DNA of 64,000 nt, taken from NCBI GenBank assembly GCA_009785345.1, contig WQWL01000005.1, positions 1 to 64,000 of the forward strand, in the 5' to 3' direction. Below, piece after piece: positions 1 through 64,000 of the stretch. This DNA comes from Oscillospiraceae bacterium (GTDB lineage: Bacteria > Bacillota > Clostridia > Oscillospirales > Oscillospiraceae). Both the position numbers and the translations under genes were made by a program. The notes below the pieces were generated by a model. The model searched no databases and had not been told where the DNA came from. It saw nothing but the letters and a program-made list of their open reading frames with translations. How positions within the stretch are numbered: the stretch's first letter is position 1; every line of letters starts with the position of its first letter.

Positions 1-353
1 ACCGTATAGGAGAAAAACGCACTATGCTTGGTGATGTAGCTGTATCTCCTGCTGACTGGAAAGTAATATCCAATCTAGCCAAAAAGGGAGTCAAAGCTAA
101 TCGTATCATAAAAGACCTAAAAGGTAAGATTGCAGGTCTGCTTCGTAAGGTTACAGGCTTGGAAAAAAGCTTAGAGCAGTATCAAGGCAAGAGCATTACA
201 GATACCATGAAATATTATCAGGCTCTGCAACGTGCGCCCCGCCGAATCGCAGAGGTCATTGCAGATATAATGCAAAAATCTCCGGAAAAGCATGACCAGA
301 AACAAACAAAACAAAGAAACAAGGCACATTCTGTGCCGGAAAGGGATCGATAA
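1..353 (+). CDS. C-terminal end of a MobV/Pre-like mobilization (plasmid recombination) protein, partial
   Basis: The frame is open from the left edge of the window (codons from base 3), so this is the tail of a longer gene and the ATG at 24 is probably internal. The visible part is lysine-rich and predicted helical, with a core like KANRIIKDLKGKIAGLLRK and a basic end. This resembles the coiled C-terminal tail of MobV/Pre relaxases, which nick a transfer origin so that a small element can be moved by a resident conjugation system. The catalytic N-terminal domain is outside the window. The large serine recombinase 265 bp downstream on the same strand supports a mobilizable element. The relaxase assignment is an inference from tail composition and context, because no catalytic motif is visible. 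Confidence 0.5.
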   Translation, partial: RIGEKRTMLGDVAVSPADWKVISNLAKKGVKANRIIKDLKGKIAGLLRKVTGLEKSLEQYQGKSITDTMKYYQALQRAPRRIAEVIADIMQKSPEKHDQKQTKQRNKAHSVPERDR

Positions 354-617
354 AAGTATGAAAACTATTTTATCAAAGAGCCATCTCTGTACAATTATAT
401 CTTCAAATCACGTGCGTACAATATACAAAATCAGAAAAACGACTGTTACAGTCAATAGCATTTTTAATCAAGTAATTCCATACAGTGATGTGTTTCTAAA
501 AATCACTACTCGGCAATGTAAAATGAGAAACAGTATTGTATTCCACAAGAATTCGCGCTATAATTCAGCACAACAAAATGTTGCGGGTGCGTCTTAGTGC
601 GATCTTAGGAGGAAAAC

Positions 618-2285
618 ATGAGATCACAACAAAACGCACACAATGTTGGGTTATATTGCCGCTTGTCACGAGATGATGGTAACGATGGACCTAGCATGAG
701 TATCGAAAATCAAAAACAGTTGCTACTGGATTATGTAGCGGAAAGGGGATGGACAGTATACGACATATACGTTGATGATGGTTTGACAGGAACAAATTTT
801 GAAAGACCGAACTTCAAACGTATGAAGCAAGACATCGAGGATGGCAAGATTGATTGTGTTATCACAAAAGATTTGAGCCGACTTGGAAGAAATTTTGTTC
901 AAACAGGATATTATACTGATGAGTATTTTCTCGAGCGTGGTGTGAGGTACATTGCGATCAACGATGGCATTGATACTGCAAATGAAGATAATGATATGGC
1001 AGGATTCTATCATGTAATGAATGAGTTTTATCCAAAGCAGGTATCAAAGAAAGTGAAACAAGTCAAAAAAGCTGCTACGAAGCAAGGAAAATTTATCGGA
1101 AGCTATGCTCCATATGGATATAAGAAGTCGCCGGAGGATAAACACAAGCTTATTATTGATGCAGAAACTGCTCCAATAGCTCGTCGCATCTTCAAGGAGT
1201 TTGCTAGCGGTGAGAATGCCCGATGTATCGCAGACAATCTAACACGAGAGCAGATTGATTCTCCAAGATTCCGTTTTTACAGAGCATCAGGGAAAATACC
1301 GCCTCATGGATTAGTAAATGCATGGCTGTCTTCTACCATATATCAAATGCTAAGAAACCAAGTGTATATTGGAAACATGGCACAGGGTAAGCGGGTAAAC
1401 GTATCATTCAAAACAAAACAGCGGAGAGCTGTTCCAAAGGAAGATTGGATTATAATTCCGGACACCCATGAACCGCTAGTTGATAAAGATACGTGGGATA
1501 TCGTCCAAAAACGTGCGAGCTCTAATAACTTATCCACAAAGCGATTAAATCGAACAGGGAAACCAAGCTTGTTTTCAAGCATTATAAAATGTGCTTGTTG
1601 TGGTGCAAATCTCGCTTATACAGAAAAAGAGATGAAGAGCGGTGGAGCAACAGGTCGTTATCGCTGCCAGAGCTATCTGTCAAAAGGAAAAGCCGTATGC
1701 ACCTCTCACACTATTTATGACGCTATGCTCACTCAAGTTGTTTTAAATGATATCAAGCATTACGCATACTTGACGGAGGATGAGCGGTTTCAAGTCGCAA
1801 GCACATTGAAAGGCATAAAAGGTGGAGAAGAGCGAGAGTCTGGAGAAAAATTGCGGCGTAGATTGCGAGAAATAGATCATCGACTTGGAATAATTGCTAC
1901 AGCATTTAAGAAGTTGTATGAAGATCGTGTTTCCGGTATCATACCGGATGATATGTTTAGAGATATGATGAGTAGTTATACTTCTGAAAAAGACCAGTTA
2001 CAAAAAGAACATGACAAAATCTCCGGCGAACTGGAAACACACAGGGATGTTGAACAAGACATCTCCGCATGGCTCGAACTGGTTGCCAAGCACGAAGAAA
2101 TATCTGTACTAGACCGGAATACAGTATTAGAGCTGATAGAGTCTATAGAAGTGCAGGAAACATTTGACACAGACGGGCAGCGTCACTTGGAAATCTGGAT
2201 CAATTATCGATTCATTGGCAGAATGCCAAATAAAACCGAAAAGAACGCCCTACACGGCGTTCCTCACGGCTTAATTGCTAGTTAG
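618..2285 (+). CDS. Large serine recombinase (TnpX/TndX-type transposon resolvase-integrase)
   Basis: This 555-residue protein should catalyse excision and insertion of a mobilizable element by serine recombination. The resolvase domain occupies about residues 9-160 and carries the nucleophile in YCRLSRDD (Ser17), followed by the arginine-rich TKDLSRLGRNF motif. A recombinase domain follows (about 165-300), then a zinc ribbon with CACCGANL (about 331-338) and a second Cys pair in YRCQ and AVC. A coiled-coil region (about 415-500) and a C-terminal tail of the kind found in clostridial large serine recombinases complete it. GGAGG lies 7 bp before the ATG. It is the last gene before tRNA-fMet, so the element boundary should fall between 2286 and about 2316. 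The family is clear; the precise relative (TnpX of Tn4451, TndX of Tn5397) is not resolved. Confidence 0.93.
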   Translation: MRSQQNAHNVGLYCRLSRDDGNDGPSMSIENQKQLLLDYVAERGWTVYDIYVDDGLTGTNFERPNFKRMKQDIEDGKIDCVITKDLSRLGRNFVQTGYYTDEYFLERGVRYIAINDGIDTANEDNDMAGFYHVMNEFYPKQVSKKVKQVKKAATKQGKFIGSYAPYGYKKSPEDKHKLIIDAETAPIARRIFKEFASGENARCIADNLTREQIDSPRFRFYRASGKIPPHGLVNAWLSSTIYQMLRNQVYIGNMAQGKRVNVSFKTKQRRAVPKEDWIIIPDTHEPLVDKDTWDIVQKRASSNNLSTKRLNRTGKPSLFSSIIKCACCGANLAYTEKEMKSGGATGRYRCQSYLSKGKAVCTSHTIYDAMLTQVVLNDIKHYAYLTEDERFQVASTLKGIKGGEERESGEKLRRRLREIDHRLGIIATAFKKLYEDRVSGIIPDDMFRDMMSSYTSEKDQLQKEHDKISGELETHRDVEQDISAWLELVAKHEEISVLDRNTVLELIESIEVQETFDTDGQRHLEIWINYRFIGRMPNKTEKNALHGVPHGLIAS

Positions 2286-2316
2286 AACAATCAAAAATTT
2301 CGCTGGTTTTAGAAGA

Positions 2317-2393
<77 letters not shown>

Positions 2394-2412
2394 ATATTGT
2401 TAGTTAGACTAT

Positions 2413-2442
2413 AAATGTACCGATTTTTAGGTCGGTACATTT
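2413..2442. repeat. Perfect 11-bp inverted repeat upstream of tRNA-fMet
   Basis: AAATGTACCGA is followed by 8 bases and then TCGGTACATTT, a perfect 11-bp inverted repeat. It lies between the putative tRNA-fMet promoter and the tRNA 5' end, so it would be transcribed in the leader. No good T-run follows on the minus strand, so it may be a processing hairpin or a protein site and not a terminator. Confidence 0.6.
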
Positions 2443-2455
2443 GCCAACGAAGAAT

Positions 2456-2485
2456 ATAATAACACAGTAGCCCTACTTGCGTCAA
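2456..2485 (-). promoter_or_regulatory. Putative sigma-A promoter of tRNA-fMet
   Basis: On the minus strand TTGACG (2485-2480) and TATTAT (2461-2456) are separated by 18 bp, close to sigma-A consensus. The start point would be about 55 nt upstream of the mature tRNA. Assigned by sequence pattern only. Confidence 0.5.
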
Positions 2486-2538
2486 GATAAATTTGTTGAG
2501 CTCAGGCAAAATGCCAAGACAAAGAAACGGATATAGTG

Positions 2539-2561
2539 AAAGTGCTCATTTTGAGCACTTT
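2539..2561 (-). terminator. Hairpin terminator downstream of the arabinofuranosidase gene
   Basis: AAAGTGCTC and GAGCACTTT form a 9-bp stem with a 5-base loop, 35 bp after the stop of the GH51 gene. The T-tract is short on the minus strand and better on the plus strand, so it may act in both directions. Confidence 0.55.
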
Positions 2562-2595
2562 TACTACCCGGTTGGTCTTGCAACACATCAGCTTT

Positions 2596-4071
2596 TTACG
2601 CATCAACAACAAGCTCTGCAACTGAACATGCAGGCAACTTGATATTTAGTGAGTCGGGCTTGCATTTTATATCATTAAACGACTCGATTACGACATTATC
2701 AGGATTATCGAAATCATTAAAGGAGTCGATACTTCCAGTAAGAATACGACCTTTCGCATTTGTGCAATCAACATCAGGAATTGCTATGGTGACATCTGCA
2801 GATTCTGTTGCTGAAAGATTTGTTATAGTGATGGTTACTTGATTGTCTTTCGTAGAAGCTGTAGAGCTCAGATGTGGCACACCACTATCCTCGTCAGATA
2901 TACCACACTCCAACCAATGCCCAAGTAATGTTGCATCGTGATGGTTCTTATATAAGTCGAAAACATGATATGTTGGCGTTAACAACATTTTTTCACCTTC
3001 AGTAAGAATCATAGCTTGAAGCACGTTGATAAGTTGAGCAATATTTGCCATAACAACTCTATCAGAATGCTTATTGAAAATATCAAGAGTTGTAGAAGCC
3101 ACAATTGCATCGCGCATGGTGTTTTGTTGATAAAGGTATCCGGGATTTGTACCAGGCTCTACATCGTACCATGTACCCCATTCATCAACGATCATTCCTA
3201 CCTTATGTTCAGGATCATACTTACTCATGATCTGTAAATGCCCAGTTATGATTTCGTCCATTTTTAGCGCATGACTTAGAGTTTTGTAATACATATCATT
3301 ATCAAACTGAGTTGCACTCCCTTTACTGGCAGTCCAATCATTTGTAGGCAATGTATAGTAATGGAGTGTGAGAGCATTCATATACTGTCCTGCTAATTCC
3401 ATGACTTTTTCGGTCCACTCAAAGAATTTTTGATGTGAACCACAGGCGATTTTATAAAGCACATTGTCACCAAACCCACGGAGATAGGTTTGGAAGTGTC
3501 GATAGACACCGGCGTAATAGTCAGGAGTCATATTTCCGCCACAGCCCCAGTTCTCGTTGCCGACACCCCAATACTTGACTTTCCAAGGCTCTTTACGACC
3601 ATTTTCTTCACGAAGTTTTGTCATTGGAGAAATGCCATCAAAGGTCAAATACTCGACCCACTCTTGCATCTCTTGTACAGTACCACTTCCAACGTTACCA
3701 TTTATATACGGCTCACAACCTAATTGCTCACATAGTTCCATAAACTCATGAGTACCAAAGCTATTGTCCTCAACAACCTTTCCCCAATGTGTATTGACCA
3801 TGTTTTTGCGGTGTTCGACCGGACCTATACCATCTTTCCAATGATACTCATCAGCAAAACAGCCACCGGGCCAACGCAGAACCGGAATCTTAATATTCTT
3901 AAGAGCTTCAACTATGTCACTTCTCATACCTTTTTTATTTGGTATTTCAGAGTTTTCACCAACAAAAATACCATCATAAATGCATCGGCCTAAGTGTTCT
4001 GAGAAATGACCGTAGATGTTCTTATTAATAGTTGATTTCTTTTCATGAATATTCACATTCAAACGTGACAT
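2596..4071 (-). CDS. Alpha-N-arabinofuranosidase, GH51 family
   Basis: This 491-residue enzyme should release alpha-L-arabinofuranosyl residues from arabinan or arabinoxylan oligosaccharides. It has the GH51 layout: a TIM-barrel catalytic domain (about 20-370) followed by a beta-sandwich C-terminal domain. [13 protein letters not shown] (about 66-78) is a conserved substrate-site stretch. GVGNENWG contains the expected acid/base Glu173, and [10 protein letters not shown] contains the expected nucleophile Glu297. The length is normal for the family and there is no signal peptide, so it is probably cytoplasmic and acts on imported oligosaccharides. It stands alone between a terminator-like hairpin and the FakA operon, with no arabinose genes beside it. 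Linkage preference cannot be told from sequence. Confidence 0.93.
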
Positions 4072-4112
4072 ATTGTTTTCCTCCAGATTATTCAGTTAAT
4101 GCTAAACAAAAA

Positions 4113-4141
4113 GCAGGAAAACTTCGTTGAAAATTTCCTGC
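4113..4141 (-). terminator. Rho-independent terminator after the FakA-like gene
   Basis: On the minus strand GCAGGAAA pairs with TTTCCTGC across 13 bases and is followed by TTTTTGTTT. It sits 20 bp after the stop of the FakA-like gene and before the arabinofuranosidase gene, separating the two transcription units. Confidence 0.8.
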
Positions 4142-4161
4142 ATTTTAAATATTAGTAAAGT

Positions 4162-5796
4162 TTATTCAGCGGATATGATATAGCTATAAACTGGCTGACC
4201 GCCATCGATAACAGTTAGTTCAACATCAGGAGAATCAGAAACTAGAAGTTTTGAAACAGCTTCGGTTTCGCTTTCATTAGCATCCTCGCCTGTAAAGATA
4301 GTAACAAACTCAGGTGAATGTTTTCCTAATGCGACAGATACTGCGCTAACCACAGAGTTGAAATCGGCATTACTTGCAACAAGGGCGTCATTAAGCAATG
4401 CGAGATGCTCACCTTTGTTTATATTCTGATTGTCAAAAACAGAATTTCTTGCAGCGGTTGTGATTAGTACAGTTTGAACTCTTTTTACAGCATCATTCAT
4501 TTGCGATGCAATATCATCGATGTCGCTACCGACATCAACTGAAAGCATTGCCGAAACACCTTGTGGAATGCTTTTTGTTGGAATAACAATAACACGCTTA
4601 TCGGTTAGCGGTATACATTGCTCGGCAGCCATTATGATGTTTTTGTTATTAGGTAATATGAATACCACATCTGAAGGTGCAGAAATGACTTTCTGTAGAA
4701 TATCATCTGTTGAAGGATTCATGGTTTGACCGCCAGTAATGATTCTATCAGCACCTAAGTCATGAAATATTTCTTCAAGACCTTTGCCTGCGCATACAGC
4801 AACAACAGCAAAAGGTTTTTGTTCTTCAGGCTCTTGTGGTGTAGCTGGTGCATGAATTTCGCCAGCTGCGGCTTCAGAATGTTGTTCACGCATGTTTTCA
4901 ATCTTAATTCCCAGGAGAGAACCGTATGTTAAGGATTCAGTAAGCACGACGCCGGGGTCATTTGTATGGACATGTACTTTGATTATGGTTTCATCGTCAA
5001 CAACGACTATGCTGTCACCACGAACATCTAAGAAGTCACGTAGTCGATTTACTTCTTTATTAGATTTGTTGCGTTCGATAAGAAACTCTGTGCAATATGC
5101 AAATGTAATATCTTCTGCAGAGTATTGAGTAAAGTCTGCTTTACTGCTTTCTATAGCAGACTGTGCAACCTTTTCGATTTTTTCGCCACGCATTGCTTGG
5201 AGCATGCCATCCATGATGTATAGGTAGCCTTTACCACCTGAATCAATAACTCCGGCTTTCTGTAAGACAGGATTTTGGTTTACCGTGTCAGCCAGAGCGA
5301 CATAACCGGCTTCAAGGGCACGTTCTAAAACAACTAAGACATCATCCTCTGTTTCCGCTGCCTCTACCGCTGCCACTGCGAGCAGCCTTGAGACAGTCAA
5401 CACAGTACCTTCTGCAGGCTTCATAACAGCTTTATATGCTGATTCAACACCTGATGTTAATGCATCTGCAAATTCTTTTGAGTTTGCAGCATCAATACCT
5501 TTCAAGCTACGTGAAAATCCACGAAACAATAGAGAAAGAATAACACCGGAGTTTCCGCGTGCTCCGCGAAGCAGGGCACTTGCCGTTGCATCAGCAACAT
5601 GAGTCAATGTGCCGGGCGTCATTGGGATAAGAGCGACTTCTGCGGCGCTCATTGTCATGCTCATATTCGTTCCAGTATCACCATCCGGTACAGGGAAAAC
5701 ATTGAGGTCGTTAATTTCTTGTTTATTGTTTTCTATTGCGGCTGATGCATTAATCATCATTTGCTTAAACAGCTCGCCAGTAATTCTTTGAGTCAC
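4162..5796 (-). CDS. fakA: Fatty acid kinase subunit A-like protein (DAK/DhaL family)
   Basis: FakA proteins (YloV family) phosphorylate fatty acids held by a DegV-type FakB partner, giving acyl phosphates for phospholipid synthesis. The N-terminal DhaL-like ATP domain shows NVFPVPDGDTGTNMS and LLRGARGNSGVILSLLFRGF; the aspartates of the first motif are the expected Mg-ATP ligands. The C-terminal half carries the DAK1-like fold found in FakA. I place the start at GTG 5796, because AAGGAGG lies 7 bp upstream inside the longer frame from ATG 5823, and the resulting start (V-TQRITGELFKQM) matches the family; this gives 544 residues. It is downstream of the Gls24-like gene, a classical pairing (yloU-yloV). 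A DegV protein encoded near 41 kb could be its FakB partner. Confidence 0.88.
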   Translation of the reverse strand: MTQRITGELFKQMMINASAAIENNKQEINDLNVFPVPDGDTGTNMSMTMSAAEVALIPMTPGTLTHVADATASALLRGARGNSGVILSLLFRGFSRSLKGIDAANSKEFADALTSGVESAYKAVMKPAEGTVLTVSRLLAVAAVEAAETEDDVLVVLERALEAGYVALADTVNQNPVLQKAGVIDSGGKGYLYIMDGMLQAMRGEKIEKVAQSAIESSKADFTQYSAEDITFAYCTEFLIERNKSNKEVNRLRDFLDVRGDSIVVVDDETIIKVHVHTNDPGVVLTESLTYGSLLGIKIENMREQHSEAAAGEIHAPATPQEPEEQKPFAVVAVCAGKGLEEIFHDLGADRIITGGQTMNPSTDDILQKVISAPSDVVFILPNNKNIIMAAEQCIPLTDKRVIVIPTKSIPQGVSAMLSVDVGSDIDDIASQMNDAVKRVQTVLITTAARNSVFDNQNINKGEHLALLNDALVASNADFNSVVSAVSVALGKHSPEFVTIFTGEDANESETEAVSKLLVSDSPDVELTVIDGGQPVYSYIISAE

Positions 5797-5864
5797 AAAA
5801 GGTTCCTCCTTAAATACGTTCATGCATAAAAAATAATATGAATATTGTGGTTATTGCTATTATT

Positions 5865-6218
5865 TTATCCAAGTAACATAGTATCCACAAAAACATCAAT
5901 TTGCTTGATTTCAATTCCGGTATTTTTAGTGACCATGTAGCGCACATTCTCTTTGATTGACTCGCATACAACGGGTATATTCACACCTTGGTCGACTCCG
6001 ATACGAAGCTCTATTGAAATTGTATTATCGTTATTGTAAATTATGCGAACACCCTTACCCATGAAGTCACGCTTTAGAAGATGAACCAGTCCATCTGTAA
6101 CAGAGCGAATAGTCATGCCTTTGACGCCGAAACATTTAGTTGCTGCATCTCCGGTTAGAGTCGTTAAAACATCTCCGGAAATATCTATATAGCCGATATC
6201 GTTTTGAAGCCTTACCAT
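5865..6218 (-). CDS. Asp23/Gls24 family protein (YloU-like)
   Basis: This 117-residue protein belongs to the Asp23/Gls24 envelope-associated family. It has the typical opening (DIGYIDISGDVLTTLTGDAA), the conserved CFGVKGM segment, and a middle block ending in VCESIKENVRYMV. These small cytoplasmic proteins are abundant in Bacillota and are linked to cell envelope stress; their exact role is unsettled. GGAGG precedes the ATG by 7 bp. It lies 68 bp upstream of the FakA-like gene, the same order as yloU-yloV in Bacillus, so the two are probably co-transcribed. Confidence 0.88.
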   Translation of the reverse strand: MVRLQNDIGYIDISGDVLTTLTGDAATKCFGVKGMTIRSVTDGLVHLLKRDFMGKGVRIIYNNDNTISIELRIGVDQGVNIPVVCESIKENVRYMVTKNTGIEIKQIDVFVDTMLLG

Positions 6219-6273
6219 AAAAAACCTCCTGTCAGTTTGTACTATTATTTGTAAAGTTAAATGTTGTCCTTAG

Positions 6274-6609
6274 CTATAAATCTGTAAATACTTTACCACC
6301 AAGTAAATGAAAATGCAAATGAAACACAGTTTGTCCGCCACCAGCACCGGAGTTGGTTATTACACGAAAACCTTGATTGAGCCCTTCATTTTCAGCAATC
6401 ATGGCAATTGCTTCAAAGCATTTGGAAACAACTAAAGAATTTTCTGTAGTTAGTTCTGCGACAGAAATGATATGCTCTTTTGGCACAACAAGTATATGTA
6501 CAGGTGCTTGGGGCGAGATATCCCGAAATGCAAAGACATTATCATCTTCATAAACACATTTTGAGGGAATCTCTTTGGCTATTATTTTACAAAATAAACA
6601 GTCTGACAT
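6274..6609 (-). CDS. HIT family nucleotide-binding hydrolase (HinT-like)
   Basis: This 111-residue protein carries the histidine triad HLHFHLLGG near its C-terminus (about 97-105) and the opening CLFCKIIAKEIPSK typical of the HinT branch. Such enzymes hydrolyse nucleoside phosphoramidates and aminoacyl-adenylates. The CxxC pair in the opening may bind zinc, as in several bacterial homologues. GAGAAAGG precedes the ATG. It lies 102 bp downstream of alaS, the source of alanyl-adenylate, in the same orientation; the metabolic link is an inference. Length matches the family. Confidence 0.92.
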   Translation of the reverse strand: MSDCLFCKIIAKEIPSKCVYEDDNVFAFRDISPQAPVHILVVPKEHIISVAELTTENSLVVSKCFEAIAMIAENEGLNQGFRVITNSGAGGGQTVFHLHFHLLGGKVFTDL

Positions 6610-6711
6610 AAACCTTTCTCCACATATCTATATATAATTGCATGGTCAGCGTCGCTTTGATGCTAATGCTTTATTGCTTTAACTAACCTGTGCTCCTGCA
6701 CTAAACATAAT

Positions 6712-9345
6712 TCAACCCAGCCTTGTATTCACAATGCTTTCAACAAAATCAAGTGCAGAGCTAAGTTTGCTTGCATCTTTTGCTCCGCCCATAGCAAATT
6801 CTGGTTTACCGCCACCGGAACCACCACAAATTTTGGTGACCTCGCGGATAAGTTCTCCGGCTTTTACGCCACACTCTACAGCGGTTTTGCCACACGCAGC
6901 CATTATAGTTATCTTTTCATCGTTAATAGTGGCGAGTACAGAAACAACAGAAGCATCTATATCTCGAAGCGTATCTGAAAGTCCTCGCAGTTTATCAACT
7001 TCAGCATTATTAATTATTTTTGTGACAACGCTTAACTCTCCGACTTTTTTTGCATCAGCGAGCATTTGACGTGCGTCATCACCAGATTGTTTCGACTGTG
7101 CAGACTCCAACTTTGAACGAAGCTCTTTAAGAGTTGCCATGTTCTGTTCAAGTTTGCCGACAATATCATTTGGTGAATTAGCTTTAAGCATGCCGGAGAT
7201 TTCGGATAGTTGTTCGCGTGAAGAGTGGAGCATATCGAGAGTTGAGTATCCGGTGATTGCTTCAATTCTTCTTACGCCTGATGCAACAGAAAATTCTGAC
7301 AATATTGTGAAAGCACCAGTTTTGGCTGTACTATCAAGATGTATGCCACCACATAGCTCAATTGAATCACCCATTGTAATAACACGGACGATGTTTCCAT
7401 ACTTTTCGCCAAAGAGCGCAGTTGCACCCAATTTTTTAGCATCATCTATAAACATTTCGTTAGCAGAAACAGAATATCCATCTAAAACAGCTGTATTAAC
7501 ATACTGCTCGATTTCCGAGATTTCATCATCAGTTAGTGCAGAAAAATGTGTAAAGTCGAAACGCAACTTATCCGGCTCGACTAGTGACCCTGCTTGATTT
7601 ACATGATCACCAAGTACATTATGCAATGCTTTGTGCAAAAGATGCGTTGCAGTATGTGCACGCATTATTGCACGACGTCGAGGAACATCCACCTCTGCGT
7701 TTACAACATCATCGACAGAAAGTTCACCTGAAAACATTTTGCCATAATGCAAATCTTTGTCGCCATTGCTTAATTGCACATTAGTAACCAAAAATTTAGA
7801 ATCACCGAAGTTAAGTGAACCAAAGTCAGCGGATTGGCCGCCTTTTTCGGCATAGAATGGCGTTTTATCAAGCACAATGATTCCTTCATCACCTTCACGA
7901 ATTGATGAGGTTAGTTCGCCTTGATTTACTATTGCCAGGACACGACCGATATCACTAGTTTTATCGTAACCTGTAAACACGGTTGGAGTATTGTCGAGTC
8001 CTAACTCGATTCCTGCCCACGCTAAATCACCGAGAGCTTCTCGTGCTTTTCTGGCTCTGGTACGCTGTGCTTCCATATGTTCATTAAATGCGACCGTATC
8101 AACAGTGATTCCATGCTCAGACAACATATCAATTGTTAAGTCCAACGGGAATCCATATGTATCATAAAGTTTAAATGCATCTTCGCCGGAGAGTATGGAT
8201 GAGGCTTCTGCTTTTAGAGTATCGATAAGTGTATTGAGCATTGCAGTTCCGGCATCGATTGTTTTGTCAAAGCTTTCTTCTTCAACACCCATAACCCGCT
8301 TTATGAATTCAGCCTTATCTACCAGGTCAGGGTAGGCAGTTTTGTTTTGCTCAATAACAACATCACAGATTTTACATAGGAACTCATCTTTGATACCAAG
8401 AAGTCTGCCATGTCTTACTGCACGACGAAGTAAGCGACGTAGCACATAGCCGCGACCTTCGTTTGAGGGAAGGACGCCGTCGCAAATCATCATTGTTGAA
8501 GAACGTATGTGGTCGGTAATAATTCGGATTGAAACATCTGAATCTATATCTTTTCCAAAAGGAACGCCACTAACGTCTGAAACAGCATTTATAATACTGA
8601 CAACTGTATCGACTTCAAACAATCCATTTACACCTTGACAGGCTACAGCCAAACGTTCAAGCCCCATACCTGTGTCTATGTTCTTTTGTTTTAGCTCTGA
8701 ATAGTTGCCTGCACCATCATTGTCGAATTGCGTGAATACATTGTTCCATATTTCCATGAAACGATCACATTCACAGCCAGGTTCACAGTTAGCACTTCCA
8801 CAACCAAACTCTATGCCTCTGTCGTAATACACTTCAGAGCACGGTCCGCACGGTCCGCTTCCATGATCCCAAAAATTATCATCCTTGCCTAGTTTATAAA
8901 TGCGGTCAGGGGAAATACCTACGACGTTCTTCCATATTTCGAAAGCTTCGTCATCATCTACGTACACAGAAGGGTACAGCAAATCAGCATTCATGCCCAG
9001 ACGCTCTGTGAGGAATTCCCAACACCAAACTATTGCATCATGCTTAAAATAGTCGCCAAACGAGAAGTTGCCGAGCATTTCGAAGTACGTGCCATGTCGA
9101 GCGGTTTTGCCAACATGTTCAATATCGCCTGTGCGTATGCACTTTTGACTTGTGCAAACACGCTTGCGTGGTGGTTCTTGCTCTCCTGTAAACCATGTTT
9201 TCATTGGAGCCATACCGGAGTTAATCAAGAGAAGCGATGCGTCATTTTGTGGTATGAGCGAAAAACTGGGCAGACGTAAGTGCCCTTTTTCTTCGAAAAA
9301 AGCCAAAAAGAGCTCTCTTAATTCATTTAAACCGTAAGTACTCAA
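6712..9345 (-). CDS. alaS: Alanyl-tRNA synthetase
   Basis: This 877-residue class II synthetase charges tRNA-Ala. It shows the N-terminal catalytic core with INSGMAPMK and the CTSQKCIRTGDIEHVG segment, then the editing domain with HTATHLLHKAL and the distal zinc-site motif CGGIHLDST, and a C-terminal glycine-rich end (GGSGGGKPEFAMGG). The length is normal. The start appears to be a TTG placed immediately after the TAA stop of acpP (no gap), with a weak GGTGA about 6 bp upstream; no ATG near the expected N-terminus exists. Expression is therefore likely coupled to acpP translation. No T-box leader is visible between the two genes, which is unusual for a Bacillota synthetase but follows from its position inside an operon. 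Confidence 0.96.
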   Translation of the reverse strand: MSTYGLNELRELFLAFFEEKGHLRLPSFSLIPQNDASLLLINSGMAPMKTWFTGEQEPPRKRVCTSQKCIRTGDIEHVGKTARHGTYFEMLGNFSFGDYFKHDAIVWCWEFLTERLGMNADLLYPSVYVDDDEAFEIWKNVVGISPDRIYKLGKDDNFWDHGSGPCGPCSEVYYDRGIEFGCGSANCEPGCECDRFMEIWNNVFTQFDNDGAGNYSELKQKNIDTGMGLERLAVACQGVNGLFEVDTVVSIINAVSDVSGVPFGKDIDSDVSIRIITDHIRSSTMMICDGVLPSNEGRGYVLRRLLRRAVRHGRLLGIKDEFLCKICDVVIEQNKTAYPDLVDKAEFIKRVMGVEEESFDKTIDAGTAMLNTLIDTLKAEASSILSGEDAFKLYDTYGFPLDLTIDMLSEHGITVDTVAFNEHMEAQRTRARKAREALGDLAWAGIELGLDNTPTVFTGYDKTSDIGRVLAIVNQGELTSSIREGDEGIIVLDKTPFYAEKGGQSADFGSLNFGDSKFLVTNVQLSNGDKDLHYGKMFSGELSVDDVVNAEVDVPRRRAIMRAHTATHLLHKALHNVLGDHVNQAGSLVEPDKLRFDFTHFSALTDDEISEIEQYVNTAVLDGYSVSANEMFIDDAKKLGATALFGEKYGNIVRVITMGDSIELCGGIHLDSTAKTGAFTILSEFSVASGVRRIEAITGYSTLDMLHSSREQLSEISGMLKANSPNDIVGKLEQNMATLKELRSKLESAQSKQSGDDARQMLADAKKVGELSVVTKIINNAEVDKLRGLSDTLRDIDASVVSVLATINDEKITIMAACGKTAVECGVKAGELIREVTKICGGSGGGKPEFAMGGAKDASKLSSALDFVESIVNTRLG

Positions 9346-9576
9346 TTATTTCACCAAAGTTTCGATATAATCAGATATATCGCCGACAGTTTTATGTTCG
9401 TATATTGATTCATCAGTTGCAGTTATTCCATACTCTTCTTCAAGAGTCATAATTAACTCAACGAGATCCAAGGAGTCTGCACCTAAATCATTCATTAGGT
9501 CAGTTTCTCTTGTAATAGCTTCAGCGTCCACATCGAATTGTTCAGCCAAAACTTCTTTCATTTTTTCAAATACCAT
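9346..9576 (-). CDS. acpP: Acyl carrier protein
   Basis: This 76-residue acidic protein carries growing acyl chains in type II fatty acid synthesis. The phosphopantetheine attachment serine is in GADSLDLVEL (Ser36 or nearby), and the four-helix pattern and length are those of AcpP. GGAGAG lies before the ATG. Its stop codon abuts the TTG start of alaS. No other fab genes are next to it, which is unusual, since acpP normally sits between fabG/plsX and fabF. Confidence 0.95.
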   Translation of the reverse strand: MVFEKMKEVLAEQFDVDAEAITRETDLMNDLGADSLDLVELIMTLEEEYGITATDESIYEHKTVGDISDYIETLVK

Positions 9577-9642
9577 GATAATCTACTCTCCTTGTTAATA
9601 AGTTTCGTTTTATTTTATTGATTTATATGATTTAGTCATAAA

Positions 9643-9675
9643 GGGGCAGGGTACAGCTATGCAGACCCAACCCCT
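9643..9675 (-). terminator. Hairpin terminator after khpB
   Basis: On the minus strand AGGGGTTGGGT pairs imperfectly with ACCCTGCCCC over a 12-base loop and is followed by TTTATG. It lies 14 bp after the stop of khpB and would end the rpmH-to-khpB transcript before acpP. Confidence 0.6.
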
Positions 9676-9688
9676 ATAGAATTTATTG

Positions 9689-10366
9689 TTATCTCCACTC
9701 GCGATATTGCGGTGAACCTGATTGTGAAGAACTCTCTTTTCCGTCACCATAAGCAACGACGACACGCCTATTTGGCTCGCTTCCTACTGAGAAGGTAGAG
9801 ACAAGCTCATTGTCTTGAAGAAATGTGTGTATCACATGTCTTTCAAACGCATTCATTGGGTCAAGAGTCATATTACGGCGATATTTTACAACTTTACCCG
9901 CGGTTCTGGATGCAAGGTTCTCAAGAGTTTCGTTTCTTCTCTGCCTGTAGTTTTCGGCATCGAGATTAACTCTGCACCGATTGGAAGCACCACGGTTGAT
10001 AACATAATTTGTTAGAGATTGTATGGAATCCAGAGTTTCTCCTCTGCGACCAATGAGTGCACCGGGATCTTTGCTTGCTAAAACAACAGATATGGATTTA
10101 TCATTTTCTGTTAAATCCATCGATACATCAATATCCATGTGCTCAAACAGTCCGGTTAGAAATGTGTGCACAAGCTCAGAGCGTTCTTCTCTTACTTCAT
10201 AAAGAACCTTAACAATGGCAGGTGTATTCTTTAAACCTAAAAATCCTGTTTTTGCTTGTTCAACAATTTCGACAGAAACATCGTCACGAGACATGTTTAG
10301 CTGCTCTAGCGCAAGCTCAATCGCCTCTTCTTCAGTACGACCTTGTACTTCAATTGATTTTAGCAT
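9689..10366 (-). CDS. khpB: RNA-binding protein KhpB (Jag/EloR; SpoIIIJ-associated)
   Basis: This 225-residue protein has the three parts of Jag: an N-terminal Jag domain (about 1-50, EVQGRTEEEAIELALEQL), a type II KH domain (about 75-150, with GALIGRRGETLDSIQ as its GxxG loop) and an R3H domain (about 155-215, with RRNMTLDPMNAFERHVIH). It binds RNA and, with KhpA, influences cell elongation in streptococci. It follows yidC by 22 bp, the standard SpoIIIJ-Jag arrangement next to the replication origin. It ends in a polar, probably disordered tail. Confidence 0.94.
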   Translation of the reverse strand: MLKSIEVQGRTEEEAIELALEQLNMSRDDVSVEIVEQAKTGFLGLKNTPAIVKVLYEVREERSELVHTFLTGLFEHMDIDVSMDLTENDKSISVVLASKDPGALIGRRGETLDSIQSLTNYVINRGASNRCRVNLDAENYRQRRNETLENLASRTAGKVVKYRRNMTLDPMNAFERHVIHTFLQDNELVSTFSVGSEPNRRVVVAYGDGKESSSQSGSPQYREWR

Positions 10367-10388
10367 ATTTTGTTTCTCCGTTCATGGA

Positions 10389-11825
10389 TTAATCAAATCT
10401 TTTTGTATCAAAACGTTCTTCTGTAGATGAACTATCCTCTTTTTCATTTTCGTCATCGACTTCCTCATCAGAGTCATCACTATCATCATCGACCTCATCA
10501 GAATCGGTAATTTCCTCATCTTCGTCATTAACGTATTCATCATCGACATCGTGAGCTTGAGATGCGTCGAGGTCTTCGTCTTTTTCAATATCGTCACTTG
10601 AATCGTCGTCGTCAGCTATAACTGGATATCTATCAGGGTCATACGCACGACCACGTGCATAGCGACGTTTACCTACTCGACTTGGATCGTCATCTTCTTC
10701 TTTAGCTTTTTTGGGAGGAGCATTTTTCTTTTCCCACACAGCAGCTTTTTCGTCTTTATCTTTACTTTTTTTCTTTTTCTTTTTCTTCTTTGAAGTGTTT
10801 AAATTTTCTTCAATCGTGCCTTCAGCTTTTTTACGCTCTGTTTCAAGTCTTTTTGCTTCAAGTTCTGCTTCTTTAACTTTGCGAATAGCATCTTTCTCAG
10901 CATCTTCAGCATCAAGAATCTTTGTGTACTTCTTAGTAAGCCAAATATCTTGTCCAATTTGCAAAACTGTACCGATTGTCCAATAAAGGCTAAGTGCTGC
11001 AGGAAGAATAAAACCAAACCATACAGACATTAAGGGCATGAACATCATGACTTTGCCCATTGTACCACCGGCAGCTTCCGGCGAACCAGTGACATTCATT
11101 TTGCGCATGATTGCTGCAGATATAAACTGAGCTCCACCAGAAATTATCGGAAGCAAGAATAATAGTAAGAGCGGTAATAATGCATTAAAATCGCCCCACG
11201 GAAATTCCCAAACGTCCCATCTCGGAGTCTCTGCCAAATTGAGTGTAGAAAAGAAATAAAAAGAAATATCTTGCAAACCGTCAAGGGCCTGACCCGGATT
11301 AACATAGCCTGCAAAGTTTGACCAATGTGTGCTTACGGCCTGCGCAATTTCAACCTCGACATGTGGACCGCCAAGTTGCTCAGGGGTGAAAGTTACACCA
11401 GCGCGCTCAAGTATTTGCAATATTAATCCTGGTTCTCCATATTCGTTGTATGAGAACAAATCGCGTGCAAGACCCATCATAATGGTTAAAGGTTGACGAA
11501 TTGCAAAGAAAAGTGCAATCATAATTGGCATCTGAATAAAGGTCCATAAACAACCAGATGCAGGGTTAACACCCTCTTCTCTATAAAGCTTTGCCGTTTC
11601 CTCTTGCAGCTTTTGCTTATTTGCGCCGTGCTTTTTTTGGAGTTCAGCCATTTTTGGCTGCAGTCTGGATTGCTTAAGCTGACCACGCTTGCCTTTCATT
11701 TGGAATGGGAGCAGAACTACTTTAATAACAACAGCAACGAGAATGAGTGCCACGCCATAGTTTTGCACCAAATCATAAAGGAACATTATTAGCATTCCAA
11801 ATGGTCTCGCAATTGCTTCAAACAT
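10389..11825 (-). CDS. yidC: Membrane protein insertase YidC/OxaA/SpoIIIJ with a long charged C-terminal tail
   Basis: YidC inserts membrane proteins with or without SecYEG. The 60-kDa-inner-membrane-protein domain covers about residues 20-310, starting with a first transmembrane segment (ILVAVVIKVVLLPFQ) and including the positively charged LYREEGVNPASGCLW loop and a late segment FGFILPAALSLYWT. There is no clear lipobox. The remaining 165 residues are a hydrophilic tail with a run of eight lysines, then a very acidic Asp/Glu/Ser stretch. The family core in Bacillota is about 250-290 residues, so the tail is an unusually long extension; lysine-rich YidC tails are known to help ribosome binding, while the acidic part is unexplained. 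Confidence 0.94.
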   Translation of the reverse strand: MFEAIARPFGMLIMFLYDLVQNYGVALILVAVVIKVVLLPFQMKGKRGQLKQSRLQPKMAELQKKHGANKQKLQEETAKLYREEGVNPASGCLWTFIQMPIMIALFFAIRQPLTIMMGLARDLFSYNEYGEPGLILQILERAGVTFTPEQLGGPHVEVEIAQAVSTHWSNFAGYVNPGQALDGLQDISFYFFSTLNLAETPRWDVWEFPWGDFNALLPLLLLFLLPIISGGAQFISAAIMRKMNVTGSPEAAGGTMGKVMMFMPLMSVWFGFILPAALSLYWTIGTVLQIGQDIWLTKKYTKILDAEDAEKDAIRKVKEAELEAKRLETERKKAEGTIEENLNTSKKKKKKKKSKDKDEKAAVWEKKNAPPKKAKEEDDDPSRVGKRRYARGRAYDPDRYPVIADDDDSSDDIEKDEDLDASQAHDVDDEYVNDEDEEITDSDEVDDDSDDSDEEVDDENEKEDSSSTEERFDTKRFD

Positions 11826-11863
11826 AATTGAGTTTAATCCTTTCGGTTTTTATACTCGATGCA

Positions 11864-12073
11864 CTAAGGCACAGGGTCATAGCCGCCCTTATGAAATGGA
11901 TGACATTTGAAAAAACGCTTTAATGCAAGCAAGCTACCTTTAAAAGCACCATACTTCTCTAATGATTCCAATGCATATAATGAACAGGATGGAATGAATC
12001 TACACTTTGGCATAGAAGGAGTTGATAGGTGTTTTCTATAAAACCTTATCACACCGATAAGTATTCGCTTCAT
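11864..12073 (-). CDS. yidD: Membrane protein insertion efficiency factor YidD
   Basis: This 69-residue protein matches YidD throughout: [30 protein letters not shown] with the conserved cysteines, then a basic helix and the ending [12 protein letters not shown]. It is thought to assist YidC during membrane protein insertion. It lies between rnpA and yidC, the conserved order. GAGAG precedes the ATG. Confidence 0.95.
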
Positions 12074-12086
12074 ATTGAAATTCTCT

Positions 12087-12449
12087 CTAAATAGATGCGT
12101 CCAATATATCGATACTATTTATAAGCTTAAGTTTTTTAAAAAGCGATAGTGTGGAAGACTCGAGCTCATTCCAACTGGCATAACGACATCGTTGACGAGC
12201 AACGATTACAATATCATATCCGACACATAAAGTATATTCGTTTAATCGATATATCTCTTTAAGACGACGGCGTATGCGATTTCGTTCAACAGCACCCCCA
12301 AGTTTAGTGCTGACGGTGATGCCGAGTCGATTTATATCCTTATAATTGCGCATACAATATACAGCAACGCACTTCGACGCAGCCGTCTTACCTTTGTTAT
12401 ACAGCCGCCTGAACTCGTAGTTCTTTGTTAGCGATTTTGTATAACGCAT
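12087..12449 (-). CDS. rnpA: Ribonuclease P protein component
   Basis: RnpA is the protein subunit of RNase P, which cuts the 5' leader from precursor tRNAs. The signature [16 protein letters not shown] (RNR motif) and the opening [14 protein letters not shown] are clear. The frame remains open far upstream, but there it overlaps rpmH, so I take the ATG at 12449, one base after the rpmH stop, giving 120 residues, the normal length. Confidence 0.94.
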
Positions 12450-12450
12450 A

Positions 12451-12585
12451 CTATGCAGACAATTTTGCGCGACCTTTCGTGCGGCGACGAGCAAGGATTT
12501 TGCGTCCGCTTCTTGTAGACATTCTTTTACGGAAACCGTGTTCTCTCGCACGTTTTCTCTTTTTTGGTTGATATGTTCTAAGCAT
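12451..12585 (-). CDS. rpmH: 50S ribosomal protein L34
   Basis: A 44-codon gene encodes a very basic protein beginning [20 protein letters not shown], with [18 protein letters not shown] at the end; this is L34 from end to end. It lies in another frame inside the long upstream extension of the rnpA frame and its stop (TAG) is one base before the rnpA ATG. AAAGGA is about 8 bp upstream. A near-consensus promoter lies 70 bp upstream. Confidence 0.97.
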
Positions 12586-12654
12586 AATTTTATATTTCCT
12601 TTCAGGGCGAGTTGTTTTCGCAAATCAGCATTGTGCAGATTAGCGCAGTAATGA

Positions 12655-12683
12655 ATTATATAACACGAAAATATGCATGTCAA
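12655..12683 (-). promoter_or_regulatory. Promoter of the rpmH-rnpA-yidD-yidC-khpB operon
   Basis: On the minus strand a perfect TTGACA (12683-12678) and a perfect TATAAT (12660-12655) are separated by 17 bp. The start point would lie about 65 nt upstream of the rpmH ATG. Confidence 0.85.
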
Positions 12684-12765
12684 CTCATTTTCTACATTGC
12701 GTGACGAAGTTTAGGGATTATGAGAAAATAATAGTGGTGATAAATTGCAGAAAGGAGTGGTCTGT

Positions 12766-13773
12766 ATGTTTCATAAGCGGCTGTATTTAATGGCCACACT
12801 TGTGATAGTTTGGCTGTTTTTGGTAGGACTACTCGCCGGATGCGAGACTATAGGTGGTGACTCTAACGGCTCTACTTTTCCAAGTAATACCAATAATAGT
12901 GAAGGAAGAGAGAGAAGAGAACCATCGCACACAACAGAAGCATCGCCGATTCTAGAGTTGCCGGAGATTAAACTTCCGACTGCACCGGGAACTGCTGTTG
13001 AAAAAAATGATCAAGCAGTTATAGATTTTTCCAATATACAAGATGGTTATATTATGGCGAAATATCTTGAAAGTACTGATATGAACATTAGGCTGCTATT
13101 AACTATGCCTAATGGAGTACAATATACATATTCACTTATTCCAGGTCGTGACTTCGAAGCTTTTCCACTTTCCGGTGGAGACGGCGCTTATGAAGTTGGG
13201 ATTTTTAAGCAAGCTGAGGGCACAAGATATTCCATGGTACTATCAGCAACATTGGATATTGTATTAATTAATGAGTTTGCACCGTTTTTGCGTCCTAATC
13301 AATTTGTGAACTTCAATCAGTATAGTGATGCAGTTAGAATAGCCGCTGAATTAACGCAGGGTCTTGCAACAGACGCATTTGTCGACAGAGTCGAAGCAAT
13401 ATACAACTTCGTCATTTCAAACATTGAATATGACGTGGAACTTGCAGAAACAGTTCAAACCGGTTATATACCCGACATTGATGAAGTTTTGAGACGCGGA
13501 AAAGGCATTTGCTTTGATTATGCAGCACTAATGGCAGCAATGTTGCGAAGTCAAGGTATTCCTACAAAGTTGGTCATCGGCTATACAGGAGAGCTGTATC
13601 ATGCATGGATTAGTGTGTACAGCGAGGAATCCGGCTGGATGGATAATATTATTTTCTTTGATGGTCACGATTGGCAACTTATGGATCCAACAGTAGGAGC
13701 AAACGTGTCGTCTGCAAACCTTATGGATTATATTGGTGATGGTACAAATTATACCGCAAAGTTTTTCTATTAG
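12766..13773 (+). CDS. Transglutaminase-like lipoprotein
   Basis: The 335-residue product starts with a lipoprotein signal (VWLFLVGLLAGC, with the lipidated Cys about residue 27), so it should be anchored outside the membrane. The C-terminal part is a transglutaminase/protease-like domain: GKGICFDYAALMAAML holds the catalytic Cys, ELYHAWI the His and WQLMDPT the Asp. Such domains act as peptidases or cross-linking enzymes; the substrate is unknown. The middle region is a beta-rich domain without recognisable family. I chose ATG 12766, with AAAGGAG 8 bp upstream, over an upstream TTG. It faces ychF across a shared hairpin terminator. Confidence 0.85.
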   Translation: MFHKRLYLMATLVIVWLFLVGLLAGCETIGGDSNGSTFPSNTNNSEGRERREPSHTTEASPILELPEIKLPTAPGTAVEKNDQAVIDFSNIQDGYIMAKYLESTDMNIRLLLTMPNGVQYTYSLIPGRDFEAFPLSGGDGAYEVGIFKQAEGTRYSMVLSATLDIVLINEFAPFLRPNQFVNFNQYSDAVRIAAELTQGLATDAFVDRVEAIYNFVISNIEYDVELAETVQTGYIPDIDEVLRRGKGICFDYAALMAAMLRSQGIPTKLVIGYTGELYHAWISVYSEESGWMDNIIFFDGHDWQLMDPTVGANVSSANLMDYIGDGTNYTAKFFY

Positions 13774-13800
13774 TGCATTGGTTATTTAAAAACCGATGCA
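13774..13800. terminator. Bidirectional hairpin between convergent genes
   Basis: TGCATTGGTT and AACCGATGCA form a 10-bp stem (one G-T) around 7 bases in the 32-bp gap between the transglutaminase lipoprotein gene and the YchF-like gene, whose 3' ends face each other. Confidence 0.6.
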
Positions 13801-13805
13801 GACCA

Positions 13806-14891
13806 CTAGACATTAAATCTGAAGTTGATTATGTCGCCATCGACAACAACGTACTCTTTGCCTTCAAGTCGGAATAATCCTTTTTCCTTGACTTTTGGCA
13901 TGGAGCCAAGTTCATAGAGGTCGCTGTACTTCACGACTTCAGCTCGAATAAAGCCACGCTCGATGTCTGTATGAATCTTGCCGGCAGCTTTTTTTGCAAT
14001 TGTTCCATTTTCGATTGTCCAGGCGCGCACCTCATCTTCGCCAACAGTTATAAAAGAGATGAGACCGAGAAGGCCATATGCAGCTCTTGTCAATGTGTTG
14101 ATGCCCGGTTGTGTAATACCCAAGTCGGTCATAAAAATTTCTTTGTCTTCTTGTGGCAGACGGCTAATTTCAAGCTCCATATCAGCACATAATTCTACTA
14201 ATGGTATATTTAGCTTTGCACACATTGTGCGAAGCTCTTCTTTATTTGCCCAATTTTTTGACTCCCATTCAGATTCACCCAAGTTAACAACAGCCAGTTT
14301 GGGCTTCTCTGTTAAAAAAGCAAAACTACGTGTAAACAATCGTTCTTCCTCTGAAAGTTCCATGTCAAGTATTGAACCACCTTTTTCCAGCCAGTCAAAG
14401 CAACGCTCAAGTAGTTCTATTTCTTTTTCGTTTTCTTTTGTGATTTTCTTTCCGGCTTTAATGCGACCGATTCTTTTTTCAATCATCTCCAAGTCAGCAA
14501 AAAGCATTTCAGTTTCGACAGCCTCTAAGTCGCGAACAGGGTCGAGGCTATCGGAATCATGAAGAACAGCGTCTGACTCAAAAGCTCGTAATACATGGAT
14601 GAGCGCATCACATGGACGCACATCATTTAGAAAACGAGTAGCACCGGAGTTTTGACCATCGACAGATGCTCCGAAACCCATGATATCTGTAAGTTCGATT
14701 TTTGCGTATGTTGTTTTCTTTGGGTTATAGAGCTCTGAAAGAAAATCAATACGTTCGTCAGGGACTATGCAACTTCCAATATTTGCAGAACCTTTTCCAG
14801 CGGACAGACTCCCGGCATCATCTTTGCCTGTTAATAAGCCGAAAAGTGTTGTTTTTCCTGTTTGATTAAGACCGACTAGACCTATTTTCAT
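13806..14891 (-). CDS. YchF-like (Obg family) P-loop ATPase/GTPase, divergent
   Basis: The 361-residue protein has the YchF architecture: a P-loop domain starting at residue 2 (GLNQTGKTT), a helical insertion with coiled-coil character (about 130-205), and a C-terminal TGS/YchF-type domain (VGEDEVRAWTIENG to the end, with HTDIERGFIRAEVV). The fourth nucleotide motif reads NLGE, in line with the NxxE motif that lets YchF prefer ATP. The P-loop departs from the usual GLPNVGKST, so this is a divergent member, perhaps a paralogue of the standard ychF. The family binds ribosomes and responds to oxidative stress. The leader AAAAGGAATGGTCAT precedes the ATG. Confidence 0.82.
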   Translation of the reverse strand: MKIGLVGLNQTGKTTLFGLLTGKDDAGSLSAGKGSANIGSCIVPDERIDFLSELYNPKKTTYAKIELTDIMGFGASVDGQNSGATRFLNDVRPCDALIHVLRAFESDAVLHDSDSLDPVRDLEAVETEMLFADLEMIEKRIGRIKAGKKITKENEKEIELLERCFDWLEKGGSILDMELSEEERLFTRSFAFLTEKPKLAVVNLGESEWESKNWANKEELRTMCAKLNIPLVELCADMELEISRLPQEDKEIFMTDLGITQPGINTLTRAAYGLLGLISFITVGEDEVRAWTIENGTIAKKAAGKIHTDIERGFIRAEVVKYSDLYELGSMPKVKEKGLFRLEGKEYVVVDGDIINFRFNV

Positions 14892-14967
14892 TTATATGAC
14901 CATTCCTTTTAAGGTATATATTTAACGTAGAGAAAGTGAATTATTTGAGATGTAATAAACTAGTATT

Positions 14968-15696
14968 TCAAAACGGAATGCTAGGCATTGCCATTAAGAA
15001 TTCTTCCATATCTTCCATGGTGCCATGTGTAAACTCATTAATGTCGAGTTCTGCTTCATTTTCAATATAATCTGTGACTAAGAAAACAGACATACCAAGC
15101 TCTTTTACACACATATCTTCAGCCGGATTATTTCCGACCATGAGACATTGTTCGGGAGATTTGTCTATTTTTGTAAGTACTTCTTTGTAGTAGTTAGGGT
15201 TTGGTTTGCAGAATGAACTGTTTTCATAGTGCGTGACGAATTGAAAGTCTTGTTGAGTAAGACCAATCCATGCCAATCTTGAGTCAACAGCACATGGCGG
15301 AAAGACGGGGTTTGTTGCAAGAACCAGATTATACCCTTTTTTTGCCATTTCACGTACAGTCCTTGCGGAGATATCACTATGTTGAACTAAAGACTTTGCA
15401 ACGTTAAACTCATTTGAGTAAAAACGATCGCACGAATCTTCGACTAATTTTAGTTGATCACCCTCTAAGTTCATATATTCAGAAAATGCATCCCAAAAGC
15501 GCTTTGTATTAAGTTCAGCGCCGTCATTTTTTATCATAGCTTTAGTTCCGACCCAAATTCCATTGACTGCGGTTTTGGCATCCAGATCCAGTTTAACAAA
15601 AACCTTGCTCAGTTCATTAAAATAAGTTTTTATAAAATCATCTTGTCGATAGCGAATTAATGTGCCGTCCAAGTCAAATAAGATTGTGTCAATCAT
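14968..15696 (-). CDS. HAD superfamily hydrolase
   Basis: The four HAD motifs are present in the 242-residue product: DLDGT near the start (nucleophile aspartate), LATNP for motif II, a lysine in CKPNP for motif III, and VGNNPAEDM for motif IV. A helical cap of the C1 type lies between motifs I and II (about 20-95). The enzyme is probably a phosphatase of a small phosphorylated metabolite; the substrate cannot be told. I prefer ATG 15696 over 15708, since GAAAGGA lies upstream of both and motif I is normally within 10 residues of the start. Confidence 0.82.
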   Translation of the reverse strand: MIDTILFDLDGTLIRYRQDDFIKTYFNELSKVFVKLDLDAKTAVNGIWVGTKAMIKNDGAELNTKRFWDAFSEYMNLEGDQLKLVEDSCDRFYSNEFNVAKSLVQHSDISARTVREMAKKGYNLVLATNPVFPPCAVDSRLAWIGLTQQDFQFVTHYENSSFCKPNPNYYKEVLTKIDKSPEQCLMVGNNPAEDMCVKELGMSVFLVTDYIENEAELDINEFTHGTMEDMEEFLMAMPSIPF

Positions 15697-15741
15697 ACTG
15701 AAGCCCATATCCTTTCATTTTGAAAAACTATGCTGATACAT

Positions 15742-15771
15742 AAAAATTGCTGCAGATTTGCAGCAATTTTT
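15742..15771 (-). terminator. Terminator of the tRNA-Met/tRNA-Glu operon
   Basis: AAAAATTGCTGCA and TGCAGCAATTTTT form a perfect 13-bp stem around a 4-base loop, beginning 9 bp after the 3' end of tRNA-Glu. The terminal T-run on the minus strand is typical of an intrinsic terminator. Confidence 0.85.
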
Positions 15772-15779
15772 AAAGAAGA

Positions 15780-15854
15780 TGGTGACCCGTACGAGACTCG
15801 AACTCGTGTTGCCGGCGTGAAAGGCCGGAGTCTTAACCGCTTGACCAACGGGCC
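15780..15854 (-). tRNA. tRNA-Glu (TTC)
   Basis: A 75-nt tRNA on the minus strand begins GGCCCGTTGGTCAAGCGGTT, has anticodon TTC, T-arm GAGTTCGAGTCTC and an encoded CCA. Acceptor pairing GGCCCGT/ACGGGTC is complete with one G-T. It is the second gene of a two-tRNA unit. Confidence 0.95.
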
Positions 15855-15884
15855 TTATGCGTTATTGCGAGGATTTGTAAAGAA

Positions 15885-15961
15885 TGGTAGCGGCAACTGG
15901 ATTTGAACCAGTGACCCTCCGGGTATGAACCGAATGCTCTAGCCAACTGAGCTATGCCGCC
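15885..15961 (-). tRNA. tRNA-Met elongator (CAT)
   Basis: A 77-nt tRNA on the minus strand begins GGCGGCATAGCTCAGTTGG, has anticodon CAT and an encoded CCA. The acceptor stem is fully paired and the anticodon stem CGGTT...ACCCG matches bacillary elongator tRNA-Met, so I call elongator Met and not the lysidine-modified tRNA-Ile2 or initiator. Confidence 0.88.
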
Positions 15962-15992
15962 TTTGATTAGCTCAATGAGTTGAGCACGAACT

Positions 15993-16021
15993 ATTGTACT
16001 CTCCAAAGGCGTTGTTGTCAA
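15993..16021 (-). promoter_or_regulatory. Promoter of the tRNA-Met/tRNA-Glu operon
   Basis: On the minus strand TTGACA (16021-16016) and TACAAT (15998-15993) are separated by exactly 17 bp. The start point would be about 25 nt before the first tRNA. Confidence 0.8.
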
Positions 16022-16167
16022 CATAATTTTTTGCAGTTTTTAAATAATTATAAAATTTACGCTTATTTCCATCTTAACAAGACGTTGTATTTGCACTTTT
16101 ATTATTGAAGTAAGCATTACTATAGTGTACAATTGCAACATGATTACGGAAAGGAAAGTTCAATATA

Positions 16168-17532
16168 ATGAATAGGTTAACACCAAAAATAATTGCAGAG
16201 GTTACCGGCGGAAAATATATAGGCAGTGATGAATGGAGCGATGTTCCTGTTGCAGGAGCAGTACGTGACAATCGGGATGTAAAAGAAGGAAATCTCTTTG
16301 TATGTATACGTGGAGCACGAGTAGATGGTCATGATTACGCAAATGTTGCATTTGAATCAGGTGCAGCATGTTGCCTTGTGGAAAAAGCAATTCCGGATGC
16401 AAAAGGGCCATGTGTAGTTGTAGATTCAACGTTAGAAGCTATACAAACAATTGGTGGTTATTACAGAAGTCTTTTTGATATACCGATTATTGGAATAACC
16501 GGCAGTGTGGGCAAGACCACAGCAAAAGAAATCATCGCATCAGTGTTGGGTGAAAAGCACTGTGTTTTAAGAACAGAAATGAATCTAAATAATGAATTAG
16601 GTGTACCATTAACACTACTTTCACTTGAAGATAAACACGAAGCAGCTGTAATCGAGATGGGTATTAGTGATTTTGGACATATGTCTAAGCTAGCAATAAT
16701 GGTTCGTCCAGATATATTCGTAATGACAAAAATAGGATACGCGCATATCGAAGAGCTCGGAGACTTACAGGGAGTATTGCGTGCAAAGACCGAAGCGTTT
16801 GCATATATGAAACCAACAGGGATTGCAGTTCTTAATGGTGACGACGAGCTGCTTTTAGGTTATGATCCCAAAATGCGAAAGCTGACATTTGGACTGGAAG
16901 AACATAATGATGTTTATGCTGAGAATATTCGCTCAGAATCGGTCAATAATATTGACTTAGATATTGTCAGTGAAGCAGGTCGATTTCCAATACAAATCCC
17001 AGCCTATGGCAGCCATATAGCAGCATTAGCACCCGCAGCAGTTATAGTAGCACGACTTCTCGGGATGACTGATGATGAGATATGTCGAGGTTTTCTCCTA
17101 TATGCACCTGTTGAAGGCAGATCCAGAATAACACATACTGAAAACATAATGTTAATTGATGATTGCTATAATGCTAACCCAAACTCAGTAAAAGCAGCAT
17201 TAACATCAATATCACCGTTACCCGGGCGTCATGTTGCGATTCTTGGAGATATGCTGGGTCTTGGCGAACACTCTGAACAAATGCACCGTGAGGTTGGAGC
17301 TTTTGCTGCCCAAAAGAAGATTGACCTACTACTATGTTCTGGTGAACAAGCACGCTTTTTGTATGAAGGATATATATCTGCAAATGGCGCACAAGCGCAT
17401 TACTACCCAACGATGGTGGATATTGAAGCAGGGATTCCAAAAATGATAAAAAAAGGCGACGCCGTTCTTGTGAAGGCGTCGCGTGGCATGTATTTTGATA
17501 AGTTGTTGCCGGTTATTTTAGATTTGGAGTAG
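16168..17532 (+). CDS. murF: UDP-N-acetylmuramoyl-tripeptide--D-alanyl-D-alanine ligase
   Basis: MurF adds D-Ala-D-Ala to the UDP-MurNAc-tripeptide, the last cytoplasmic step of peptidoglycan precursor synthesis. The 454 residues contain the Mur ligase N-domain (about 1-100), the ATP site GITGSVGKTTAKE (about 109-121), the central domain with NLNNELGVPLTLL and VIEMGISDFGHM, and the C-terminal domain with DDCYNANPNSVKAAL. AAGGAAAG precedes the ATG. The gene stands alone, not in a dcw cluster. Its last 20 bp overlap the convergent gene on the other strand. Confidence 0.95.
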   Translation: MNRLTPKIIAEVTGGKYIGSDEWSDVPVAGAVRDNRDVKEGNLFVCIRGARVDGHDYANVAFESGAACCLVEKAIPDAKGPCVVVDSTLEAIQTIGGYYRSLFDIPIIGITGSVGKTTAKEIIASVLGEKHCVLRTEMNLNNELGVPLTLLSLEDKHEAAVIEMGISDFGHMSKLAIMVRPDIFVMTKIGYAHIEELGDLQGVLRAKTEAFAYMKPTGIAVLNGDDELLLGYDPKMRKLTFGLEEHNDVYAENIRSESVNNIDLDIVSEAGRFPIQIPAYGSHIAALAPAAVIVARLLGMTDDEICRGFLLYAPVEGRSRITHTENIMLIDDCYNANPNSVKAALTSISPLPGRHVAILGDMLGLGEHSEQMHREVGAFAAQKKIDLLLCSGEQARFLYEGYISANGAQAHYYPTMVDIEAGIPKMIKKGDAVLVKASRGMYFDKLLPVILDLE

Positions 17533-18202
17533 GTTCACTAAAATGTAGTCTTATTTCAAAAACACCGACATTTGAATTTAGAAGATATGGTGCAAAGGAT
17601 AAATCACGTTGAGCAACACCATGTTCTGCAAAAGCATCCGTTACGATTGAAATCAGAGACTGCCTTTCACTATCAGATAAATTCGGAATTTCAACAACTA
17701 TTTCTGATGATGATGTGTTTTGAGGAGATTCTAAGAAGTCTCCTATAAGGGATGTTATATTTGCATCAATATAATCCTGCGATGATGGAGAAAACCAAAA
17801 ACGCATAGTACCTTCATTAACATTGATACTCACGGCTCCATTTGTTGATGAACTGTTGCGCTGATCTTCCGTCACATCATTATTCGTGTCATCGAAGTAT
17901 TCATCATCGTTTTGAGGCGGATACAATGATTCCTGATCATTTGTATCATTATCGCCCTCTGTTGGATCATCCGGATATTGATTGTTGTCTAGATGTGAAT
18001 CCTCATTATCATCCGGCTGCTCTGCCTGTTGACCATCGTTGTTATCAGGTGCGGCTACGCTTATTTGTGGGCTATCGGTGTTGCTCGGACCGCCGTTCCA
18101 TGCGATATACATAAAAGTAACGGCAGGAATAACGAACAAGAAGACAGCAATAATTATTGCCATACCAATTTTTCCGCGTTCCGTTAATTCATAATCCTTC
18201 AA
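17513..18202 (-). CDS. Single-pass membrane protein with acidic linker, unknown function
   Basis: I do not recognise this 229-residue protein. It has a short cytoplasmic start (KDYELTERGKIG), one transmembrane segment (about 15-36, AIIIAVFLFVIPAVTFMYIAW), an extracytoplasmic Asp/Asn/Glu-rich linker of about 80 residues, and a folded C-terminal domain (about 120-225). I take the TTG at 18202, because AAAGGGTGG lies about 8 bp upstream; an upstream GTG at 18235 would add 11 residues. The 3' end overlaps the murF end by 20 bp. Location beside murF hints at a wall-related role, but this is only proximity. Confidence 0.6.
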   Translation of the reverse strand: MKDYELTERGKIGMAIIIAVFLFVIPAVTFMYIAWNGGPSNTDSPQISVAAPDNNDGQQAEQPDDNEDSHLDNNQYPDDPTEGDNDTNDQESLYPPQNDDEYFDDTNNDVTEDQRNSSSTNGAVSINVNEGTMRFWFSPSSQDYIDANITSLIGDFLESPQNTSSSEIVVEIPNLSDSERQSLISIVTDAFAEHGVAQRDLSFAPYLLNSNVGVFEIRLHFSEPTPNLK

Positions 18203-18320
18203 ACGAATCCACCCTTTCTCACATCTATTTGCCACAAATTACATGATTTTATATTTGCGTGCAAATAGGACAATTTATATTGTTAATGTGTAGCATAACA
18301 CATTTAACCGTAGAAAACCA

Positions 18321-19382
18321 CTATCCGGAAATAAATGTTAGAATTTCTTTTAGTCGCTGTGCTTCAGCTTCAATTGAGAAAAACTGCTTTTTATGCAACT
18401 CTTTGCGATTCTCTATAAGCTGCTGATTACGTAAAATTTGCTGATTAAGTTGATCCACATCTGCTTGAAGCTTTGCAATATAATCATCAGTATGCTGTGC
18501 AAATCGTTCAGCATATTCTTTTAGCATTTTTACACGCAGTACACCATCACCCATCAACAAATCATAGTCAAATTCAGATGCAGCGAGCAATTTATTGACT
18601 ATTTCGCGTCTTGATGAGTTTGGAAGTGAGTCAGGAATCGTATTGAGATAATCTTCAATAAGATATATTGAGTCGGTTTTCTTTGATTTTAAAGCGAGAG
18701 CATCGTACAACTCGTCTGTATTGAGGAATCTGTCAGTATAACTTTCAGTTTGTTGTTCTCTTTCTTGAGCTACAGATGGGACATATTCTGTTCTGAAGCG
18801 ACTTGCTTCACCGAGCGGTGGGACGACTGGCTCAGGTAATGGTTGAGGTTGTGGGAGAGCCGCAGGAGTTTCCACAACCGGTGCTTCAATAACGACTGGC
18901 ATCTTGACAACCGGAGCCTCCACTACAGGCGTTTCGACAACGACCGGAGCCTCGACAACAGGTGCTTCGACAACGACCGGAGCTTCAACAATGGCAGGTG
19001 TCTCCACAACAGGCACTTCAATTGGTGGTGTTTCTATTGTGGGAGCCTGTGAATCATACAAAGGAGTATCTGTGATTTTTACAACAACTGGATCTTTGGG
19101 AAGAACGGGCTTAATTTCTGAATCTATGTTAACGGTTCTTATTGGTGTGTTTGTTTGGAAGGCCGGAGCTGATGTTCCAGATGCCGATTGTCGTGTAGCC
19201 GATGTCACATTAACATTAGTTCTGGGTGTGTTAAAAATCGGTCTAGCATCCGACTCGTTGGGCGATACCTGCCTACTTGAACGGGTGTTCCGTGCTGCAT
19301 TTTCAGGTTCAGCCTTTTCACGTATAACACCTGCGCGTTCCAGCATAGCTAGTATTTTGTTCTCACTTTTTTTCTCCGGCAT
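18321..19382 (-). CDS. Proline-valine repeat protein with C-terminal coiled coil, unknown function
   Basis: This 353-residue protein has no signal peptide or membrane segment. Residues about 1-110 are polar and low in complexity, with an opening ENKILAMLERAGVI. Residues about 110-190 hold degenerate repeats of the type VVEAPVV, rich in Pro, Val, Glu and Ala. The C-terminal third folds as helices ending in a coiled coil (about 300-345). GGGAGG lies 7 bp before the ATG, so translation is well supported. The repeat would form an extended spacer between a short helix and the coiled coil. No family is recognised. Confidence 0.65.
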   Translation of the reverse strand: MPEKKSENKILAMLERAGVIREKAEPENAARNTRSSRQVSPNESDARPIFNTPRTNVNVTSATRQSASGTSAPAFQTNTPIRTVNIDSEIKPVLPKDPVVVKITDTPLYDSQAPTIETPPIEVPVVETPAIVEAPVVVEAPVVEAPVVVETPVVEAPVVKMPVVIEAPVVETPAALPQPQPLPEPVVPPLGEASRFRTEYVPSVAQEREQQTESYTDRFLNTDELYDALALKSKKTDSIYLIEDYLNTIPDSLPNSSRREIVNKLLAASEFDYDLLMGDGVLRVKMLKEYAERFAQHTDDYIAKLQADVDQLNQQILRNQQLIENRKELHKKQFFSIEAEAQRLKEILTFISG

Positions 19383-19563
19383 GTTTCAAACCTCCCGGCA
19401 AATATTTGTAAAACTATTAAGGAATTCCTTTTTATCAAGCTATTCCATTCATTCATACACAATGATTCTATGCAACTCTTTGCAATCTGTCAAGGTTTTT
19501 TTGAAAATATGACTGTTTTTATGAAATGAAAGCTAAGAATAGATGATGAAAAGCATTTAAACT

Positions 19564-20772
19564 TTATGCTCCAAAGAACTTAGCATGAATGGTGGCAACG
19601 GAGCGGTCAGCATCATTTTCGTCGACAAGTACCGACACTTTTATTTCGCTTGTAGAAATCATTGCAATGTTTATTTTTGAGTCGTACAAGGCTTCAAACA
19701 TCATTGCAGCGACACCCGGAGAGGACATCATCCCTGCTCCAACAATACTTATTTTAGCGATTTTGTCGGTTGTGTTAATTTCTGTATACCCGATTACATC
19801 TTTATTTTCTTCAAGAATTTCAATTGCTTTATTCATATCCTCTCGGGAAACTGTGAAGCTGATATCATTTGTAAAGTCACGACCTATTGACTGTAAGATA
19901 ATATCTATATTAATCTTTGCATTAGCAAGCACTCTAAACACTTTAAATGCCACACCAGGTTCATCTCGTAAGCCAACAAGTGCAATTCGCGCAATGTTCG
20001 AATCTTTAGCGACACCACTAATTTTTGTATGTTCCACTTTGGTTACCCCCTTAATTATTGTTCCGGGTTTTCTATGGAGGCTAGAAAGAACTTCCATTTT
20101 AACACCGTAACGTTTTGCCATTTCAACCGATCTGTTATGAAGAATCTGTGCACCTAATGATGCCAATTCAATCATTTCGTCATATGTGATCTCGTCGAGT
20201 TTTTTTGCTCCGGGAACTTTATTTGGATCGGCAGTATAGACTCCATCAACATCGGTATATATTTTACAGAGGTCAGCATTGAGCGCAACCGCAATTGCAA
20301 CTGCTGTTGTGTCGGAGCCTCCGCGTCCGATTGTTGTTATGTCATCAAATTTATTTACACCTTGGAATCCGGCAACCAGGACAATTCTGCGTCGGTCGAG
20401 TTCAGCTTTCAACCTCTCTGCAGAGAGTGATTTAATGCGAGCACTCCCATAATCTGAATCAGTATTCATGCCTATTTGCCAACCTGTAAGAGAAACTACA
20501 GGTAAACCTAGCTTTTCTAAAGCCATTGCCATCAAGGCAACAGATGCTTGCTCTCCCGTTGACAATAGTACGTCCATCTCACGCATGGATGGATTTGGAT
20601 TAAGCTCTTTTGCCTTTCGAATGAGCTCATCGGTTGTATCTGCTTGTGCAGAAAGTACGGTGACAACATTATTGCCTTCAGAATAGGTTTCGGCGATTGT
20701 CCATGCGACACGTTGTATTGCCTCTGTGTCTGCAACAGAGCTTCCACCAAACTTCAATACTACTAATCCCAT
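19564..20772 (-). CDS. lysC: Aspartate kinase
   Basis: This 402-residue enzyme makes aspartyl phosphate, the first step towards Lys, Thr and Met. The kinase domain opens with KFGGSSVAD and contains GRGGSDTTAVAIA and the substrate loop of the family; two ACT domains follow (about 265-400), where feedback inhibition acts. Its ATG overlaps the stop of hom by one base (TAATG), so the two genes are translationally coupled. Which amino acid controls it cannot be read from sequence. Confidence 0.95.
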   Translation of the reverse strand: MGLVVLKFGGSSVADTEAIQRVAWTIAETYSEGNNVVTVLSAQADTTDELIRKAKELNPNPSMREMDVLLSTGEQASVALMAMALEKLGLPVVSLTGWQIGMNTDSDYGSARIKSLSAERLKAELDRRRIVLVAGFQGVNKFDDITTIGRGGSDTTAVAIAVALNADLCKIYTDVDGVYTADPNKVPGAKKLDEITYDEMIELASLGAQILHNRSVEMAKRYGVKMEVLSSLHRKPGTIIKGVTKVEHTKISGVAKDSNIARIALVGLRDEPGVAFKVFRVLANAKINIDIILQSIGRDFTNDISFTVSREDMNKAIEILEENKDVIGYTEINTTDKIAKISIVGAGMMSSPGVAAMMFEALYDSKINIAMISTSEIKVSVLVDENDADRSVATIHAKFFGA

Positions 20773-21980
20773 TAATGATCTCCTAATACTCTAAATTGCG
20801 ACTTTGCGGAAATTCCACGCTTTAATATATCGTCTATCATTTCTCCGTTCATAACACCTGTCATAAATGCTGTTTCTATGCTGGACCCCTCAGAAAAAAT
20901 CACATTGCCAAACTCTTTTTCAACTTTTTCGCGAGATGCATCAGTTCTAATGTACCATGCAGAATCTAACAACATAGGGCTTTTTACAAACCCATCATAC
21001 CCAGTTTTCCAACTTATCCATTTTTGTGCATGAAGGTGCTTTGATGCATCTATGACGTCCGCAATAACAGAGCTTGCTGTTGGCAGTTTGCCGGCTCCGG
21101 CACCACAAAAGACAACATCACCTACAGCATTACCACGTACAACAACCCCATTCATTACACCGTCAACAACAGCAAGAATACTGTCATTACTTATAAGATG
21201 CGGAGCGACATATGCAGAAATTTTGTCACCAACTACACGTGCACGACCAAGCAACTTTATTTTATACCCCAATTCAGAGGCATAATGCAAGTCTTCTATT
21301 GTTACTCCCGTTATTCCCTCTGTTTGAACTTGAGAGGGGAAAACATGTTGTCCAAATGCGAGAGATGAAAGTATACAGATTTTCCTGCATGTATCATGAC
21401 CATCGACATCAGCAGTTGGATCAGCTTCTGCATAGCCCTTGTTCTGAGCGTCAAGTAGTGACGCAGAAAAATCAGCACCTGTTTTATCCATATCAGTTAA
21501 AATATAGTTGGTGGTACCATTGAGTATACCATAAATTTCGGTAATAATATTTGCAGTCATGCATTGAGTGAGTGGTCTGATAACAGGAATTCCGCCTCCC
21601 ACGCTTGCTTCAAAGAGATAGTTAGCATTTTTCTCCTTTGCAAGCTGAAGCAATTCACTTCCATGTTCAGCAATAAGCTCTTTATTTGATGTAACAACAC
21701 TTTTGCCTATTTCAAGACAACGTCGAGTATACATAAGTGCGGCATCGATGCCACCAATAGCTTCGACAACAATTTGCACTTCAGGATCACTAACAATTAT
21801 TTCAAAATCTTTGATAAATAAGTGTGAATATGGATCATCAGAGAACTCTCTAATGTCTAAAATATACTTCACGCTTATTTCTTGGGCGGCATTTTGAGTT
21901 ATTCTATCTGCATTCTTGTCAAGAACACTGACAACTCCTGAACCAACGACGCCATAACCTAGTACAGCTATATTTATCAT
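20772..21980 (-). CDS. hom: Homoserine dehydrogenase
   Basis: The enzyme reduces aspartate semialdehyde to homoserine. The 402-residue product has the NAD(P) site AVLGYGVVGSGVV at its start, the catalytic domain with VGGGIPVIRPLT and ILNGTTNYILT, and a C-terminal ACT-like regulatory domain. I set the start at ATG 21980, with GAAAGGTG about 9 bp upstream; a longer frame would overlap the upstream membrane protein gene. It is followed directly by lysC in a threonine/methionine branch operon; thrB and thrC are not nearby. Confidence 0.95.
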   Translation of the reverse strand: MINIAVLGYGVVGSGVVSVLDKNADRITQNAAQEISVKYILDIREFSDDPYSHLFIKDFEIIVSDPEVQIVVEAIGGIDAALMYTRRCLEIGKSVVTSNKELIAEHGSELLQLAKEKNANYLFEASVGGGIPVIRPLTQCMTANIITEIYGILNGTTNYILTDMDKTGADFSASLLDAQNKGYAEADPTADVDGHDTCRKICILSSLAFGQHVFPSQVQTEGITGVTIEDLHYASELGYKIKLLGRARVVGDKISAYVAPHLISNDSILAVVDGVMNGVVVRGNAVGDVVFCGAGAGKLPTASSVIADVIDASKHLHAQKWISWKTGYDGFVKSPMLLDSAWYIRTDASREKVEKEFGNVIFSEGSSIETAFMTGVMNGEMIDDILKRGISAKSQFRVLGDH

Positions 21981-22002
21981 TTTTGAAACACCTTTCAGTT
22001 GA

Positions 22003-22770
22003 TTAAGCACTCGAAGCGAGCAAATGAGCTATGCCAATTGTAATTCCAACTAATATTGGTTGATGTGCGATATATATTAACAGCGCATTCCTTCCGATAA
22101 CGGGAAAAAAAGGAACTTTTACTTCATAAAACCACGACGGAAACTTGTTTTCACGTATATATTCTCCAATCCATGTACCAAATAAAAACACAAATATCCA
22201 CGGCAGAATTGGCTGATAATCGAAAGTGACAAAACCGGGCTGTCTCCAACCAAGCACGGACAGTACGTCATTGAGTATATTGTGAAGAGCATTATGCATC
22301 TCTATGTTATCAAAGCTTGGCGATAGAAACGCTCTTACAAGAGCACTCACGACGATTAAGATAATGTAAATGAAGGGTGCAACTTTTCGTGGTATATTAT
22401 CCCAAAATTTGCGAGTGATACCATAGAACATCATGAGAAATCCAAGTAAATGCAAAATACCAAATATTATAGGCATCTCCATTTGAGTTGTAATATAAGA
22501 TATTATAACAGCAATGACAAGAACTATTGCGCCACGTTCAACATTGCCTTTTGAAAAACGTGACGACACACCTGAAACAGCAACAAAAACACCAATAAAT
22601 ATAATTTGTAGTATATTAAATATCGGATTGCGGTATAGCCAGAGAGGTGCGTCAAGAAATGCCCATGCATTGTAGAAAGCGTGGTGGATTACCATTAATG
22701 CAACGGCAAAACCACGCAACGCGTCGATAATATCAATTCGTTTTTTTTGAGCTTTCAATTTTGGAACCAT
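22003..22770 (-). CDS. DUF1624 / HGSNAT-like acyltransferase membrane protein
   Basis: The 255-residue protein is hydrophobic with about seven predicted membrane segments. Its opening KKRIDIIDALRGFAVALMVIHHAFYNAWAF is the family hallmark of the heparan-alpha-glucosaminide N-acetyltransferase catalytic domain (DUF1624), with the conserved RG and HH. Bacterial members are thought to acylate sugars or envelope polymers, but activities are largely untested. It is 6 bp downstream of the ABC permease gene and 22 bp upstream of hom, so it may be read with either. Confidence 0.8.
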   Translation of the reverse strand: MVPKLKAQKKRIDIIDALRGFAVALMVIHHAFYNAWAFLDAPLWLYRNPIFNILQIIFIGVFVAVSGVSSRFSKGNVERGAIVLVIAVIISYITTQMEMPIIFGILHLLGFLMMFYGITRKFWDNIPRKVAPFIYIILIVVSALVRAFLSPSFDNIEMHNALHNILNDVLSVLGWRQPGFVTFDYQPILPWIFVFLFGTWIGEYIRENKFPSWFYEVKVPFFPVIGRNALLIYIAHQPILVGITIGIAHLLASSA

Positions 22771-22776
22771 CCAATT

Positions 22777-23619
22777 TTATAGTCTTATTTCATCTCCGGA
22801 GTTATCTATTTTTTTCGCATTTTGTGCAAACAATGCAACAAGGAAGAGGGCAATCATAATACCAAATACGAAAATAGTTGAAATCCCGATATCAGTAAGT
22901 ACAGATATGGACATTGCGTTATTAACTAGGGGCATTTGTGCTAATGTGTTCAATGCAAATGGATTGAACATATAATCCATTTCCATCATAGCGAACATCA
23001 ACGGTAGAAACATCGATATTGTGATGCAAACTGCAGCACTCATTCCGGCTCTGCCTGTAGCAGTTCCAAGTGTGAGATGCATACATGCATAAAACATCAA
23101 GTGCACCCCAGCCAATGCACCGGAAATTAGTACACTAGACAAAATTAAATCGTTCACTTCAAAAATAAGGAATGAAACCGCCCATGATGCTAACATTGAA
23201 ATAATAGACATTATCAATACTGAAATAGGATAGATGATGAATTTTGGAAAGAGATACGAAAAACTTCTTAACCCTGCACTTTTTGGAATGATAATAGCTC
23301 GTTTTTTCTGCTCGCCACCTGCAGCTTTATTCATGAGTATTATCATTACAATTAAGCCGATACCTGTAATGGCTTCAACTGAAGATGAAACGCCTATGGA
23401 GGAAGCGGTACCGAAAAACTCAACCATTCCGGTAATATCAGTATCAAGTTCATAGTAATAAAAATCGCTTAAGTTATACATAAGAGCACCGGTTCCCACT
23501 ATCAAAAGCGGAAAAAAGACAGCCAAACCTAAAATAACAAGTGCAATAATCAAAAACTTATAAGTTCTTAGATATGCCAGGAACTCTTTTTTAAAGCACG
23601 CTTTTGTTTGTAAGCTCAT
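22777..23619 (-). CDS. ABC-2 type transporter permease
   Basis: The 280-residue protein has a cytoplasmic start (ACFKKEFLAYLRTYKFL) followed by six hydrophobic segments, the layout of ABC-2 permeases. Its ATG overlaps the stop of the ATPase gene (ATGA), so the two form one exporter. Substrate is unknown; such pairs often export peptides, lipids or drugs, or signal in Bacillota. Confidence 0.85.
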   Translation of the reverse strand: MSLQTKACFKKEFLAYLRTYKFLIIALVILGLAVFFPLLIVGTGALMYNLSDFYYYELDTDITGMVEFFGTASSIGVSSSVEAITGIGLIVMIILMNKAAGGEQKKRAIIIPKSAGLRSFSYLFPKFIIYPISVLIMSIISMLASWAVSFLIFEVNDLILSSVLISGALAGVHLMFYACMHLTLGTATGRAGMSAAVCITISMFLPLMFAMMEMDYMFNPFALNTLAQMPLVNNAMSISVLTDIGISTIFVFGIMIALFLVALFAQNAKKIDNSGDEIRL

Positions 23620-24557
23620 TGTACATATCCTCCTGTCATTGTATGAGAATATGGCAGCAATTGACCGCTGTTTACTCCAAGATAAATTTGTTCAAGCGTC
23701 AGTCGGTTAAACCATACACCTTCCGGAACAATTTGCTTGCTTGCTAGTGTAGTTACAACCTTGTAGAAAAACTCAGCTTCGCTTATACCCTCTTTAGCAT
23801 ATACAACAACATCGTTGTATTGTTGTATATGCACCTGTCCAATGGTATCGATCTCTTGCAAAACACTAGCAGTTACGTTTGCATGCCGTGAGCGAACTAT
23901 AATTGAGTTTCCGGTTCCAAATGTTTTAATAACATCATCGAGATAACCTTCAACAGCCATAACGCCATTTCGAAGTATGCCTACCTTATTAGCTACACGT
24001 TCAACATCGGCTAAAATATGAGTACAAAGGATGATTGTAGAACCTGAAGCCGATAGAGCACTTATTATGTTCATAACTTCTGCTCTGCCTTCAGGATCAA
24101 GTGCAGATGTGGGCTCATCGAGAATTAACAAGTCCGGATTTGCATATAATGCAGCAGCAATCCCTATTCGCTGAATCATTCCACGAGAGTAGCCATCTAT
24201 GCGTCTGGTTGCACTATTAGACATTCCTGTCAGATGCAATACTTCTGCAGTACGTTCTTTAATATTGCCACTATAATCACAGCATGTAGCAATAAAGTCG
24301 AGGTACTCATAACTATTCATGTAACCGAATAGGGCAGGAGATTCCGGAAGATAACCTATTACCATATCTTCGCTTGCGTGTATAATCTCCCCATGATCCT
24401 TCGGTATAATATTGCATAGAATATTCATAGTGGTTGTTTTACCACAGCCATTTGTGCCCAAAAACCCATAAATATCGCCCTTTTCGATACTCATGTTGAG
24501 TCCGTTTAGCACTGAGAAGCCACCATAACTTTTGGTTAATCCGTTGATTTTTAACAT
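23616..24557 (-). CDS. ABC transporter ATP-binding protein
   Basis: This 313-residue ATPase has Walker A GTNGCGKTT, signature YSRGMIQRI (a variant of LSGGQ), Walker B LLILDEPTSALDPEG and the switch histidine in LCTHILADVE. A C-terminal extension of about 90 residues is usual for the ABC-2/CcmA-like branch. I take ATG 24557 because GAAAGGA lies upstream and the conserved start is MLKINGLTKSYG. It is translationally coupled to the permease. Confidence 0.92.
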   Translation of the reverse strand: MLKINGLTKSYGGFSVLNGLNMSIEKGDIYGFLGTNGCGKTTTMNILCNIIPKDHGEIIHASEDMVIGYLPESPALFGYMNSYEYLDFIATCCDYSGNIKERTAEVLHLTGMSNSATRRIDGYSRGMIQRIGIAAALYANPDLLILDEPTSALDPEGRAEVMNIISALSASGSTIILCTHILADVERVANKVGILRNGVMAVEGYLDDVIKTFGTGNSIIVRSRHANVTASVLQEIDTIGQVHIQQYNDVVVYAKEGISEAEFFYKVVTTLASKQIVPEGVWFNRLTLEQIYLGVNSGQLLPYSHTMTGGYVQ

Positions 24558-24618
24558 GTAATAAGCAGTCCTTTCAAAGCTCTTTACGTTATGCATTTAA
24601 CAACAATAAGGATAGTTG

Positions 24619-25677
24619 TTAAAATACAAATAATCTCATTAATATGAAATTCGAAAACTCATTAGCAGCTAGTATCATCATGATTATAACAGGAATTGAC
24701 ACGAAAAATCGAGCTGTTTTTTTCCATGGATTTTTTTCAGGCCAAGCATTTTCGATTTTATATTTCCGCATGGCAGGTATTTTTGAAAGAAAAACAATTA
24801 CTCCGACGACTAATAATGCAAGAAAAGCGATTGCATATATATAGAAAATCGTGGTTATAAGTCGGCTTTCAGGATACGTAGCTTCGGACAACGTTGATAA
24901 AATCAGAGCACCTGCAGCTATTGCATTTACTATTGCGTGAAGAATGGTGACTGTATAAAGTGAACCGGTCGCATATCGTATATAACCCAGCGCAAGACCA
25001 TATGCTGTTGTGTAAAAGAACATATATAGGCTACCATGCATTAATCCAAATATTACTGAAGAAATGATAATAGCAATGCCGGTTCCATATGGCTTGAGTG
25101 CATCATACATTATTCCTCTACACCAAAACTCTTCGAAAAGTGGAGCTATAACAACTAGCATAAAGACCAGATAAATTATGCTTATAAGATTGGTCGGCAT
25201 TTCCATAGTTGATGGTCTAAACAGTTCTTCTATGTAGCCTGACACGCCTAGATTGCTTGTTATTAGATGAGAAACGAGCAATGTTAGCATAGCGACCCCG
25301 TGACCTAAGCCATATGAAGCAGGAAAGGTGCCTAGTGCACGTGCGAGTCTCTTGGGCTTTTGATAAAGTTCACGATACTTGCCCTTATATAATTTGAAAC
25401 TGTTGAATATGAGCATCGTGGCTAATAATGGAATAACATATATAAATAATAATGCAATAGAGTTATTAATCAAGCTGACTATGGATTCGCCTAGCGAATT
25501 TGTAAAATTGCTAAAGAATACTTGAATAAATCCGGTAATAGATCTGCACACAAAGTAGATAATCATTGACAGTCCAAGTTTTGCACAGACTCTTTTATAT
25601 CCAGAAAGCTTTGACTCATTTCTTTGTTCCGGCTCAAATTCATCCGGATTTATGTAGCTTTGGTCATTAACATCCAT
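24619..25677 (-). CDS. CPBP family intramembrane glutamic protease (CAAX protease-like)
   Basis: The 352-residue integral membrane protein has about eight hydrophobic segments. The CPBP/Abi motifs are visible: APLFEEFWCRGI (the EExxxR motif), FGLMHGSLYMFF (FxxxH) and LHAIVNAIA (HxxxN). These enzymes cleave within membranes and in bacteria serve in peptide processing, immunity to self-made bacteriocins or signalling. It lies 62 bp upstream of the ABC exporter genes in the same direction, so it may process the exporter's substrate; that is an inference. Confidence 0.88.
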   Translation of the reverse strand: MDVNDQSYINPDEFEPEQRNESKLSGYKRVCAKLGLSMIIYFVCRSITGFIQVFFSNFTNSLGESIVSLINNSIALLFIYVIPLLATMLIFNSFKLYKGKYRELYQKPKRLARALGTFPASYGLGHGVAMLTLLVSHLITSNLGVSGYIEELFRPSTMEMPTNLISIIYLVFMLVVIAPLFEEFWCRGIMYDALKPYGTGIAIIISSVIFGLMHGSLYMFFYTTAYGLALGYIRYATGSLYTVTILHAIVNAIAAGALILSTLSEATYPESRLITTIFYIYAIAFLALLVVGVIVFLSKIPAMRKYKIENAWPEKNPWKKTARFFVSIPVIIMMILAANEFSNFILMRLFVF

Positions 25678-25725
25678 TGGCAGCGTTCCTCTGTATTATA
25701 AAATAGTATCGTATTATGGCACAAA

Positions 25726-25750
25726 TCCCCCGCTATGTATAAGCAGGGGA
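25726..25750 (-). terminator. Hairpin terminator after yajC
   Basis: TCCCCCGCT and AGCAGGGGA form a strong GC-rich stem with one bulge in the gap between yajC and the CPBP protease gene. On the minus strand it is followed by ATTTGTG, a modest T-tract. Confidence 0.55.
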
Positions 25751-25778
25751 ATGATTTTGATAATGAATACAGAAAATA

Positions 25779-26063
25779 TTACTTTGCAGGTTCTTCAGTT
25801 GATTTACCTACGGTGGAAATTGCCCATTTTGCGACTTGAATACGTACCCTGTCTTCGCCGGTTTCAAAAGTGATTTTATCTTCACCAATATTAACAACTT
25901 TCCCGTGTATTCCGCCTATGGTTGTAATTGTGTCGCCAGCTTTCAGAGCACTTCGCATTTCAGCGAGATTTTTCTTTTTCTTTTGTTCGGGTCTGATCAT
26001 GAAAAAGTAGAATATACCTACCATTACCAAGATCATGGGAATCATTGCAAAGCCACCATCCAT
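25779..26063 (-). CDS. yajC: Preprotein translocase subunit YajC
   Basis: YajC is a small membrane partner of the SecDF-SecYEG translocase. The 94-residue product has one membrane segment (MIPMILVMVGIFYFFMI) followed at once by the hallmark RPEQKKKKNLAEMRSALKAGD and a small beta domain with TIGGIHGKVV. I prefer ATG 26063, where GAAAGGA lies 12 bp upstream, to a start at 26084 that would sit on the ribosome binding site. secD and secF are not adjacent. Confidence 0.92.
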   Translation of the reverse strand: MDGGFAMIPMILVMVGIFYFFMIRPEQKKKKNLAEMRSALKAGDTITTIGGIHGKVVNIGEDKITFETGEDRVRIQVAKWAISTVGKSTEEPAK

Positions 26064-26488
26064 AATAAAGTTCATTCCTTTCACATTTGCATCATAACAC
26101 TACGCTACGGTGATATACACTGTGGCGCAAACGTTACACCATCATTAATAGCCATATGATTATACTCGAGTGCCTAATAAAATGCAAGTAAAATCTGTCT
26201 CCAACATGCAATATGTCGCGAATTTTTAGAGGTACCCTTATAAGCTTACCAAAGAAAACAAGCGGTGTAGCCGTAGGTGTGTAGCGCTATATTGAAATAT
26301 CAACGAAGTTACACACGCGAAAATCTATTACATATCGCTTGATTGCGGCTAGTCTGTGATAAGCAATTGACTTGTATGACTGGCATGAGCGACAATAAAA
26401 AACTTACTATTTTAATAACTCATTATTTTTGGTATAATGGTCGCCAGCATACAGTGCTTTGTCGAAAAGAAAGGAAACATTTCGCAAC
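26064..26488. other. Divergent intergenic region between yajC and the carboxypeptidase gene
   Basis: These 425 bp hold the yajC promoter (minus strand) and a possible plus-strand promoter TTGACT (26367-26372) and GACAAT (26391-26396), 18 bp apart, for the carboxypeptidase gene, plus a TATAAT at 26433. Between them, 26210-26340 has a small stem (GTGTGTA near 26276 with TACACAC near 26316) but no recognised RNA family. No credible coding frame is present. Confidence 0.45.
26159..26187 (-). promoter_or_regulatory. Promoter of yajC
   Basis: On the minus strand TTGCAT (26187-26182) and TATAAT (26164-26159) are separated by 17 bp, about 95 bp upstream of the yajC ATG. Confidence 0.7.
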
Positions 26489-27580
26489 GTGAGAAGTCGT
26501 TTGAAAGTTTGGAAATACCCAATAACAATAATTCTGCTACTTATTGTACTAGCAGTTTTTACTTTTTATATTATATTCTTTGGATCTGCAGAAATATCGG
26601 AAAGCAACGCAGAGCCTGCATTAGCTTTTATCGAAATTTCAATATTTGACAGTTACAACGAAAATGTAAAAAACTCAGAAGATGATGATTTATATCAAGA
26701 CGAGTTGCATCAACTTGAAGAAGCAGAACCTGAAGATGAATGGGATGACCCTAATTATAATATTATAAATCTGGAAAATGATATTATCACTCTGCAGATG
26801 GATGAGGCTGATATTAGTCGTGGCTATCTTGTTTTGGTAAACCACGAACACAAATTTGAGCTTCCTGCCAGGCTCGACTTGGTCAACATAGCAAATCACA
26901 GAGAATCAAATTTTCGAGTACTTGGACAAAATTACCTTTTAGAACGTTCTGTAGTGGGGAAGTTAGATGAAATGATGTATGCGTTTATTGCAGAAACCGG
27001 CAATACCACTGTCGCAGTTATAAGTGCGTTTCGAAACCACAATGCTCAACAGGTAGTTTTAGATGATCTTATTAGGCGCATGGGGCGTACGGAAGCTCTT
27101 CGCTGGGCTGCAATTCCCGGTCACAGCGAGCATCATACGGCTCTGGCGGTTGATTTTGGAATATATTCTGGTGGAACGCGTAGTACTTTCACCGGTACGG
27201 GAGCAACTGCGTGGTTCTACAGAAATTCGGCAGACTTTGGCTTTATACGACGCTATCCGGAAAATAGATTTGAGATTACCCAAGTATCATATGAGCCGTG
27301 GCACTTTAGATTTGTGAGCCTACCACACTCAATAATAATACATCAACACAATTGGGTTCTTGAAGAGTACATTGAGAGAATCAGAAATTATACTTTTGAA
27401 GAGCCATTTGAGTTTGAACATGACGGAATCGTATATGAAATTTACTTCATAATGGATACAGAGGTGCCAATTCCACTGAATAGTGAGTTTACTATATCAG
27501 GCAATAACATTGACGGGTTTATAGTTACTGTAATTCGAATAGAAGTCGATCCGGATGCAATTATTGACGTTTATACTTAA
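26489..27580 (+). CDS. Membrane-anchored D-alanyl-D-alanine carboxypeptidase, VanY/M15 family
   Basis: The 363-residue protein begins with a short basic stretch and one membrane segment (about 8-30), so the enzyme is outside the cell. The M15B domain (about 150-300) shows SAFRNHNAQ, GHSEHHTALAVDF (first zinc His and Asp) and SYEPWHFRFV (catalytic Glu and last zinc His). It should trim the terminal D-Ala from peptidoglycan stem peptides. A C-terminal domain of about 70 residues follows. I choose the GTG at 26489 with AAAGGAAA upstream; a TTG 30 bp earlier is possible. Its 3' end overlaps cysS by 20 bp on the opposite strand. Confidence 0.88.
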   Translation: MRSRLKVWKYPITIILLLIVLAVFTFYIIFFGSAEISESNAEPALAFIEISIFDSYNENVKNSEDDDLYQDELHQLEEAEPEDEWDDPNYNIINLENDIITLQMDEADISRGYLVLVNHEHKFELPARLDLVNIANHRESNFRVLGQNYLLERSVVGKLDEMMYAFIAETGNTTVAVISAFRNHNAQQVVLDDLIRRMGRTEALRWAAIPGHSEHHTALAVDFGIYSGGTRSTFTGTGATAWFYRNSADFGFIRRYPENRFEITQVSYEPWHFRFVSLPHSIIIHQHNWVLEEYIERIRNYTFEEPFEFEHDGIVYEIYFIMDTEVPIPLNSEFTISGNNIDGFIVTVIRIEVDPDAIIDVYT

Positions 27581-28961
27581 CGCCTTGAGGTGTGTCTTCT
27601 AAAATAATGCCCATTTCGCTGAGTTCATCTCTTATGGCATCAGCTTCTGCCCAGTTTTTTTCCTTACGCGCATTTTGGCGTTTTTCTATTAGTGCTTCAA
27701 TTTCAGAATCTAACTCAGAACTGTTACTTTCACCATAAATTAACCCTAAGACATCAATCAACTCGTTAAGCATCTCTAGTGTGACATTTGCAAACTCTCT
27801 TGACGCATTTTGGTCAGCGGCGATGCTATTACTCTCTCGCACCAGTTCAAATATTACAGAAATCGCATCAGCAGTGTTAAAATCATCATCCATAGCTTCG
27901 ATAAACTTAGCACGGTAAGTTGAGAGGGTCGAAATGAATGTGGACTCTTTACTTGATAGTGAACCTGAACCATTAACACTAATAAACTCTAAACTGCTTC
28001 TAGCAGTTTTTATTCTTTCAAGGGCACTTTTTGCTTGGAGAAGAATATCGCCTGAGTAATTTAACGGGCTCCTATAGTGGCTCATAAGCATGAACATACG
28101 AATATTTTCATATCCGAACTCTTCGGCAGCTTCTCGTACTGTAAAGAAGTTGCCTTTTGACTTTGACATTTTTTCTTTATTGATACTAATAAAACCATTA
28201 TGAACCCAATAACGCACAAATTCACAGTCGTTTGCACCTTCTGATTGCGCTATTTCATTTTCGTGATGAGGGAAAGTCAAGTCCTGTCCACCACAATGAA
28301 TATCAATGGTTTTGCCCAAGTATCTGCTAACCATCGCAGAACACTCGATATGCCAACCGGGTCTGCCTTTTCCCCAAGGAGAATCCCAAAATGGTTCGTC
28401 AGGTTTTGCACCTTTCCATAGTGCGAAGTCAACAGGATTTTCTTTAACCTCAGTTACATCAACGCGTGCTCCCATTTGAAGCTCTTCTAAAGGCTGATGA
28501 GAAAGTTTTCCGTACTCGGGAAAAGCGGAGGTGCGATAATAGACATCACTCCCACTTTGATAAGCAAAACCTTTCTCAATCAATGTTGAAATTAAGTCAA
28601 TTATCTCATTGATGTTCTCAGTTGCTTTTGGATGGAATGTAGCATCACGTACACCGAGACCATGTGCATCAGTCCAATATTCATTTATATATTTTTCTGT
28701 GAGTTCTCGACTAGATATGCCTTCTTCGTTGGCACGATTAATTATCTTGTCATCTATATCGGTGAAGTTTTGCACATACGTCACATCAAAGCCGCGATAT
28801 TCAAAATAACGACGTAATACATCAAACATGATTAGTGGTCGAGCATTACCGACATGGAAAAAATTATACACTGTTGGGCCACATGCATACATTTTTATTT
28901 TGCCCGGCTCAATGGGGATAAAATCTTCTTTTTCCATTTTCATTGTATTATAAAGTCTCAT
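27561..28961 (-). CDS. cysS: Cysteinyl-tRNA synthetase
   Basis: This class I synthetase of 466 residues charges tRNA-Cys. It has the zinc and HIGH region (YACGPTVYNFFHVGNAR), the motif FTDIDDKIINRA, GWHIECSAM and HCGGQDLTFPHHENE with zinc ligands, and KMSKSKGNF as KMSKS. The C-terminal helical domain is complete. I place the start at ATG 28961, 12 bp after AAAGGA, giving MRLYNTMK; in-frame ATGs at 28973 and 28982 sit on or before the ribosome binding site. No T-box is present in the 90-bp upstream gap. Confidence 0.96.
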   Translation of the reverse strand: MRLYNTMKMEKEDFIPIEPGKIKMYACGPTVYNFFHVGNARPLIMFDVLRRYFEYRGFDVTYVQNFTDIDDKIINRANEEGISSRELTEKYINEYWTDAHGLGVRDATFHPKATENINEIIDLISTLIEKGFAYQSGSDVYYRTSAFPEYGKLSHQPLEELQMGARVDVTEVKENPVDFALWKGAKPDEPFWDSPWGKGRPGWHIECSAMVSRYLGKTIDIHCGGQDLTFPHHENEIAQSEGANDCEFVRYWVHNGFISINKEKMSKSKGNFFTVREAAEEFGYENIRMFMLMSHYRSPLNYSGDILLQAKSALERIKTARSSLEFISVNGSGSLSSKESTFISTLSTYRAKFIEAMDDDFNTADAISVIFELVRESNSIAADQNASREFANVTLEMLNELIDVLGLIYGESNSSELDSEIEALIEKRQNARKEKNWAEADAIRDELSEMGIILEDTPQGVKYKRQ

Positions 28962-29053
28962 TACTATGACCATTCCTTTCACAGTGCTCAGTCACGAAAA
29001 AGCCATGGGTAAGTATGGTCATTTCGTGCATTAATTTACGGTTTTCCATTTCT

Positions 29054-30862
29054 CTATTCGTCTAGCTTTAATACTGCCATGAAAGCATCTTGTGGTACAT
29101 CGACACTTCCTAAGCTACGCATACGCTTTTTACCTTCTTTTTGCTTCTCAAGCAATTTTTTCTTACGTGTGATGTCACCACCATAGCATTTTGCAAGTAC
29201 ATCTTTACGGAGTGCACGAATGGTCTCTCTCGCAATGATTTTTCCGCCTATAGCGGCTTGAACAGGCACTTCAAATAGTTGGCGTGGAATGTTTTCTTTG
29301 AGTTTTTCAACAATCTTGCGTCCCCGGGCATATGCTTTGTCTCTATGTACAATAAATGACAGTGCATCGACAATTTCATTATTTAACAACACGTCGAGCC
29401 TTACAAGGTTGGATTTACGGTAACCTAAGAAATCATAATCTAGTGATGCATAGCCTCGGCTACGAGATTTTAGAGCGTCAAAGAAATCATAAATAACTTC
29501 GTTTAATGGCAGTTCATAATGCAATTCTACCCGAGTTTCCTCAAGATAAACCATCTCTTTATATTCACCACGTCTGTCTTGGCATAGATCCATTATACTT
29601 CCGACATAGTCAGGAGGACAAATTATTGACGCTTTGATAAAGGGTTCTTCAGCCATTTCTATAGTTGCCGGATCGGGATAGTTAAGCGGATTGTCCACAT
29701 ATGTTACTTGCCCATCGGCTCTTGTTATACGATAGATAACACTAGGAGCGGTCATGATTAGGTCAAGATTATATTCACGTTCGAGTCTTTCGCCAATAAT
29801 TTCCATATGTAAAAGACCAAGAAATCCACATCTAAATCCAAAACCAAGAGCAGCAGAAGATTCAGGCTCATATGTGAGTGCGGCATCGTTAAGTTTTAGT
29901 TTTTCAAGGGCATCACGCAAATCCGGATACTTTGCACCATCTGATGTATATAAACCGGAAAACACCATGGATTGCACTTTTTTATATCCGGAGAGCGGCT
30001 CTTCAGCCGGTCTGGCAATCGTTGTAACGGTGTCACCAACGGTTGTATCACCAACATTTTTTATGCTTGCTGTGAAATATCCTACATCACCCACAGAAAG
30101 CACATCACATGGTTCCATACCTATAGGGCGCATGTGTCCAAGTTCAACTATTTTATACTCTGCTCCGCTGGACATGAGTTTTATATCACTATCTTCATGT
30201 AGCTCTCCACTTACGATGCGAATATATACAATAACACCTTTATACACATCATATTGACTGTCAAAAATCAAAGCTCTGAGCGGTTCTTTCGGGTCGCCTT
30301 TTGGAGGAGGAATATCAGAAACAATTCGCTCCAAAACATTATCAATACCTATTCCTCGTTTTGCAGAGATCTCCGGCGCATCTTCCGCAGGGATACCAAT
30401 TATATCCTCAACTTCTTTTTTTACACGCTGCGGATCGGCAGCAGGCAAATCAATCTTGTTTATTACAGGCAATATTTCAAGATTGTGGTCAAGTGCTAGA
30501 TATGTATTGGCAAGTGTTTGTGCTTCTACTCCTTGTGCGGCATCGACAACAAGTATAGCACCTTCACATGCAGCAAGGGAACGAGACACTTCGTAATTAA
30601 AGTCAACATGTCCAGGGGTGTCAATAAGATTCAACACATACTGTTCGCCATCTTTTGCCTTATATGTAAGTCCGACAGCGCGAGCTTTTATTGTTATACC
30701 ACGTTCACGTTCAAGATCCATACTATCAAGTATTTGCTCTTCCATGTCGTGAGCGTCAATCGCACCACATCTTTCGAGAAGTCTGTCGGCAAGCGTGGAC
30801 TTGCCATGATCAATGTGTGCGATAATAGAGAAATTACGTATTTTGTCCTGATTGTTTTGCAT
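29054..30862 (-). CDS. lepA: Elongation factor 4 (LepA), ribosome back-translocase
   Basis: The 602-residue GTPase acts on stalled ribosomes. G1 is in [10 protein letters not shown]2/G3 are in RGITIKA and DTPGHVDF, and NKIDLP is G4. The LepA-specific C-terminal domain is complete, with [20 protein letters not shown] near the end and the typical finish ([14 protein letters not shown]). Length is normal. It stands between cysS and an XRE regulator gene, all on the minus strand with short gaps. Confidence 0.97.
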
Positions 30863-30900
30863 TATTGCGGTACTCCGTTCTGTAAATGACTATGCAAGTA

Positions 30901-31245
30901 TTAATTTTCTGTTAATGCTTTTAGTTTTTGAATAATGTTTGACTCTGCCTCTCTTAGCTCTTCAATCATATCGATTGCCTCACACACCTGTGTGCACAAA
31001 CGTGAAGAGCCGTCAGCACGTTCTGAGGTTCGCCCAAGAATAAAGTCAGTGGTAACTGCGTAAAAATCACAAACTTTTATAATAAATTCAAGTTTTGGCT
31101 CTCGTGTATCATTTTCATAATGGGATAATAAGGCTTGGGAAATACCAAGTTCAGCAGATGCTTGTCTTTGACTAAGACCTTTTTCTTGTCGCAATTTTGC
31201 CATGTTTTTAGAAAACATAGACTTTTTAGCGGACTTCTTAGGCAT
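30901..31245 (-). CDS. XRE family transcriptional regulator
   Basis: The 114-residue product has a Cro/CI-type helix-turn-helix at about residues 12-68 (LRQEKGLSQRQASAELGISQ, then ALLSHYENDTREP) followed by FYAVTTDFILGRT, the usual end of such domains. A short helical C-terminal part (about 80-114) may mediate dimer formation. I choose ATG 31245 (MPKKSAKKS) because GAAAGAATGG lies upstream and the earlier frame runs through a perfect inverted repeat. That repeat, centred about 50 bp upstream, is a likely operator for autoregulation. Confidence 0.88.
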   Translation of the reverse strand: MPKKSAKKSMFSKNMAKLRQEKGLSQRQASAELGISQALLSHYENDTREPKLEFIIKVCDFYAVTTDFILGRTSERADGSSRLCTQVCEAIDMIEELREAESNIIQKLKALTEN

Positions 31246-31272
31246 GATAAACGACCATTCTTTCGTCAATTT

Positions 31273-31317
31273 TTGACACGAAACGACCGAACAACGGGAG
31301 GAGTCGTTTCGTGTCAA
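31273..31317. promoter_or_regulatory. Perfect 15-bp inverted repeat upstream of the XRE gene, putative operator
   Basis: TTGACACGAAACGAC (31273-31287) is repeated exactly in inverted form as GTCGTTTCGTGTCAA (31303-31317) with 15 bp between. It lies 17 bp after the pepV stop and 28 bp upstream of the XRE start. No T-run follows on either strand, so a terminator is unlikely. Each arm contains TTGACA, a -35-like hexamer. Confidence 0.7.
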
Positions 31318-31333
31318 TATTAAAAACATCTAT

Positions 31334-32755
31334 TTACTCATTACTACACATATCTATTATTGCTTGAGTAAACATTTTGGCACTTAATATCAATTGATCA
31401 ACGCTAATGTATTCATCAATACCGTGCACATTGTTATCATCGCCAGGCATGACACATCCAAAGGCTACACCACCCTCAATGTCATGAACATATGTTAAGC
31501 CACCCATAGAAACACATTTGCCCGGCTGACCTGTGTATTCTTCATAGAGATTTAATAGCTTTTGCACAAAAGGTGTCTCTTCGGGAGTATGGTGACATCC
31601 TGTGATTTCGTGATATGTGACATTTATGTTTTCGCATTTAAAAGCAGAGCGAGTCATTTCGACAAGATCAACTTTATCGGCACAACCTGGAGTTCTGCTG
31701 TCAAAGTTCCCAGAAAACTCATGTTCACTAAAGTCTAGCACACCGAAGTTGACAGTGATTCTGCCCGTTTTTTCATCTTCCATATCAATACCCAGAGCAG
31801 TACCATGACCATCGCCATGGGGGAACAGTCTATTCAATTTACATAGATACTCATAAGACTCACTGTTGGCAAACGGCATTGCTGCAAGCATCTCGAGTAG
31901 AGCGGTCTGTGCATTGTTTCCACGTTCCGGCATACTTGCATGTGAAGCTTTGCCTTCTGCGATAATCCGGACAGAACTACCATTTAGCATTGCAGAAAGA
32001 GAAACGTCAGTTTTTTCTGAGTACTCTTTACAAAATTGCTCTACAACATCCATTGTGAAACCTTCTATATTGGCTTCTGCGCAATCCGGTACAATGTTTG
32101 CAGTTTTACCGCCAATGATCGAAAGAACACGTGGAAGAGCAGAGTTTTCTTCCCATTTCGCGCCGAAAACAGGCATAAAGCGACCTTTTTCGATGTTAAC
32201 TACCGCGTATTCTGCATCAGGAGTAAAAACATTTGGAGGAGGTGTATTCTTTTTCAGATATTGAGTGACATCATCAAATCCTGTTTCCTCACCTGAGCCA
32301 AGTATGACTTGAATGCCGTGGGCAAGCTCAGGATAAATATCGCGAACGCAATACATTGCATACATTGCAGCAATAGATGGTCCCTTATTGTCTATAACAC
32401 CACGACCATAGAGTTTTCCATCTCTAAGGGTTAGTTTGAATGGATCGCTACTCCAACCATCGCCGACTGCTACAATATCAAGGTGAGCCAGAATGCCCAT
32501 CAATGCAGGTGACGGACCATAATGTGCAGTTATCATCATATCTTCGAATACATCGACATCAAAACCACGTTCTTCAAACATTTTTTGTGCAAGGGTCAAT
32601 ACGGCACGAGATTTCACGCCATATGGAGCGCCCTCTTTTGCTTCGCTACAAATGCTTTTAATTTCAATTAACTTTCCAAGATCATTAATCATGTTATCTG
32701 AATTTGCAGCAAACCAATCGTCGATTTTATTTCGTAATTCAATTCTGTTACTCAT
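31334..32755 (-). CDS. M20 family dipeptidase, PepV/Sapep type
   Basis: This 473-residue enzyme is a cytoplasmic metallopeptidase that splits dipeptides and beta-Ala or D-amino-acid containing peptides. The metal ligands and catalytic residues are visible in LAHLDIVAVGDGW, YGRGVIDNKGPSIAAMYA, GSGEETGFDD and TPDAEYAVVNIEKG; the last histidine is in VHDIEGG or NNVHGIDEY. A lid domain is inserted at about 190-350. The family is clear; the exact substrate is not. It lies between coaE and the XRE gene. Confidence 0.9.
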   Translation of the reverse strand: MSNRIELRNKIDDWFAANSDNMINDLGKLIEIKSICSEAKEGAPYGVKSRAVLTLAQKMFEERGFDVDVFEDMMITAHYGPSPALMGILAHLDIVAVGDGWSSDPFKLTLRDGKLYGRGVIDNKGPSIAAMYAMYCVRDIYPELAHGIQVILGSGEETGFDDVTQYLKKNTPPPNVFTPDAEYAVVNIEKGRFMPVFGAKWEENSALPRVLSIIGGKTANIVPDCAEANIEGFTMDVVEQFCKEYSEKTDVSLSAMLNGSSVRIIAEGKASHASMPERGNNAQTALLEMLAAMPFANSESYEYLCKLNRLFPHGDGHGTALGIDMEDEKTGRITVNFGVLDFSEHEFSGNFDSRTPGCADKVDLVEMTRSAFKCENINVTYHEITGCHHTPEETPFVQKLLNLYEEYTGQPGKCVSMGGLTYVHDIEGGVAFGCVMPGDDNNVHGIDEYISVDQLILSAKMFTQAIIDMCSNE

Positions 32756-32817
32756 TAAAAATACCCCTTTTATTCTATAAAATATTTGAAATCAAAAATT
32801 TAACGTTTGTGGCCTTG

Positions 32818-33423
32818 TTAGCTACATGCAATTGAATCAATTATGTGCTTAAAGTAGTTTTTGCAATAATCTTCAAAAGCCGTCGGTGTGTCAAATGCAT
32901 TTTCTACAATAAAATCACAATTTCCTCTGAAGAAACTCTCCGGCTTTTGAGCATTGATCCTTGTTAATGCTTGTTCTCTTGTTAACCCGTCTCTTTTGAT
33001 TATTCGAGACACACGCCTATCTACAGGAGCAATGATGCCCACAACCACATTGCATGTATCACTCAACCCGCTTTCAATCAGAGCTATGGCATCAATTGCA
33101 ATTATATCGACACCTTCAGACTTGAAGGAGCTAATGCGTCTTTCAAGTTCCATCGTAATAAACTTGTGAGTAATTTTATTTAACTTCAATAAGGCATCCG
33201 AATTATTGAAAACAATCGCACCGAGCTTCTTACGATCCATTTTGCCATTAGTCAAAATCTTTTCGAAATTTCCGGTTATTTCATCTGTGAGATTTTTGTC
33301 AGTTTGAAGCATCTCATGGTATAAGATATCGCAGTCAATAGCCTTTGCACCGAGTGTTTCGAGTGCCATAACTGCGGATGTTTTCCCAGCACCGGAACCT
33401 CCTGTTATACCAATGATGAGCAT
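32818..33423 (-). CDS. coaE: Dephospho-CoA kinase
   Basis: CoaE carries out the last step of coenzyme A synthesis. The 201-residue product has the P-loop GITGGSGAGKT at residues 5-15, followed by GAKAIDCDILYHEM (substrate aspartate), DAIALIESGL and the VDRRVSRIIKRDGLT lid region. I place the start at ATG 33423, 12 bp after GAGAGGA, not at the in-frame ATG on the ribosome binding site. It is 60 bp downstream of prfA. Confidence 0.93.
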   Translation of the reverse strand: MLIIGITGGSGAGKTSAVMALETLGAKAIDCDILYHEMLQTDKNLTDEITGNFEKILTNGKMDRKKLGAIVFNNSDALLKLNKITHKFITMELERRISSFKSEGVDIIAIDAIALIESGLSDTCNVVVGIIAPVDRRVSRIIKRDGLTREQALTRINAQKPESFFRGNCDFIVENAFDTPTAFEDYCKNYFKHIIDSIACS

Positions 33424-33484
33424 ATTAATGACCATTCCTCTCAAATTTCGCTAAGTATAAAACGACCATTAAAAGGGTTGGTCA

Positions 33485-34552
33485 TTAACCTTCTGATTCT
33501 GTAACTTTCAATTTTTCAGCTCTATCTGCCATGATAAGTGCGTCAACAACTTCATCAAGAGCACCGTTTAATATTTGCTCAAGTTTATATAGTGTTAATC
33601 CAATTCGATGGTCTGTCATGCGACCTTGTGGATAATTATATGTACGTATGCGTTCAGAGCGGTCGCCGGTTCCCACTTGACTTTTACGTTCTGCAGCAAG
33701 TTCAGCTGCTTGACGACGGCGTTCTTCTTCGTAGAGCCGTGACGCAAGAATTTTCATTGCACGTTCGCGATTTTTATGTTGGCTGCGTTCGTCCTGACAT
33801 TCAACTACTGTACCTGTGGGAACATGAGTAATGCGGATTGCCGATTCTGTTTTGTTAACGTGCTGTCCACCTGCGCCACTCGCACGAAAAGTGTCGATAC
33901 TCAAATCAGATGGATTTATTTCGAAATCGACTTCCTCGACTTCCGGGAGAACAGCGACGGTAACAGTACTCGTGTGAATTCTTCCTGATGCTTCTGTTTC
34001 AGGCACACGCTGGACACGGTGCACACCACTTTCAAACTTCAAACGTGAATATGCTCCATCACCTTCAATGATAAAGCTAACTTCTTTGATTCCGCCTAAT
34101 TCTGTGTCGTTTAAGTTTGCAATTTCTGATTTCCATTTTTTGGATTCAGCGTACATTGTGTACATGCGGTATAGATTATAAGCAAATAGTGCGGCTTCAT
34201 CGCCGCCTGCACCACCACGTATTTCAATAATGACGTTTTTATCATCGTTAGGGTCACGAGGTAATAATAGAAACTTTAATTCTTCGCTAATTTTTTCCTT
34301 TTCAGCTTGTGCTGTCTCAAACTCTTCTTGTGCGATTTCCTTAAAATCAGGATCACTCATGAGTTCACGTGCACCATCCATATCGCTTTGTGCTTTATTG
34401 TAGCGCCTGTAGGCTTCGACGACGGGTTGAATCTCTTTTTGTTCACGCGCAACTTTTGCATAGAGCGCAGGGTCGGAGTAAACTTCCGGGTCTTGCATCC
34501 GTTCTTCAAGAATGGTATATTTTTCTTCGATTGACTTTAGCCTTTCAAGCAT
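33485..34552 (-). CDS. prfA: Peptide chain release factor 1
   Basis: RF1 reads UAA and UAG stop codons. The 355-residue protein carries the GGQ motif in [14 protein letters not shown] and the PxT codon-recognition tripeptide as PET in [16 protein letters not shown], which marks it as RF1 and not RF2. The N-terminal coiled coil and the C-terminal end are complete. prmC, its usual neighbour, is not adjacent. Confidence 0.96.
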
Positions 34553-34806
34553 ATTGTTTTATTCCTTAAGTATTTATGAAAATTAGTATGACAAGTGATA
34601 TATGTATAAAGTTTGCCATTGACCATTGGAAATACTATCATATTATAGAGAGAATGTAAACGGAAAGTTGCATTGACTATTCACTGATTGAATATTAAAT
34701 TGACTATAATTTGCGTCAGTTTTAAACGAAATTTGTAATATTTGCATTTTAGATTATGGTATGCTAACATTACATAGCATTTCACGATTAATGTGATATG
34801 CAATAT

Positions 34807-34883
34807 GCGCCCGTAGCTCAGCTGGATAGAGTGTCAGACTCCGACTCTGAAGGTCGTGCGTTCGAATCGCATCGGGCGTGCCA
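34807..34883 (+). tRNA. tRNA-Arg (CCG)
   Basis: A 77-nt tRNA begins GCGCCCGTAGCTCAGCTGGA, has anticodon CCG in loop CTCCGAC closed by TCAGA/TCTGA, T-arm GCGTTCGAATCGC, acceptor GCGCCCG/CGGGCGT and an encoded CCA. It reads the arginine codon CGG. Confidence 0.94.
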
Positions 34884-34891
34884 ATCGTACC

Positions 34892-34930
34892 CAAATGACA
34901 ACTCTTGATTTGAAAAAGGGTTGTCATTTG
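34892..34930 (+). terminator. Hairpin downstream of tRNA-Arg
   Basis: CAAATGACAAC and GTTGTCATTTG form a perfect 11-bp stem with a 17-base loop, starting 9 bp after the tRNA CCA. A T-run is lacking, so it is terminator-like at best. Confidence 0.5.
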
Positions 34931-35545
34931 CGTTAATACAACAAAAGCGGTTGCAAATAATATGTTTCACATAAGTTATCTAAGCCACATCTAAATTTAT
35001 GGTGTGGCTTTAGTCATTCCCAAATACAGAGCCATCACACATATACCACCGTTCCGACTGTCCGAGCAGGCTTCTATTTTTGCGCATTTCGAGAACAAAA
35101 AGTATAATGCGTTTGTACGACCTCTCTTTTCTGTGATAAAAATAGAGAGGGTTTGTGTTTCGAGACAAATTATAATATGAGTGTTGATAGGAGTTGATAG
35201 GAATGGAAACGCAAATTAAACGCATATATACCCAATGGTTGCCCACCTCCGGCTATGAACTTACCGAAGCTCCGGAAGTACACTTTATACATTCAACCGA
35301 CAATTTATTGAAAATTAAGACTGACCCCGAAAATATATTAAATACTAAGTTTGAAATATGGTTGCCTGTCAAGAAAAGACAAAAGCCTTAAACAGACGAC
35401 TATCCGTATGTAGCACTAACATTGAAAAAGTCAATATTGCAAATTACGCTCTCGAAAAAGGTTTTAAGTATGGTTATTGCCTACTTAGAAGAACTCGGCA
35501 TACCTGTCGCTGTCATATTGCCCAATGATGAAAGTTTTGACACCA
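34931..35545. other. Gene-poor region with decayed coding fragments
   Basis: About 600 bp between tRNA-Arg and the oxidoreductase gene contain no intact gene. Two short pieces of apparent former genes lie here (listed separately). The minus-strand frame 35010-35246 crosses the hairpin-rich stretch and has no support. Confidence 0.5.
35203..35391 (+). pseudogene. Remnant of a GyrI/AraC effector-binding domain
   Basis: The 62-residue frame from ATG 35203 (RBS AGGAGTTG and ATAGGA upstream) encodes QWLPTSGYELTEAPEVHF and ends EIWLPVKKRQKP. This is the pattern of the last third of GyrI-like/AraC effector-binding domains (W-LP-SGYE, then EIWIPVKKK), which are about 150 residues long. The upstream two thirds are not found, so it is a 5'-truncated fragment. 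It could be expressed as a small protein, but I regard it as a relic. Confidence 0.6.
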
Positions 35546-35553
35546 TTAAATAG
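35470..35553 (+). pseudogene. Possible 27-codon gene fragment
   Basis: A frame from ATG 35470 reads MVIAYLEELGIPVAVILPND and ends at TAG 35553, overlapping the 3' end of the opposite oxidoreductase gene. It has the hydrophobic alternation of a real protein core and no ribosome binding site, suggesting the end of a lost gene. I cannot name the family. Confidence 0.25.
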
Positions 35554-36532
35554 AGGTTTCCGAAAGGTATCTTAACCCCAACTGCTCACGTATAGTATCA
35601 CTTAACTCTGCAATCGCCAGTGTTTCTGCGTGAGTCATTAGGTTGCTTTCCTTTTTGCCTGCATGGATAGCTTCCATTACCGCAATAGCCTCATAATTAT
35701 ATCCATTGCCTTCTTTTTCAGTGAATGTAACAGGTTCTTCTCCATCAACTTTTAGTGTAGCACTGTCAGCACACCAAAAACCGTTAATATTTATACTTCC
35801 TCTTTCGCCAAAAACATTTAAAGTATGATATGTACTTGTTCGGACACCGCACGATAGTACAGCTATCTGCCCGCCACCATATTTAAGAAGCATAGCCGTC
35901 TGCTCATCAACTCCAGTCGCACCCATATCCCCAACGCTTGTAATAACATCAGGATTGTTGCCAAAAATCATGGTTGCCATGCTAAGTGTGTAACAACCAA
36001 CGTCAAGAAGACCACCACCACCTAGCTCTTTCTTTAGAAGACGTGATTCGGGATCAAAATCTGCGCGGAACGAAAAGTCGCAATGGATCATGCGGACATC
36101 ACCGATTTTGCCATTTTTTATCCAGCTCACAGTTTTACGAATTGCGGGAAGAAAGCGTGTCCAATGTGCTTCCATTATAAATACGCCCTTCTTCTGCGCA
36201 GCGTCAATCATTGCTTGAGCTTCTTTTTTATTCATTGCGAATGGCTTTTCACACAGTACATTCAACCCGTTATCTATGCAAAGTAAAGCAGCGTCGATAT
36301 GCATAGGATGTGGTGTGCTGATATACACACAATCGATTTCTTTGTCTTTGACCATTTCCTCATAGCTACCATAAGCCTTTGGGATATTGTATTTTTTTGC
36401 AAAATCGTCGGCTCTCTCTACATTACGTGAACCAACGGCATATAGTTCAGCGTCTGGTACGATCGTAAGATCGTCAGCAAATTTATTTGCTATGGCTCCG
36501 GGACCAAGAATAGCCCATTTAAATTTTGACAT
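35546..36532 (-). CDS. Gfo/Idh/MocA family NAD(P)-dependent oxidoreductase
   Basis: The 328-residue enzyme has a Rossmann domain starting AILGPGAIANKFADDL, the EKPFAMNKKEA motif (catalytic Lys in EKP) and a C-terminal alpha/beta domain with GGGGLLDVGCYTL. Members oxidise or reduce sugars, inositols or related compounds; this type resembles trans-1,2-dihydrobenzenediol or 1,5-anhydrofructose dehydrogenase-like members. The start is ATG 36532 with GGAGG 6 bp upstream. It is alone in its orientation here, so context does not show the substrate. Confidence 0.9.
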   Translation of the reverse strand: MSKFKWAILGPGAIANKFADDLTIVPDAELYAVGSRNVERADDFAKKYNIPKAYGSYEEMVKDKEIDCVYISTPHPMHIDAALLCIDNGLNVLCEKPFAMNKKEAQAMIDAAQKKGVFIMEAHWTRFLPAIRKTVSWIKNGKIGDVRMIHCDFSFRADFDPESRLLKKELGGGGLLDVGCYTLSMATMIFGNNPDVITSVGDMGATGVDEQTAMLLKYGGGQIAVLSCGVRTSTYHTLNVFGERGSININGFWCADSATLKVDGEEPVTFTEKEGNGYNYEAIAVMEAIHAGKKESNLMTHAETLAIAELSDTIREQLGLRYLSETSI

Positions 36533-36750
36533 ACATAACCTCCAAAAATAATTACTTAAAATGTAATATATACTGATGTTACTGATTTTAACATAAATAT
36601 TATGCATTTACACATTTTTAGTAGGTGCAATTTTTTTTGCAATCTTTGTTTTCATGATTTATAATTAACACATAGAAATTTTCTAAACACTAGCGGGTGC
36701 GTGGCAATCGGGTTTTCACGATTGCTGCACAGATTATACAAGGTGATACT

Positions 36751-37176
36751 ATGTCAGACAAACCAACAATTGAATTGATGCGAGCACTATCTAATTCTGA
36801 GAGCATCAACAGCTATATGGAACATAATAACCGTTTTTTGGTTGAAGGTGAGTTGTCAGAACACATCAATCGCCTTTGTGCAAAAAAGGGTCTTGTCAAA
36901 GCAAACGTAATTAGACGTGCCGAGATAAACGAAATATATGCTTATCAAATTTTTTCCGGAAAGCGTGTGCCTTCTAGAGATAAACTTCTTTGCCTGTGTC
37001 TTGGGATGGAACTTGATACGATAGAAACAAACCAGCTATTAAAATATGCCGGTTTTGCTCCCTTGTATCCTAAAAATAAGCGAGACAGTATTATTTTGTT
37101 CGGGTTTGAAAAAAGGCAAAGCATTATTGCAATCAATGAGACTCTGTACGATAACGATGAAAGCACATTAAACTAG
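36751..37176 (+). CDS. Helix-turn-helix protein paired with a Ser/Thr kinase
   Basis: The 141-residue protein contains a lambda-repressor-like helix-turn-helix in its second half: VEGELSEHINRLCAKKGLV, then NVIRRAEINEIYAYQIFSGK and RVPSRDKLLCLCLGMEL. It ends with TNQLLKYAGFAPLYPKNKRD and a helix near the C-terminus. From memory this layout recurs in Clostridia next to kinase genes; the function is not established, and it lacks features that would say which sites it binds. GGTGAT lies before the ATG. The kinase gene follows 94 bp later on the same strand. Confidence 0.75.
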   Translation: MSDKPTIELMRALSNSESINSYMEHNNRFLVEGELSEHINRLCAKKGLVKANVIRRAEINEIYAYQIFSGKRVPSRDKLLCLCLGMELDTIETNQLLKYAGFAPLYPKNKRDSIILFGFEKRQSIIAINETLYDNDESTLN

Positions 37177-37270
37177 TGGTCTGCGTCGTTTAAAATTTGC
37201 AAACCTTTAGAGAATACAGAACACTAGTGATTTGCTTCAATTTTTTACACAACGCGAGAAGGTGTGGTAT

Positions 37271-37984
37271 ATGAACGAATGGTTTTTCAATACGCTCAAC
37301 GAGCAATATAGCCTTGTTCGAATATGTAGCTCCGGCGACATGGGTGAAGTTTCGCAACTTCGTCACAAAATGCATGGACGCAACATCATCAAACGCGTTT
37401 ATCGTGGAACTGATAGTACCTATAAGATTTTGCATGCGCTCCCTCACCCCAACATCCCGAAAATCTATGAAGTCATTTTCGACAATGACACGGTTACAAT
37501 TCTAGAAGAATATATTGAAGGTCTCACGATTAGTGACATATTAGATAGTGGTTTATATAAAGAAAGCGGGGTCATCACTATTATCTCCTCCCTGTGTGAT
37601 GCTCTGGATATATTGCATGAAAATGGAATTGTGCATCGTGATATTAAGCCTGAAAATGTAATGATTGACAATAGTGGCATAGTGAAACTGATTGATTATA
37701 GTGCCGCAAAAATATACAAGCCACACAGATCACAAGACACTCAGGCTTTGGGAACCGCAGGTTATGCCGCTCCTGAGCAGTTTGGGATTGCACAATCTGA
37801 CAGACGTGTCGATATATATGCATTGGGCATACTAATGAACGTAATGTTAACAAAAGAATATCCGTCAAAGCTTTTTTATCAAGGGCGATTGACAAAAACT
37901 ATCGATAAATGTACGCAGCTTGATCCAAACAAACGTTATCAAAATGTCACAGAATTAAAGAATGACCTACCTAAAGAAATTTAA
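37271..37984 (+). CDS. Soluble Ser/Thr protein kinase (Hanks type, short N-lobe)
   Basis: The 237-residue protein is a single kinase domain without a membrane segment. The glycine loop is CSSGDMGEV, the beta-3 lysine is in NIIKRV, the catalytic loop is VHRDIKPENVM (Asp about 124), the metal motif is DYS in place of DFG, and the activation segment ends in GYAAPEQFG, then QSDRRVDIYALG. The stretch between the lysine and HPNIPKIYEV is only about 16 residues and has no clear helix-C glutamate, so the N-lobe is shortened. The key lysine and both aspartates remain, so activity is likely. It lies between an HTH gene and a zinc-ribbon/PepSY gene. Confidence 0.88.
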   Translation: MNEWFFNTLNEQYSLVRICSSGDMGEVSQLRHKMHGRNIIKRVYRGTDSTYKILHALPHPNIPKIYEVIFDNDTVTILEEYIEGLTISDILDSGLYKESGVITIISSLCDALDILHENGIVHRDIKPENVMIDNSGIVKLIDYSAAKIYKPHRSQDTQALGTAGYAAPEQFGIAQSDRRVDIYALGILMNVMLTKEYPSKLFYQGRLTKTIDKCTQLDPNKRYQNVTELKNDLPKEI

Positions 37985-38079
37985 TTTCGAATACTAAGCA
38001 GCCTGCATAGGACATCTGAGTTCACTTGCACTATACTGTTATTTGTCACAGCAAATAATAGTTAGGAGGATATCTTACA

Positions 38080-39156
38080 ATGAGGAAAAACAACAAAACT
38101 TCAAAACAAACACCTGGCATTGTGGAGCAAAGAGAATCAAAGCAAAGTAATGAGATAGCTGTAACAGGGGCAACAAAAAAGTGTCCATACTGTGGAGAAG
38201 ATTTACCGGTAAAAATTGCATTCTGTCTATATTGCATGAAATCTCTTGTAGGAGATACAGCACCGCAACCCGAAACAAAACAGCAAAACAATGGTGTTAA
38301 TCCTTTTCAGAAAAGATCGACAAAGGTTCTAATTGGAGCGGCGGCACTTCTTACTGTAGTTGCAATAGTCGCAGCTACATCATTCATCACAGCCTCCATC
38401 CTTTCTCGTCATACAGGTACACCACATCAACCAGCAATATCTGCAACTACAATGCCTCACGATGAAGTCGCCGTTTCGACTTTCATCCCTGAACCGACAC
38501 CTTTGCCAACACTACCATACAATCCAGAACCAACACCTACACCGTTACAAAACACAGAGCCAATGCAAATTCAACAAACCGACGCAAATATAACCGTCCC
38601 TTCCACCGTTACCCCAAGATTCCCTGCACAAGCCGGTGGTCCTGTTGATCCACCAATCTCCGCACAAAGAGCCACAGAGCTAGCTCGTGACCACCTCATA
38701 TCCATTGGCGTTACATCTGCAGCATTCGACTATATTTACATGGACAGGGAAAGCAACACATGGGTGTGGAGCGTCGAATTTGATGGACGTGGCAGAAGCT
38801 ATGAGTTTTATGTTGATGTGAACACAGGAGAATTTCTAAAATTTCCCAATGGAACAAATTCTGTTAACGTGGATCAATCCTCAGCTTCTTCAAGTTCCGG
38901 CACCAGTAGCAGCCAGCGTGGAAGCAGACCATCTAATCCGGCAATCTCACTAGAGCGTGCTATTGAAATCGGCTACGAAGAACTAGCAAGACGTGGGCAC
39001 ACAGGTACGTTCCGTAGCGATTCCGGTATCGATTGGGAGCATGGTCAGTGGGTATGGGAATTGTTATTCAGAGTGGAAGGTGGCAGATTGCCCTTAGTAG
39101 AGATGTATATAAATGTTGACACGGGAGCTGTTATTAAGTTTGAGTGGGATGATTAG
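38080..39156 (+). CDS. Zinc-ribbon membrane protein with two extracytoplasmic PepSY-like domains
   Basis: The 358-residue product starts with a cytoplasmic zinc ribbon (CPYCGEDLPVKIAFCLYC, about 31-48), then one membrane segment (about 86-108), a Pro/Thr-rich linker (about 120-190), and two PepSY-like domains. The first runs from ISAQRATELARDHL to DVNTGEFLKF, the second from ISLERAIEIGYEEL to NVDTGAVIKFEWDD, joined by a Ser/Gly linker. PepSY domains often inhibit peptidases or sense peptides. It follows the kinase by 95 bp, so the ribbon side could be a kinase contact; this is inference. GGAGG precedes the ATG. Confidence 0.8.
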   Translation: MRKNNKTSKQTPGIVEQRESKQSNEIAVTGATKKCPYCGEDLPVKIAFCLYCMKSLVGDTAPQPETKQQNNGVNPFQKRSTKVLIGAAALLTVVAIVAATSFITASILSRHTGTPHQPAISATTMPHDEVAVSTFIPEPTPLPTLPYNPEPTPTPLQNTEPMQIQQTDANITVPSTVTPRFPAQAGGPVDPPISAQRATELARDHLISIGVTSAAFDYIYMDRESNTWVWSVEFDGRGRSYEFYVDVNTGEFLKFPNGTNSVNVDQSSASSSSGTSSSQRGSRPSNPAISLERAIEIGYEELARRGHTGTFRSDSGIDWEHGQWVWELLFRVEGGRLPLVEMYINVDTGAVIKFEWDD

Positions 39157-39252
39157 AGGAGCGTCCTCGTAGGATTTGAAATATTGCAGAAACATTCGCA
39201 CAATAATGAATGTCTTTCTTAAAGTTAAATATTTATAGAAAAATATAAAGCA

Positions 39253-39285
39253 GTATGGTACAATATGTCAATATTTGTACCATAC
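39253..39285. promoter_or_regulatory. Perfect 11-bp inverted repeat over the promoter region of the next gene
   Basis: GTATGGTACAA (39253-39263) and TTGTACCATAC (39275-39285) form a perfect inverted repeat with 11 bp between. A -10-like TACAAT lies in the left arm and the ribosome binding site AAGGAG of the unknown gene follows 8 bp after the right arm. It reads as an operator or a leader hairpin. Confidence 0.65.
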
Positions 39286-39305
39286 AAACTTAAAGGAGAC
39301 AATAC

Positions 39306-40022
39306 ATGAAAGCACCAATGAAAATAGTACGAACCAAGATGGTTGAATTAAACTGTGGCAATTTTGGAGCCTACAAATACAAGCTAGCAAAAGGCGGCTC
39401 TGCAATTCGACTTGTAGATTTGGAAACACAAGAGGTTTACTCTTTTACAAAAGATAAGCGCTCTGGCAGACCGGTCGCATACGGACCATCTGCAAAGTTT
39501 AAAAATCTTGACTATATGCCACTATATGAAGAAGCTGTACTGAAGCTAAAAAGTGTTAAATTCGGCAGTAGAGGAATTGTTAAGAATGATACAACAGATT
39601 CTTGTGGTAATATTACTGTAGGCAATGCTGTTGACCTGGGTACCGGAGAGCAAATCACTACAGATATTGAAAGCGATCTCGAGGTCATGGGCGATGCACA
39701 TGATACACCGGATTATGATTTTATCATTAGTGAATATGGCATAGGCGGAAAAATTCAACGGGCATCAGTTAATCGTTTGAATCGCGAGCTTATACAAAGC
39801 ATACCAAAGAATCGTGCAATACTTGACCTCGTAAACCAGAAAGGTGTCACGTCCTCTGAAGTTGCGTTCAATCTTTTCTTCAAACATATTGGTCGTCTGG
39901 AGCGGAATATCCAAGAACAGGACGCCAGAGCTATATTGGAAGCCCTGAATATTGACTATGGTCGCAACATTTTGAAAGAGCTGATTGTTCAGATCCGCAA
40001 ATTCAAGGCTCGCCGGAAATAA
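39306..40022 (+). CDS. Unrecognised 238-residue cytoplasmic protein
   Basis: I do not recognise this protein. It has no signal peptide or membrane segment. The N-terminal half (about 1-105) looks beta-rich, with ELNCGNFGAYKYKLAKGGSA and several short strands; the C-terminal half (about 150-238) is helical and basic, ending in VQIRKFKARRK. AAGGAG lies 7 bp before the ATG. The gene is preceded by a perfect palindrome and followed by ylmH after 63 bp. A nucleic-acid-binding role is possible from the basic end but unproven. Confidence 0.65.
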   Translation: MKAPMKIVRTKMVELNCGNFGAYKYKLAKGGSAIRLVDLETQEVYSFTKDKRSGRPVAYGPSAKFKNLDYMPLYEEAVLKLKSVKFGSRGIVKNDTTDSCGNITVGNAVDLGTGEQITTDIESDLEVMGDAHDTPDYDFIISEYGIGGKIQRASVNRLNRELIQSIPKNRAILDLVNQKGVTSSEVAFNLFFKHIGRLERNIQEQDARAILEALNIDYGRNILKELIVQIRKFKARRK

Positions 40023-40085
40023 ATGAGAAACTCTCTTCCCAACAAGAAATGTCTGCTCGTGATAAAATGCAGGAAGGTGTGACTT

Positions 40086-40838
40086 ATGATAGGCGACAGC
40101 AATATCCTCATAGCTCGCATGGATGATTTGGCAACTAAAGCCATCAAGATAGGTGTTGCTGCTTCGAAGTTTCTCACACCCGCAGATGCCACGAATGTCG
40201 TCGAACACTTTACACATAGGCGTGATGTATCTCTCTGTTTTTACGGCGGTTTTGATGGTGCTGAACGTACTCGTGCAATTTTCACGAACCCTGATTGGGG
40301 CGAATGTGAACGCACCAAACTGTTTACAGCACTCAAAATATCTTACCGTGTTCAAGACACACTCGGTCACCGTGATATTTTGGGTGCCCTTATGGCACTT
40401 GGCATAAAGCGAGAAGCTCTCGGCGATATTGTTGTCGACGAAAGCTTCTCCTTGTTTATTTGTCTGCCGGAAATGGCTACATTCATCACCGAAAACTTCA
40501 CCAAAGCAGGTCGTGTAGGTTTACAGATTTCCCAAGTTGGTCTTGATGAAATCCCTGATTGTGAGGAAGATCTAACCATCAAAACCTGTACCGTGGCATC
40601 ATTAAGATTGGACGCTGTTTTATCTGCAGCGTTCGGGGTCTCTCGCACAAAAGCGACGGAATTAATTGCCACGAAACAAGTGAGCCTCAATCATCAAATT
40701 TGTGAGAAAAATGATAGAGAGGTCGGTGAAAACTCCCTACTCTCTGTTCGAGGAATGGGACGCGTAAAATTACTTGAAATCGGTGGCATATCGCGCAAAG
40801 GGCGAAGCTTTATTAAAGTCGGTATTTATGAGCGGTGA
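40086..40838 (+). CDS. S4-domain RNA-binding protein YlmH (RqcP2-like)
   Basis: The 250-residue protein matches YlmH: an N-terminal domain with FLTPADATNVV and a middle stretch FYGGFDGAERTRAIF, LGHRDILGALMALGIKREALGDIVV, then an S4 domain (about 178-250) with RLDAVLSAAFGVSRTKATEL. In Bacillus this protein takes part in ribosome quality control and sits in the division gene cluster. Here it is alone. A relic of the MITE-like repeat begins 1-2 bp after its stop. Confidence 0.85.
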   Translation: MIGDSNILIARMDDLATKAIKIGVAASKFLTPADATNVVEHFTHRRDVSLCFYGGFDGAERTRAIFTNPDWGECERTKLFTALKISYRVQDTLGHRDILGALMALGIKREALGDIVVDESFSLFICLPEMATFITENFTKAGRVGLQISQVGLDEIPDCEEDLTIKTCTVASLRLDAVLSAAFGVSRTKATELIATKQVSLNHQICEKNDREVGENSLLSVRGMGRVKLLEIGGISRKGRSFIKVGIYER

Positions 40839-40926
40839 CATTAATACTGATTCCCATTTAAAAGTATACTATCTTTTCGGAAGAATTTACAATTTCTGCC
40901 TTGACTTTGAAGCGCAAAAGATATAA
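40839..40926. repeat. Degenerate half-copy of the MITE-like palindrome
   Basis: TTAATACTGATTCCCATTTA and the following AAAGTATACTATCTTT match the left arm of the element at 45836 (TTAATACTAATCCCCACTTA and AAAGTATACAATCTTT) with few changes, then TTTCTGCC and GCGCAAAAG also correspond. The right arm is absent. The fragment begins immediately after the ylmH stop and runs into the degV promoter region. Confidence 0.7.
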
Positions 40927-40927
40927 T
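40901..40927 (+). promoter_or_regulatory. Possible promoter of degV
   Basis: TTGACT (40901-40906) and a perfect TATAAT (40922-40927) are 15 bp apart, short of the ideal 17. The promoter overlaps the end of the degenerate repeat, so the repeat may have supplied part of it. Confidence 0.4.
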
Positions 40928-40981
40928 GTGTAGCAAAGATTGTTAATTAGACAAACACACTTATATAAAAGGAGAAATCAA

Positions 40982-41830
40982 TTGAATTACAGAATTATAA
41001 CAGATAGCGCTTGTGATCTCCCGGAGAATAAGGTACAGAATTGGTTAACCCGCATCCCACTGTATATAAACTTGGGAGAAAAAACAATTACAGACGAAGA
41101 GGGGCTAAGTTCAGAGACGCTTCTAAATGAAATCTCTGTATCATCAGTCGGTCCAAAGTCTTCTTGTCCGGCACCGGGTGTTTTTGCGGATAGTTATGAA
41201 GGGCTTGAAGATGACCTTTATGTTGTAACCTTATCTAAGGAAATTAGTGGAACCTACAACAGTGCTCTACAGGGCAAGGAAATATATTTGGAAGAAAATC
41301 CCGGGAAAAATATCCATGTCTTTAATTCTAAAACAGCCTGTGCAGGTCAAGTTCTCATCTGCGAAAAAATCAAAGAACTTGCTGAAAGCGGGCTTCCATT
41401 TGCTGAGGTTGTGGCGCAAGGAGAGGCATTCATCGAGGATGCGGGCACCATGTTCGTATTAGAAGATTTAGAAATCTTACGTAAAAGTGGCAGAATGAGT
41501 GCTCTACAAGCGGCAGTTACAAACACATTGAAGTTAAAGCTCGTTATGGGCGGCACAAAAGAAGGTACAATTGCAAAGGTAACCCAAGCTCTCAGTATGA
41601 CGCAAGCCTTGAACAAAATGGTGCATATAATTTCCGAGCACGCACAAAAAACAAGCAAGGGCGAAATTCCAATGCTTGTTATTACACATTGCTTCGCCAA
41701 AGAACGCGCTGATTACATCATAAATAAATTAAAGGAAACCTGTGACATCGCTGAAGCCCTTATCTGCAAAGCCGGTGGAATCGGCACAATGTATGCCAAT
41801 CGCGGTGGTGTTGTCGTAAGTTATTCGTAA
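40982..41830 (+). CDS. DegV family fatty acid-binding protein (FakB-like)
   Basis: The 282-residue protein has the DegV fold: RIITDSACDLPEN at the start, a conserved PAPGVFADSYEGL segment (usually TSQPS-like), LSKEISGTYNSA and the lysine/arginine loop EILRKSGRMS. DegV proteins bind a fatty acid and present it to the kinase FakA; a fakA-like gene lies at about 5 kb of this window. I use the TTG at 40982, with AAAAGGAG 7 bp upstream, because the upstream frame lacks family features. A hairpin terminator follows. Confidence 0.88.
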   Translation: MNYRIITDSACDLPENKVQNWLTRIPLYINLGEKTITDEEGLSSETLLNEISVSSVGPKSSCPAPGVFADSYEGLEDDLYVVTLSKEISGTYNSALQGKEIYLEENPGKNIHVFNSKTACAGQVLICEKIKELAESGLPFAEVVAQGEAFIEDAGTMFVLEDLEILRKSGRMSALQAAVTNTLKLKLVMGGTKEGTIAKVTQALSMTQALNKMVHIISEHAQKTSKGEIPMLVITHCFAKERADYIINKLKETCDIAEALICKAGGIGTMYANRGGVVVSYS

Positions 41831-41845
41831 AATGATATGGCATAT

Positions 41846-41892
41846 TCCCCTACACCTCTCCGTATCAATACGTTGATATGACCCGTAGGGGA
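41846..41892 (+). terminator. Terminator after degV
   Basis: TCCCCTAC and GTAGGGGA form the outer stem, and TATCAA/TTGATA an inner stem, followed by TTTCCTT. It separates degV from the rhamnose genes. Confidence 0.6.
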
Positions 41893-41960
41893 TTTCCTTA
41901 AAAGGATGATTTTCCACTAAGTCAACATCCTTATAAACCAAATAGGAAGGAATATGTAGT

Positions 41961-42272
41961 TTGATTAAAGGTTTTAAGATGCAGCTCAATCCCGGGCAAT
42001 CCGCAGAGTACGAAAAGCGTCATAATGAGCTTTGGCCCGAAATGATCGATATGATTCATGAACATGGTGGTAAAAATTACTCCATTTTCTTAGACATAGA
42101 GACCAACACCCTCTTTGGCTACATCGAGATTGAAGACGAAATGCGCTGGAGTCAAGGCGCTGACACCGCAATAAACCGCAAATGGTGGGATTTCATGGCA
42201 GATATTATGGAAGTCAATCCGGATAACAGTCCGGTGGCAAAGGACTTGCCGCTCATGTTCCACTTAGATTAA
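41961..42272 (+). CDS. rhaM: L-rhamnose mutarotase
   Basis: RhaM interconverts the alpha and beta anomers of L-rhamnose. The 103-residue product has MQLNPGQSAEYEKRHNELWP near the start, GGKNYSIFLDIETNTLFGYIE in the middle and KWWDFMADIMEVNPDNSP before the end, a full-length match. I use the TTG at 41961 (LIKGFKMQL) with AGGAAGGA upstream, since the family normally has about six residues before the MQ. The next rhamnose gene follows after a strong hairpin. Confidence 0.92.
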   Translation: MIKGFKMQLNPGQSAEYEKRHNELWPEMIDMIHEHGGKNYSIFLDIETNTLFGYIEIEDEMRWSQGADTAINRKWWDFMADIMEVNPDNSPVAKDLPLMFHLD

Positions 42273-42279
42273 GAATGAT

Positions 42280-42324
42280 AGGGCTTGCCTAGTGTAAACA
42301 TTTACAATACTACTGGCAAGCCCT
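42280..42324 (+). other. Strong hairpin between rhaM and the aldolase gene
   Basis: AGGGCTTGCC (42280-42289) and GGCAAGCCCT (42315-42324) form a perfect 10-bp stem; the enclosed bases contain a second stem (GTAAA/TTTAC). It starts 8 bp after the rhaM stop and has no T-run, so it may be an mRNA-stabilising or processing structure, or a weak terminator. Confidence 0.55.
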
Positions 42325-42399
42325 GAATTCGAGTAGAATGCATGGTAAAATATCAGAATACTATTAGCATAATAATGTGTAGGAAAGGAAACCGTTCAT

Positions 42400-43473
42400 A
42401 TGAATCTTTCAGGGCTCATTAAGCTTTCAAACAAATACGGAAAAGATCCCGAACTTGTTCTTGGCGGTGGTGGCAACACTTCAGAAAAAAATGAGCAAGT
42501 TTTATATATTAAATGTTCAGGAACTAGCCTCGCAACAATTGGCGAAGATGGCTTTGTTCCTGTATCTCGCACAGCATTAGATGCAACACTTGAAAAAGAG
42601 TATCCGGTTGATGACAAGGGGCGTGAAGCGGCTTTTTTAGCCGATGTTATGGCTGCTCGAACCATACCCGGAGAAACCAGACGCCCGAGTGTAGAGGCTT
42701 TGTTACACAACCTTTTCCCACAAAGATACGTAGTTCACCTGCATCCTGCACTTGCAAATGGTCTTACCTGTGGCAAGGCAGGAGAATCAAAGTTAAAAGA
42801 GTTATTTGGCGAAAGTGTGGCATGGGTGCCTGCAACTCGACCCGGATATGTGTTAGGAAAGTTATGTTATGATGTACTGCGTGAGTATAACGCAAAAACC
42901 GACAAATATGTGCAACTTGCATTCCTTGAAAACCACGGTATATTTGTTGCGGCTGATACAGAAGCAGAAATTGAAACTCTCATAACTGAGTCCATTAACA
43001 AACTGCAGTCAGTTGTGCTCTATTCTCCGAATCAAGAATATTCAACTGTAATCGACAAAAGTATAATCACACAAATCAAAGAAAAAACTGGTTTTTCTCA
43101 TGTTGAATTTCGCACAAATCCGCAAATTTTAGAATATTTGAAAAATATTGATGCTGCAAAAGATTTATTGTTGCCGTTTACTCCGGATCAAATCGTGTAT
43201 TGCGGAGCATACCCAACATATGTTGAGTGCCTTTCTGAGCTAAGTGATGACCTGTCTGGTAAAATTCTCTTAGTAGAAGACATGGGAATATTTGCTCTTG
43301 GGCAAACTGAAAAAGATGTAAGTCTAGCAATTGAAGTATTCCTAAATGCTGTCAATATTGCTGTATATGCAAAAAACTTTGGAGGAGCACAACCTCTTGC
43401 TGAAGATTTAATTAATTTCATTGCATCTTGGGAGGCAGAATCATATCGCCAAAAAGAGGCGAAGAAAAGATAG
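42400..43473 (+). CDS. Class II aldolase family protein, probable rhamnulose-1-phosphate aldolase
   Basis: The 357-residue protein is a class II aldolase/adducin domain (about 1-220) plus a C-terminal part. LGGGGNTSEK and VHLHPALANGLTCGK contain the expected phosphate-binding glycines and zinc histidines, and FLENHGIFVAADTEAE holds the third histidine. It resembles the aldolase half of the bifunctional RhaE-type proteins and lies 9 bp before rhaA, so it likely splits L-rhamnulose-1-phosphate into dihydroxyacetone phosphate and lactaldehyde. AGGAAAGG precedes the ATG. The family is sure; the substrate is from context. Confidence 0.82.
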   Translation: MNLSGLIKLSNKYGKDPELVLGGGGNTSEKNEQVLYIKCSGTSLATIGEDGFVPVSRTALDATLEKEYPVDDKGREAAFLADVMAARTIPGETRRPSVEALLHNLFPQRYVVHLHPALANGLTCGKAGESKLKELFGESVAWVPATRPGYVLGKLCYDVLREYNAKTDKYVQLAFLENHGIFVAADTEAEIETLITESINKLQSVVLYSPNQEYSTVIDKSIITQIKEKTGFSHVEFRTNPQILEYLKNIDAAKDLLLPFTPDQIVYCGAYPTYVECLSELSDDLSGKILLVEDMGIFALGQTEKDVSLAIEVFLNAVNIAVYAKNFGGAQPLAEDLINFIASWEAESYRQKEAKKR

Positions 43474-43482
43474 GGGAAAGAT

Positions 43483-44724
43483 ATGGAACGTTATGTACAA
43501 ACTAAAAAACGATATGAGGCTTTGGGGATTGATGTAGATGCAGTGGTCAAACGTTTAGCCTCTGTGCCCATAAGTATACATTGTTGGCAAGGAGACGATA
43601 TACAAGGCTTTGAGTCTTCTGAAGAATCTCTATCAGGCGGAATTCAAGTCACAGGAAATTATCCAGGTCGAGCCGGAAACCCCGAAGAGTTAATGGCTGA
43701 TTTTAGAAAAGCAATTTCTTATATTCCCGGCAAGAAAAGACTCAGCCTGCATGCCATTTATTCCCTGTTAAATGGTGAGAACGTAGAGCGTGACAAATTG
43801 AAGCCTGAGCATTTTGAAGGGTGGGTTTCATTTGCCAAAGATGCGGGTATCGGGTTAGACTTTAATCCTACTTTCTTTAGCCATCCCAAAGTAAAAGACG
43901 GACTCACATTATCAAGCCCGGATGAAGAAATACGCCAGTTCTGGATTCGCCATGGTATTGCCAGCCGTGAGGTTGCTGCCAGTTTTGCAAAGGCATTGGG
44001 CGAACCTGTCGTCAACAACCTCTGGATTCCGGATGGATTTAAGGATGTTCCTGCAGATCGTCTGGGACCGAGATTACGACTGAAAGATAGCCTTGACCAA
44101 ATCTATGCAAAACGCCTTGATGGAGTCATTGATTGCGTTGAGAGTAAGGTTTTCGGAATTGGAGTTGAATCCTATACTGTGGGTTCAAACGAATTCTATT
44201 TAGCTTACGCCGCTAAACATCCTTGGGTGTATAATTTACTTGATAATGGTCATTATCATCCGACTGAAATGGTTAGCGATAAAATTTCTAGCCTACTGAC
44301 CTATTTTGATAAGCTTCCACTTCACGTCACACGCCCTGTTCGTTGGGATTCTGATCATGTTGTGGCATTAGATGATGAGTTAAAGGAAATATGCAAAGAA
44401 ATATTCCGGCATGATGCACTCGACAAAGTGCTTATCGGACTCGACTTTTTTGATGCATCTATCAACAGAGTCGCAGCATGGGTTATTGGCACAAGAAACG
44501 TACAAAAAGCATTGCTCTATGCTGCCCTTCAACCTCACGAAATGCTACGCAATTTGCAAGATCAAGGAGATTTCACCAAACTGTTTGTGTTACAAGAAGA
44601 ACTCAAGTCCATGCCATTTGGCGATATCTGGGACTATTATTGCGAAACGCAAAATGTCCCTGCCGGAGCAGAGTGGTATGATGCAATTATGGAGTACGAA
44701 AGAGATGTGTTGCTAAAACGTTAG
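43483..44724 (+). CDS. rhaA: L-rhamnose isomerase
   Basis: RhaA converts L-rhamnose to L-rhamnulose. The 413-residue product starts with [20 protein letters not shown] and [14 protein letters not shown], and contains [12 protein letters not shown] and the metal-site region [13 protein letters not shown], with DHVV near a later metal ligand. Length is normal for RhaA. GGGGAAAG lies before the ATG. It ends the rhamnose gene group, overlapping the convergent mnmA by 4 bp. A rhamnulokinase gene is not present in the window. Confidence 0.93.
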
Positions 44725-45794
44725 CAGATAGTCCCGCCACCAACTACTACGTCTCCATCATATAGCACAACAGCCTGCCCTTTTGCGATGGCTCGTTGTG
44801 GCTCATCAAACTCTACAGACACCAACCCACTTGGTGTCTGTTTTGCTGTTGCCCATCGTTCCTTCTGATTATATCTTATCTTAGCTTTCACACGTATAGG
44901 CTCCTCAGGCTGCTCGCATGAAATCCAATTAAAGTCTCTCGCTGTGAGTGACTTCGAAAATAGTTTTGCATTTTCGCATAGCGTCACAGTGTTGTTTTCT
45001 ATATCTTTATCCCCAACGTACATAGGTTTATTAAATGAGAGTCCTATACCCTTTCGCTGACCGATTGTATATCGAATTAAGCCATCGTGCTTTCCTAATA
45101 CTTTTCCATTACCATCGATAAAGTTACCACCTTTATACTTTTTTCCTGTATATTGCTGAATAAACCCTACATAATCACCATCACGAACAAAGCAAATATC
45201 TTGGCTATCTCTTTTTTTCGCATTAATGAATCCCTTTTCAGCAGCAATTTCACGAATCTCATCTTTTCGCAATTCACCAAGTGGAAAATGAGTGTGTGCA
45301 AGTTGTTTTTGTGTCATGGTGTGTAGTGCATAGCTTTGGTCTTTAGTTTCATCAATGCCCTTTTTTAAGAGATATCGACCTGACTTTTCATCATACTCAA
45401 TCCGTGCATAATGTCCTGTGACTACATAGTCAACATCAAGTTGTTTTGCACGTGTCATTAGTTTTTCAAATTTCATGAAGCGATTGCAGTCGATGCAAGG
45501 ATTTGGTGTCTCTCCATTTTCATATGCATGAATAAATCGGTCAATCACCTGCTCATTGAAATCACCTGCAAAGTTGAATACATGAAAGGGTATTCCCAAT
45601 GAGTTTGCTACGCTTCTGGCATCTTCAACATCTTTAATAGAGCAGCAGGCTTTTTCATTGCTGATTCCAATGTCGTCATTATCAAATAGTTTCATGGTGA
45701 TTCCCATGCAGTCGTAACCTTGCTCCTTCATCAAATAAGCTGCCACAGAACTGTCAACACCACCACTCATTGCAATAATTGCTTTATTACTCAT
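44721..45794 (-). CDS. mnmA: tRNA-specific 2-thiouridylase
   Basis: MnmA makes 2-thiouridine at wobble position 34 of tRNA-Lys, Glu and Gln. The 357-residue product has the PP-loop [14 protein letters not shown], the catalytic cysteine in [12 protein letters not shown] and the second one in [13 protein letters not shown], with a C-terminal beta domain ending in [10 protein letters not shown] take ATG 45794 with AGGAGAG upstream. No cysteine desulfurase gene is adjacent. Confidence 0.95.
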
Positions 45795-46332
45795 AGCTCT
45801 CCTATCACATTCGTTCAATTAATTATGAAAACATATTAATACTAATCCCCACTTAAAAGTATACAATCTTTGCGGTATATTTTCTGCCATGCAATGCGCC
45901 AAAACCTTGAAAGGTCACTGACATTCCCGCAGTTTTGTCACATCGCCTGACAAAAAATATCCGCGCAAATATAATACTCTTTTAAACGGGGATTAGTATA
46001 ACATAATTTTCCAAATTGCTCAATTATGCGTTACTAAAATGTTAGCCACAACTTGTTTTATTGTGGAGTTTTAAAAAACTTTTCATCACTACTGTACAAT
46101 ATGGTGGTTTGGTCATACAAAATCACACAAAAATTCTACGGTTAGGCACTTGCTTTTTTCTTCAAATATGATACGCTCTCATCCGCGTGCAAGTTGACGT
46201 TATCCTAGCTAATAGAAAGATGACGTTACAAACATTGTGAAAGATGCAACTTTTTCTGTGCCCTGTGAGTGTTAACTGCAGAACGCAAAAATAAAGATTG
46301 CATTTTCGTATTATAAAAAGAGGAGATTCAAA
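45795..46332. other. Intergenic region holding a MITE-like element
   Basis: The first part holds the palindromic element described separately. The rest (46003-46332) contains a small hairpin CCACAA/TTGTGG at 46046-46066 followed by TTTT, direct repeats of TGACGTTA near 46195 and 46221, and a promoter-like TATTAT just before the lipoprotein gene's ribosome binding site. No coding frame is credible. Confidence 0.5.
45836..46002. mobile_element. MITE-like palindromic element, about 165 bp
   Basis: The ends are inverted copies: ATACTAATCCCC at the left (45839-45850) and its complement GGGGATTAGTAT at the right. The match continues inward through TTAAAAG, TTTGCG, ATATTTT and AAAAC with small gaps, so nearly the whole element is one imperfect hairpin with arms of about 65 nt, with GGTCACTGACATTCCC near the middle. 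It has no coding capacity. Related fragments lie at 40839 and 51284. A clear target duplication is not visible. Confidence 0.75.
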
Positions 46333-47610
46333 ATGAAAAAATTCGCAAAAATTGCTGCATTGTTGATATGCGCTCTGCTTCTTATGTTAAGCTTAGTTGC
46401 ATGTGATCAGGAGGAAGAGTATGTTCCGGAACCCGAACCGGAAGTAGTTGTCACTCCAGAACCCGAGCCTGAACCCGAACCAGAGCCTGAAATAGAGATA
46501 GAAGAGGAAGAGCCTGAGCCTGAAGAGGAATTAGAACCAGTTGTTGTTAATGCCCCTGGCGACCTCCCAGACGATATTTTCAGTTTTGCATTCAGCCTGA
46601 ATGGTGAAGTATTTGCATTGCCTTTCCCATATTCGCAATTCTATGAGAGCGGCTGGGAACTTGCAGACCCCGTTGATGATCTAGGTCCAAACCGCAGAAC
46701 ATTTACAATTAACGCTCTATTGCGTGGCGATGAAATTGGCTTTGATGCAAATAGGGAAACTATTGGTGTTTCGATTGCTAATCTAACTCCAAACTATATT
46801 CCATATTATGAAACTCATGTCGGCGGAATCAGATTTGATGAACGTAATGCTAACTCAGGTACTCAGTTCATTCTAGCAGGTGGCATTACCATAGGCTCAA
46901 CCATGGAAGAAGTCATTGCTGTTCACGGTGATCCCAGTGAAAAACGCGAGTCAGATACTTTCTATACATTGAACTATCAGTTAGTTATTCAATCAGATGT
47001 TTCCATCCGAATAAATAGAGAAACCGGATTGGTTAATGAAATAACAATGACTAATTTTGTTGAGAGAGAGCGCGTTGAGTTTGATGGCGAGCTGCCTGAA
47101 ATTGCACAAGGATATACTCCTCCATCAGAATTAGGCGTTGATTTCACAAGAGGTTTTGTTGAGCTCGAAGGGGTTGTATATCAACTACCAATCCCAATAG
47201 GTGTACTGTTGCAAAACGGTTGGGAATTAATTAGTGATAATGATGTGATGGCTGCAGGTGGATTCAATGCAGGTGGACGCATTCGTTATGGAAACCAAAC
47301 AATGAATACTCATTTCCAAAACTACGATAGAGTCGAGCAACCAACTATTAATGCATTTGTGACATATATTCAATGGTCACCACACAACTGGGTTGGCAAC
47401 ATTGTGATGCCGGGTGAAATTACACCAGAATCAACATATGATGAAGTCATGGCTGCATTTGGGTCATATACAAGACGAGAAGAAGGCTCTTTGTCGAACA
47501 GCTACACATGGGGCACAATTAGAGACGGCTTCACAATCTCATTTTCCGTGGATACCGGAGAAATAACCAGAATCATTATTGATAGAAACCCAAGAAACCT
47601 AGAGTGGTAG
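46333..47610 (+). CDS. Lipoprotein with Pro-Glu spacer and two repeated domains, unknown function
   Basis: The 425-residue protein has a lipoprotein signal ending LLMLSLVAC (lipidated Cys about 24), a Pro/Glu-rich spacer (about 28-72) that would lift it from the membrane through the cell wall, and two related domains. The first contains NGEVFALPFPYSQFYESGWEL and GSTMEEVIAVHGDP; the second EGVVYQLPIPIGVLLQNGWEL and ESTYDEVMAAFGSY. The repetition indicates an internal duplication of about 180 residues. GAGGAG precedes the ATG. No enzymatic motif is visible; a binding or wall-associated role is possible. Confidence 0.72.
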   Translation: MKKFAKIAALLICALLLMLSLVACDQEEEYVPEPEPEVVVTPEPEPEPEPEPEIEIEEEEPEPEEELEPVVVNAPGDLPDDIFSFAFSLNGEVFALPFPYSQFYESGWELADPVDDLGPNRRTFTINALLRGDEIGFDANRETIGVSIANLTPNYIPYYETHVGGIRFDERNANSGTQFILAGGITIGSTMEEVIAVHGDPSEKRESDTFYTLNYQLVIQSDVSIRINRETGLVNEITMTNFVERERVEFDGELPEIAQGYTPPSELGVDFTRGFVELEGVVYQLPIPIGVLLQNGWELISDNDVMAAGGFNAGGRIRYGNQTMNTHFQNYDRVEQPTINAFVTYIQWSPHNWVGNIVMPGEITPESTYDEVMAAFGSYTRREEGSLSNSYTWGTIRDGFTISFSVDTGEITRIIIDRNPRNLEW

Positions 47611-47638
47611 ATTCGAAGGCGAAAACTAAATACGCAAC

Positions 47639-47679
47639 AACAGACCAAGTTTTGTAGAGATTACAAAGCCTGGTCTGTT
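47639..47679 (+). terminator. Terminator after the lipoprotein gene
   Basis: AACAGACCA and TGGTCTGTT form a perfect 9-bp stem followed by TCATTT. It lies between the 3' ends of the lipoprotein gene and guaB and may serve both. Confidence 0.65.
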
Positions 47680-47731
47680 TCATTTGAATAAATAGTTTAC
47701 AATATGCTTTCTTCTGCCACAACCGGATATG

Positions 47732-49255
47732 CTACGATTGCGAATGAGAGTATCCTCTTTGCGTCACGTGCTCTTTAAGCAATACATCATGTGCTCCACC
47801 TTCAACCAATGATGTTGCAGAAATGAGTGTAAGCTTTGCATTTTCTTGAAACTCGGAAATTGATTGAGCACCGCAATTGCTCATTGTTGAGCGCATCTTT
47901 CCGAGTGTTAACGCAACATTGTCCTTCAGGCTGCCCGCATATGGTACATATGAGTCAACGCCTTCTTCAAATGCCAGGGATTTCGAGCCTCCCATATCGT
48001 AGCGTTGCCAGTTTCGTGCACGTGCAGAACCTTCTGCCCAATATTCTTTCATATAGCTACCACCGATGCTTACACGGCTGGTCGGACTTTCGTCAAAGCG
48101 CGCAAAGTATCGACCAAGCATAAGGAAGTCCGCGCCCATAGCTAGTGCTAATGTAAAGTGATAATCGTGGACTATTCCACCATCAGAGCAAATTGGTATA
48201 TATATTCCGGTTTCTTCAAAATACTCATTTCTCGCTTTTGATACTTCGATGACAGAGGTTGCTTGTCCACGTCCTATACCTTTTTGCTCACGTGTTATAC
48301 AAATTGAACCTCCTCCAATTCCCACTTTAATGAAGTCTGCTCCGCTGTCGGCAAGAAAACGGAATCCATCACCGTCAACAACATTGCCTGCACCTATCTT
48401 GACCTTATCACCATAGGTCTTGCGTATCCAATCAATTGTGTTCTTTTGCCAAACAGTATATCCGTCTGATGAGTCAATACACAGCACATCTGCTCCAGCT
48501 TCAACCAAAGCAGGGACACGTTCTGCATAATCTCGTGAGTTAATTCCAGCACCAACAATATATTTTTTATCAGAATCCAATAGTTCAAGTGGGTTTGCTT
48601 TATGCGAGTCATAGTCTTTACGAAAAACCATATGTGTCAATCTACCTTGATCATCAATTATCGGTAAACAGTTGAGCTTATGTTCCCAAATAATATCATT
48701 GCATTTCTTTAGAGATGTGCCGACGGGAGCTGTTACGAGCCTTTCAATCGGAGTCATGAAGTCTTTAACATACTCCGAACCATCCATGCGGCTTACACGA
48801 TAATCGCGACTTGTTACCAGACCTACAAGACGCCCATTACTTGTTCCGTCCGATGTTACTGCAACTGTTGAGTGACCGGTTTTCTCCTTAAGTTCCAAAA
48901 TGTCATAAAGTTGAGCTTCAGAGCTTACATTTGAATCGCTCGGGACAAATCCAGCCTTATACGACTTGGCTTTTGCCACCATTGCCGCCTGACTTTCAAT
49001 AGATTGTGAACAATAGATAAACGATAGTCCACCTTCTTTCGCTAACGAAACAGCCATATTGTCATCAGACACAGCCTGCATAATAGCTGAGGTTAAGGGT
49101 ATATTTATATAGAGTTCTGACTCTTCCCCTCGCTTATGCTTTACCAATGGAGTTCTCAGATTAATTTTATCAGGGACGCAATCCTCCCCTGTATAGCCCG
49201 GCACAAGTAAATACTCGCTGAATGTGTGCGAAGGTTCTTTAAAGAAATAAGCCAT
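47732..49255 (-). CDS. guaB: Inosine-5'-monophosphate dehydrogenase
   Basis: IMPDH oxidises IMP to XMP, the committed step to GTP. The 507-residue product has the barrel start with DKINLRTPL, two CBS domains (about 95-215), [14 protein letters not shown], and the catalytic loop [21 protein letters not shown] with the active cysteine. The flap [16 protein letters not shown] follows. The GGGS in place of GPGS is seen in some Bacillota members. I set the start at ATG 49255 with GAAAGGA upstream, since the longer frame would add 35 residues outside the family. Confidence 0.93.
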
Positions 49256-49375
49256 AATAATCATTCCTTTCAAAATTTTATGACATAAAATTGTAATTGT
49301 TTTGTCTATTAGAAAGTCAAACATGGTCATTATATACTTTAATATAATTTTTTCTTGCAAACCACGTATTAAAGT

Positions 49376-49405
49376 ATTATATTGTTGAATACAGACTCAT
49401 GTCAA
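49376..49405 (-). promoter_or_regulatory. Promoter of guaB
   Basis: On the minus strand a perfect TTGACA (49405-49400) and a perfect TATAAT (49381-49376) are 18 bp apart. The untranslated leader would be about 110 nt, long enough for control, but I see no known purine riboswitch in it. Confidence 0.75.
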
Positions 49406-49549
49406 GGGTTAGGATAAATAAGAATTTATAATTTTTTATAATTTTGTTAACTTTATATACATAAACATCGATTAATATTTATAGTATCAGAATAAATTAT
49501 AGATACTCCTGAAATTGTTCGCAAAAATTGAGAATTCGAGGGCAAAAAT

Positions 49550-51211
49550 ATGAACCAATCAAATAATGAAGAAAGCAAATTGCATTTAGATGCATCTGAT
49601 TCAAACCAAACAAAAGAATATATGGATACCGCACCATTAAATGAGCTTCCTCAAGACGAGACAAATCATAATACACTCATTTATCCTGCGAATGCACATG
49701 ATGAGCATGTTCATCACAATCAATCTGACATAGGTTTAAATTATAATGAATCTTTCTACGGGCAGCACTCATATGTGCCGATTAATGATGAGTCCCAATA
49801 TGGTTCTCAACCGTATGCTCCTTCGAGCTATAGTGAACCAATGCACGCCATGTACCATGAGCAACCTTACAGCACCCCTGTATATACTGAATCTCATGAT
49901 GCGCTAGAAGAGATGTACTCGCCCGGCATTGGTCTTGTCCAACCTTATCCGATAGAGAGTGCAAGCGAAAATGGGCGAAATGCAAGTTCTCGTGACAAAA
50001 ATAGTAAAGGGTTAGTTGGATTTTTAAGAGCAATGGCATTGGTACTTGTTTGCGCATTTTTTAGTGGTGCCGTAGCTCACATAGCTATTGAATATCGTCT
50101 AGATAGAGGAGATTTTACTAGTCCAAACGTTATCAATCAAGTAACAGTGGGTGCCACCGCTCCCGAAAGACGTCAAGATGAAAGTGTCACCGCACCTGTA
50201 GTTGCAACAGCTGATGTAATGCCTGCAGAAGATATTTTTGACATGGCACGCTCTCAAGTTGTTGTAATCAACGCTGAAATTCCAAGTATGTTTGGACTTG
50301 GTGGAGCCACAACACCTGTCTCAGGTTCAGGTTTCATTATCTCAGACGATGGTTTCATCTTAACCAATTTCCATGTTATTGAGCTCGCACACGTTAACAA
50401 TATACCTATTAATGTAATTCTAAATGACGGAACATCCTACACTGCTGAAGTTGTCGGTTTTGAAACTAGCAATGATGTTGCAGTAATAAAAATTGATGCC
50501 GTCGGATTAAGCCCTGTGCACATTGGAAATAGCGATAATATTCGCGTGGGACAAACCATCTATGCGATTGGCAATCCTTTTGGAGATTTAGTTTATACCA
50601 TGACTGACGGTATTATTTCAGCACTTGATAGGGTGGTTTCGGTTGAAGGTATGAGTATAAACACTTTCCAATTTAGTGCCGCAGTAAACCAAGGCAACTC
50701 AGGTGGTCCTATCTTCAATACAAGTGGTGAAGTTCTCGGCATTGTAACAGCCAAAATTGTTCGCGGAAATGTTGAAGGCATTGGATTTGCAATACCTATT
50801 AATGATGCTATTGATGTTGCAGTGGAACTGATTGAGCGCGGTTATCTCTCCGGTAGGCCTTTCCTAGGCATCAGCGGGCAAACCGTTTCTCCGGCTAACG
50901 CAGCTTCCTTAAACTGGGTAGAGGGTGTTCTCATTAGAGGGGTTACCCCGGGCTCTGCCGCAGATAATGCAGGTATTGAAGCTGGCGATATAATCACAGC
51001 GCTTGATGATGAAATCATTGTTTCTATGGAAGTTTTGAGATTTGCCTTGCGTGACCATAGAGCAGGAGAAACTACATCTATTACAGTCTGGCGACAAGGA
51101 GAATTTCTCGACTTAACCATCACCTTTGATGAGGATGCACACGCAGGGCGTCCTGAACCCAGAACCCCTATAGAGGTGGACATTCCTGACCCATTTGAAG
51201 ATGTGCCATAA
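49550..51211 (+). CDS. HtrA/DegP-like serine protease, membrane-anchored
   Basis: The 553-residue protease has a long polar cytoplasmic N-terminus (about 1-150, rich in Tyr, Ser, His and Gln), one membrane segment (about 158-180), a trypsin-like domain and a PDZ domain. The triad is His275 in TNFHVI, Asp309 in SNDVAVIKID and Ser384 in NQGNSGGPIF. The PDZ domain (about 440-530) shows VLIRGVTPGSAADNAGIEAGD. HtrA proteases degrade or refold damaged exported proteins. The N-terminal extension is long for the family. A hairpin terminator follows. Confidence 0.92.
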   Translation: MNQSNNEESKLHLDASDSNQTKEYMDTAPLNELPQDETNHNTLIYPANAHDEHVHHNQSDIGLNYNESFYGQHSYVPINDESQYGSQPYAPSSYSEPMHAMYHEQPYSTPVYTESHDALEEMYSPGIGLVQPYPIESASENGRNASSRDKNSKGLVGFLRAMALVLVCAFFSGAVAHIAIEYRLDRGDFTSPNVINQVTVGATAPERRQDESVTAPVVATADVMPAEDIFDMARSQVVVINAEIPSMFGLGGATTPVSGSGFIISDDGFILTNFHVIELAHVNNIPINVILNDGTSYTAEVVGFETSNDVAVIKIDAVGLSPVHIGNSDNIRVGQTIYAIGNPFGDLVYTMTDGIISALDRVVSVEGMSINTFQFSAAVNQGNSGGPIFNTSGEVLGIVTAKIVRGNVEGIGFAIPINDAIDVAVELIERGYLSGRPFLGISGQTVSPANAASLNWVEGVLIRGVTPGSAADNAGIEAGDIITALDDEIIVSMEVLRFALRDHRAGETTSITVWRQGEFLDLTITFDEDAHAGRPEPRTPIEVDIPDPFEDVP

Positions 51212-51231
51212 CTTTAACACATAATTTTTAC

Positions 51232-51260
51232 GAGCGGCTTATCGTGATGATATGCCGCTC
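51232..51260 (+). terminator. Terminator after the HtrA gene
   Basis: GAGCGGC and GCCGCTC form a perfect 7-bp stem with a 15-base loop, followed by ATTTCTTATT, 21 bp after the HtrA stop. Confidence 0.65.
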
Positions 51261-51283
51261 ATTTCTTATTAAGTAATACTAAT

Positions 51284-51320
51284 ACTAATCGCCGATCAAA
51301 AGTGTATCAGTATGCGCTTG
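51284..51320. repeat. Relic of the MITE-like palindrome abutting deoC
   Basis: ATACTAATCGCCGATCAAAA and the following GTGTAT and TATGCGC resemble the right arm of the element at 45836 read in the reverse direction (ATACTAATCCCCGTTTAAAA, GTAT, TTTGCGC). One arm only is present. It covers the stop codon of deoC. Confidence 0.5.
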
Positions 51321-51993
51321 TCCCAATGTTACCACTAACTATGGCAATTCCTGAGCTCGTTCCTAGCCTATTTGCGCCTGCATCAATCATCGCCTTTGCG
51401 CTTGCCGCATCTTTCACACCGCCAGATGCTTTCACACCAACTTCACTTCCAACTGTCTTGCGCATTAGTGCAACATCTTCAACTGTCGCACCCCCTGTCG
51501 AAAAACCTGTTGAGGTTTTGACAAAATCGACTCCTACTGTTTTACATATGTCACATACACGTACTTTTTCATCATCTGTGAGAAGGCATGTTTCGATAAT
51601 CACTTTTAATAACGCACGAGGTTGCACTGCTTTTGCTACGGACTCAATGTCTGTTTTTACATAACCCCAGTCTCTGTTTTTGAGTGCGCCAACATTAATC
51701 ACCATATCCACCTCTTCTGCACCGTTATCAACAGCTTCTTTCGCTTCAAATACTTTAGTATTTGTTGTCGTTGCCCCAAGGGGAAACCCGATAGTTGTGC
51801 ATACTTTGACATCACAACCTTTTAGATATTCACAGCTCAACTCTACATAAGATGGATTAACACATACAGACATAAAATTGTTTTCGCGCGCCTCATCACA
51901 AAGTTTCTTAACTTCTTCCTTTGTTGCTGCAGTTTTTAATAAGGTGTGATCAATAAATTTGTTCAAACCGCTCAAGTTTACATTAGTTTCCAT
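51307..51993 (-). CDS. deoC: Deoxyribose-phosphate aldolase
   Basis: DeoC cleaves 2-deoxyribose-5-phosphate to glyceraldehyde-3-phosphate and acetaldehyde. The 228-residue product has [45 protein letters not shown] with the Schiff-base lysine, and a second lysine in [14 protein letters not shown], then VKASGG. I use ATG 51993 with AAGGAAG 8 bp upstream. Other deo genes are not adjacent. The last codons lie in the relic repeat. Confidence 0.94.
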
Positions 51994-52002
51994 ATCTAGC
52001 AC

Positions 52003-52274
52003 TTCCTTCTTTCAGTTCATTTTATAATAGGCATTTTTAACGAAATAATATCATAACAACATGCAAAAGTCTATCATTGCCCCTGTGTGTCGGGAAAAAT
52101 AATTGAAATTAATTCTTCATGTGATATAATTAAACGACGTGAGCGTCGCGCCCGAGCTCGCTCGGGCATGACCGAACAAGTGAAAATTAGAGCAAAGCGA
52201 TATAATAACAATCTCGTGATATAATCACCTTGCGTCGTTAGCGGTAGCAAAATAGCAATAATCGGAGAGTGCAA
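52003..52274. promoter_or_regulatory. Leader region of parAB with tandem -10 boxes and a GC-rich palindrome
   Basis: GATATAAT occurs three times (TATAAT at 52125, 52201 and 52220); the first follows TTGAAA (52103) by 16 bp, and the first and third have the TGn extension of an extended -10. Between them lies the perfect palindrome GCCCGAGC-TC-GCTCGGGC (52150-52167), preceded by GACGTGAGCGTCG, an unusually GC-rich patch in AT-rich surroundings. This suggests multiple promoters and a regulatory or structural site for parAB. Confidence 0.5.
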
Positions 52275-53060
52275 ATGGGTAAAGTAATAGCTGTAGCAAA
52301 TCAAAAAGGTGGAGTTGGTAAAACAACAAGCTGCGTAAGCCTTTGCGCCGCATTAAGTAATGCTGGTGCTAAAGTCTTGCTTTGTGATATGGATCCACAG
52401 GGCAATGCCACTTCCGGCATGGGCTCCCAAAAAGATAGCAAAACATATAACATGTATAGTGTGTTGATAGATGGAGTAGACGCAAAAAAAGCAATTCAAA
52501 AAACTCCATATGGCGACTTATTGCCATCAAACAGTATAATGTCTGGTGCAGGTGTTGAGCTTGTAATGATGGAAAATCGTGACGCTGTGCTGAAAAATGT
52601 TCTTGCTAGCATTAGTGATGAGTATGACTATATTTTCATTGATTGTCCTCCTTCTCTTGAAATGCTGACACTCAACTCTCTGTGTGCCGCCAACACGGTG
52701 CTAATCCCCGTGCAGTGCGAATATTTTGCCCTTGAGGGCTTAAAAGATCTCATGTCGACTATTCGTATGACAAAAAAAGCTCTCAATCCTGCACTTGAAA
52801 TCGAGGGCGTGTTATTGACAATGTATGATACGCGCACAAATCTTTCTTCACAAATCGCAACTGAAATCAAAAAATATTTCAAAGAAAAAACATATAGTGT
52901 TGCCATACCTAGGAGTGTACGAATCGCCGAGGCTCCCAGTCATGGAAAACCTATTCTGGAATACGATAAAGCATCACGCGGCTCACAAGCTTATCAAGAG
53001 CTCGCAAAGGAGTTTCTGAAAAGAAATAATCATTCGACAAAGGGGAGGGGTACAAAGTGA
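52275..53060 (+). CDS. parA: Chromosome-partitioning ATPase ParA (Soj)
   Basis: The 261-residue protein has the deviant Walker A motif NQKGGVGKTTSCV, the A' aspartate in LLCDMDPQGNAT, Walker B in YIFIDCPPSLEML and the length of chromosomal Soj. It binds DNA non-specifically and works with ParB at parS sites. I take ATG 52275 over a TTG two codons earlier. It overlaps parB by 4 bp (GTGA). Confidence 0.95.
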   Translation: MGKVIAVANQKGGVGKTTSCVSLCAALSNAGAKVLLCDMDPQGNATSGMGSQKDSKTYNMYSVLIDGVDAKKAIQKTPYGDLLPSNSIMSGAGVELVMMENRDAVLKNVLASISDEYDYIFIDCPPSLEMLTLNSLCAANTVLIPVQCEYFALEGLKDLMSTIRMTKKALNPALEIEGVLLTMYDTRTNLSSQIATEIKKYFKEKTYSVAIPRSVRIAEAPSHGKPILEYDKASRGSQAYQELAKEFLKRNNHSTKGRGTK

Positions 53061-53950
53061 GTAAGAAGGGTTTAGGAAAAGGACTCGGCGCATTGTTTGG
53101 CGATTCTGTTGATAATGCCGCAGAACATGATTTTGAGTACCTTCCATTGCAGCGTATTGAACCAAAATCAGATCAGCCTCGTACTCATTTCGAGGAGGAT
53201 AGAATAAGCGAGCTCGCCGATTCTATACGTGAACACGGTGTGCTGTCACCAATAATGGTGCGACATATGGCCGATGGATACTATCAGATTATTGCAGGCG
53301 AACGCAGGTGGCGTGCCTCTCGAGAAGCCGGGTTGACTCAAGTTCCGGCAAGAATAGTCGTTGCAGATGACAAAACAGCCTTAGAAATAGCAATGGTTGA
53401 AAATCTTCAGCGCGAAGACCTTAGTCCAATTGAGGAAGCGCGCGGATATAGAGTTCTCATGGAAGAATTTGAGATGACACAGGAAGAGGTTGCTCAAAGA
53501 GTAAGCAAATCACGTCCGGCAGTCGCAAACTCGCTGAGATTGCTTTCATTACCCGATGAATTGACCGAGCTTGTTCTGCGAAAAGAATTATCTGCCGGTA
53601 GTGCACGTGCGCTACTTTCTTTAAAAAGTGAAGGACGCATGAAAGACGCTGCTAAATCAATAATTAGCAATGATATGAGTGTTCGTGAGGTTGAGGCTCT
53701 TGTTAGAAAGTTGAGCCGCGAAGAACCAATATCGATAAAGCAAAGTGGTATCGAAGTTGATTATTTGAATGAAGCACAAAAAAGTCTAACCTCCGCTATG
53801 GGTAGACGCGTAACTATAAAACAAAACAAAAAAGGCAAGAATAAAGGCAAAATTGAACTTGAATATTATGATCAAGAAGATTTTGATGTTCTCTTTGATA
53901 TTTTAGTATCCGCCGATTCTAACGAAAGGAATGTGCGCTCAGATGATTGA
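53057..53950 (+). CDS. parB: Chromosome-partitioning protein ParB (Spo0J)
   Basis: The 297-residue protein has the CTP-binding N-domain (EPKSDQPRTHFEEDRISELA, then IIAGERRWRASREAG), a helix-turn-helix domain (MTQEEVAQRVSKSRPAVANSL, about 140-160) and a C-terminal dimerisation domain. It starts with GTG overlapping the parA stop. It loads at parS sites; none is visible in the window. Its 3' end overlaps the start of serS by 8 bp. Confidence 0.95.
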   Translation: MSKKGLGKGLGALFGDSVDNAAEHDFEYLPLQRIEPKSDQPRTHFEEDRISELADSIREHGVLSPIMVRHMADGYYQIIAGERRWRASREAGLTQVPARIVVADDKTALEIAMVENLQREDLSPIEEARGYRVLMEEFEMTQEEVAQRVSKSRPAVANSLRLLSLPDELTELVLRKELSAGSARALLSLKSEGRMKDAAKSIISNDMSVREVEALVRKLSREEPISIKQSGIEVDYLNEAQKSLTSAMGRRVTIKQNKKGKNKGKIELEYYDQEDFDVLFDILVSADSNERNVRSDD

Positions 53951-55232
53951 TATTAAGTTAATTCGCGAAACACCTGACGCTCTGAAGCAAGGTCTCTTGA
54001 AAAAAGGCAAGGACTGTAGTGCTGTAATTGACCGCATTATTGAACTTGACGTGCAACGCAGAACACTCATTACTGAAAGCGAAACAAAGAAAGCCGAGCA
54101 AAATAAAACGTCCAAACAAATCCCTCAAATAAAGAAAGAGGGCGGAGATACAACGCAAATTTTTGAACAATTAAATAGCTTGAAAGAGCAAATTCGCATC
54201 GCAGATACAAAGTTGCGCGAAGTTGAGAACGAGTTTAACGAGCTTATGCTTGAATTACCTAATCCTCCGGACGATGATCTTGTTGCCGGGGGCAAAGAAA
54301 GTAACGAACCTCTCCGATTCTTCGGCGAGCCACATGCTTTTGACTTTGAACCCAAGAATCATATGGATCTTTGCAATAATCTTGGCTTAATTGATTATAC
54401 CAGAGGTGTTAAATTAGCAGGCAGCGGATTTTGGATTTATCGTGGGCTTGGCTCTAGATTGGAGTGGGCATTGCTAAATTATTTCTTAGATGCACATATT
54501 GCGGATGGGTATGAACTTATGCTTGTTCCGCATATGCTTGAGTATCAATGCGGCTTGACTGCAGGCCAGTTCCCGAAATATGACGATGAGGTCTATAAAA
54601 TTGCAAACCCGTCTGATGATAGAATTCACTACATGTTGCCAACAGCTGAAGCAGCTCTTGCATCTATTCATAGGGATGAAATACTAACTGAAGCTGAATT
54701 ACCAAAGAAGTATGTTTCATACACCCCTTGCTTCCGACGCGAAGCTGGAACATACGGTGCAGACGAACGCGGAATGGTGCGCGGTCACCAATTTAATAAG
54801 GTAGAAATGTTCCAGTATACAACTCCTGAAGGCTCTGCTGATGCTTTTGATGAGCTGGTTGGCAAGGCAGAAGCGCTCGTTTCCGGCTTAGGTTTTCATT
54901 TTAGAACTGTAAAGCTCGCTGCAGGCGATGTTTCTGCGCTAATGGCACGAACATATGATATTGAAATACAGATTCCATCAATGAACGGCTACAAGGAAGT
55001 CTCTTCTGTTTCTAGCGCTCGTTGTTATCAAGCAAGACGCGGTGCTATGCGATTCAAGCGTGAATCAACAGGGAAAACAGAGTTCATGTATACTCTAAAT
55101 GGTTCAGGGCTTGCCACAAGCAGAATAATGCCGGCTCTTGTTGAGCAAAACCAACAAAAAGACGGCAGCGTTGTTGTCCCGGAAGTTTTAAGAAAATATC
55201 TTGGCGGCTTAGAAATCATTTCCGCTGAATAG
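53943..55232 (+). CDS. serS: Seryl-tRNA synthetase
   Basis: The 429-residue class II synthetase charges tRNA-Ser. The N-terminal coiled-coil arm covers about residues 25-105, motif 2 is in PCFRREAGTYGADERGMVRG, and motif 3 is GSGLATSRIMPALVEQNQ. I choose ATG 53943 (MIDIKLIRE), 12 bp after GAAAGGA; the ATG at 53931 directly touches the ribosome binding site. It overlaps the end of parB, giving a parA-parB-serS operon, the order seen near many Bacillota origins. Confidence 0.95.
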   Translation: MIDIKLIRETPDALKQGLLKKGKDCSAVIDRIIELDVQRRTLITESETKKAEQNKTSKQIPQIKKEGGDTTQIFEQLNSLKEQIRIADTKLREVENEFNELMLELPNPPDDDLVAGGKESNEPLRFFGEPHAFDFEPKNHMDLCNNLGLIDYTRGVKLAGSGFWIYRGLGSRLEWALLNYFLDAHIADGYELMLVPHMLEYQCGLTAGQFPKYDDEVYKIANPSDDRIHYMLPTAEAALASIHRDEILTEAELPKKYVSYTPCFRREAGTYGADERGMVRGHQFNKVEMFQYTTPEGSADAFDELVGKAEALVSGLGFHFRTVKLAAGDVSALMARTYDIEIQIPSMNGYKEVSSVSSARCYQARRGAMRFKRESTGKTEFMYTLNGSGLATSRIMPALVEQNQQKDGSVVVPEVLRKYLGGLEIISAE

Positions 55233-55288
55233 TGAGAGCTTTGTTATTAGCACAAAGACGACTATTAAAATTGTTTAGGTGAACACAT

Positions 55289-55750
55289 ATGCCAATAAAA
55301 AGGAAAAAGAAAAAAATCACAGCAGAGCAGTGTACAAAAAAAGCTAAATCTATTTTCAATGAATTCAAAACATTTGCCGTAAGAGGCAATATGATAGATA
55401 TGGCTGTTGGTATGATTGTCGGTGGTGCATTTACGCTACTTATAAATTCCATTGTAACTAATATTGCAACACCATTGATAGGCATTTTGATTGGTGTCGA
55501 TTTTTCTGCTTGGGAGGTTCAATTACCGCACCTATACGGCAATGCCGAGCCTGGTACGCTGGCAATTGGAACCTTTCTAAATAATCTCATTAGCTTTATC
55601 GTTGTCGCTTTTGTTGTTTTTCTGTTTGTAAAAATGCTCAACCGGCTTAAGAAAAAAGCGGAAGATGCTCCCTCTGCTCCGCCCAAACCATCTCCAGAAG
55701 AGTTGTTACTCACAGAAATTCGCGATATTCTTAAAGAGAAAGAGTTGTAA
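55289..55750 (+). CDS. mscL: Large-conductance mechanosensitive channel MscL
   Basis: The 153-residue protein has the MscL pattern: FKTFAVRGNMIDMAVGMIVGG with the first membrane helix, a periplasmic-type loop, a second membrane helix (NLISFIVVAFVVFLFVKMLN) and the C-terminal bundle helix (EELLLTEIRDILK). The basic N-terminal extension is slightly longer than usual. It opens under membrane tension during hypo-osmotic shock. Its end overlaps the MATE gene by 20 bp on the opposite strand. Confidence 0.94.
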   Translation: MPIKRKKKKITAEQCTKKAKSIFNEFKTFAVRGNMIDMAVGMIVGGAFTLLINSIVTNIATPLIGILIGVDFSAWEVQLPHLYGNAEPGTLAIGTFLNNLISFIVVAFVVFLFVKMLNRLKKKAEDAPSAPPKPSPEELLLTEIRDILKEKEL

Positions 55751-57071
55751 CCTTACGGCTCCGTACACTCTTAACCTTTCGAAACAACAGCATCAATGAC
55801 ACTACGCATATAATCATTTCAGTAATTACAAATGATAACCATATGCCTGTCATATCGAAAATCGCGCTAAGAACGATTACCATTGGAATAATTATTATAC
55901 AACCGCGCAGGACTGAAATCATCAGTCCTGTTTTTGCTTTATCGATAGCACTAAAAAATGCCGATGCTATAATATTTATGCCTGTAAAGATAAAACCGAT
56001 AAAGTATATTCTAAGTCCTCTGCTTGCGAGCAGTGCAAGCGTCTCATTTGATTCATAGTTAAAAATCGCAACAATTTCATATGAGAAAATGTATACTACA
56101 GCATATATTACAATTGACATCACAAGCACGACAGCTATTGCGTATTTAAGAACTTGTATTATCATTTCATTATCCCCAAGCCCTTGCCCTTTACTCAATA
56201 AGGGTTGGATGCCCTGCGCCACACCGGTAAAAATAGATACTACAATAAATGCAATATTCGCAACAACCCCGTAGGCTGCAACACCAGTATTACCCTCTAT
56301 ATTTAATATAACCAGATTGAATGTAACAAGCGCAATTGATAGTGACAGCTCATTTATAAATGCTGATGAGCCCAGAAGAAATATATTTGCTATTTTTTTG
56401 ATTTTTATTTTGCACTTGATAAAATTGAATTTATTTCGCTTCGTTATAAAGTGTAGCGATAGGACACCTAACCCAAGCAACATTGAGCAAATAGTAGCAA
56501 GTGCCGCGCCAAACATTCCCATGTCTAGCGGAAACAAGAAAATCCAGTCAAGCACAATATTTGATAGACTGCCTGTTACCATTCCTGCCATAGCTAATTT
56601 TGGGTTGCTGTCGTTTCTTATGAATGCCGTTAAGATACCGCTTAGAATAATAACAGGTGTAAAACTCAATATAATTCTTATATAGTCCTCCGCCATTGGC
56701 AAAATTGCATCAGCCGCTCCTAAGATTGCTGCTAATGGTCTTGCAAAGAATATGCCAATTATACTGAAAATAATCGAAACAAAAAGCCCTACTATGATTG
56801 CATGCGTAAATACTGAATTTGCATCAGAAGTTTTGTTTTTTCCTTTTTGTATTGAATATTGTGTAGCACCACCAATGCCTATCATTAAGCCTGTACCAAA
56901 CAAGACACCGAAAATTGATACACTTATATTTAATGCTGTAAGCCCATCTGCTCCAAGTGCCACTGAAATAAAATATGTATCTGCAAGAATATAAGCCGAG
57001 AGGCATACCATTCCAAGCACACTCAGGCTTACATATCTTCTAAAATCTTTAGCTATTTTGTTTTTTCTCAT
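55731..57071 (-). CDS. MATE family efflux transporter
   Basis: The 446-residue membrane protein has 12 predicted membrane segments in two related halves, with the opening SVLGMVCLSAYILADTYFIS characteristic of the DinF/MepA-like MATE branch. It likely exports drugs or metabolites in exchange for sodium or protons. Substrate is not predictable. A hairpin of 11 bp lies upstream of its start, between it and the nitroreductase gene. Confidence 0.9.
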   Translation of the reverse strand: MRKNKIAKDFRRYVSLSVLGMVCLSAYILADTYFISVALGADGLTALNISVSIFGVLFGTGLMIGIGGATQYSIQKGKNKTSDANSVFTHAIIVGLFVSIIFSIIGIFFARPLAAILGAADAILPMAEDYIRIILSFTPVIILSGILTAFIRNDSNPKLAMAGMVTGSLSNIVLDWIFLFPLDMGMFGAALATICSMLLGLGVLSLHFITKRNKFNFIKCKIKIKKIANIFLLGSSAFINELSLSIALVTFNLVILNIEGNTGVAAYGVVANIAFIVVSIFTGVAQGIQPLLSKGQGLGDNEMIIQVLKYAIAVVLVMSIVIYAVVYIFSYEIVAIFNYESNETLALLASRGLRIYFIGFIFTGINIIASAFFSAIDKAKTGLMISVLRGCIIIIPMVIVLSAIFDMTGIWLSFVITEMIICVVSLMLLFRKVKSVRSRKVTTLSL

Positions 57072-57098
57072 ATGTATTGCAAATTCCTGACAGATACA

Positions 57099-57126
57099 GC
57101 ATCACCAGAGCCGGGTCTGGTGATGC
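57099..57126. terminator. Perfect 11-bp hairpin between the nitroreductase and MATE genes
   Basis: GCATCACCAGA and TCTGGTGATGC enclose 6 bases. It lies after the nitroreductase stop in the direction of transcription, but no T-run follows on the minus strand. Confidence 0.5.
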
Positions 57127-57165
57127 ATTATTAGTTAGTAACAGACCCTAATTTGATTTTGACCT

Positions 57166-57684
57166 TTAAATATATGTTACTTTGTTCTCATCATAATGAC
57201 CACGCGGATCAGGATCTTCATCAGGTGCACCGATTGCTATAACACAGAATGGTAGTTTTTCTGTGTTAAGAATTTCACGCATTTCAGCAATCCTGTCATC
57301 TTTTGGATATACACCGCACCAGCATGCACCAAGTCCAAGGCTTACCGCTGCGAGTAGAATGTTTTCTGTTGCCGCTCCACAGTCTTGCGGGAAATAGTCT
57401 TCTGCTATTCCTTCGTGGATACCCACTTGAATATCAGGTAATGCAATTATGACAATTGCACACGAAGCTGTCTCCAACATGCCTGTATATGGATGCGTCG
57501 TTCTAATTTTTTCGAGCGTTGCACGATCTTTCACCACAACAAACTCCCATGGACGCGTATTGCATGCTGACGGAGAAAGCATTGCAGCTTCGAGCATGAG
57601 TTTTATTTGTTCATCTGTGACTTCTACATCTGGCTTGAACTTCCGGATACTTCTACGTTTTCTAATTACATCGATTGTTGTCAT
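57166..57684 (-). CDS. Nitroreductase family FMN-dependent oxidoreductase
   Basis: The 172-residue protein has the family opening VIRKRRSIRKFKPDVEVTDEQI with FMN-phosphate-binding arginines, the LSPSACNTRPWEFVVV substrate segment and AAVSLGLGACWCGVYP near the end. The length fits the small one-domain type. It probably reduces quinones, nitro compounds or flavin; no partner is nearby. Confidence 0.9.
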   Translation of the reverse strand: MTTIDVIRKRRSIRKFKPDVEVTDEQIKLMLEAAMLSPSACNTRPWEFVVVKDRATLEKIRTTHPYTGMLETASCAIVIIALPDIQVGIHEGIAEDYFPQDCGAATENILLAAVSLGLGACWCGVYPKDDRIAEMREILNTEKLPFCVIAIGAPDEDPDPRGHYDENKVTYI

Positions 57685-57762
57685 TTATTAAGTCCTCCAT
57701 ATTTATTGTTTTTATGTTATATTTCGTTATGTTCATTTCACTAACAGGGTGATTTTCATTTG

Positions 57763-58980
57763 CTACGTTTTGTTTACAACGACCTTTGATTTGTAAACAA
57801 TCAAGCCACATGCCATCGTAATCAAAGCCGTCAGAACCGGTAGCATCATGCCGAAAGTTAGAGATATTTGTGTACCAAGAAAAGCCATCATAATTGGTGC
57901 AGTAATTCTAGCTATGCCCATCGCAAACATTAGAATCGATGTTGTAAACGTTGTTTTCCCTTCATATCCACGAGCGCACTCTCTGACAAGCACCGGAATA
58001 AAGTGTCCACTACAAAGACCCATAAGACCTAGCATAATCAAGAGAAATATAGGATTTCCTGACATAACTCCAACAAAAACGGAAAGACCACTTAGAAGTC
58101 CGCCCAATGCAAAAAACTTCATTGGTGCTCGCTTAATAACATGTGCAGATAAGAAGCGATTAAACGTTGCACAAATCCAATATACTGTAATTGACAATGC
58201 CCCAAGCTCTGCAGCGTCATGGCGGAGCGTCATGTATCTAACTATCCATATCATAACTCCTGCAATTGTAAACATGGCGAAAAATCCTGCAAGTATAAGT
58301 GCTACATTACGTTTGACCTTAAAGTATGCAAGCACGTCCTTTTTTGTGAGTACACTCTCTGTGAGTACACTCTCATGAACAGTTGCTTTTTCACTAAGTT
58401 TTTCAGTGTTGCGCGTTAGCACCAACATCATGAGAACTACGAGAACCGACAAAATCGCTAGTGCATAATGAATGCCACGCCAATCTATATGCTGTAATGC
58501 CCAAATAAAAATAACCGGAGATAACACACTCCCTAACCCAAAGAAGCCATGAAGAAAGCCAAGATACTTTGTGCTTTCCTTTTTGCGAACGTCTACAACC
58601 ATTGAATTTACCGAAGTATCAATAAATCCTCCACTAAAGCCTAGTAGCACACAGCCAATGCAAAACAAAATGAATGTCGGTGAAAATCCGCTTACAAAAA
58701 GCATTATCGCTTGAGCTGCAAAGGCTATGCTCAATACTATGGTTTTCTTTGCTCGCCCTTGGGCCATGATTGTAAAAAGGATTGACACTGTAAAGCCGGC
58801 GCTTGTCATGGCTCCCATAAATCCTTCACTAGTACCATCTAGAGAAAATGCATACACAACTTCGTTAATGATGATACCTGGCATAGAAACTACAAGTGAG
58901 TAGATGAAAATTGAAACAAATGCCGCTGAGGTTACAGCTCGTACTGCGTTATTTGTACTGTTTCTTTCGTTTTCGTTCAA
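57763..58980 (-). CDS. MFS transporter
   Basis: The 405-residue protein has 12 membrane segments in two bundles separated by a central loop. The loop holds a short duplication ESVLTESVLT caused by a 15-bp tandem repeat in the DNA. The YKSK ending and general layout recall sugar permeases of the FucP/YfkF-like group. It lies 33 bp downstream of the ROK kinase gene on the same strand, so sugar transport is plausible. The start is a TTG at 58980 with GAAAGG 11 bp upstream. Confidence 0.85.
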   Translation of the reverse strand: MNENERNSTNNAVRAVTSAAFVSIFIYSLVVSMPGIIINEVVYAFSLDGTSEGFMGAMTSAGFTVSILFTIMAQGRAKKTIVLSIAFAAQAIMLFVSGFSPTFILFCIGCVLLGFSGGFIDTSVNSMVVDVRKKESTKYLGFLHGFFGLGSVLSPVIFIWALQHIDWRGIHYALAILSVLVVLMMLVLTRNTEKLSEKATVHESVLTESVLTKKDVLAYFKVKRNVALILAGFFAMFTIAGVMIWIVRYMTLRHDAAELGALSITVYWICATFNRFLSAHVIKRAPMKFFALGGLLSGLSVFVGVMSGNPIFLLIMLGLMGLCSGHFIPVLVRECARGYEGKTTFTTSILMFAMGIARITAPIMMAFLGTQISLTFGMMLPVLTALITMACGLIVYKSKVVVNKT

Positions 58981-59013
58981 AGCGAATATTACCTTTCATG
59001 TTCCAATCTTAAG

Positions 59014-59973
59014 TTATCTGCCAACACCAAATAATGCTGCTCCGATTATCCCTGCATCATTTCCTAGTTCGGCTCTTAAGATTGGCGGCAGCCCACCATC
59101 ATCAGTACTAAAAATCTCCGACTCAACAATTTTGTCTAATGGACCAAAAAGTGGCTCTCCAGCATTACAGACACCACCGCCAAGTATCACAACTTCCGGT
59201 CGTAAAGCATTACAAAGACTTGCAATTCCAGTACCCAAATACTTGACATAATCTGCAACTATTGCTTTCGCTGCAACATCGTCTTGTTTTGCTGCATCAA
59301 AAATGATTCTTCCACTAATTTGAGATGTATCTCCACCACAAAGCTCATGCAGAAGAGAATCTGGATACTCTTTCATAAAACGCTTTGCTTCTCGAAGCAA
59401 AGCTGTGACTGACGCATATGCTTCCAAACATCCGTGAGAGCCACAACCACATTTTTCACCACCGGTGACGATAATAATATGTCCCAGCTCGGTGCCAAGT
59501 CCACATCCTGTGAATAATTTTTTGTCGAAGACCAGACCCCCGCCGACTCCTGTGCCCAGTGTGAGCACTATAGCATAATCGTATCCTTTAGCCGCTCCGG
59601 CATAAACTTCTGCAAGAGCTGCTGCATCTGCGTCATTGCCCAAGAAAACCGGAATATCCCAGTATTTTTGAAAGATAGGTATAAAGTCAATCTTTCTCCA
59701 GCCCGGTAAGTTCGGCGCTAGTAAAACTACGTCGGTTTTGCTATTAACAGCACCAGGCACTCCAACACCAACATACACAATGTCGCTTTCGGATAACCCT
59801 GCCATTTTTACTGCAGTCTTTCCGGCAGCTGCCATGTCTGCAACAACTTCATCTACAGAGCGGTTTGCCTGTGTTGGAATTACGTGTTTTGCAACGATAT
59901 TGTAATCCTCGTCAATCACACCTGTCTTTATATCAGTACCGCCAAGGTCAATTCCTAAATAATACTTGCCCAA
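59014..59973 (-). CDS. ROK family sugar kinase, probable glucokinase
   Basis: The 319-residue kinase has the phosphate motif LGIDLGGTDIKTGVID, the ROK signature region VLTLGTGVGGGLVF with the catalytic aspartate in FLGNDADAAALAE, and the zinc motif CGCGSHGCLEAYAS. Length fits glucokinase. It likely phosphorylates glucose or a close relative. The start is TTG at 59973 with AGAGAGG upstream. The TIM-barrel isomerase gene and the MFS gene flank it, suggesting a small sugar-use group. Confidence 0.9.
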   Translation of the reverse strand: MGKYYLGIDLGGTDIKTGVIDEDYNIVAKHVIPTQANRSVDEVVADMAAAGKTAVKMAGLSESDIVYVGVGVPGAVNSKTDVVLLAPNLPGWRKIDFIPIFQKYWDIPVFLGNDADAAALAEVYAGAAKGYDYAIVLTLGTGVGGGLVFDKKLFTGCGLGTELGHIIIVTGGEKCGCGSHGCLEAYASVTALLREAKRFMKEYPDSLLHELCGGDTSQISGRIIFDAAKQDDVAAKAIVADYVKYLGTGIASLCNALRPEVVILGGGVCNAGEPLFGPLDKIVESEIFSTDDGGLPPILRAELGNDAGIIGAALFGVGR

Positions 59974-60085
59974 AAATCCTCTCTCCTTTACTTATGTAAC
60001 CACTGACTAAATGCACGCATCGTCTTTGTGAGGGATTTAATCAGCGTTTACTTTAACATTCTAACATTGCTGAATACAACGCAAC

Positions 60086-60997
60086 TTACATGTATTGTGT
60101 CATGTAGCGATAACTTTGCTCAATTCCACGCTTAACTTTGTCCTCTGAACCTTCAAATGCGCGATCTTCGATTTCAATGCACACACATCCTTCATATCCA
60201 ATATCATTGAGTGCGCCACAAAACGCTCCGAAGTTAATGTCTCCCAATCCCGGCAGCTTTGGTGCATGCCAAAGAGACGGATACGAGTGTATACCGTATT
60301 CATTAAGCTTATCTTTGTAAATCTTGAGATCCTTAATATGGACATGGAAAATTTTGTCTTTAAACTCATATATTGGTTTTACATAATCAAACATCAGAAG
60401 CTGAGGATGTGACGGATCAAAGTTCAAGCCAAGATAGTCGCTGTCAATTAATTCGAACATTTTTCTCCATATAGCCGGAGTAGAGGCTAGGTTTTTTCCG
60501 CCTGGGAATTCATCTTTAGAGAAATACATCGGGCAGTTCTCAATGCCGATTCTTACTTTTTTTGATTCTGCATAACGGACTATAGGTGTCCAGACTTCTT
60601 TGTAAAGCTCCAAATTGTCCTCAACTGTTTTATCTTTATCTTTTCCGATAAACGTTGTAACCATATTAATTCCCATTTGACCGGAAACATCAATTAGCTT
60701 CATTATATGATCAATCGCTACTTGGCGTGCTTCTAAATCACTATCCAAGGGATTTGGATAATATGCTAGTGAACTAATTTGAATGTTGCGTTTTGCCGCA
60801 TAGTCAAGATAATAGTCCATTTTCTCGCGAGTTCTATCATTTACGTCAATGTGTGTAACCCCGGCATAACGCCTTGCAGCTTTTTCTTTTGGCCAACAGC
60901 AAATCTCGGCGCATTTGAACCCGACAGATGCCGCATAATCAATGACCTCTTCAAAAGAATATTTGGGAAGAATTGCAGATAAAAGACCAAGTTTCAT
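60086..60997 (-). CDS. Sugar phosphate isomerase/epimerase family (AP endonuclease 2-like TIM barrel)
   Basis: The 303-residue protein belongs to the xylose-isomerase-like TIM barrel superfamily: CAEICCWPKEKA near the start, MVTTFIGKDKDK, IGIENCPM with a metal glutamate, LNFDPSHPQLL, and GDINFGAFCGALNDIGYEGCVCIE with a second glutamate at the end. Members convert keto sugars or inosose derivatives. It is the first gene of a minus-strand group with the ROK kinase and MFS transporter and has its own promoter. Confidence 0.88.
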   Translation of the reverse strand: MKLGLLSAILPKYSFEEVIDYAASVGFKCAEICCWPKEKAARRYAGVTHIDVNDRTREKMDYYLDYAAKRNIQISSLAYYPNPLDSDLEARQVAIDHIMKLIDVSGQMGINMVTTFIGKDKDKTVEDNLELYKEVWTPIVRYAESKKVRIGIENCPMYFSKDEFPGGKNLASTPAIWRKMFELIDSDYLGLNFDPSHPQLLMFDYVKPIYEFKDKIFHVHIKDLKIYKDKLNEYGIHSYPSLWHAPKLPGLGDINFGAFCGALNDIGYEGCVCIEIEDRAFEGSEDKVKRGIEQSYRYMTQYM

Positions 60998-61041
60998 AAT
61001 TTTATGTTCATCCTTTCTTGTTTTCTCATTTTGATACTGTT

Positions 61042-61070
61042 ATTATAGTAGGGATTCAGGAGCATAGCAA
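61042..61070 (-). promoter_or_regulatory. Promoter of the isomerase-ROK-MFS group
   Basis: On the minus strand TTGCTA (61070-61065) and a perfect TATAAT (61047-61042) are separated by 17 bp, about 45 bp upstream of the isomerase ATG. Confidence 0.75.
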
Positions 61071-61119
61071 GAAATAATTTCGTACACCTTAAAACACCTT
61101 AGCAAAAGGAGCACAATAC

Positions 61120-62010
61120 ATGGATAATAAAGAAAATGCAGATTTTCCGACAAAAAGCATAAGCAACTCAGAGAAGAGAGCAAAAATTGCAATGTATAAT
61201 ACGACTAGTTCTGCAAGCAACTCAGAAATTCAAGATAATCGCGAAGATAATTCAGAAAACAACACAGAAAAATCCGTTGAAATATCTGAGAGCCCGATTG
61301 GAGCTCCGATTAAGAAGCAACTGCAATTGGAAATGTCAAAACTGCAAGACATGACATTCAGAAAAAAAGTTGAGTACATCTGGGAATACTATAGATATCA
61401 CATAATAGGAATTGCAATTGCTTCATTTTTACTAATAAGTATGATGGTCGCTATTTTCTCCCCATCACCGGATACTGTTTTATTCGTTTCATGGAGCGCG
61501 GGTTTTGCCACAGATGAGCAAGTGGACAACCTAACACATGAATTAGAACTTTTGTTGACAGATGATGAAAAATATGAGCAAGTAGAAGTGGTTTTCTTCA
61601 TAACCGTAGAAGGTGATCCCCTTGCCGAATCTGCAAATTTACAGCGAGTAGTCGCAATGATTTCAACAGGACATATAGATATCTTCATACTTAACGAGCA
61701 GATGCTTAGAGATTATTCAATGGGTGGTTTTGTACAGTCGTTAGATAGCATTTTAGCGGAAGTCGAATCGATAAATCCTAACGTCTCTCGCAAAATTGAA
61801 GATCGAGCATTCATTACTTACCTTGAAACAGAGCCTCATGAATTTTCTGAGCAGTTAACGGGAATAAGCATTGGCGATAGCCCATTATTAACAGAGCTAA
61901 ACTTCTTTGAACAAGAGTTGTTTTTTGCAGTGTCCGTGACATCCGGTCAGATTGAAAATGTCGTTAAAACACTAATTGAATTTTTCGAACCTTCCAATTT
62001 GTCCGATTAA
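61120..62010 (+). CDS. Single-pass membrane protein with extracytoplasmic domain, unknown function
   Basis: The 296-residue protein starts with a polar Asn/Ser/Glu-rich cytoplasmic region (about 1-85), then FRKKVEYIWEYYRYHIIGIA, a motif I recall in many clostridial membrane proteins directly before the single membrane segment (about 97-116). The rest is an extracytoplasmic domain of about 180 residues with no family I recognise. AAAAGGAG precedes the ATG. It faces the zinc-ribbon protein gene across a shared terminator. Confidence 0.7.
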   Translation: MDNKENADFPTKSISNSEKRAKIAMYNTTSSASNSEIQDNREDNSENNTEKSVEISESPIGAPIKKQLQLEMSKLQDMTFRKKVEYIWEYYRYHIIGIAIASFLLISMMVAIFSPSPDTVLFVSWSAGFATDEQVDNLTHELELLLTDDEKYEQVEVVFFITVEGDPLAESANLQRVVAMISTGHIDIFILNEQMLRDYSMGGFVQSLDSILAEVESINPNVSRKIEDRAFITYLETEPHEFSEQLTGISIGDSPLLTELNFFEQELFFAVSVTSGQIENVVKTLIEFFEPSNLSD

Positions 62011-62022
62011 ACGACTCAAAAC

Positions 62023-62060
62023 AAATGGGGCTATTGCATCATTTTGCAACAGCCCCATTT
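62023..62060. terminator. Bidirectional terminator
   Basis: AAATGGGGCT and AGCCCCATTT form a perfect 10-bp stem, extended inward by TTGCA/TGCAA with a 1-base offset, and followed by T-rich sequence on both strands. It sits between the converging genes ending at 62010 and 62084. Confidence 0.8.
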
Positions 62061-62083
62061 TGTCATTACTACCATATTATATT

Positions 62084-62860
62084 TTAATAGAAGATACCTG
62101 CACTTAACCATTCTGGAATCAGACCGAGGTCTGTCAGCATTCCAGCCACTCTTATAAGTATAGCAACAACGCCGACCACTATACCAGCTATGGACAGTCC
62201 CAGGGTGCGAGTGTTTGTTCTTTTCACAAACCCAACAACAGAAAAACCAATACTTGCAGGCAGAAGAACAAAAGAGTATACAAATACACCGACAATGGCA
62301 AGAACAAAGCCAATAATAATGTATGCATCAGTAATGGTGAATGTTTGCTTTTCTCTTCTTGTAGCATTATAAGGCGGGTATGTTGGATATTGGTTATATG
62401 GTTGTTGATATTGAGGCGCTGTAGGGCGAGAATATTGTGGCTGTGCACGAGGTTGCTGTGCTGCTTGTGTATATTGAGGATAGCTCGTAGACGACGGATG
62501 TACTGTTGGTGTATATGCTTGAGCTATGGGCGCAGTACTCTGTGCCGGCTTCACTGGTTGAGCTGCTACGTTATAGTTTGGTGTTGATTCCATCGGTTTC
62601 ATCGGTTGAACTGTTGCGTTATAGTTTGGTGTTGATTCCATCGGTTTCACCGGTTGAACTGTTGCGTTATAGTTTGGTGTTGGTTCCATAGGTTTCACAG
62701 GAGGCGCATCTGATGGTGTTGCCGCTGCAGGTGGCACAGGCAAAGATTCTTCCGGCGCCGGAGGGTCAGCTGTCTCCATTGCTGTATTTTGTTCATGACT
62801 ACATGAAGCACAGTATTTAGTGTCTGCAGCGTTTTCACTGCCACAATTTATACATTTCAT
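62084..62860 (-). CDS. Zinc-ribbon protein with Pro-rich tandem repeats and C-terminal membrane segments
   Basis: The 258-residue protein starts with a zinc ribbon (CINCGSENAADTKYCASC), continues with a Pro/Thr/Gln-rich low-complexity region (about 25-165), and ends with two or three hydrophobic segments (about 175-255) of a DUF4190-like kind (AYIIIGFVLAIVGVFVY). The linker contains three near-identical 16-residue units of the type KPMESTPNYNATVQPV and later Tyr/Gln/Pro-rich sequence. It is probably a tail-anchored membrane protein with a cytoplasmic zinc ribbon. Function unknown. Confidence 0.75.
   Translation of the reverse strand: MKCINCGSENAADTKYCASCSHEQNTAMETADPPAPEESLPVPPAAATPSDAPPVKPMEPTPNYNATVQPVKPMESTPNYNATVQPMKPMESTPNYNVAAQPVKPAQSTAPIAQAYTPTVHPSSTSYPQYTQAAQQPRAQPQYSRPTAPQYQQPYNQYPTYPPYNATRREKQTFTITDAYIIIGFVLAIVGVFVYSFVLLPASIGFSVVGFVKRTNTRTLGLSIAGIVVGVVAILIRVAGMLTDLGLIPEWLSAGIFY
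62546..62689. repeat. Three tandem 48-bp repeats inside the zinc-ribbon gene
   Basis: Units at 62546-62593, 62594-62641 and 62642-62689 each begin near CGGTTTCA or CGGCTTCA and share GTTATAGTTTGGTGTTG; the two right-hand units are almost identical. They encode the 16-residue repeat of the protein. Confidence 0.9.
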
Positions 62861-62898
62861 AAATTTTATTCCTTTCTTCGTGCGTAAATAACAGTTAC

Positions 62899-62927
62899 AT
62901 TCTACATGCGAAAGCCTTTAAAGTCAA
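62899..62927 (-). promoter_or_regulatory. Promoter of the zinc-ribbon protein gene
   Basis: On the minus strand TTGACT (62927-62922) and TAGAAT (62904-62899) are exactly 17 bp apart, about 40 bp upstream of the ATG. Confidence 0.7.
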
Positions 62928-63052
62928 CAGTTTCAAACCATTCTGGTTCAAGTACAACCTAACAAAGTTACAATACAAAGCTTTCTTTTTACTGCACATT
63001 TGTCTGAATTATTCAAATTTGTGTAAAATTGCGATAAAATTCACACAAAAGC

Positions 63053-63104
63053 TTGACAAAACGTACGTTCGTACGTTACAATTTTAAAACGTACGAACGT
63101 ACGC
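63053..63104 (+). promoter_or_regulatory. Promoter with two mirrored palindromic operators before the MalT-like gene
   Basis: TTGACA (63053-63058) and TACAAT (63077-63082) are 18 bp apart. The spacer is filled by ACGTACG-TT-CGTACGT (63061-63076), and a second copy ACGTACG-AA-CGTACGC (63089-63104) lies downstream of the -10 box. The second is the reverse complement of the first with one change, and the centres are 28 bp apart. Binding at either would block RNA polymerase. The shape fits a TetR-type dimer site, but no such regulator gene is in the window. Confidence 0.75.
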
Positions 63105-63163
63105 ATGCGCAATGGCGTAGTAGACGAAATACCATCATTTGGAGGAGATAATAGGAGGAATCC

Positions 63164-64000
63164 ATGTCTACAATGCAAAATGCTACTGATTGTGTCCGCC
63201 AGGACACGCATGTGGAGCGTCCACGAATCCACAGACTTTTGGAAGAGGCAATGAACTATCCTTTGGTTGTTATTTGTGCCGGTTCAGGTTATGGCAAAAC
63301 ATTGGCGGTATCTTCGTTTCTGGAAAATATTGATGCCCAGAAGCTGTGGATACAAATCACCACACACGATAATTGCCAAACACGTTATTGGGAAAATTAT
63401 GTCGGTGCACTTTCCCAAATATGGCCAGAAATAATTCCACGCATTACCGAAATAGGATTTCCGGATACAAATGAGGCTTTCGCAAAGTTTTGCACACTAA
63501 TGAATGAAGATGCAGATTCGCAAAAAAGTCAAGTTACTGTATTTGATGATTTTCATTTACTGTGTAACCCTAATGTAATTCGTGTCATAGAGCGTGTAGT
63601 CAGCATGCTGCCGACAAAAAGCACAATGGTGCTAATTACTCGTGTAATGCCGGAAGTTAATATGATTAGAATGCTTATGGACAAGCGTGCTTTCATTATT
63701 AAAGAAAGTGATCTATGTTTTACACAGGATGAAATTAGTGATTATTTCAACCATCTTTCTATTCCGGTCACAAGGCGGGATGTTCACGAGGTTTATGATG
63801 ATACGCAAGGCTGGGCATTTGCTATAGACCTTATCGGACATTTTTTAAGAAGGGATCAAAAATATGAACGAAGTGTCGTCAAGGCTATGAAAAGCAATAT
63901 TTTCCGACATATCGAATCTGAAATATCACAGACTATTTCAGACCAGCTTTGGCACTTTCTTCTTCGCATTTCATTAATTACGCACCTCGCTGCGAGCTTA
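63164..64000 (+). CDS. MalT/LuxR-type ATP-dependent transcriptional regulator, N-terminal part
   Basis: The frame is open to the window edge, giving the first 279 residues of a longer protein. VVICAGSGYGKTLAV (about 36-50) is a Walker A motif and TVFDDFHLL (about 124-132) a Walker B motif, the arrangement of STAND-class ATPases such as MalT. The following WAFAIDLIGHFL segment also fits. A TPR-like sensor region and a C-terminal LuxR helix-turn-helix would be expected beyond the edge; neither is visible. TAGGAGG precedes the ATG. The strong operator pair upstream implies tight control. Confidence 0.78.
   Translation, partial: MSTMQNATDCVRQDTHVERPRIHRLLEEAMNYPLVVICAGSGYGKTLAVSSFLENIDAQKLWIQITTHDNCQTRYWENYVGALSQIWPEIIPRITEIGFPDTNEAFAKFCTLMNEDADSQKSQVTVFDDFHLLCNPNVIRVIERVVSMLPTKSTMVLITRVMPEVNMIRMLMDKRAFIIKESDLCFTQDEISDYFNHLSIPVTRRDVHEVYDDTQGWAFAIDLIGHFLRRDQKYERSVVKAMKSNIFRHIESEISQTISDQLWHFLLRISLITHLAASL

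Follow-up and report, generated by a model that had tools for sequence, protein, structure and literature searches.

An XRE-type protein, an atypical Hanks-type kinase and a zinc-ribbon membrane protein: a probable split receptor kinase with a dedicated transcription factor

Introduction

Three genes that follow one another at 36751-39156 of the DNA analysed here (a stretch of 64,000 nt, called the window) encode a small HTH protein, a soluble kinase and a zinc-ribbon membrane protein. They raise the question of whether the three products make up one signalling system and, if so, how a cue outside the cell would reach the DNA through them. The Hanks-type kinases of Bacillota have been studied mostly as pleiotropic PASTA kinases. 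A preliminary description of this DNA had proposed a route from an outside peptide or wall cue, through the ribbon protein and the kinase, to DNA.

Results

Three co-oriented genes

The ORF list of the window placed all three ORFs on the + strand, in agreement with the co-oriented trio of the preliminary description. The first (36751-37176, +) encodes an XRE-type HTH protein of 141 aa, recognised from the ORF, family conservation and an AlphaFold model. The second (37271-37984, +) encodes a soluble Hanks-type Ser/Thr kinase of 237 aa, recognised by the Pkinase profile, AlphaFold and fold match. The third (38080-39156, +; ORF, Pfam) encodes a sensor protein of 358 aa, here called ZRP, that has a cytosolic CxxC-FCxxCM ribbon, one TM segment, a Pro/Thr-rich stalk and two outside PepSY domains. 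When the relatives were compared, all three genes were conserved well beyond chance level. An Rfam search of 36400-39400 gave no match. A 238-aa ORF lies 3' of ZRP (39306-40022), and no Pfam, PADLOC or NCBIfam match was observed for it.

Linkage of the genes across relatives

In 60 relatives, we observed that the ~140-aa HTH gene has a kinase beside it nearly everywhere it occurs. A genome-wide scan with the HTH alignment gave 80 loci, from Clostridia and Listeria, most of the genomes compared being MAGs. Of 88 non-redundant loci, 81 have a kinase of the family no more than 4.5 kb from the HTH gene, and in 65 the distance is at most 400 bp; several of the seven loci with no nearby kinase are interrupted by contig ends. 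Since the window's own genome has 7 kinases per 3.5 Mb, adjacency by chance would be about 1%. The pair was retained also in loci where the HTH and kinase genes diverge. Occurrence of the genes apart in most relatives, which had been named beforehand as the observation that would count against a common system, was not what these neighbourhoods revealed.

The kinases of the family have two architectures. The one-piece kinases carry their own TM, with an LRR ectodomain or (in Listeria) three C-terminal TMs, and no dedicated ribbon gene. A gene for a ribbon, one TM and an ectodomain was found within 3 kb of 36 of the 40 TM-less kinases, while none of the 41 TM kinases had one. As for the other four soluble kinases, two belong to the TM clade, one has a ribbon 4 kb off, and one has a three-TM ribbon protein. 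In the kinase tree, the TM-less kinases form one clade of 38 rows with a support of 91, the exceptions being L108 and L128 in the TM clade. The tree indicates that the split form arose about once, so that 36/40 against 0/41 does not represent 77 independent observations, and the Fisher p of 7e-19 for this contrast is not taken as a probability. Judged from the sequences, the HTH protein and the kinase constitute a wider family and the trio is one variant of it, many of the kinases having a membrane segment of their own and needing no ribbon protein.

The informative point is that the split form survives in at least six different gene orders and orientations. Three are HTH-KIN-ZRP (as in the window), HTH-ZRP-KIN and ZRP-HTH-KIN. 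In two more, KIN and HTH diverge, and ZRP either comes after KIN or faces HTH. In another, KIN is found upstream of an HTH-ZRP pair. We also carried out the reverse test, in which the ribbon signature was used as a DNA pattern in 391 genomes of the class, 245 of the order and two small families. All 13 true matches were found to adjoin or sit inside a TM-less family kinase, and 12 of the 13 also adjoin an HTH gene (L154 and L158, which are not ribbon-TM genes, were left out of the true matches). In two cases, the ribbon is fused to the N-terminus of the kinase in a single ORF, which speaks directly for ribbon and kinase working together. These fusion ORFs (L151:4393-5271, -; L152:5763-6635, +) have no TM, and the HTH gene is adjacent.

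Two other loci showed additional features. At L066 (4885-10091), the HTH/kinase pair has beside it a further kinase, which is polytopic, together with a PP2C-like protein and a small WXG100-like one; this suggests a secretion-related kinase cluster. At L048, an ORF at 6525-6971 joins a UvrB-like start to an SGNH-like end, and repeats the SGNH gene of 1099-1821 across the kinase/HTH/ZRP stretch; this is possibly an insertion footprint.

The sensor protein and its zinc ribbon

The Pfam search matched ZRP to PepSY (PF03413) in two stretches with an E of 2.8e-14, and also gave a weak zinc-ribbon match. The ribbon, CPYCGEDLPVKIAFCLYCM (residues 35-53; 38182-38238, +), was assigned from the signature CPxC-x8-FCxxCM, the cysteines being C35, C38, C49 and C52. 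The TM segment falls at about residues 79-104 (38314-38391, +), called by hydropathy only, as were all TMs in this study. The QKRSTK that precedes it would place the N-terminus inside and the C-terminus outside by the positive-inside rule. The first PepSY domain covers residues 192-254 (38653-38841, +; Pfam). The second, at about residues 287-356 (38938-39147, +), corresponds to the second Pfam stretch, its limits being set by analogy with the sensor protein of L045, which has one PepSY, at 187-252. The Pfam matches and the predicted topology together uphold the plan given in the preliminary description, with a cytoplasmic ribbon and two PepSY domains outside.

The last Cys of the signature is followed by Met in 33 of 34 family members, whereas in the unrelated ribbons encoded in these neighbourhoods this position is Gly. 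The ribbon-TM part is constant, while the outside domain is swapped; LRR_5 was seen in 8 of the 34, PepSY in 2 and DUF6273 in 2, and most had no assigned domain. At L064, a PepSY occurs in a ribbon-less TM protein with no kinase or HTH. As the outside domain is freely exchanged among relatives, the peptide or wall cue suggested earlier could not be supported.

The kinase

The window kinase matched the Pkinase profile with an E of 1e-36. Its AlphaFold model, made on the family alignment, had the Hanks fold (pLDDT 91.6), with PknB 5u94 as the top PDB fold match (E 1.5e-19). At 237 aa, with no TM and an NCBIfam PknB_PASTA_kin score of 136.5 bits against a cut-off of 450, it is not a PASTA kinase.

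The alignment agreed with two peculiarities that had been pointed out before, the shortened helix-C region and the DYS at the DFG position (37694-37702, +). The segment from beta3 to helix C was ~12 residues shorter than in a PrkC-like kinase of the same genome. The alignment also showed a feature that had been overlooked, namely that the VAIK Lys of beta3 is replaced by Arg42 (37394-37396, +). This placement is supported by the nearest relative, which has a Gln preceding that Arg. The Glu of helix C is absent as well. The HRD Asp (HRD, 37634-37642, +), the catalytic Asn and the DFG Asp are all present.

Across the family, the HRD Asp and the DFG Asp were found in 81 of 81 kinases. In the ribbon clade, both were seen in 40/40 and the catalytic Asn in 39/40. 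The VAIK Lys was present in only 10 of these 40 (Arg in 18, His in 7 and Leu in 3 others), in comparison to 37 of 41 TM kinases. The DFG Gly was missing from 38 of the 40 and retained in 2, and the helix C Glu was also lost there. By its alignment, the window kinase, lacking the VAIK Lys, helix C Glu and DFG Gly, is to be classed as an atypical Hanks-type Ser/Thr kinase. Because the beta3 Lys, DFG Gly and helix C Glu are lost, catalysis by the ribbon-clade kinases is uncertain. Either the ribbon or the HTH protein would complete the active site, or the kinase would act as a nucleotide-binding relay. We rank phosphotransfer ahead of a relay, since the catalytic Asp residues of the C-lobe are kept without exception.

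The HTH protein and its N-terminal threonine

The Pfam match of the HTH protein to HTH_31 was weak (E 0.15). Despite this, its AlphaFold model on the family alignment was an all-helical XRE fold with a pLDDT of 94, confirming the small HTH protein of the preliminary description. The best Foldseek matches in the PDB were XRE repressors, e.g. DdrO and C.Esp1396I (prob 1.00, E at least 0.02). In the model, helices are formed by residues 6-15, 19-29, 35-45, 50-57, 61-69, 76-85, 90-99, 110-120 and 125-134. AlphaFold and Foldseek agree on the five-helix HTH core of XRE-type regulators, to which the model adds a two-helix extension at each end, N-terminal and C-terminal. The predicted recognition helix consists of residues 61-69 (EIYAYQIFS; 36931-36957, +), based on the model and on the covariation of Glu61 described below.

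Thr6 (codon at 36766-36768, +) is the sole invariant residue of the N-terminal extension. It is Thr in 82 of the 82 sequences that reach this column, the alignment rows without it being miscalled starts, contig ends and the kinase-less L057, and the flanking positions 5 and 7 are variable. DSSP starts the first helix at residue 6, which makes residue 5 the N-cap; a cap role alone would not require Thr. The extension with Thr6 is missing from proteins in which a macro domain is fused to the same type of HTH core (L060:4992-6017 and L062:4218-5330). We consider Thr6, invariant across the family, a candidate phosphorylation site of the kinase.

A putative operator and promoter

When inverted repeats were counted upstream of the HTH genes, TAWGC-N5-GCWTA was commoner than in shuffles. 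It was enriched 23-fold, with 60 sites in 243 kb near the genes against 8 in 743 kb of flanks; these counts are lower bounds, as the consensus was demanded exactly. Of the 116 half-sites of the palindrome, 37 have a TATAAT-like hexamer at an offset of 37, which is the peak (9 at 38 and at most 5 elsewhere), and 45 of 58 palindrome sites have such a hexamer on at least one side. A palindrome at a fixed distance from the -10 indicates an operator that overlaps with the -35.

In the window, the putative operator TAAGC-AGCCT-GCATA (37995-38009) is an exact consensus match, and the putative sensor-gene promoter AGGACA - 17 bp - TATACT (38009-38037, +; 9/12 matches) overlaps it with its -35. The same arrangement is conserved in L045. 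The poor -35 under the operator and the exact 17-bp spacing would fit a class-II activator, with a repressor as the alternative. The operator of the window is at the sensor promoter, with none upstream of the HTH gene, and an exact operator is missing from roughly half of the loci. The 3.5-Mb genome contains two copies of the extended form CTAWGCN5GCWTAG; the second is inside a recX-like coding frame, which leaves one non-coding site. In the relatives, the promoter leads to surface genes. Listeria has a DUF5067 lipoprotein gene there, and Massiliimalia the gene of a tRNA_anti-like membrane protein; in Ruminococcus and other Clostridia, the products are LRR_5/dockerin/cohesin or fn3 proteins.

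Over 34 non-redundant loci, a sample from few clades, the base outside the palindrome covaried best with residue 61 of the HTH protein (z 7.3, the top of all columns). Arg at this residue goes with G in 5 of 5, and Glu or Asp with C in 20 of 21. Residue 61 is the first of the predicted recognition helix, and the pairing is the chemistry expected of a direct contact. Since the outer base covaries with this residue, the HTH protein very probably binds the palindrome. Comparison of the sequences thus ties an operator-promoter to these loci.

Other candidate sites were set aside. A further exact copy of the palindrome at 37817-37831 lies within kinase codons (DIYALGIL) and was judged a coding coincidence. 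Immediately upstream of the window's HTH gene there is no consensus site, and the imperfect GCAATCG repeat there is missing in L045. We also considered whether the palindrome is a plain terminator, as a T run is present in the Listeria copies; however, a -10 at the fixed distance accompanies most copies, and the arm sequences are conserved.

In five Listeria loci (L103, L104, L109, L114, L119), which have a one-piece kinase and a divergent HTH gene, the palindrome reads AGTCCTATGC-N5-GCATAGGACT, the arms being up to 10 bp long, and a -10 precedes the DUF5067 lipoprotein gene. At L076 (near 5204), L067 (near 5204), L091 (near 5212) and L101 (near 4869), the operator-promoter comes after the kinase gene. 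Here a strong hairpin, of -20 to -26 kcal/mol (z -6.9 to -10.8), has the -10 TATAAT within its loop; it looks like the terminator of the kinase gene, interleaved with the promoter.

Discussion

Linkage, the ribbon-kinase fusion and the putative operator at the sensor promoter lend good support to the earlier proposal that all three genes belong to a single system with DNA as its end point. We propose that the trio is probably a receptor Ser/Thr kinase in split form that has a transcription factor of its own. ZRP would span the membrane and read the cue with its outside part, which is exchangeable and in the window consists of two PepSY domains, while its cytosolic zinc ribbon would bind the soluble kinase. 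ZRP would thus do in trans what the TM and ectodomain do in cis for the one-piece kinases of the family. The target of the kinase would be its HTH partner, and phosphorylation of Thr6, in the N-terminal extension, is the most likely mode of action. We infer that an HTH dimer binds TAWGC-N5-GCWTA, which overlaps the -35 of a promoter whose -10 is good. The dimer would thereby control, by activation or repression, the sensor gene here and nearby surface-protein genes in the relatives.

Pseudokinases usually lose the HRD Asp, the DFG Asp and the catalytic Asn. It is rather unlikely, though conceivable from the loss of the VAIK Lys, DFG Gly and helix C Glu in the ribbon clade, that the kinase is such a switch, which binds nucleotide and relays a conformation, or serves as an anti-factor holding the HTH protein until the sensor ribbon captures it. 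In this clade, the very residues that pseudokinases lose are kept (the Asn with one exception), and Thr6 is invariant in both kinase clades. Hanks kinases are often pleiotropic, and the HTH protein might control only the expression of the kinase/sensor cluster, with the kinase signalling to other substrates (e.g. envelope enzymes) and not to the HTH protein. The operator at the cluster genes and the single non-coding site of the extended form are in line with this, but we consider it unlikely, since the extension with the invariant Thr is a feature of kinase-linked HTH proteins, missing from the macro-fused ones and the kinase-less L057, and the pair is kept even when divergently transcribed.

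An anti-phage defence or selfish module is very improbable. The distribution is patchy, and a PADLOC search matched the kinase to kinase models, e.g. those of PD-T4-6 and MAD6; however, these matches are of a generic kinase domain, the HTH protein and ZRP match no PADLOC model, and in system partners and length the trio does not belong to PD-T4-6 or MAD6. The exchangeable ectodomains and the regulated surface proteins favour environmental sensing instead. That the genes are chance neighbours is hardly credible, being refuted by the linkage in 81/88 loci and by the reverse test, 13/13.

The split receptor kinase with its own transcription factor thus remains our preferred reading. Apparently, the trio in this gut bacterium is a real and recurrent signalling set, with relatives across Clostridia and Listeria, that has remained undescribed; like the preliminary description, we found no account of it as a system in the openly accessible papers. 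As read from these sequences, it is Hanks-kinase signalling of unusual design, with a receptor split through a zinc ribbon and a concrete putative operator. The kinases of this family come with a DNA-binding partner of their own, exchangeable sensors, and candidates for the phosphosite and the operator, which makes the path from cue to promoter directly testable, also in the Listeria relatives with the one-piece form. A zinc ribbon as adaptor between sensor and kinase would be, within the literature searched, an undescribed design of bacterial receptor kinase.

Comparison with known systems

The PASTA kinases (PrkC/PknB/Stk1) with ReoM/IreB share the Hanks fold with the window kinase, which differs from them in lacking PASTA domains, a TM and the VAIK Lys, and in its shortened helix C region. 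ReoM is phosphorylated by PrkA at Thr7 in its N-terminal tail (PMC7286690), a precedent for an N-terminal Thr as target of a Hanks kinase. Thr6 of the HTH protein is reminiscent of this Thr7, although the partner here, unlike ReoM, is an XRE DNA-binding protein. PknH-EmbR is another dedicated pair of Hanks kinase and transcription factor. Its kinase PknH is one-piece and its regulator EmbR combines an FHA domain with a winged helix, whereas here an XRE protein goes with a split receptor.

In Listeria monocytogenes, an in-frame deletion mutant of Lmo0618, made in one screen, grew less inside Caco-2 cells (PMC3091722). Lmo0618 seems to be the Listeria member of the HTH-linked kinase family, to which its relatives in the genus (L103, 380 aa) belong; the link is by length, chromosomal place and genus. 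Unlike the window, these relatives have a one-piece kinase with three C-terminal TMs, no ribbon protein, and an operator-promoter before the DUF5067 lipoprotein. In animals, soluble kinases are held by TM receptors, Lck by CD4 through a zinc clasp and JAK by its receptors. The likeness, a soluble kinase held via a small cytosolic element (here cysteine-rich), is an analogy only, as there is no homology and the ribbon is a self-contained CxxC...CxxC fold.

The trio resembles two-component systems in its exchangeable sensor, kinase, DNA-binding output and linked genes, but consists of a Hanks kinase and an XRE protein, without a His kinase and receiver. As a more speculative and somewhat doubtful extension, it may belong to a general three-part signalling class of Bacillota parallel to the two-component systems. 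Its sensors would be exchangeable ribbon-TM proteins, and its atypical Hanks kinase would have a degenerate N-lobe that the ribbon completes or switches, the ribbon being an allosteric activator beyond a tether; the XRE factor would have an operator code of its own.
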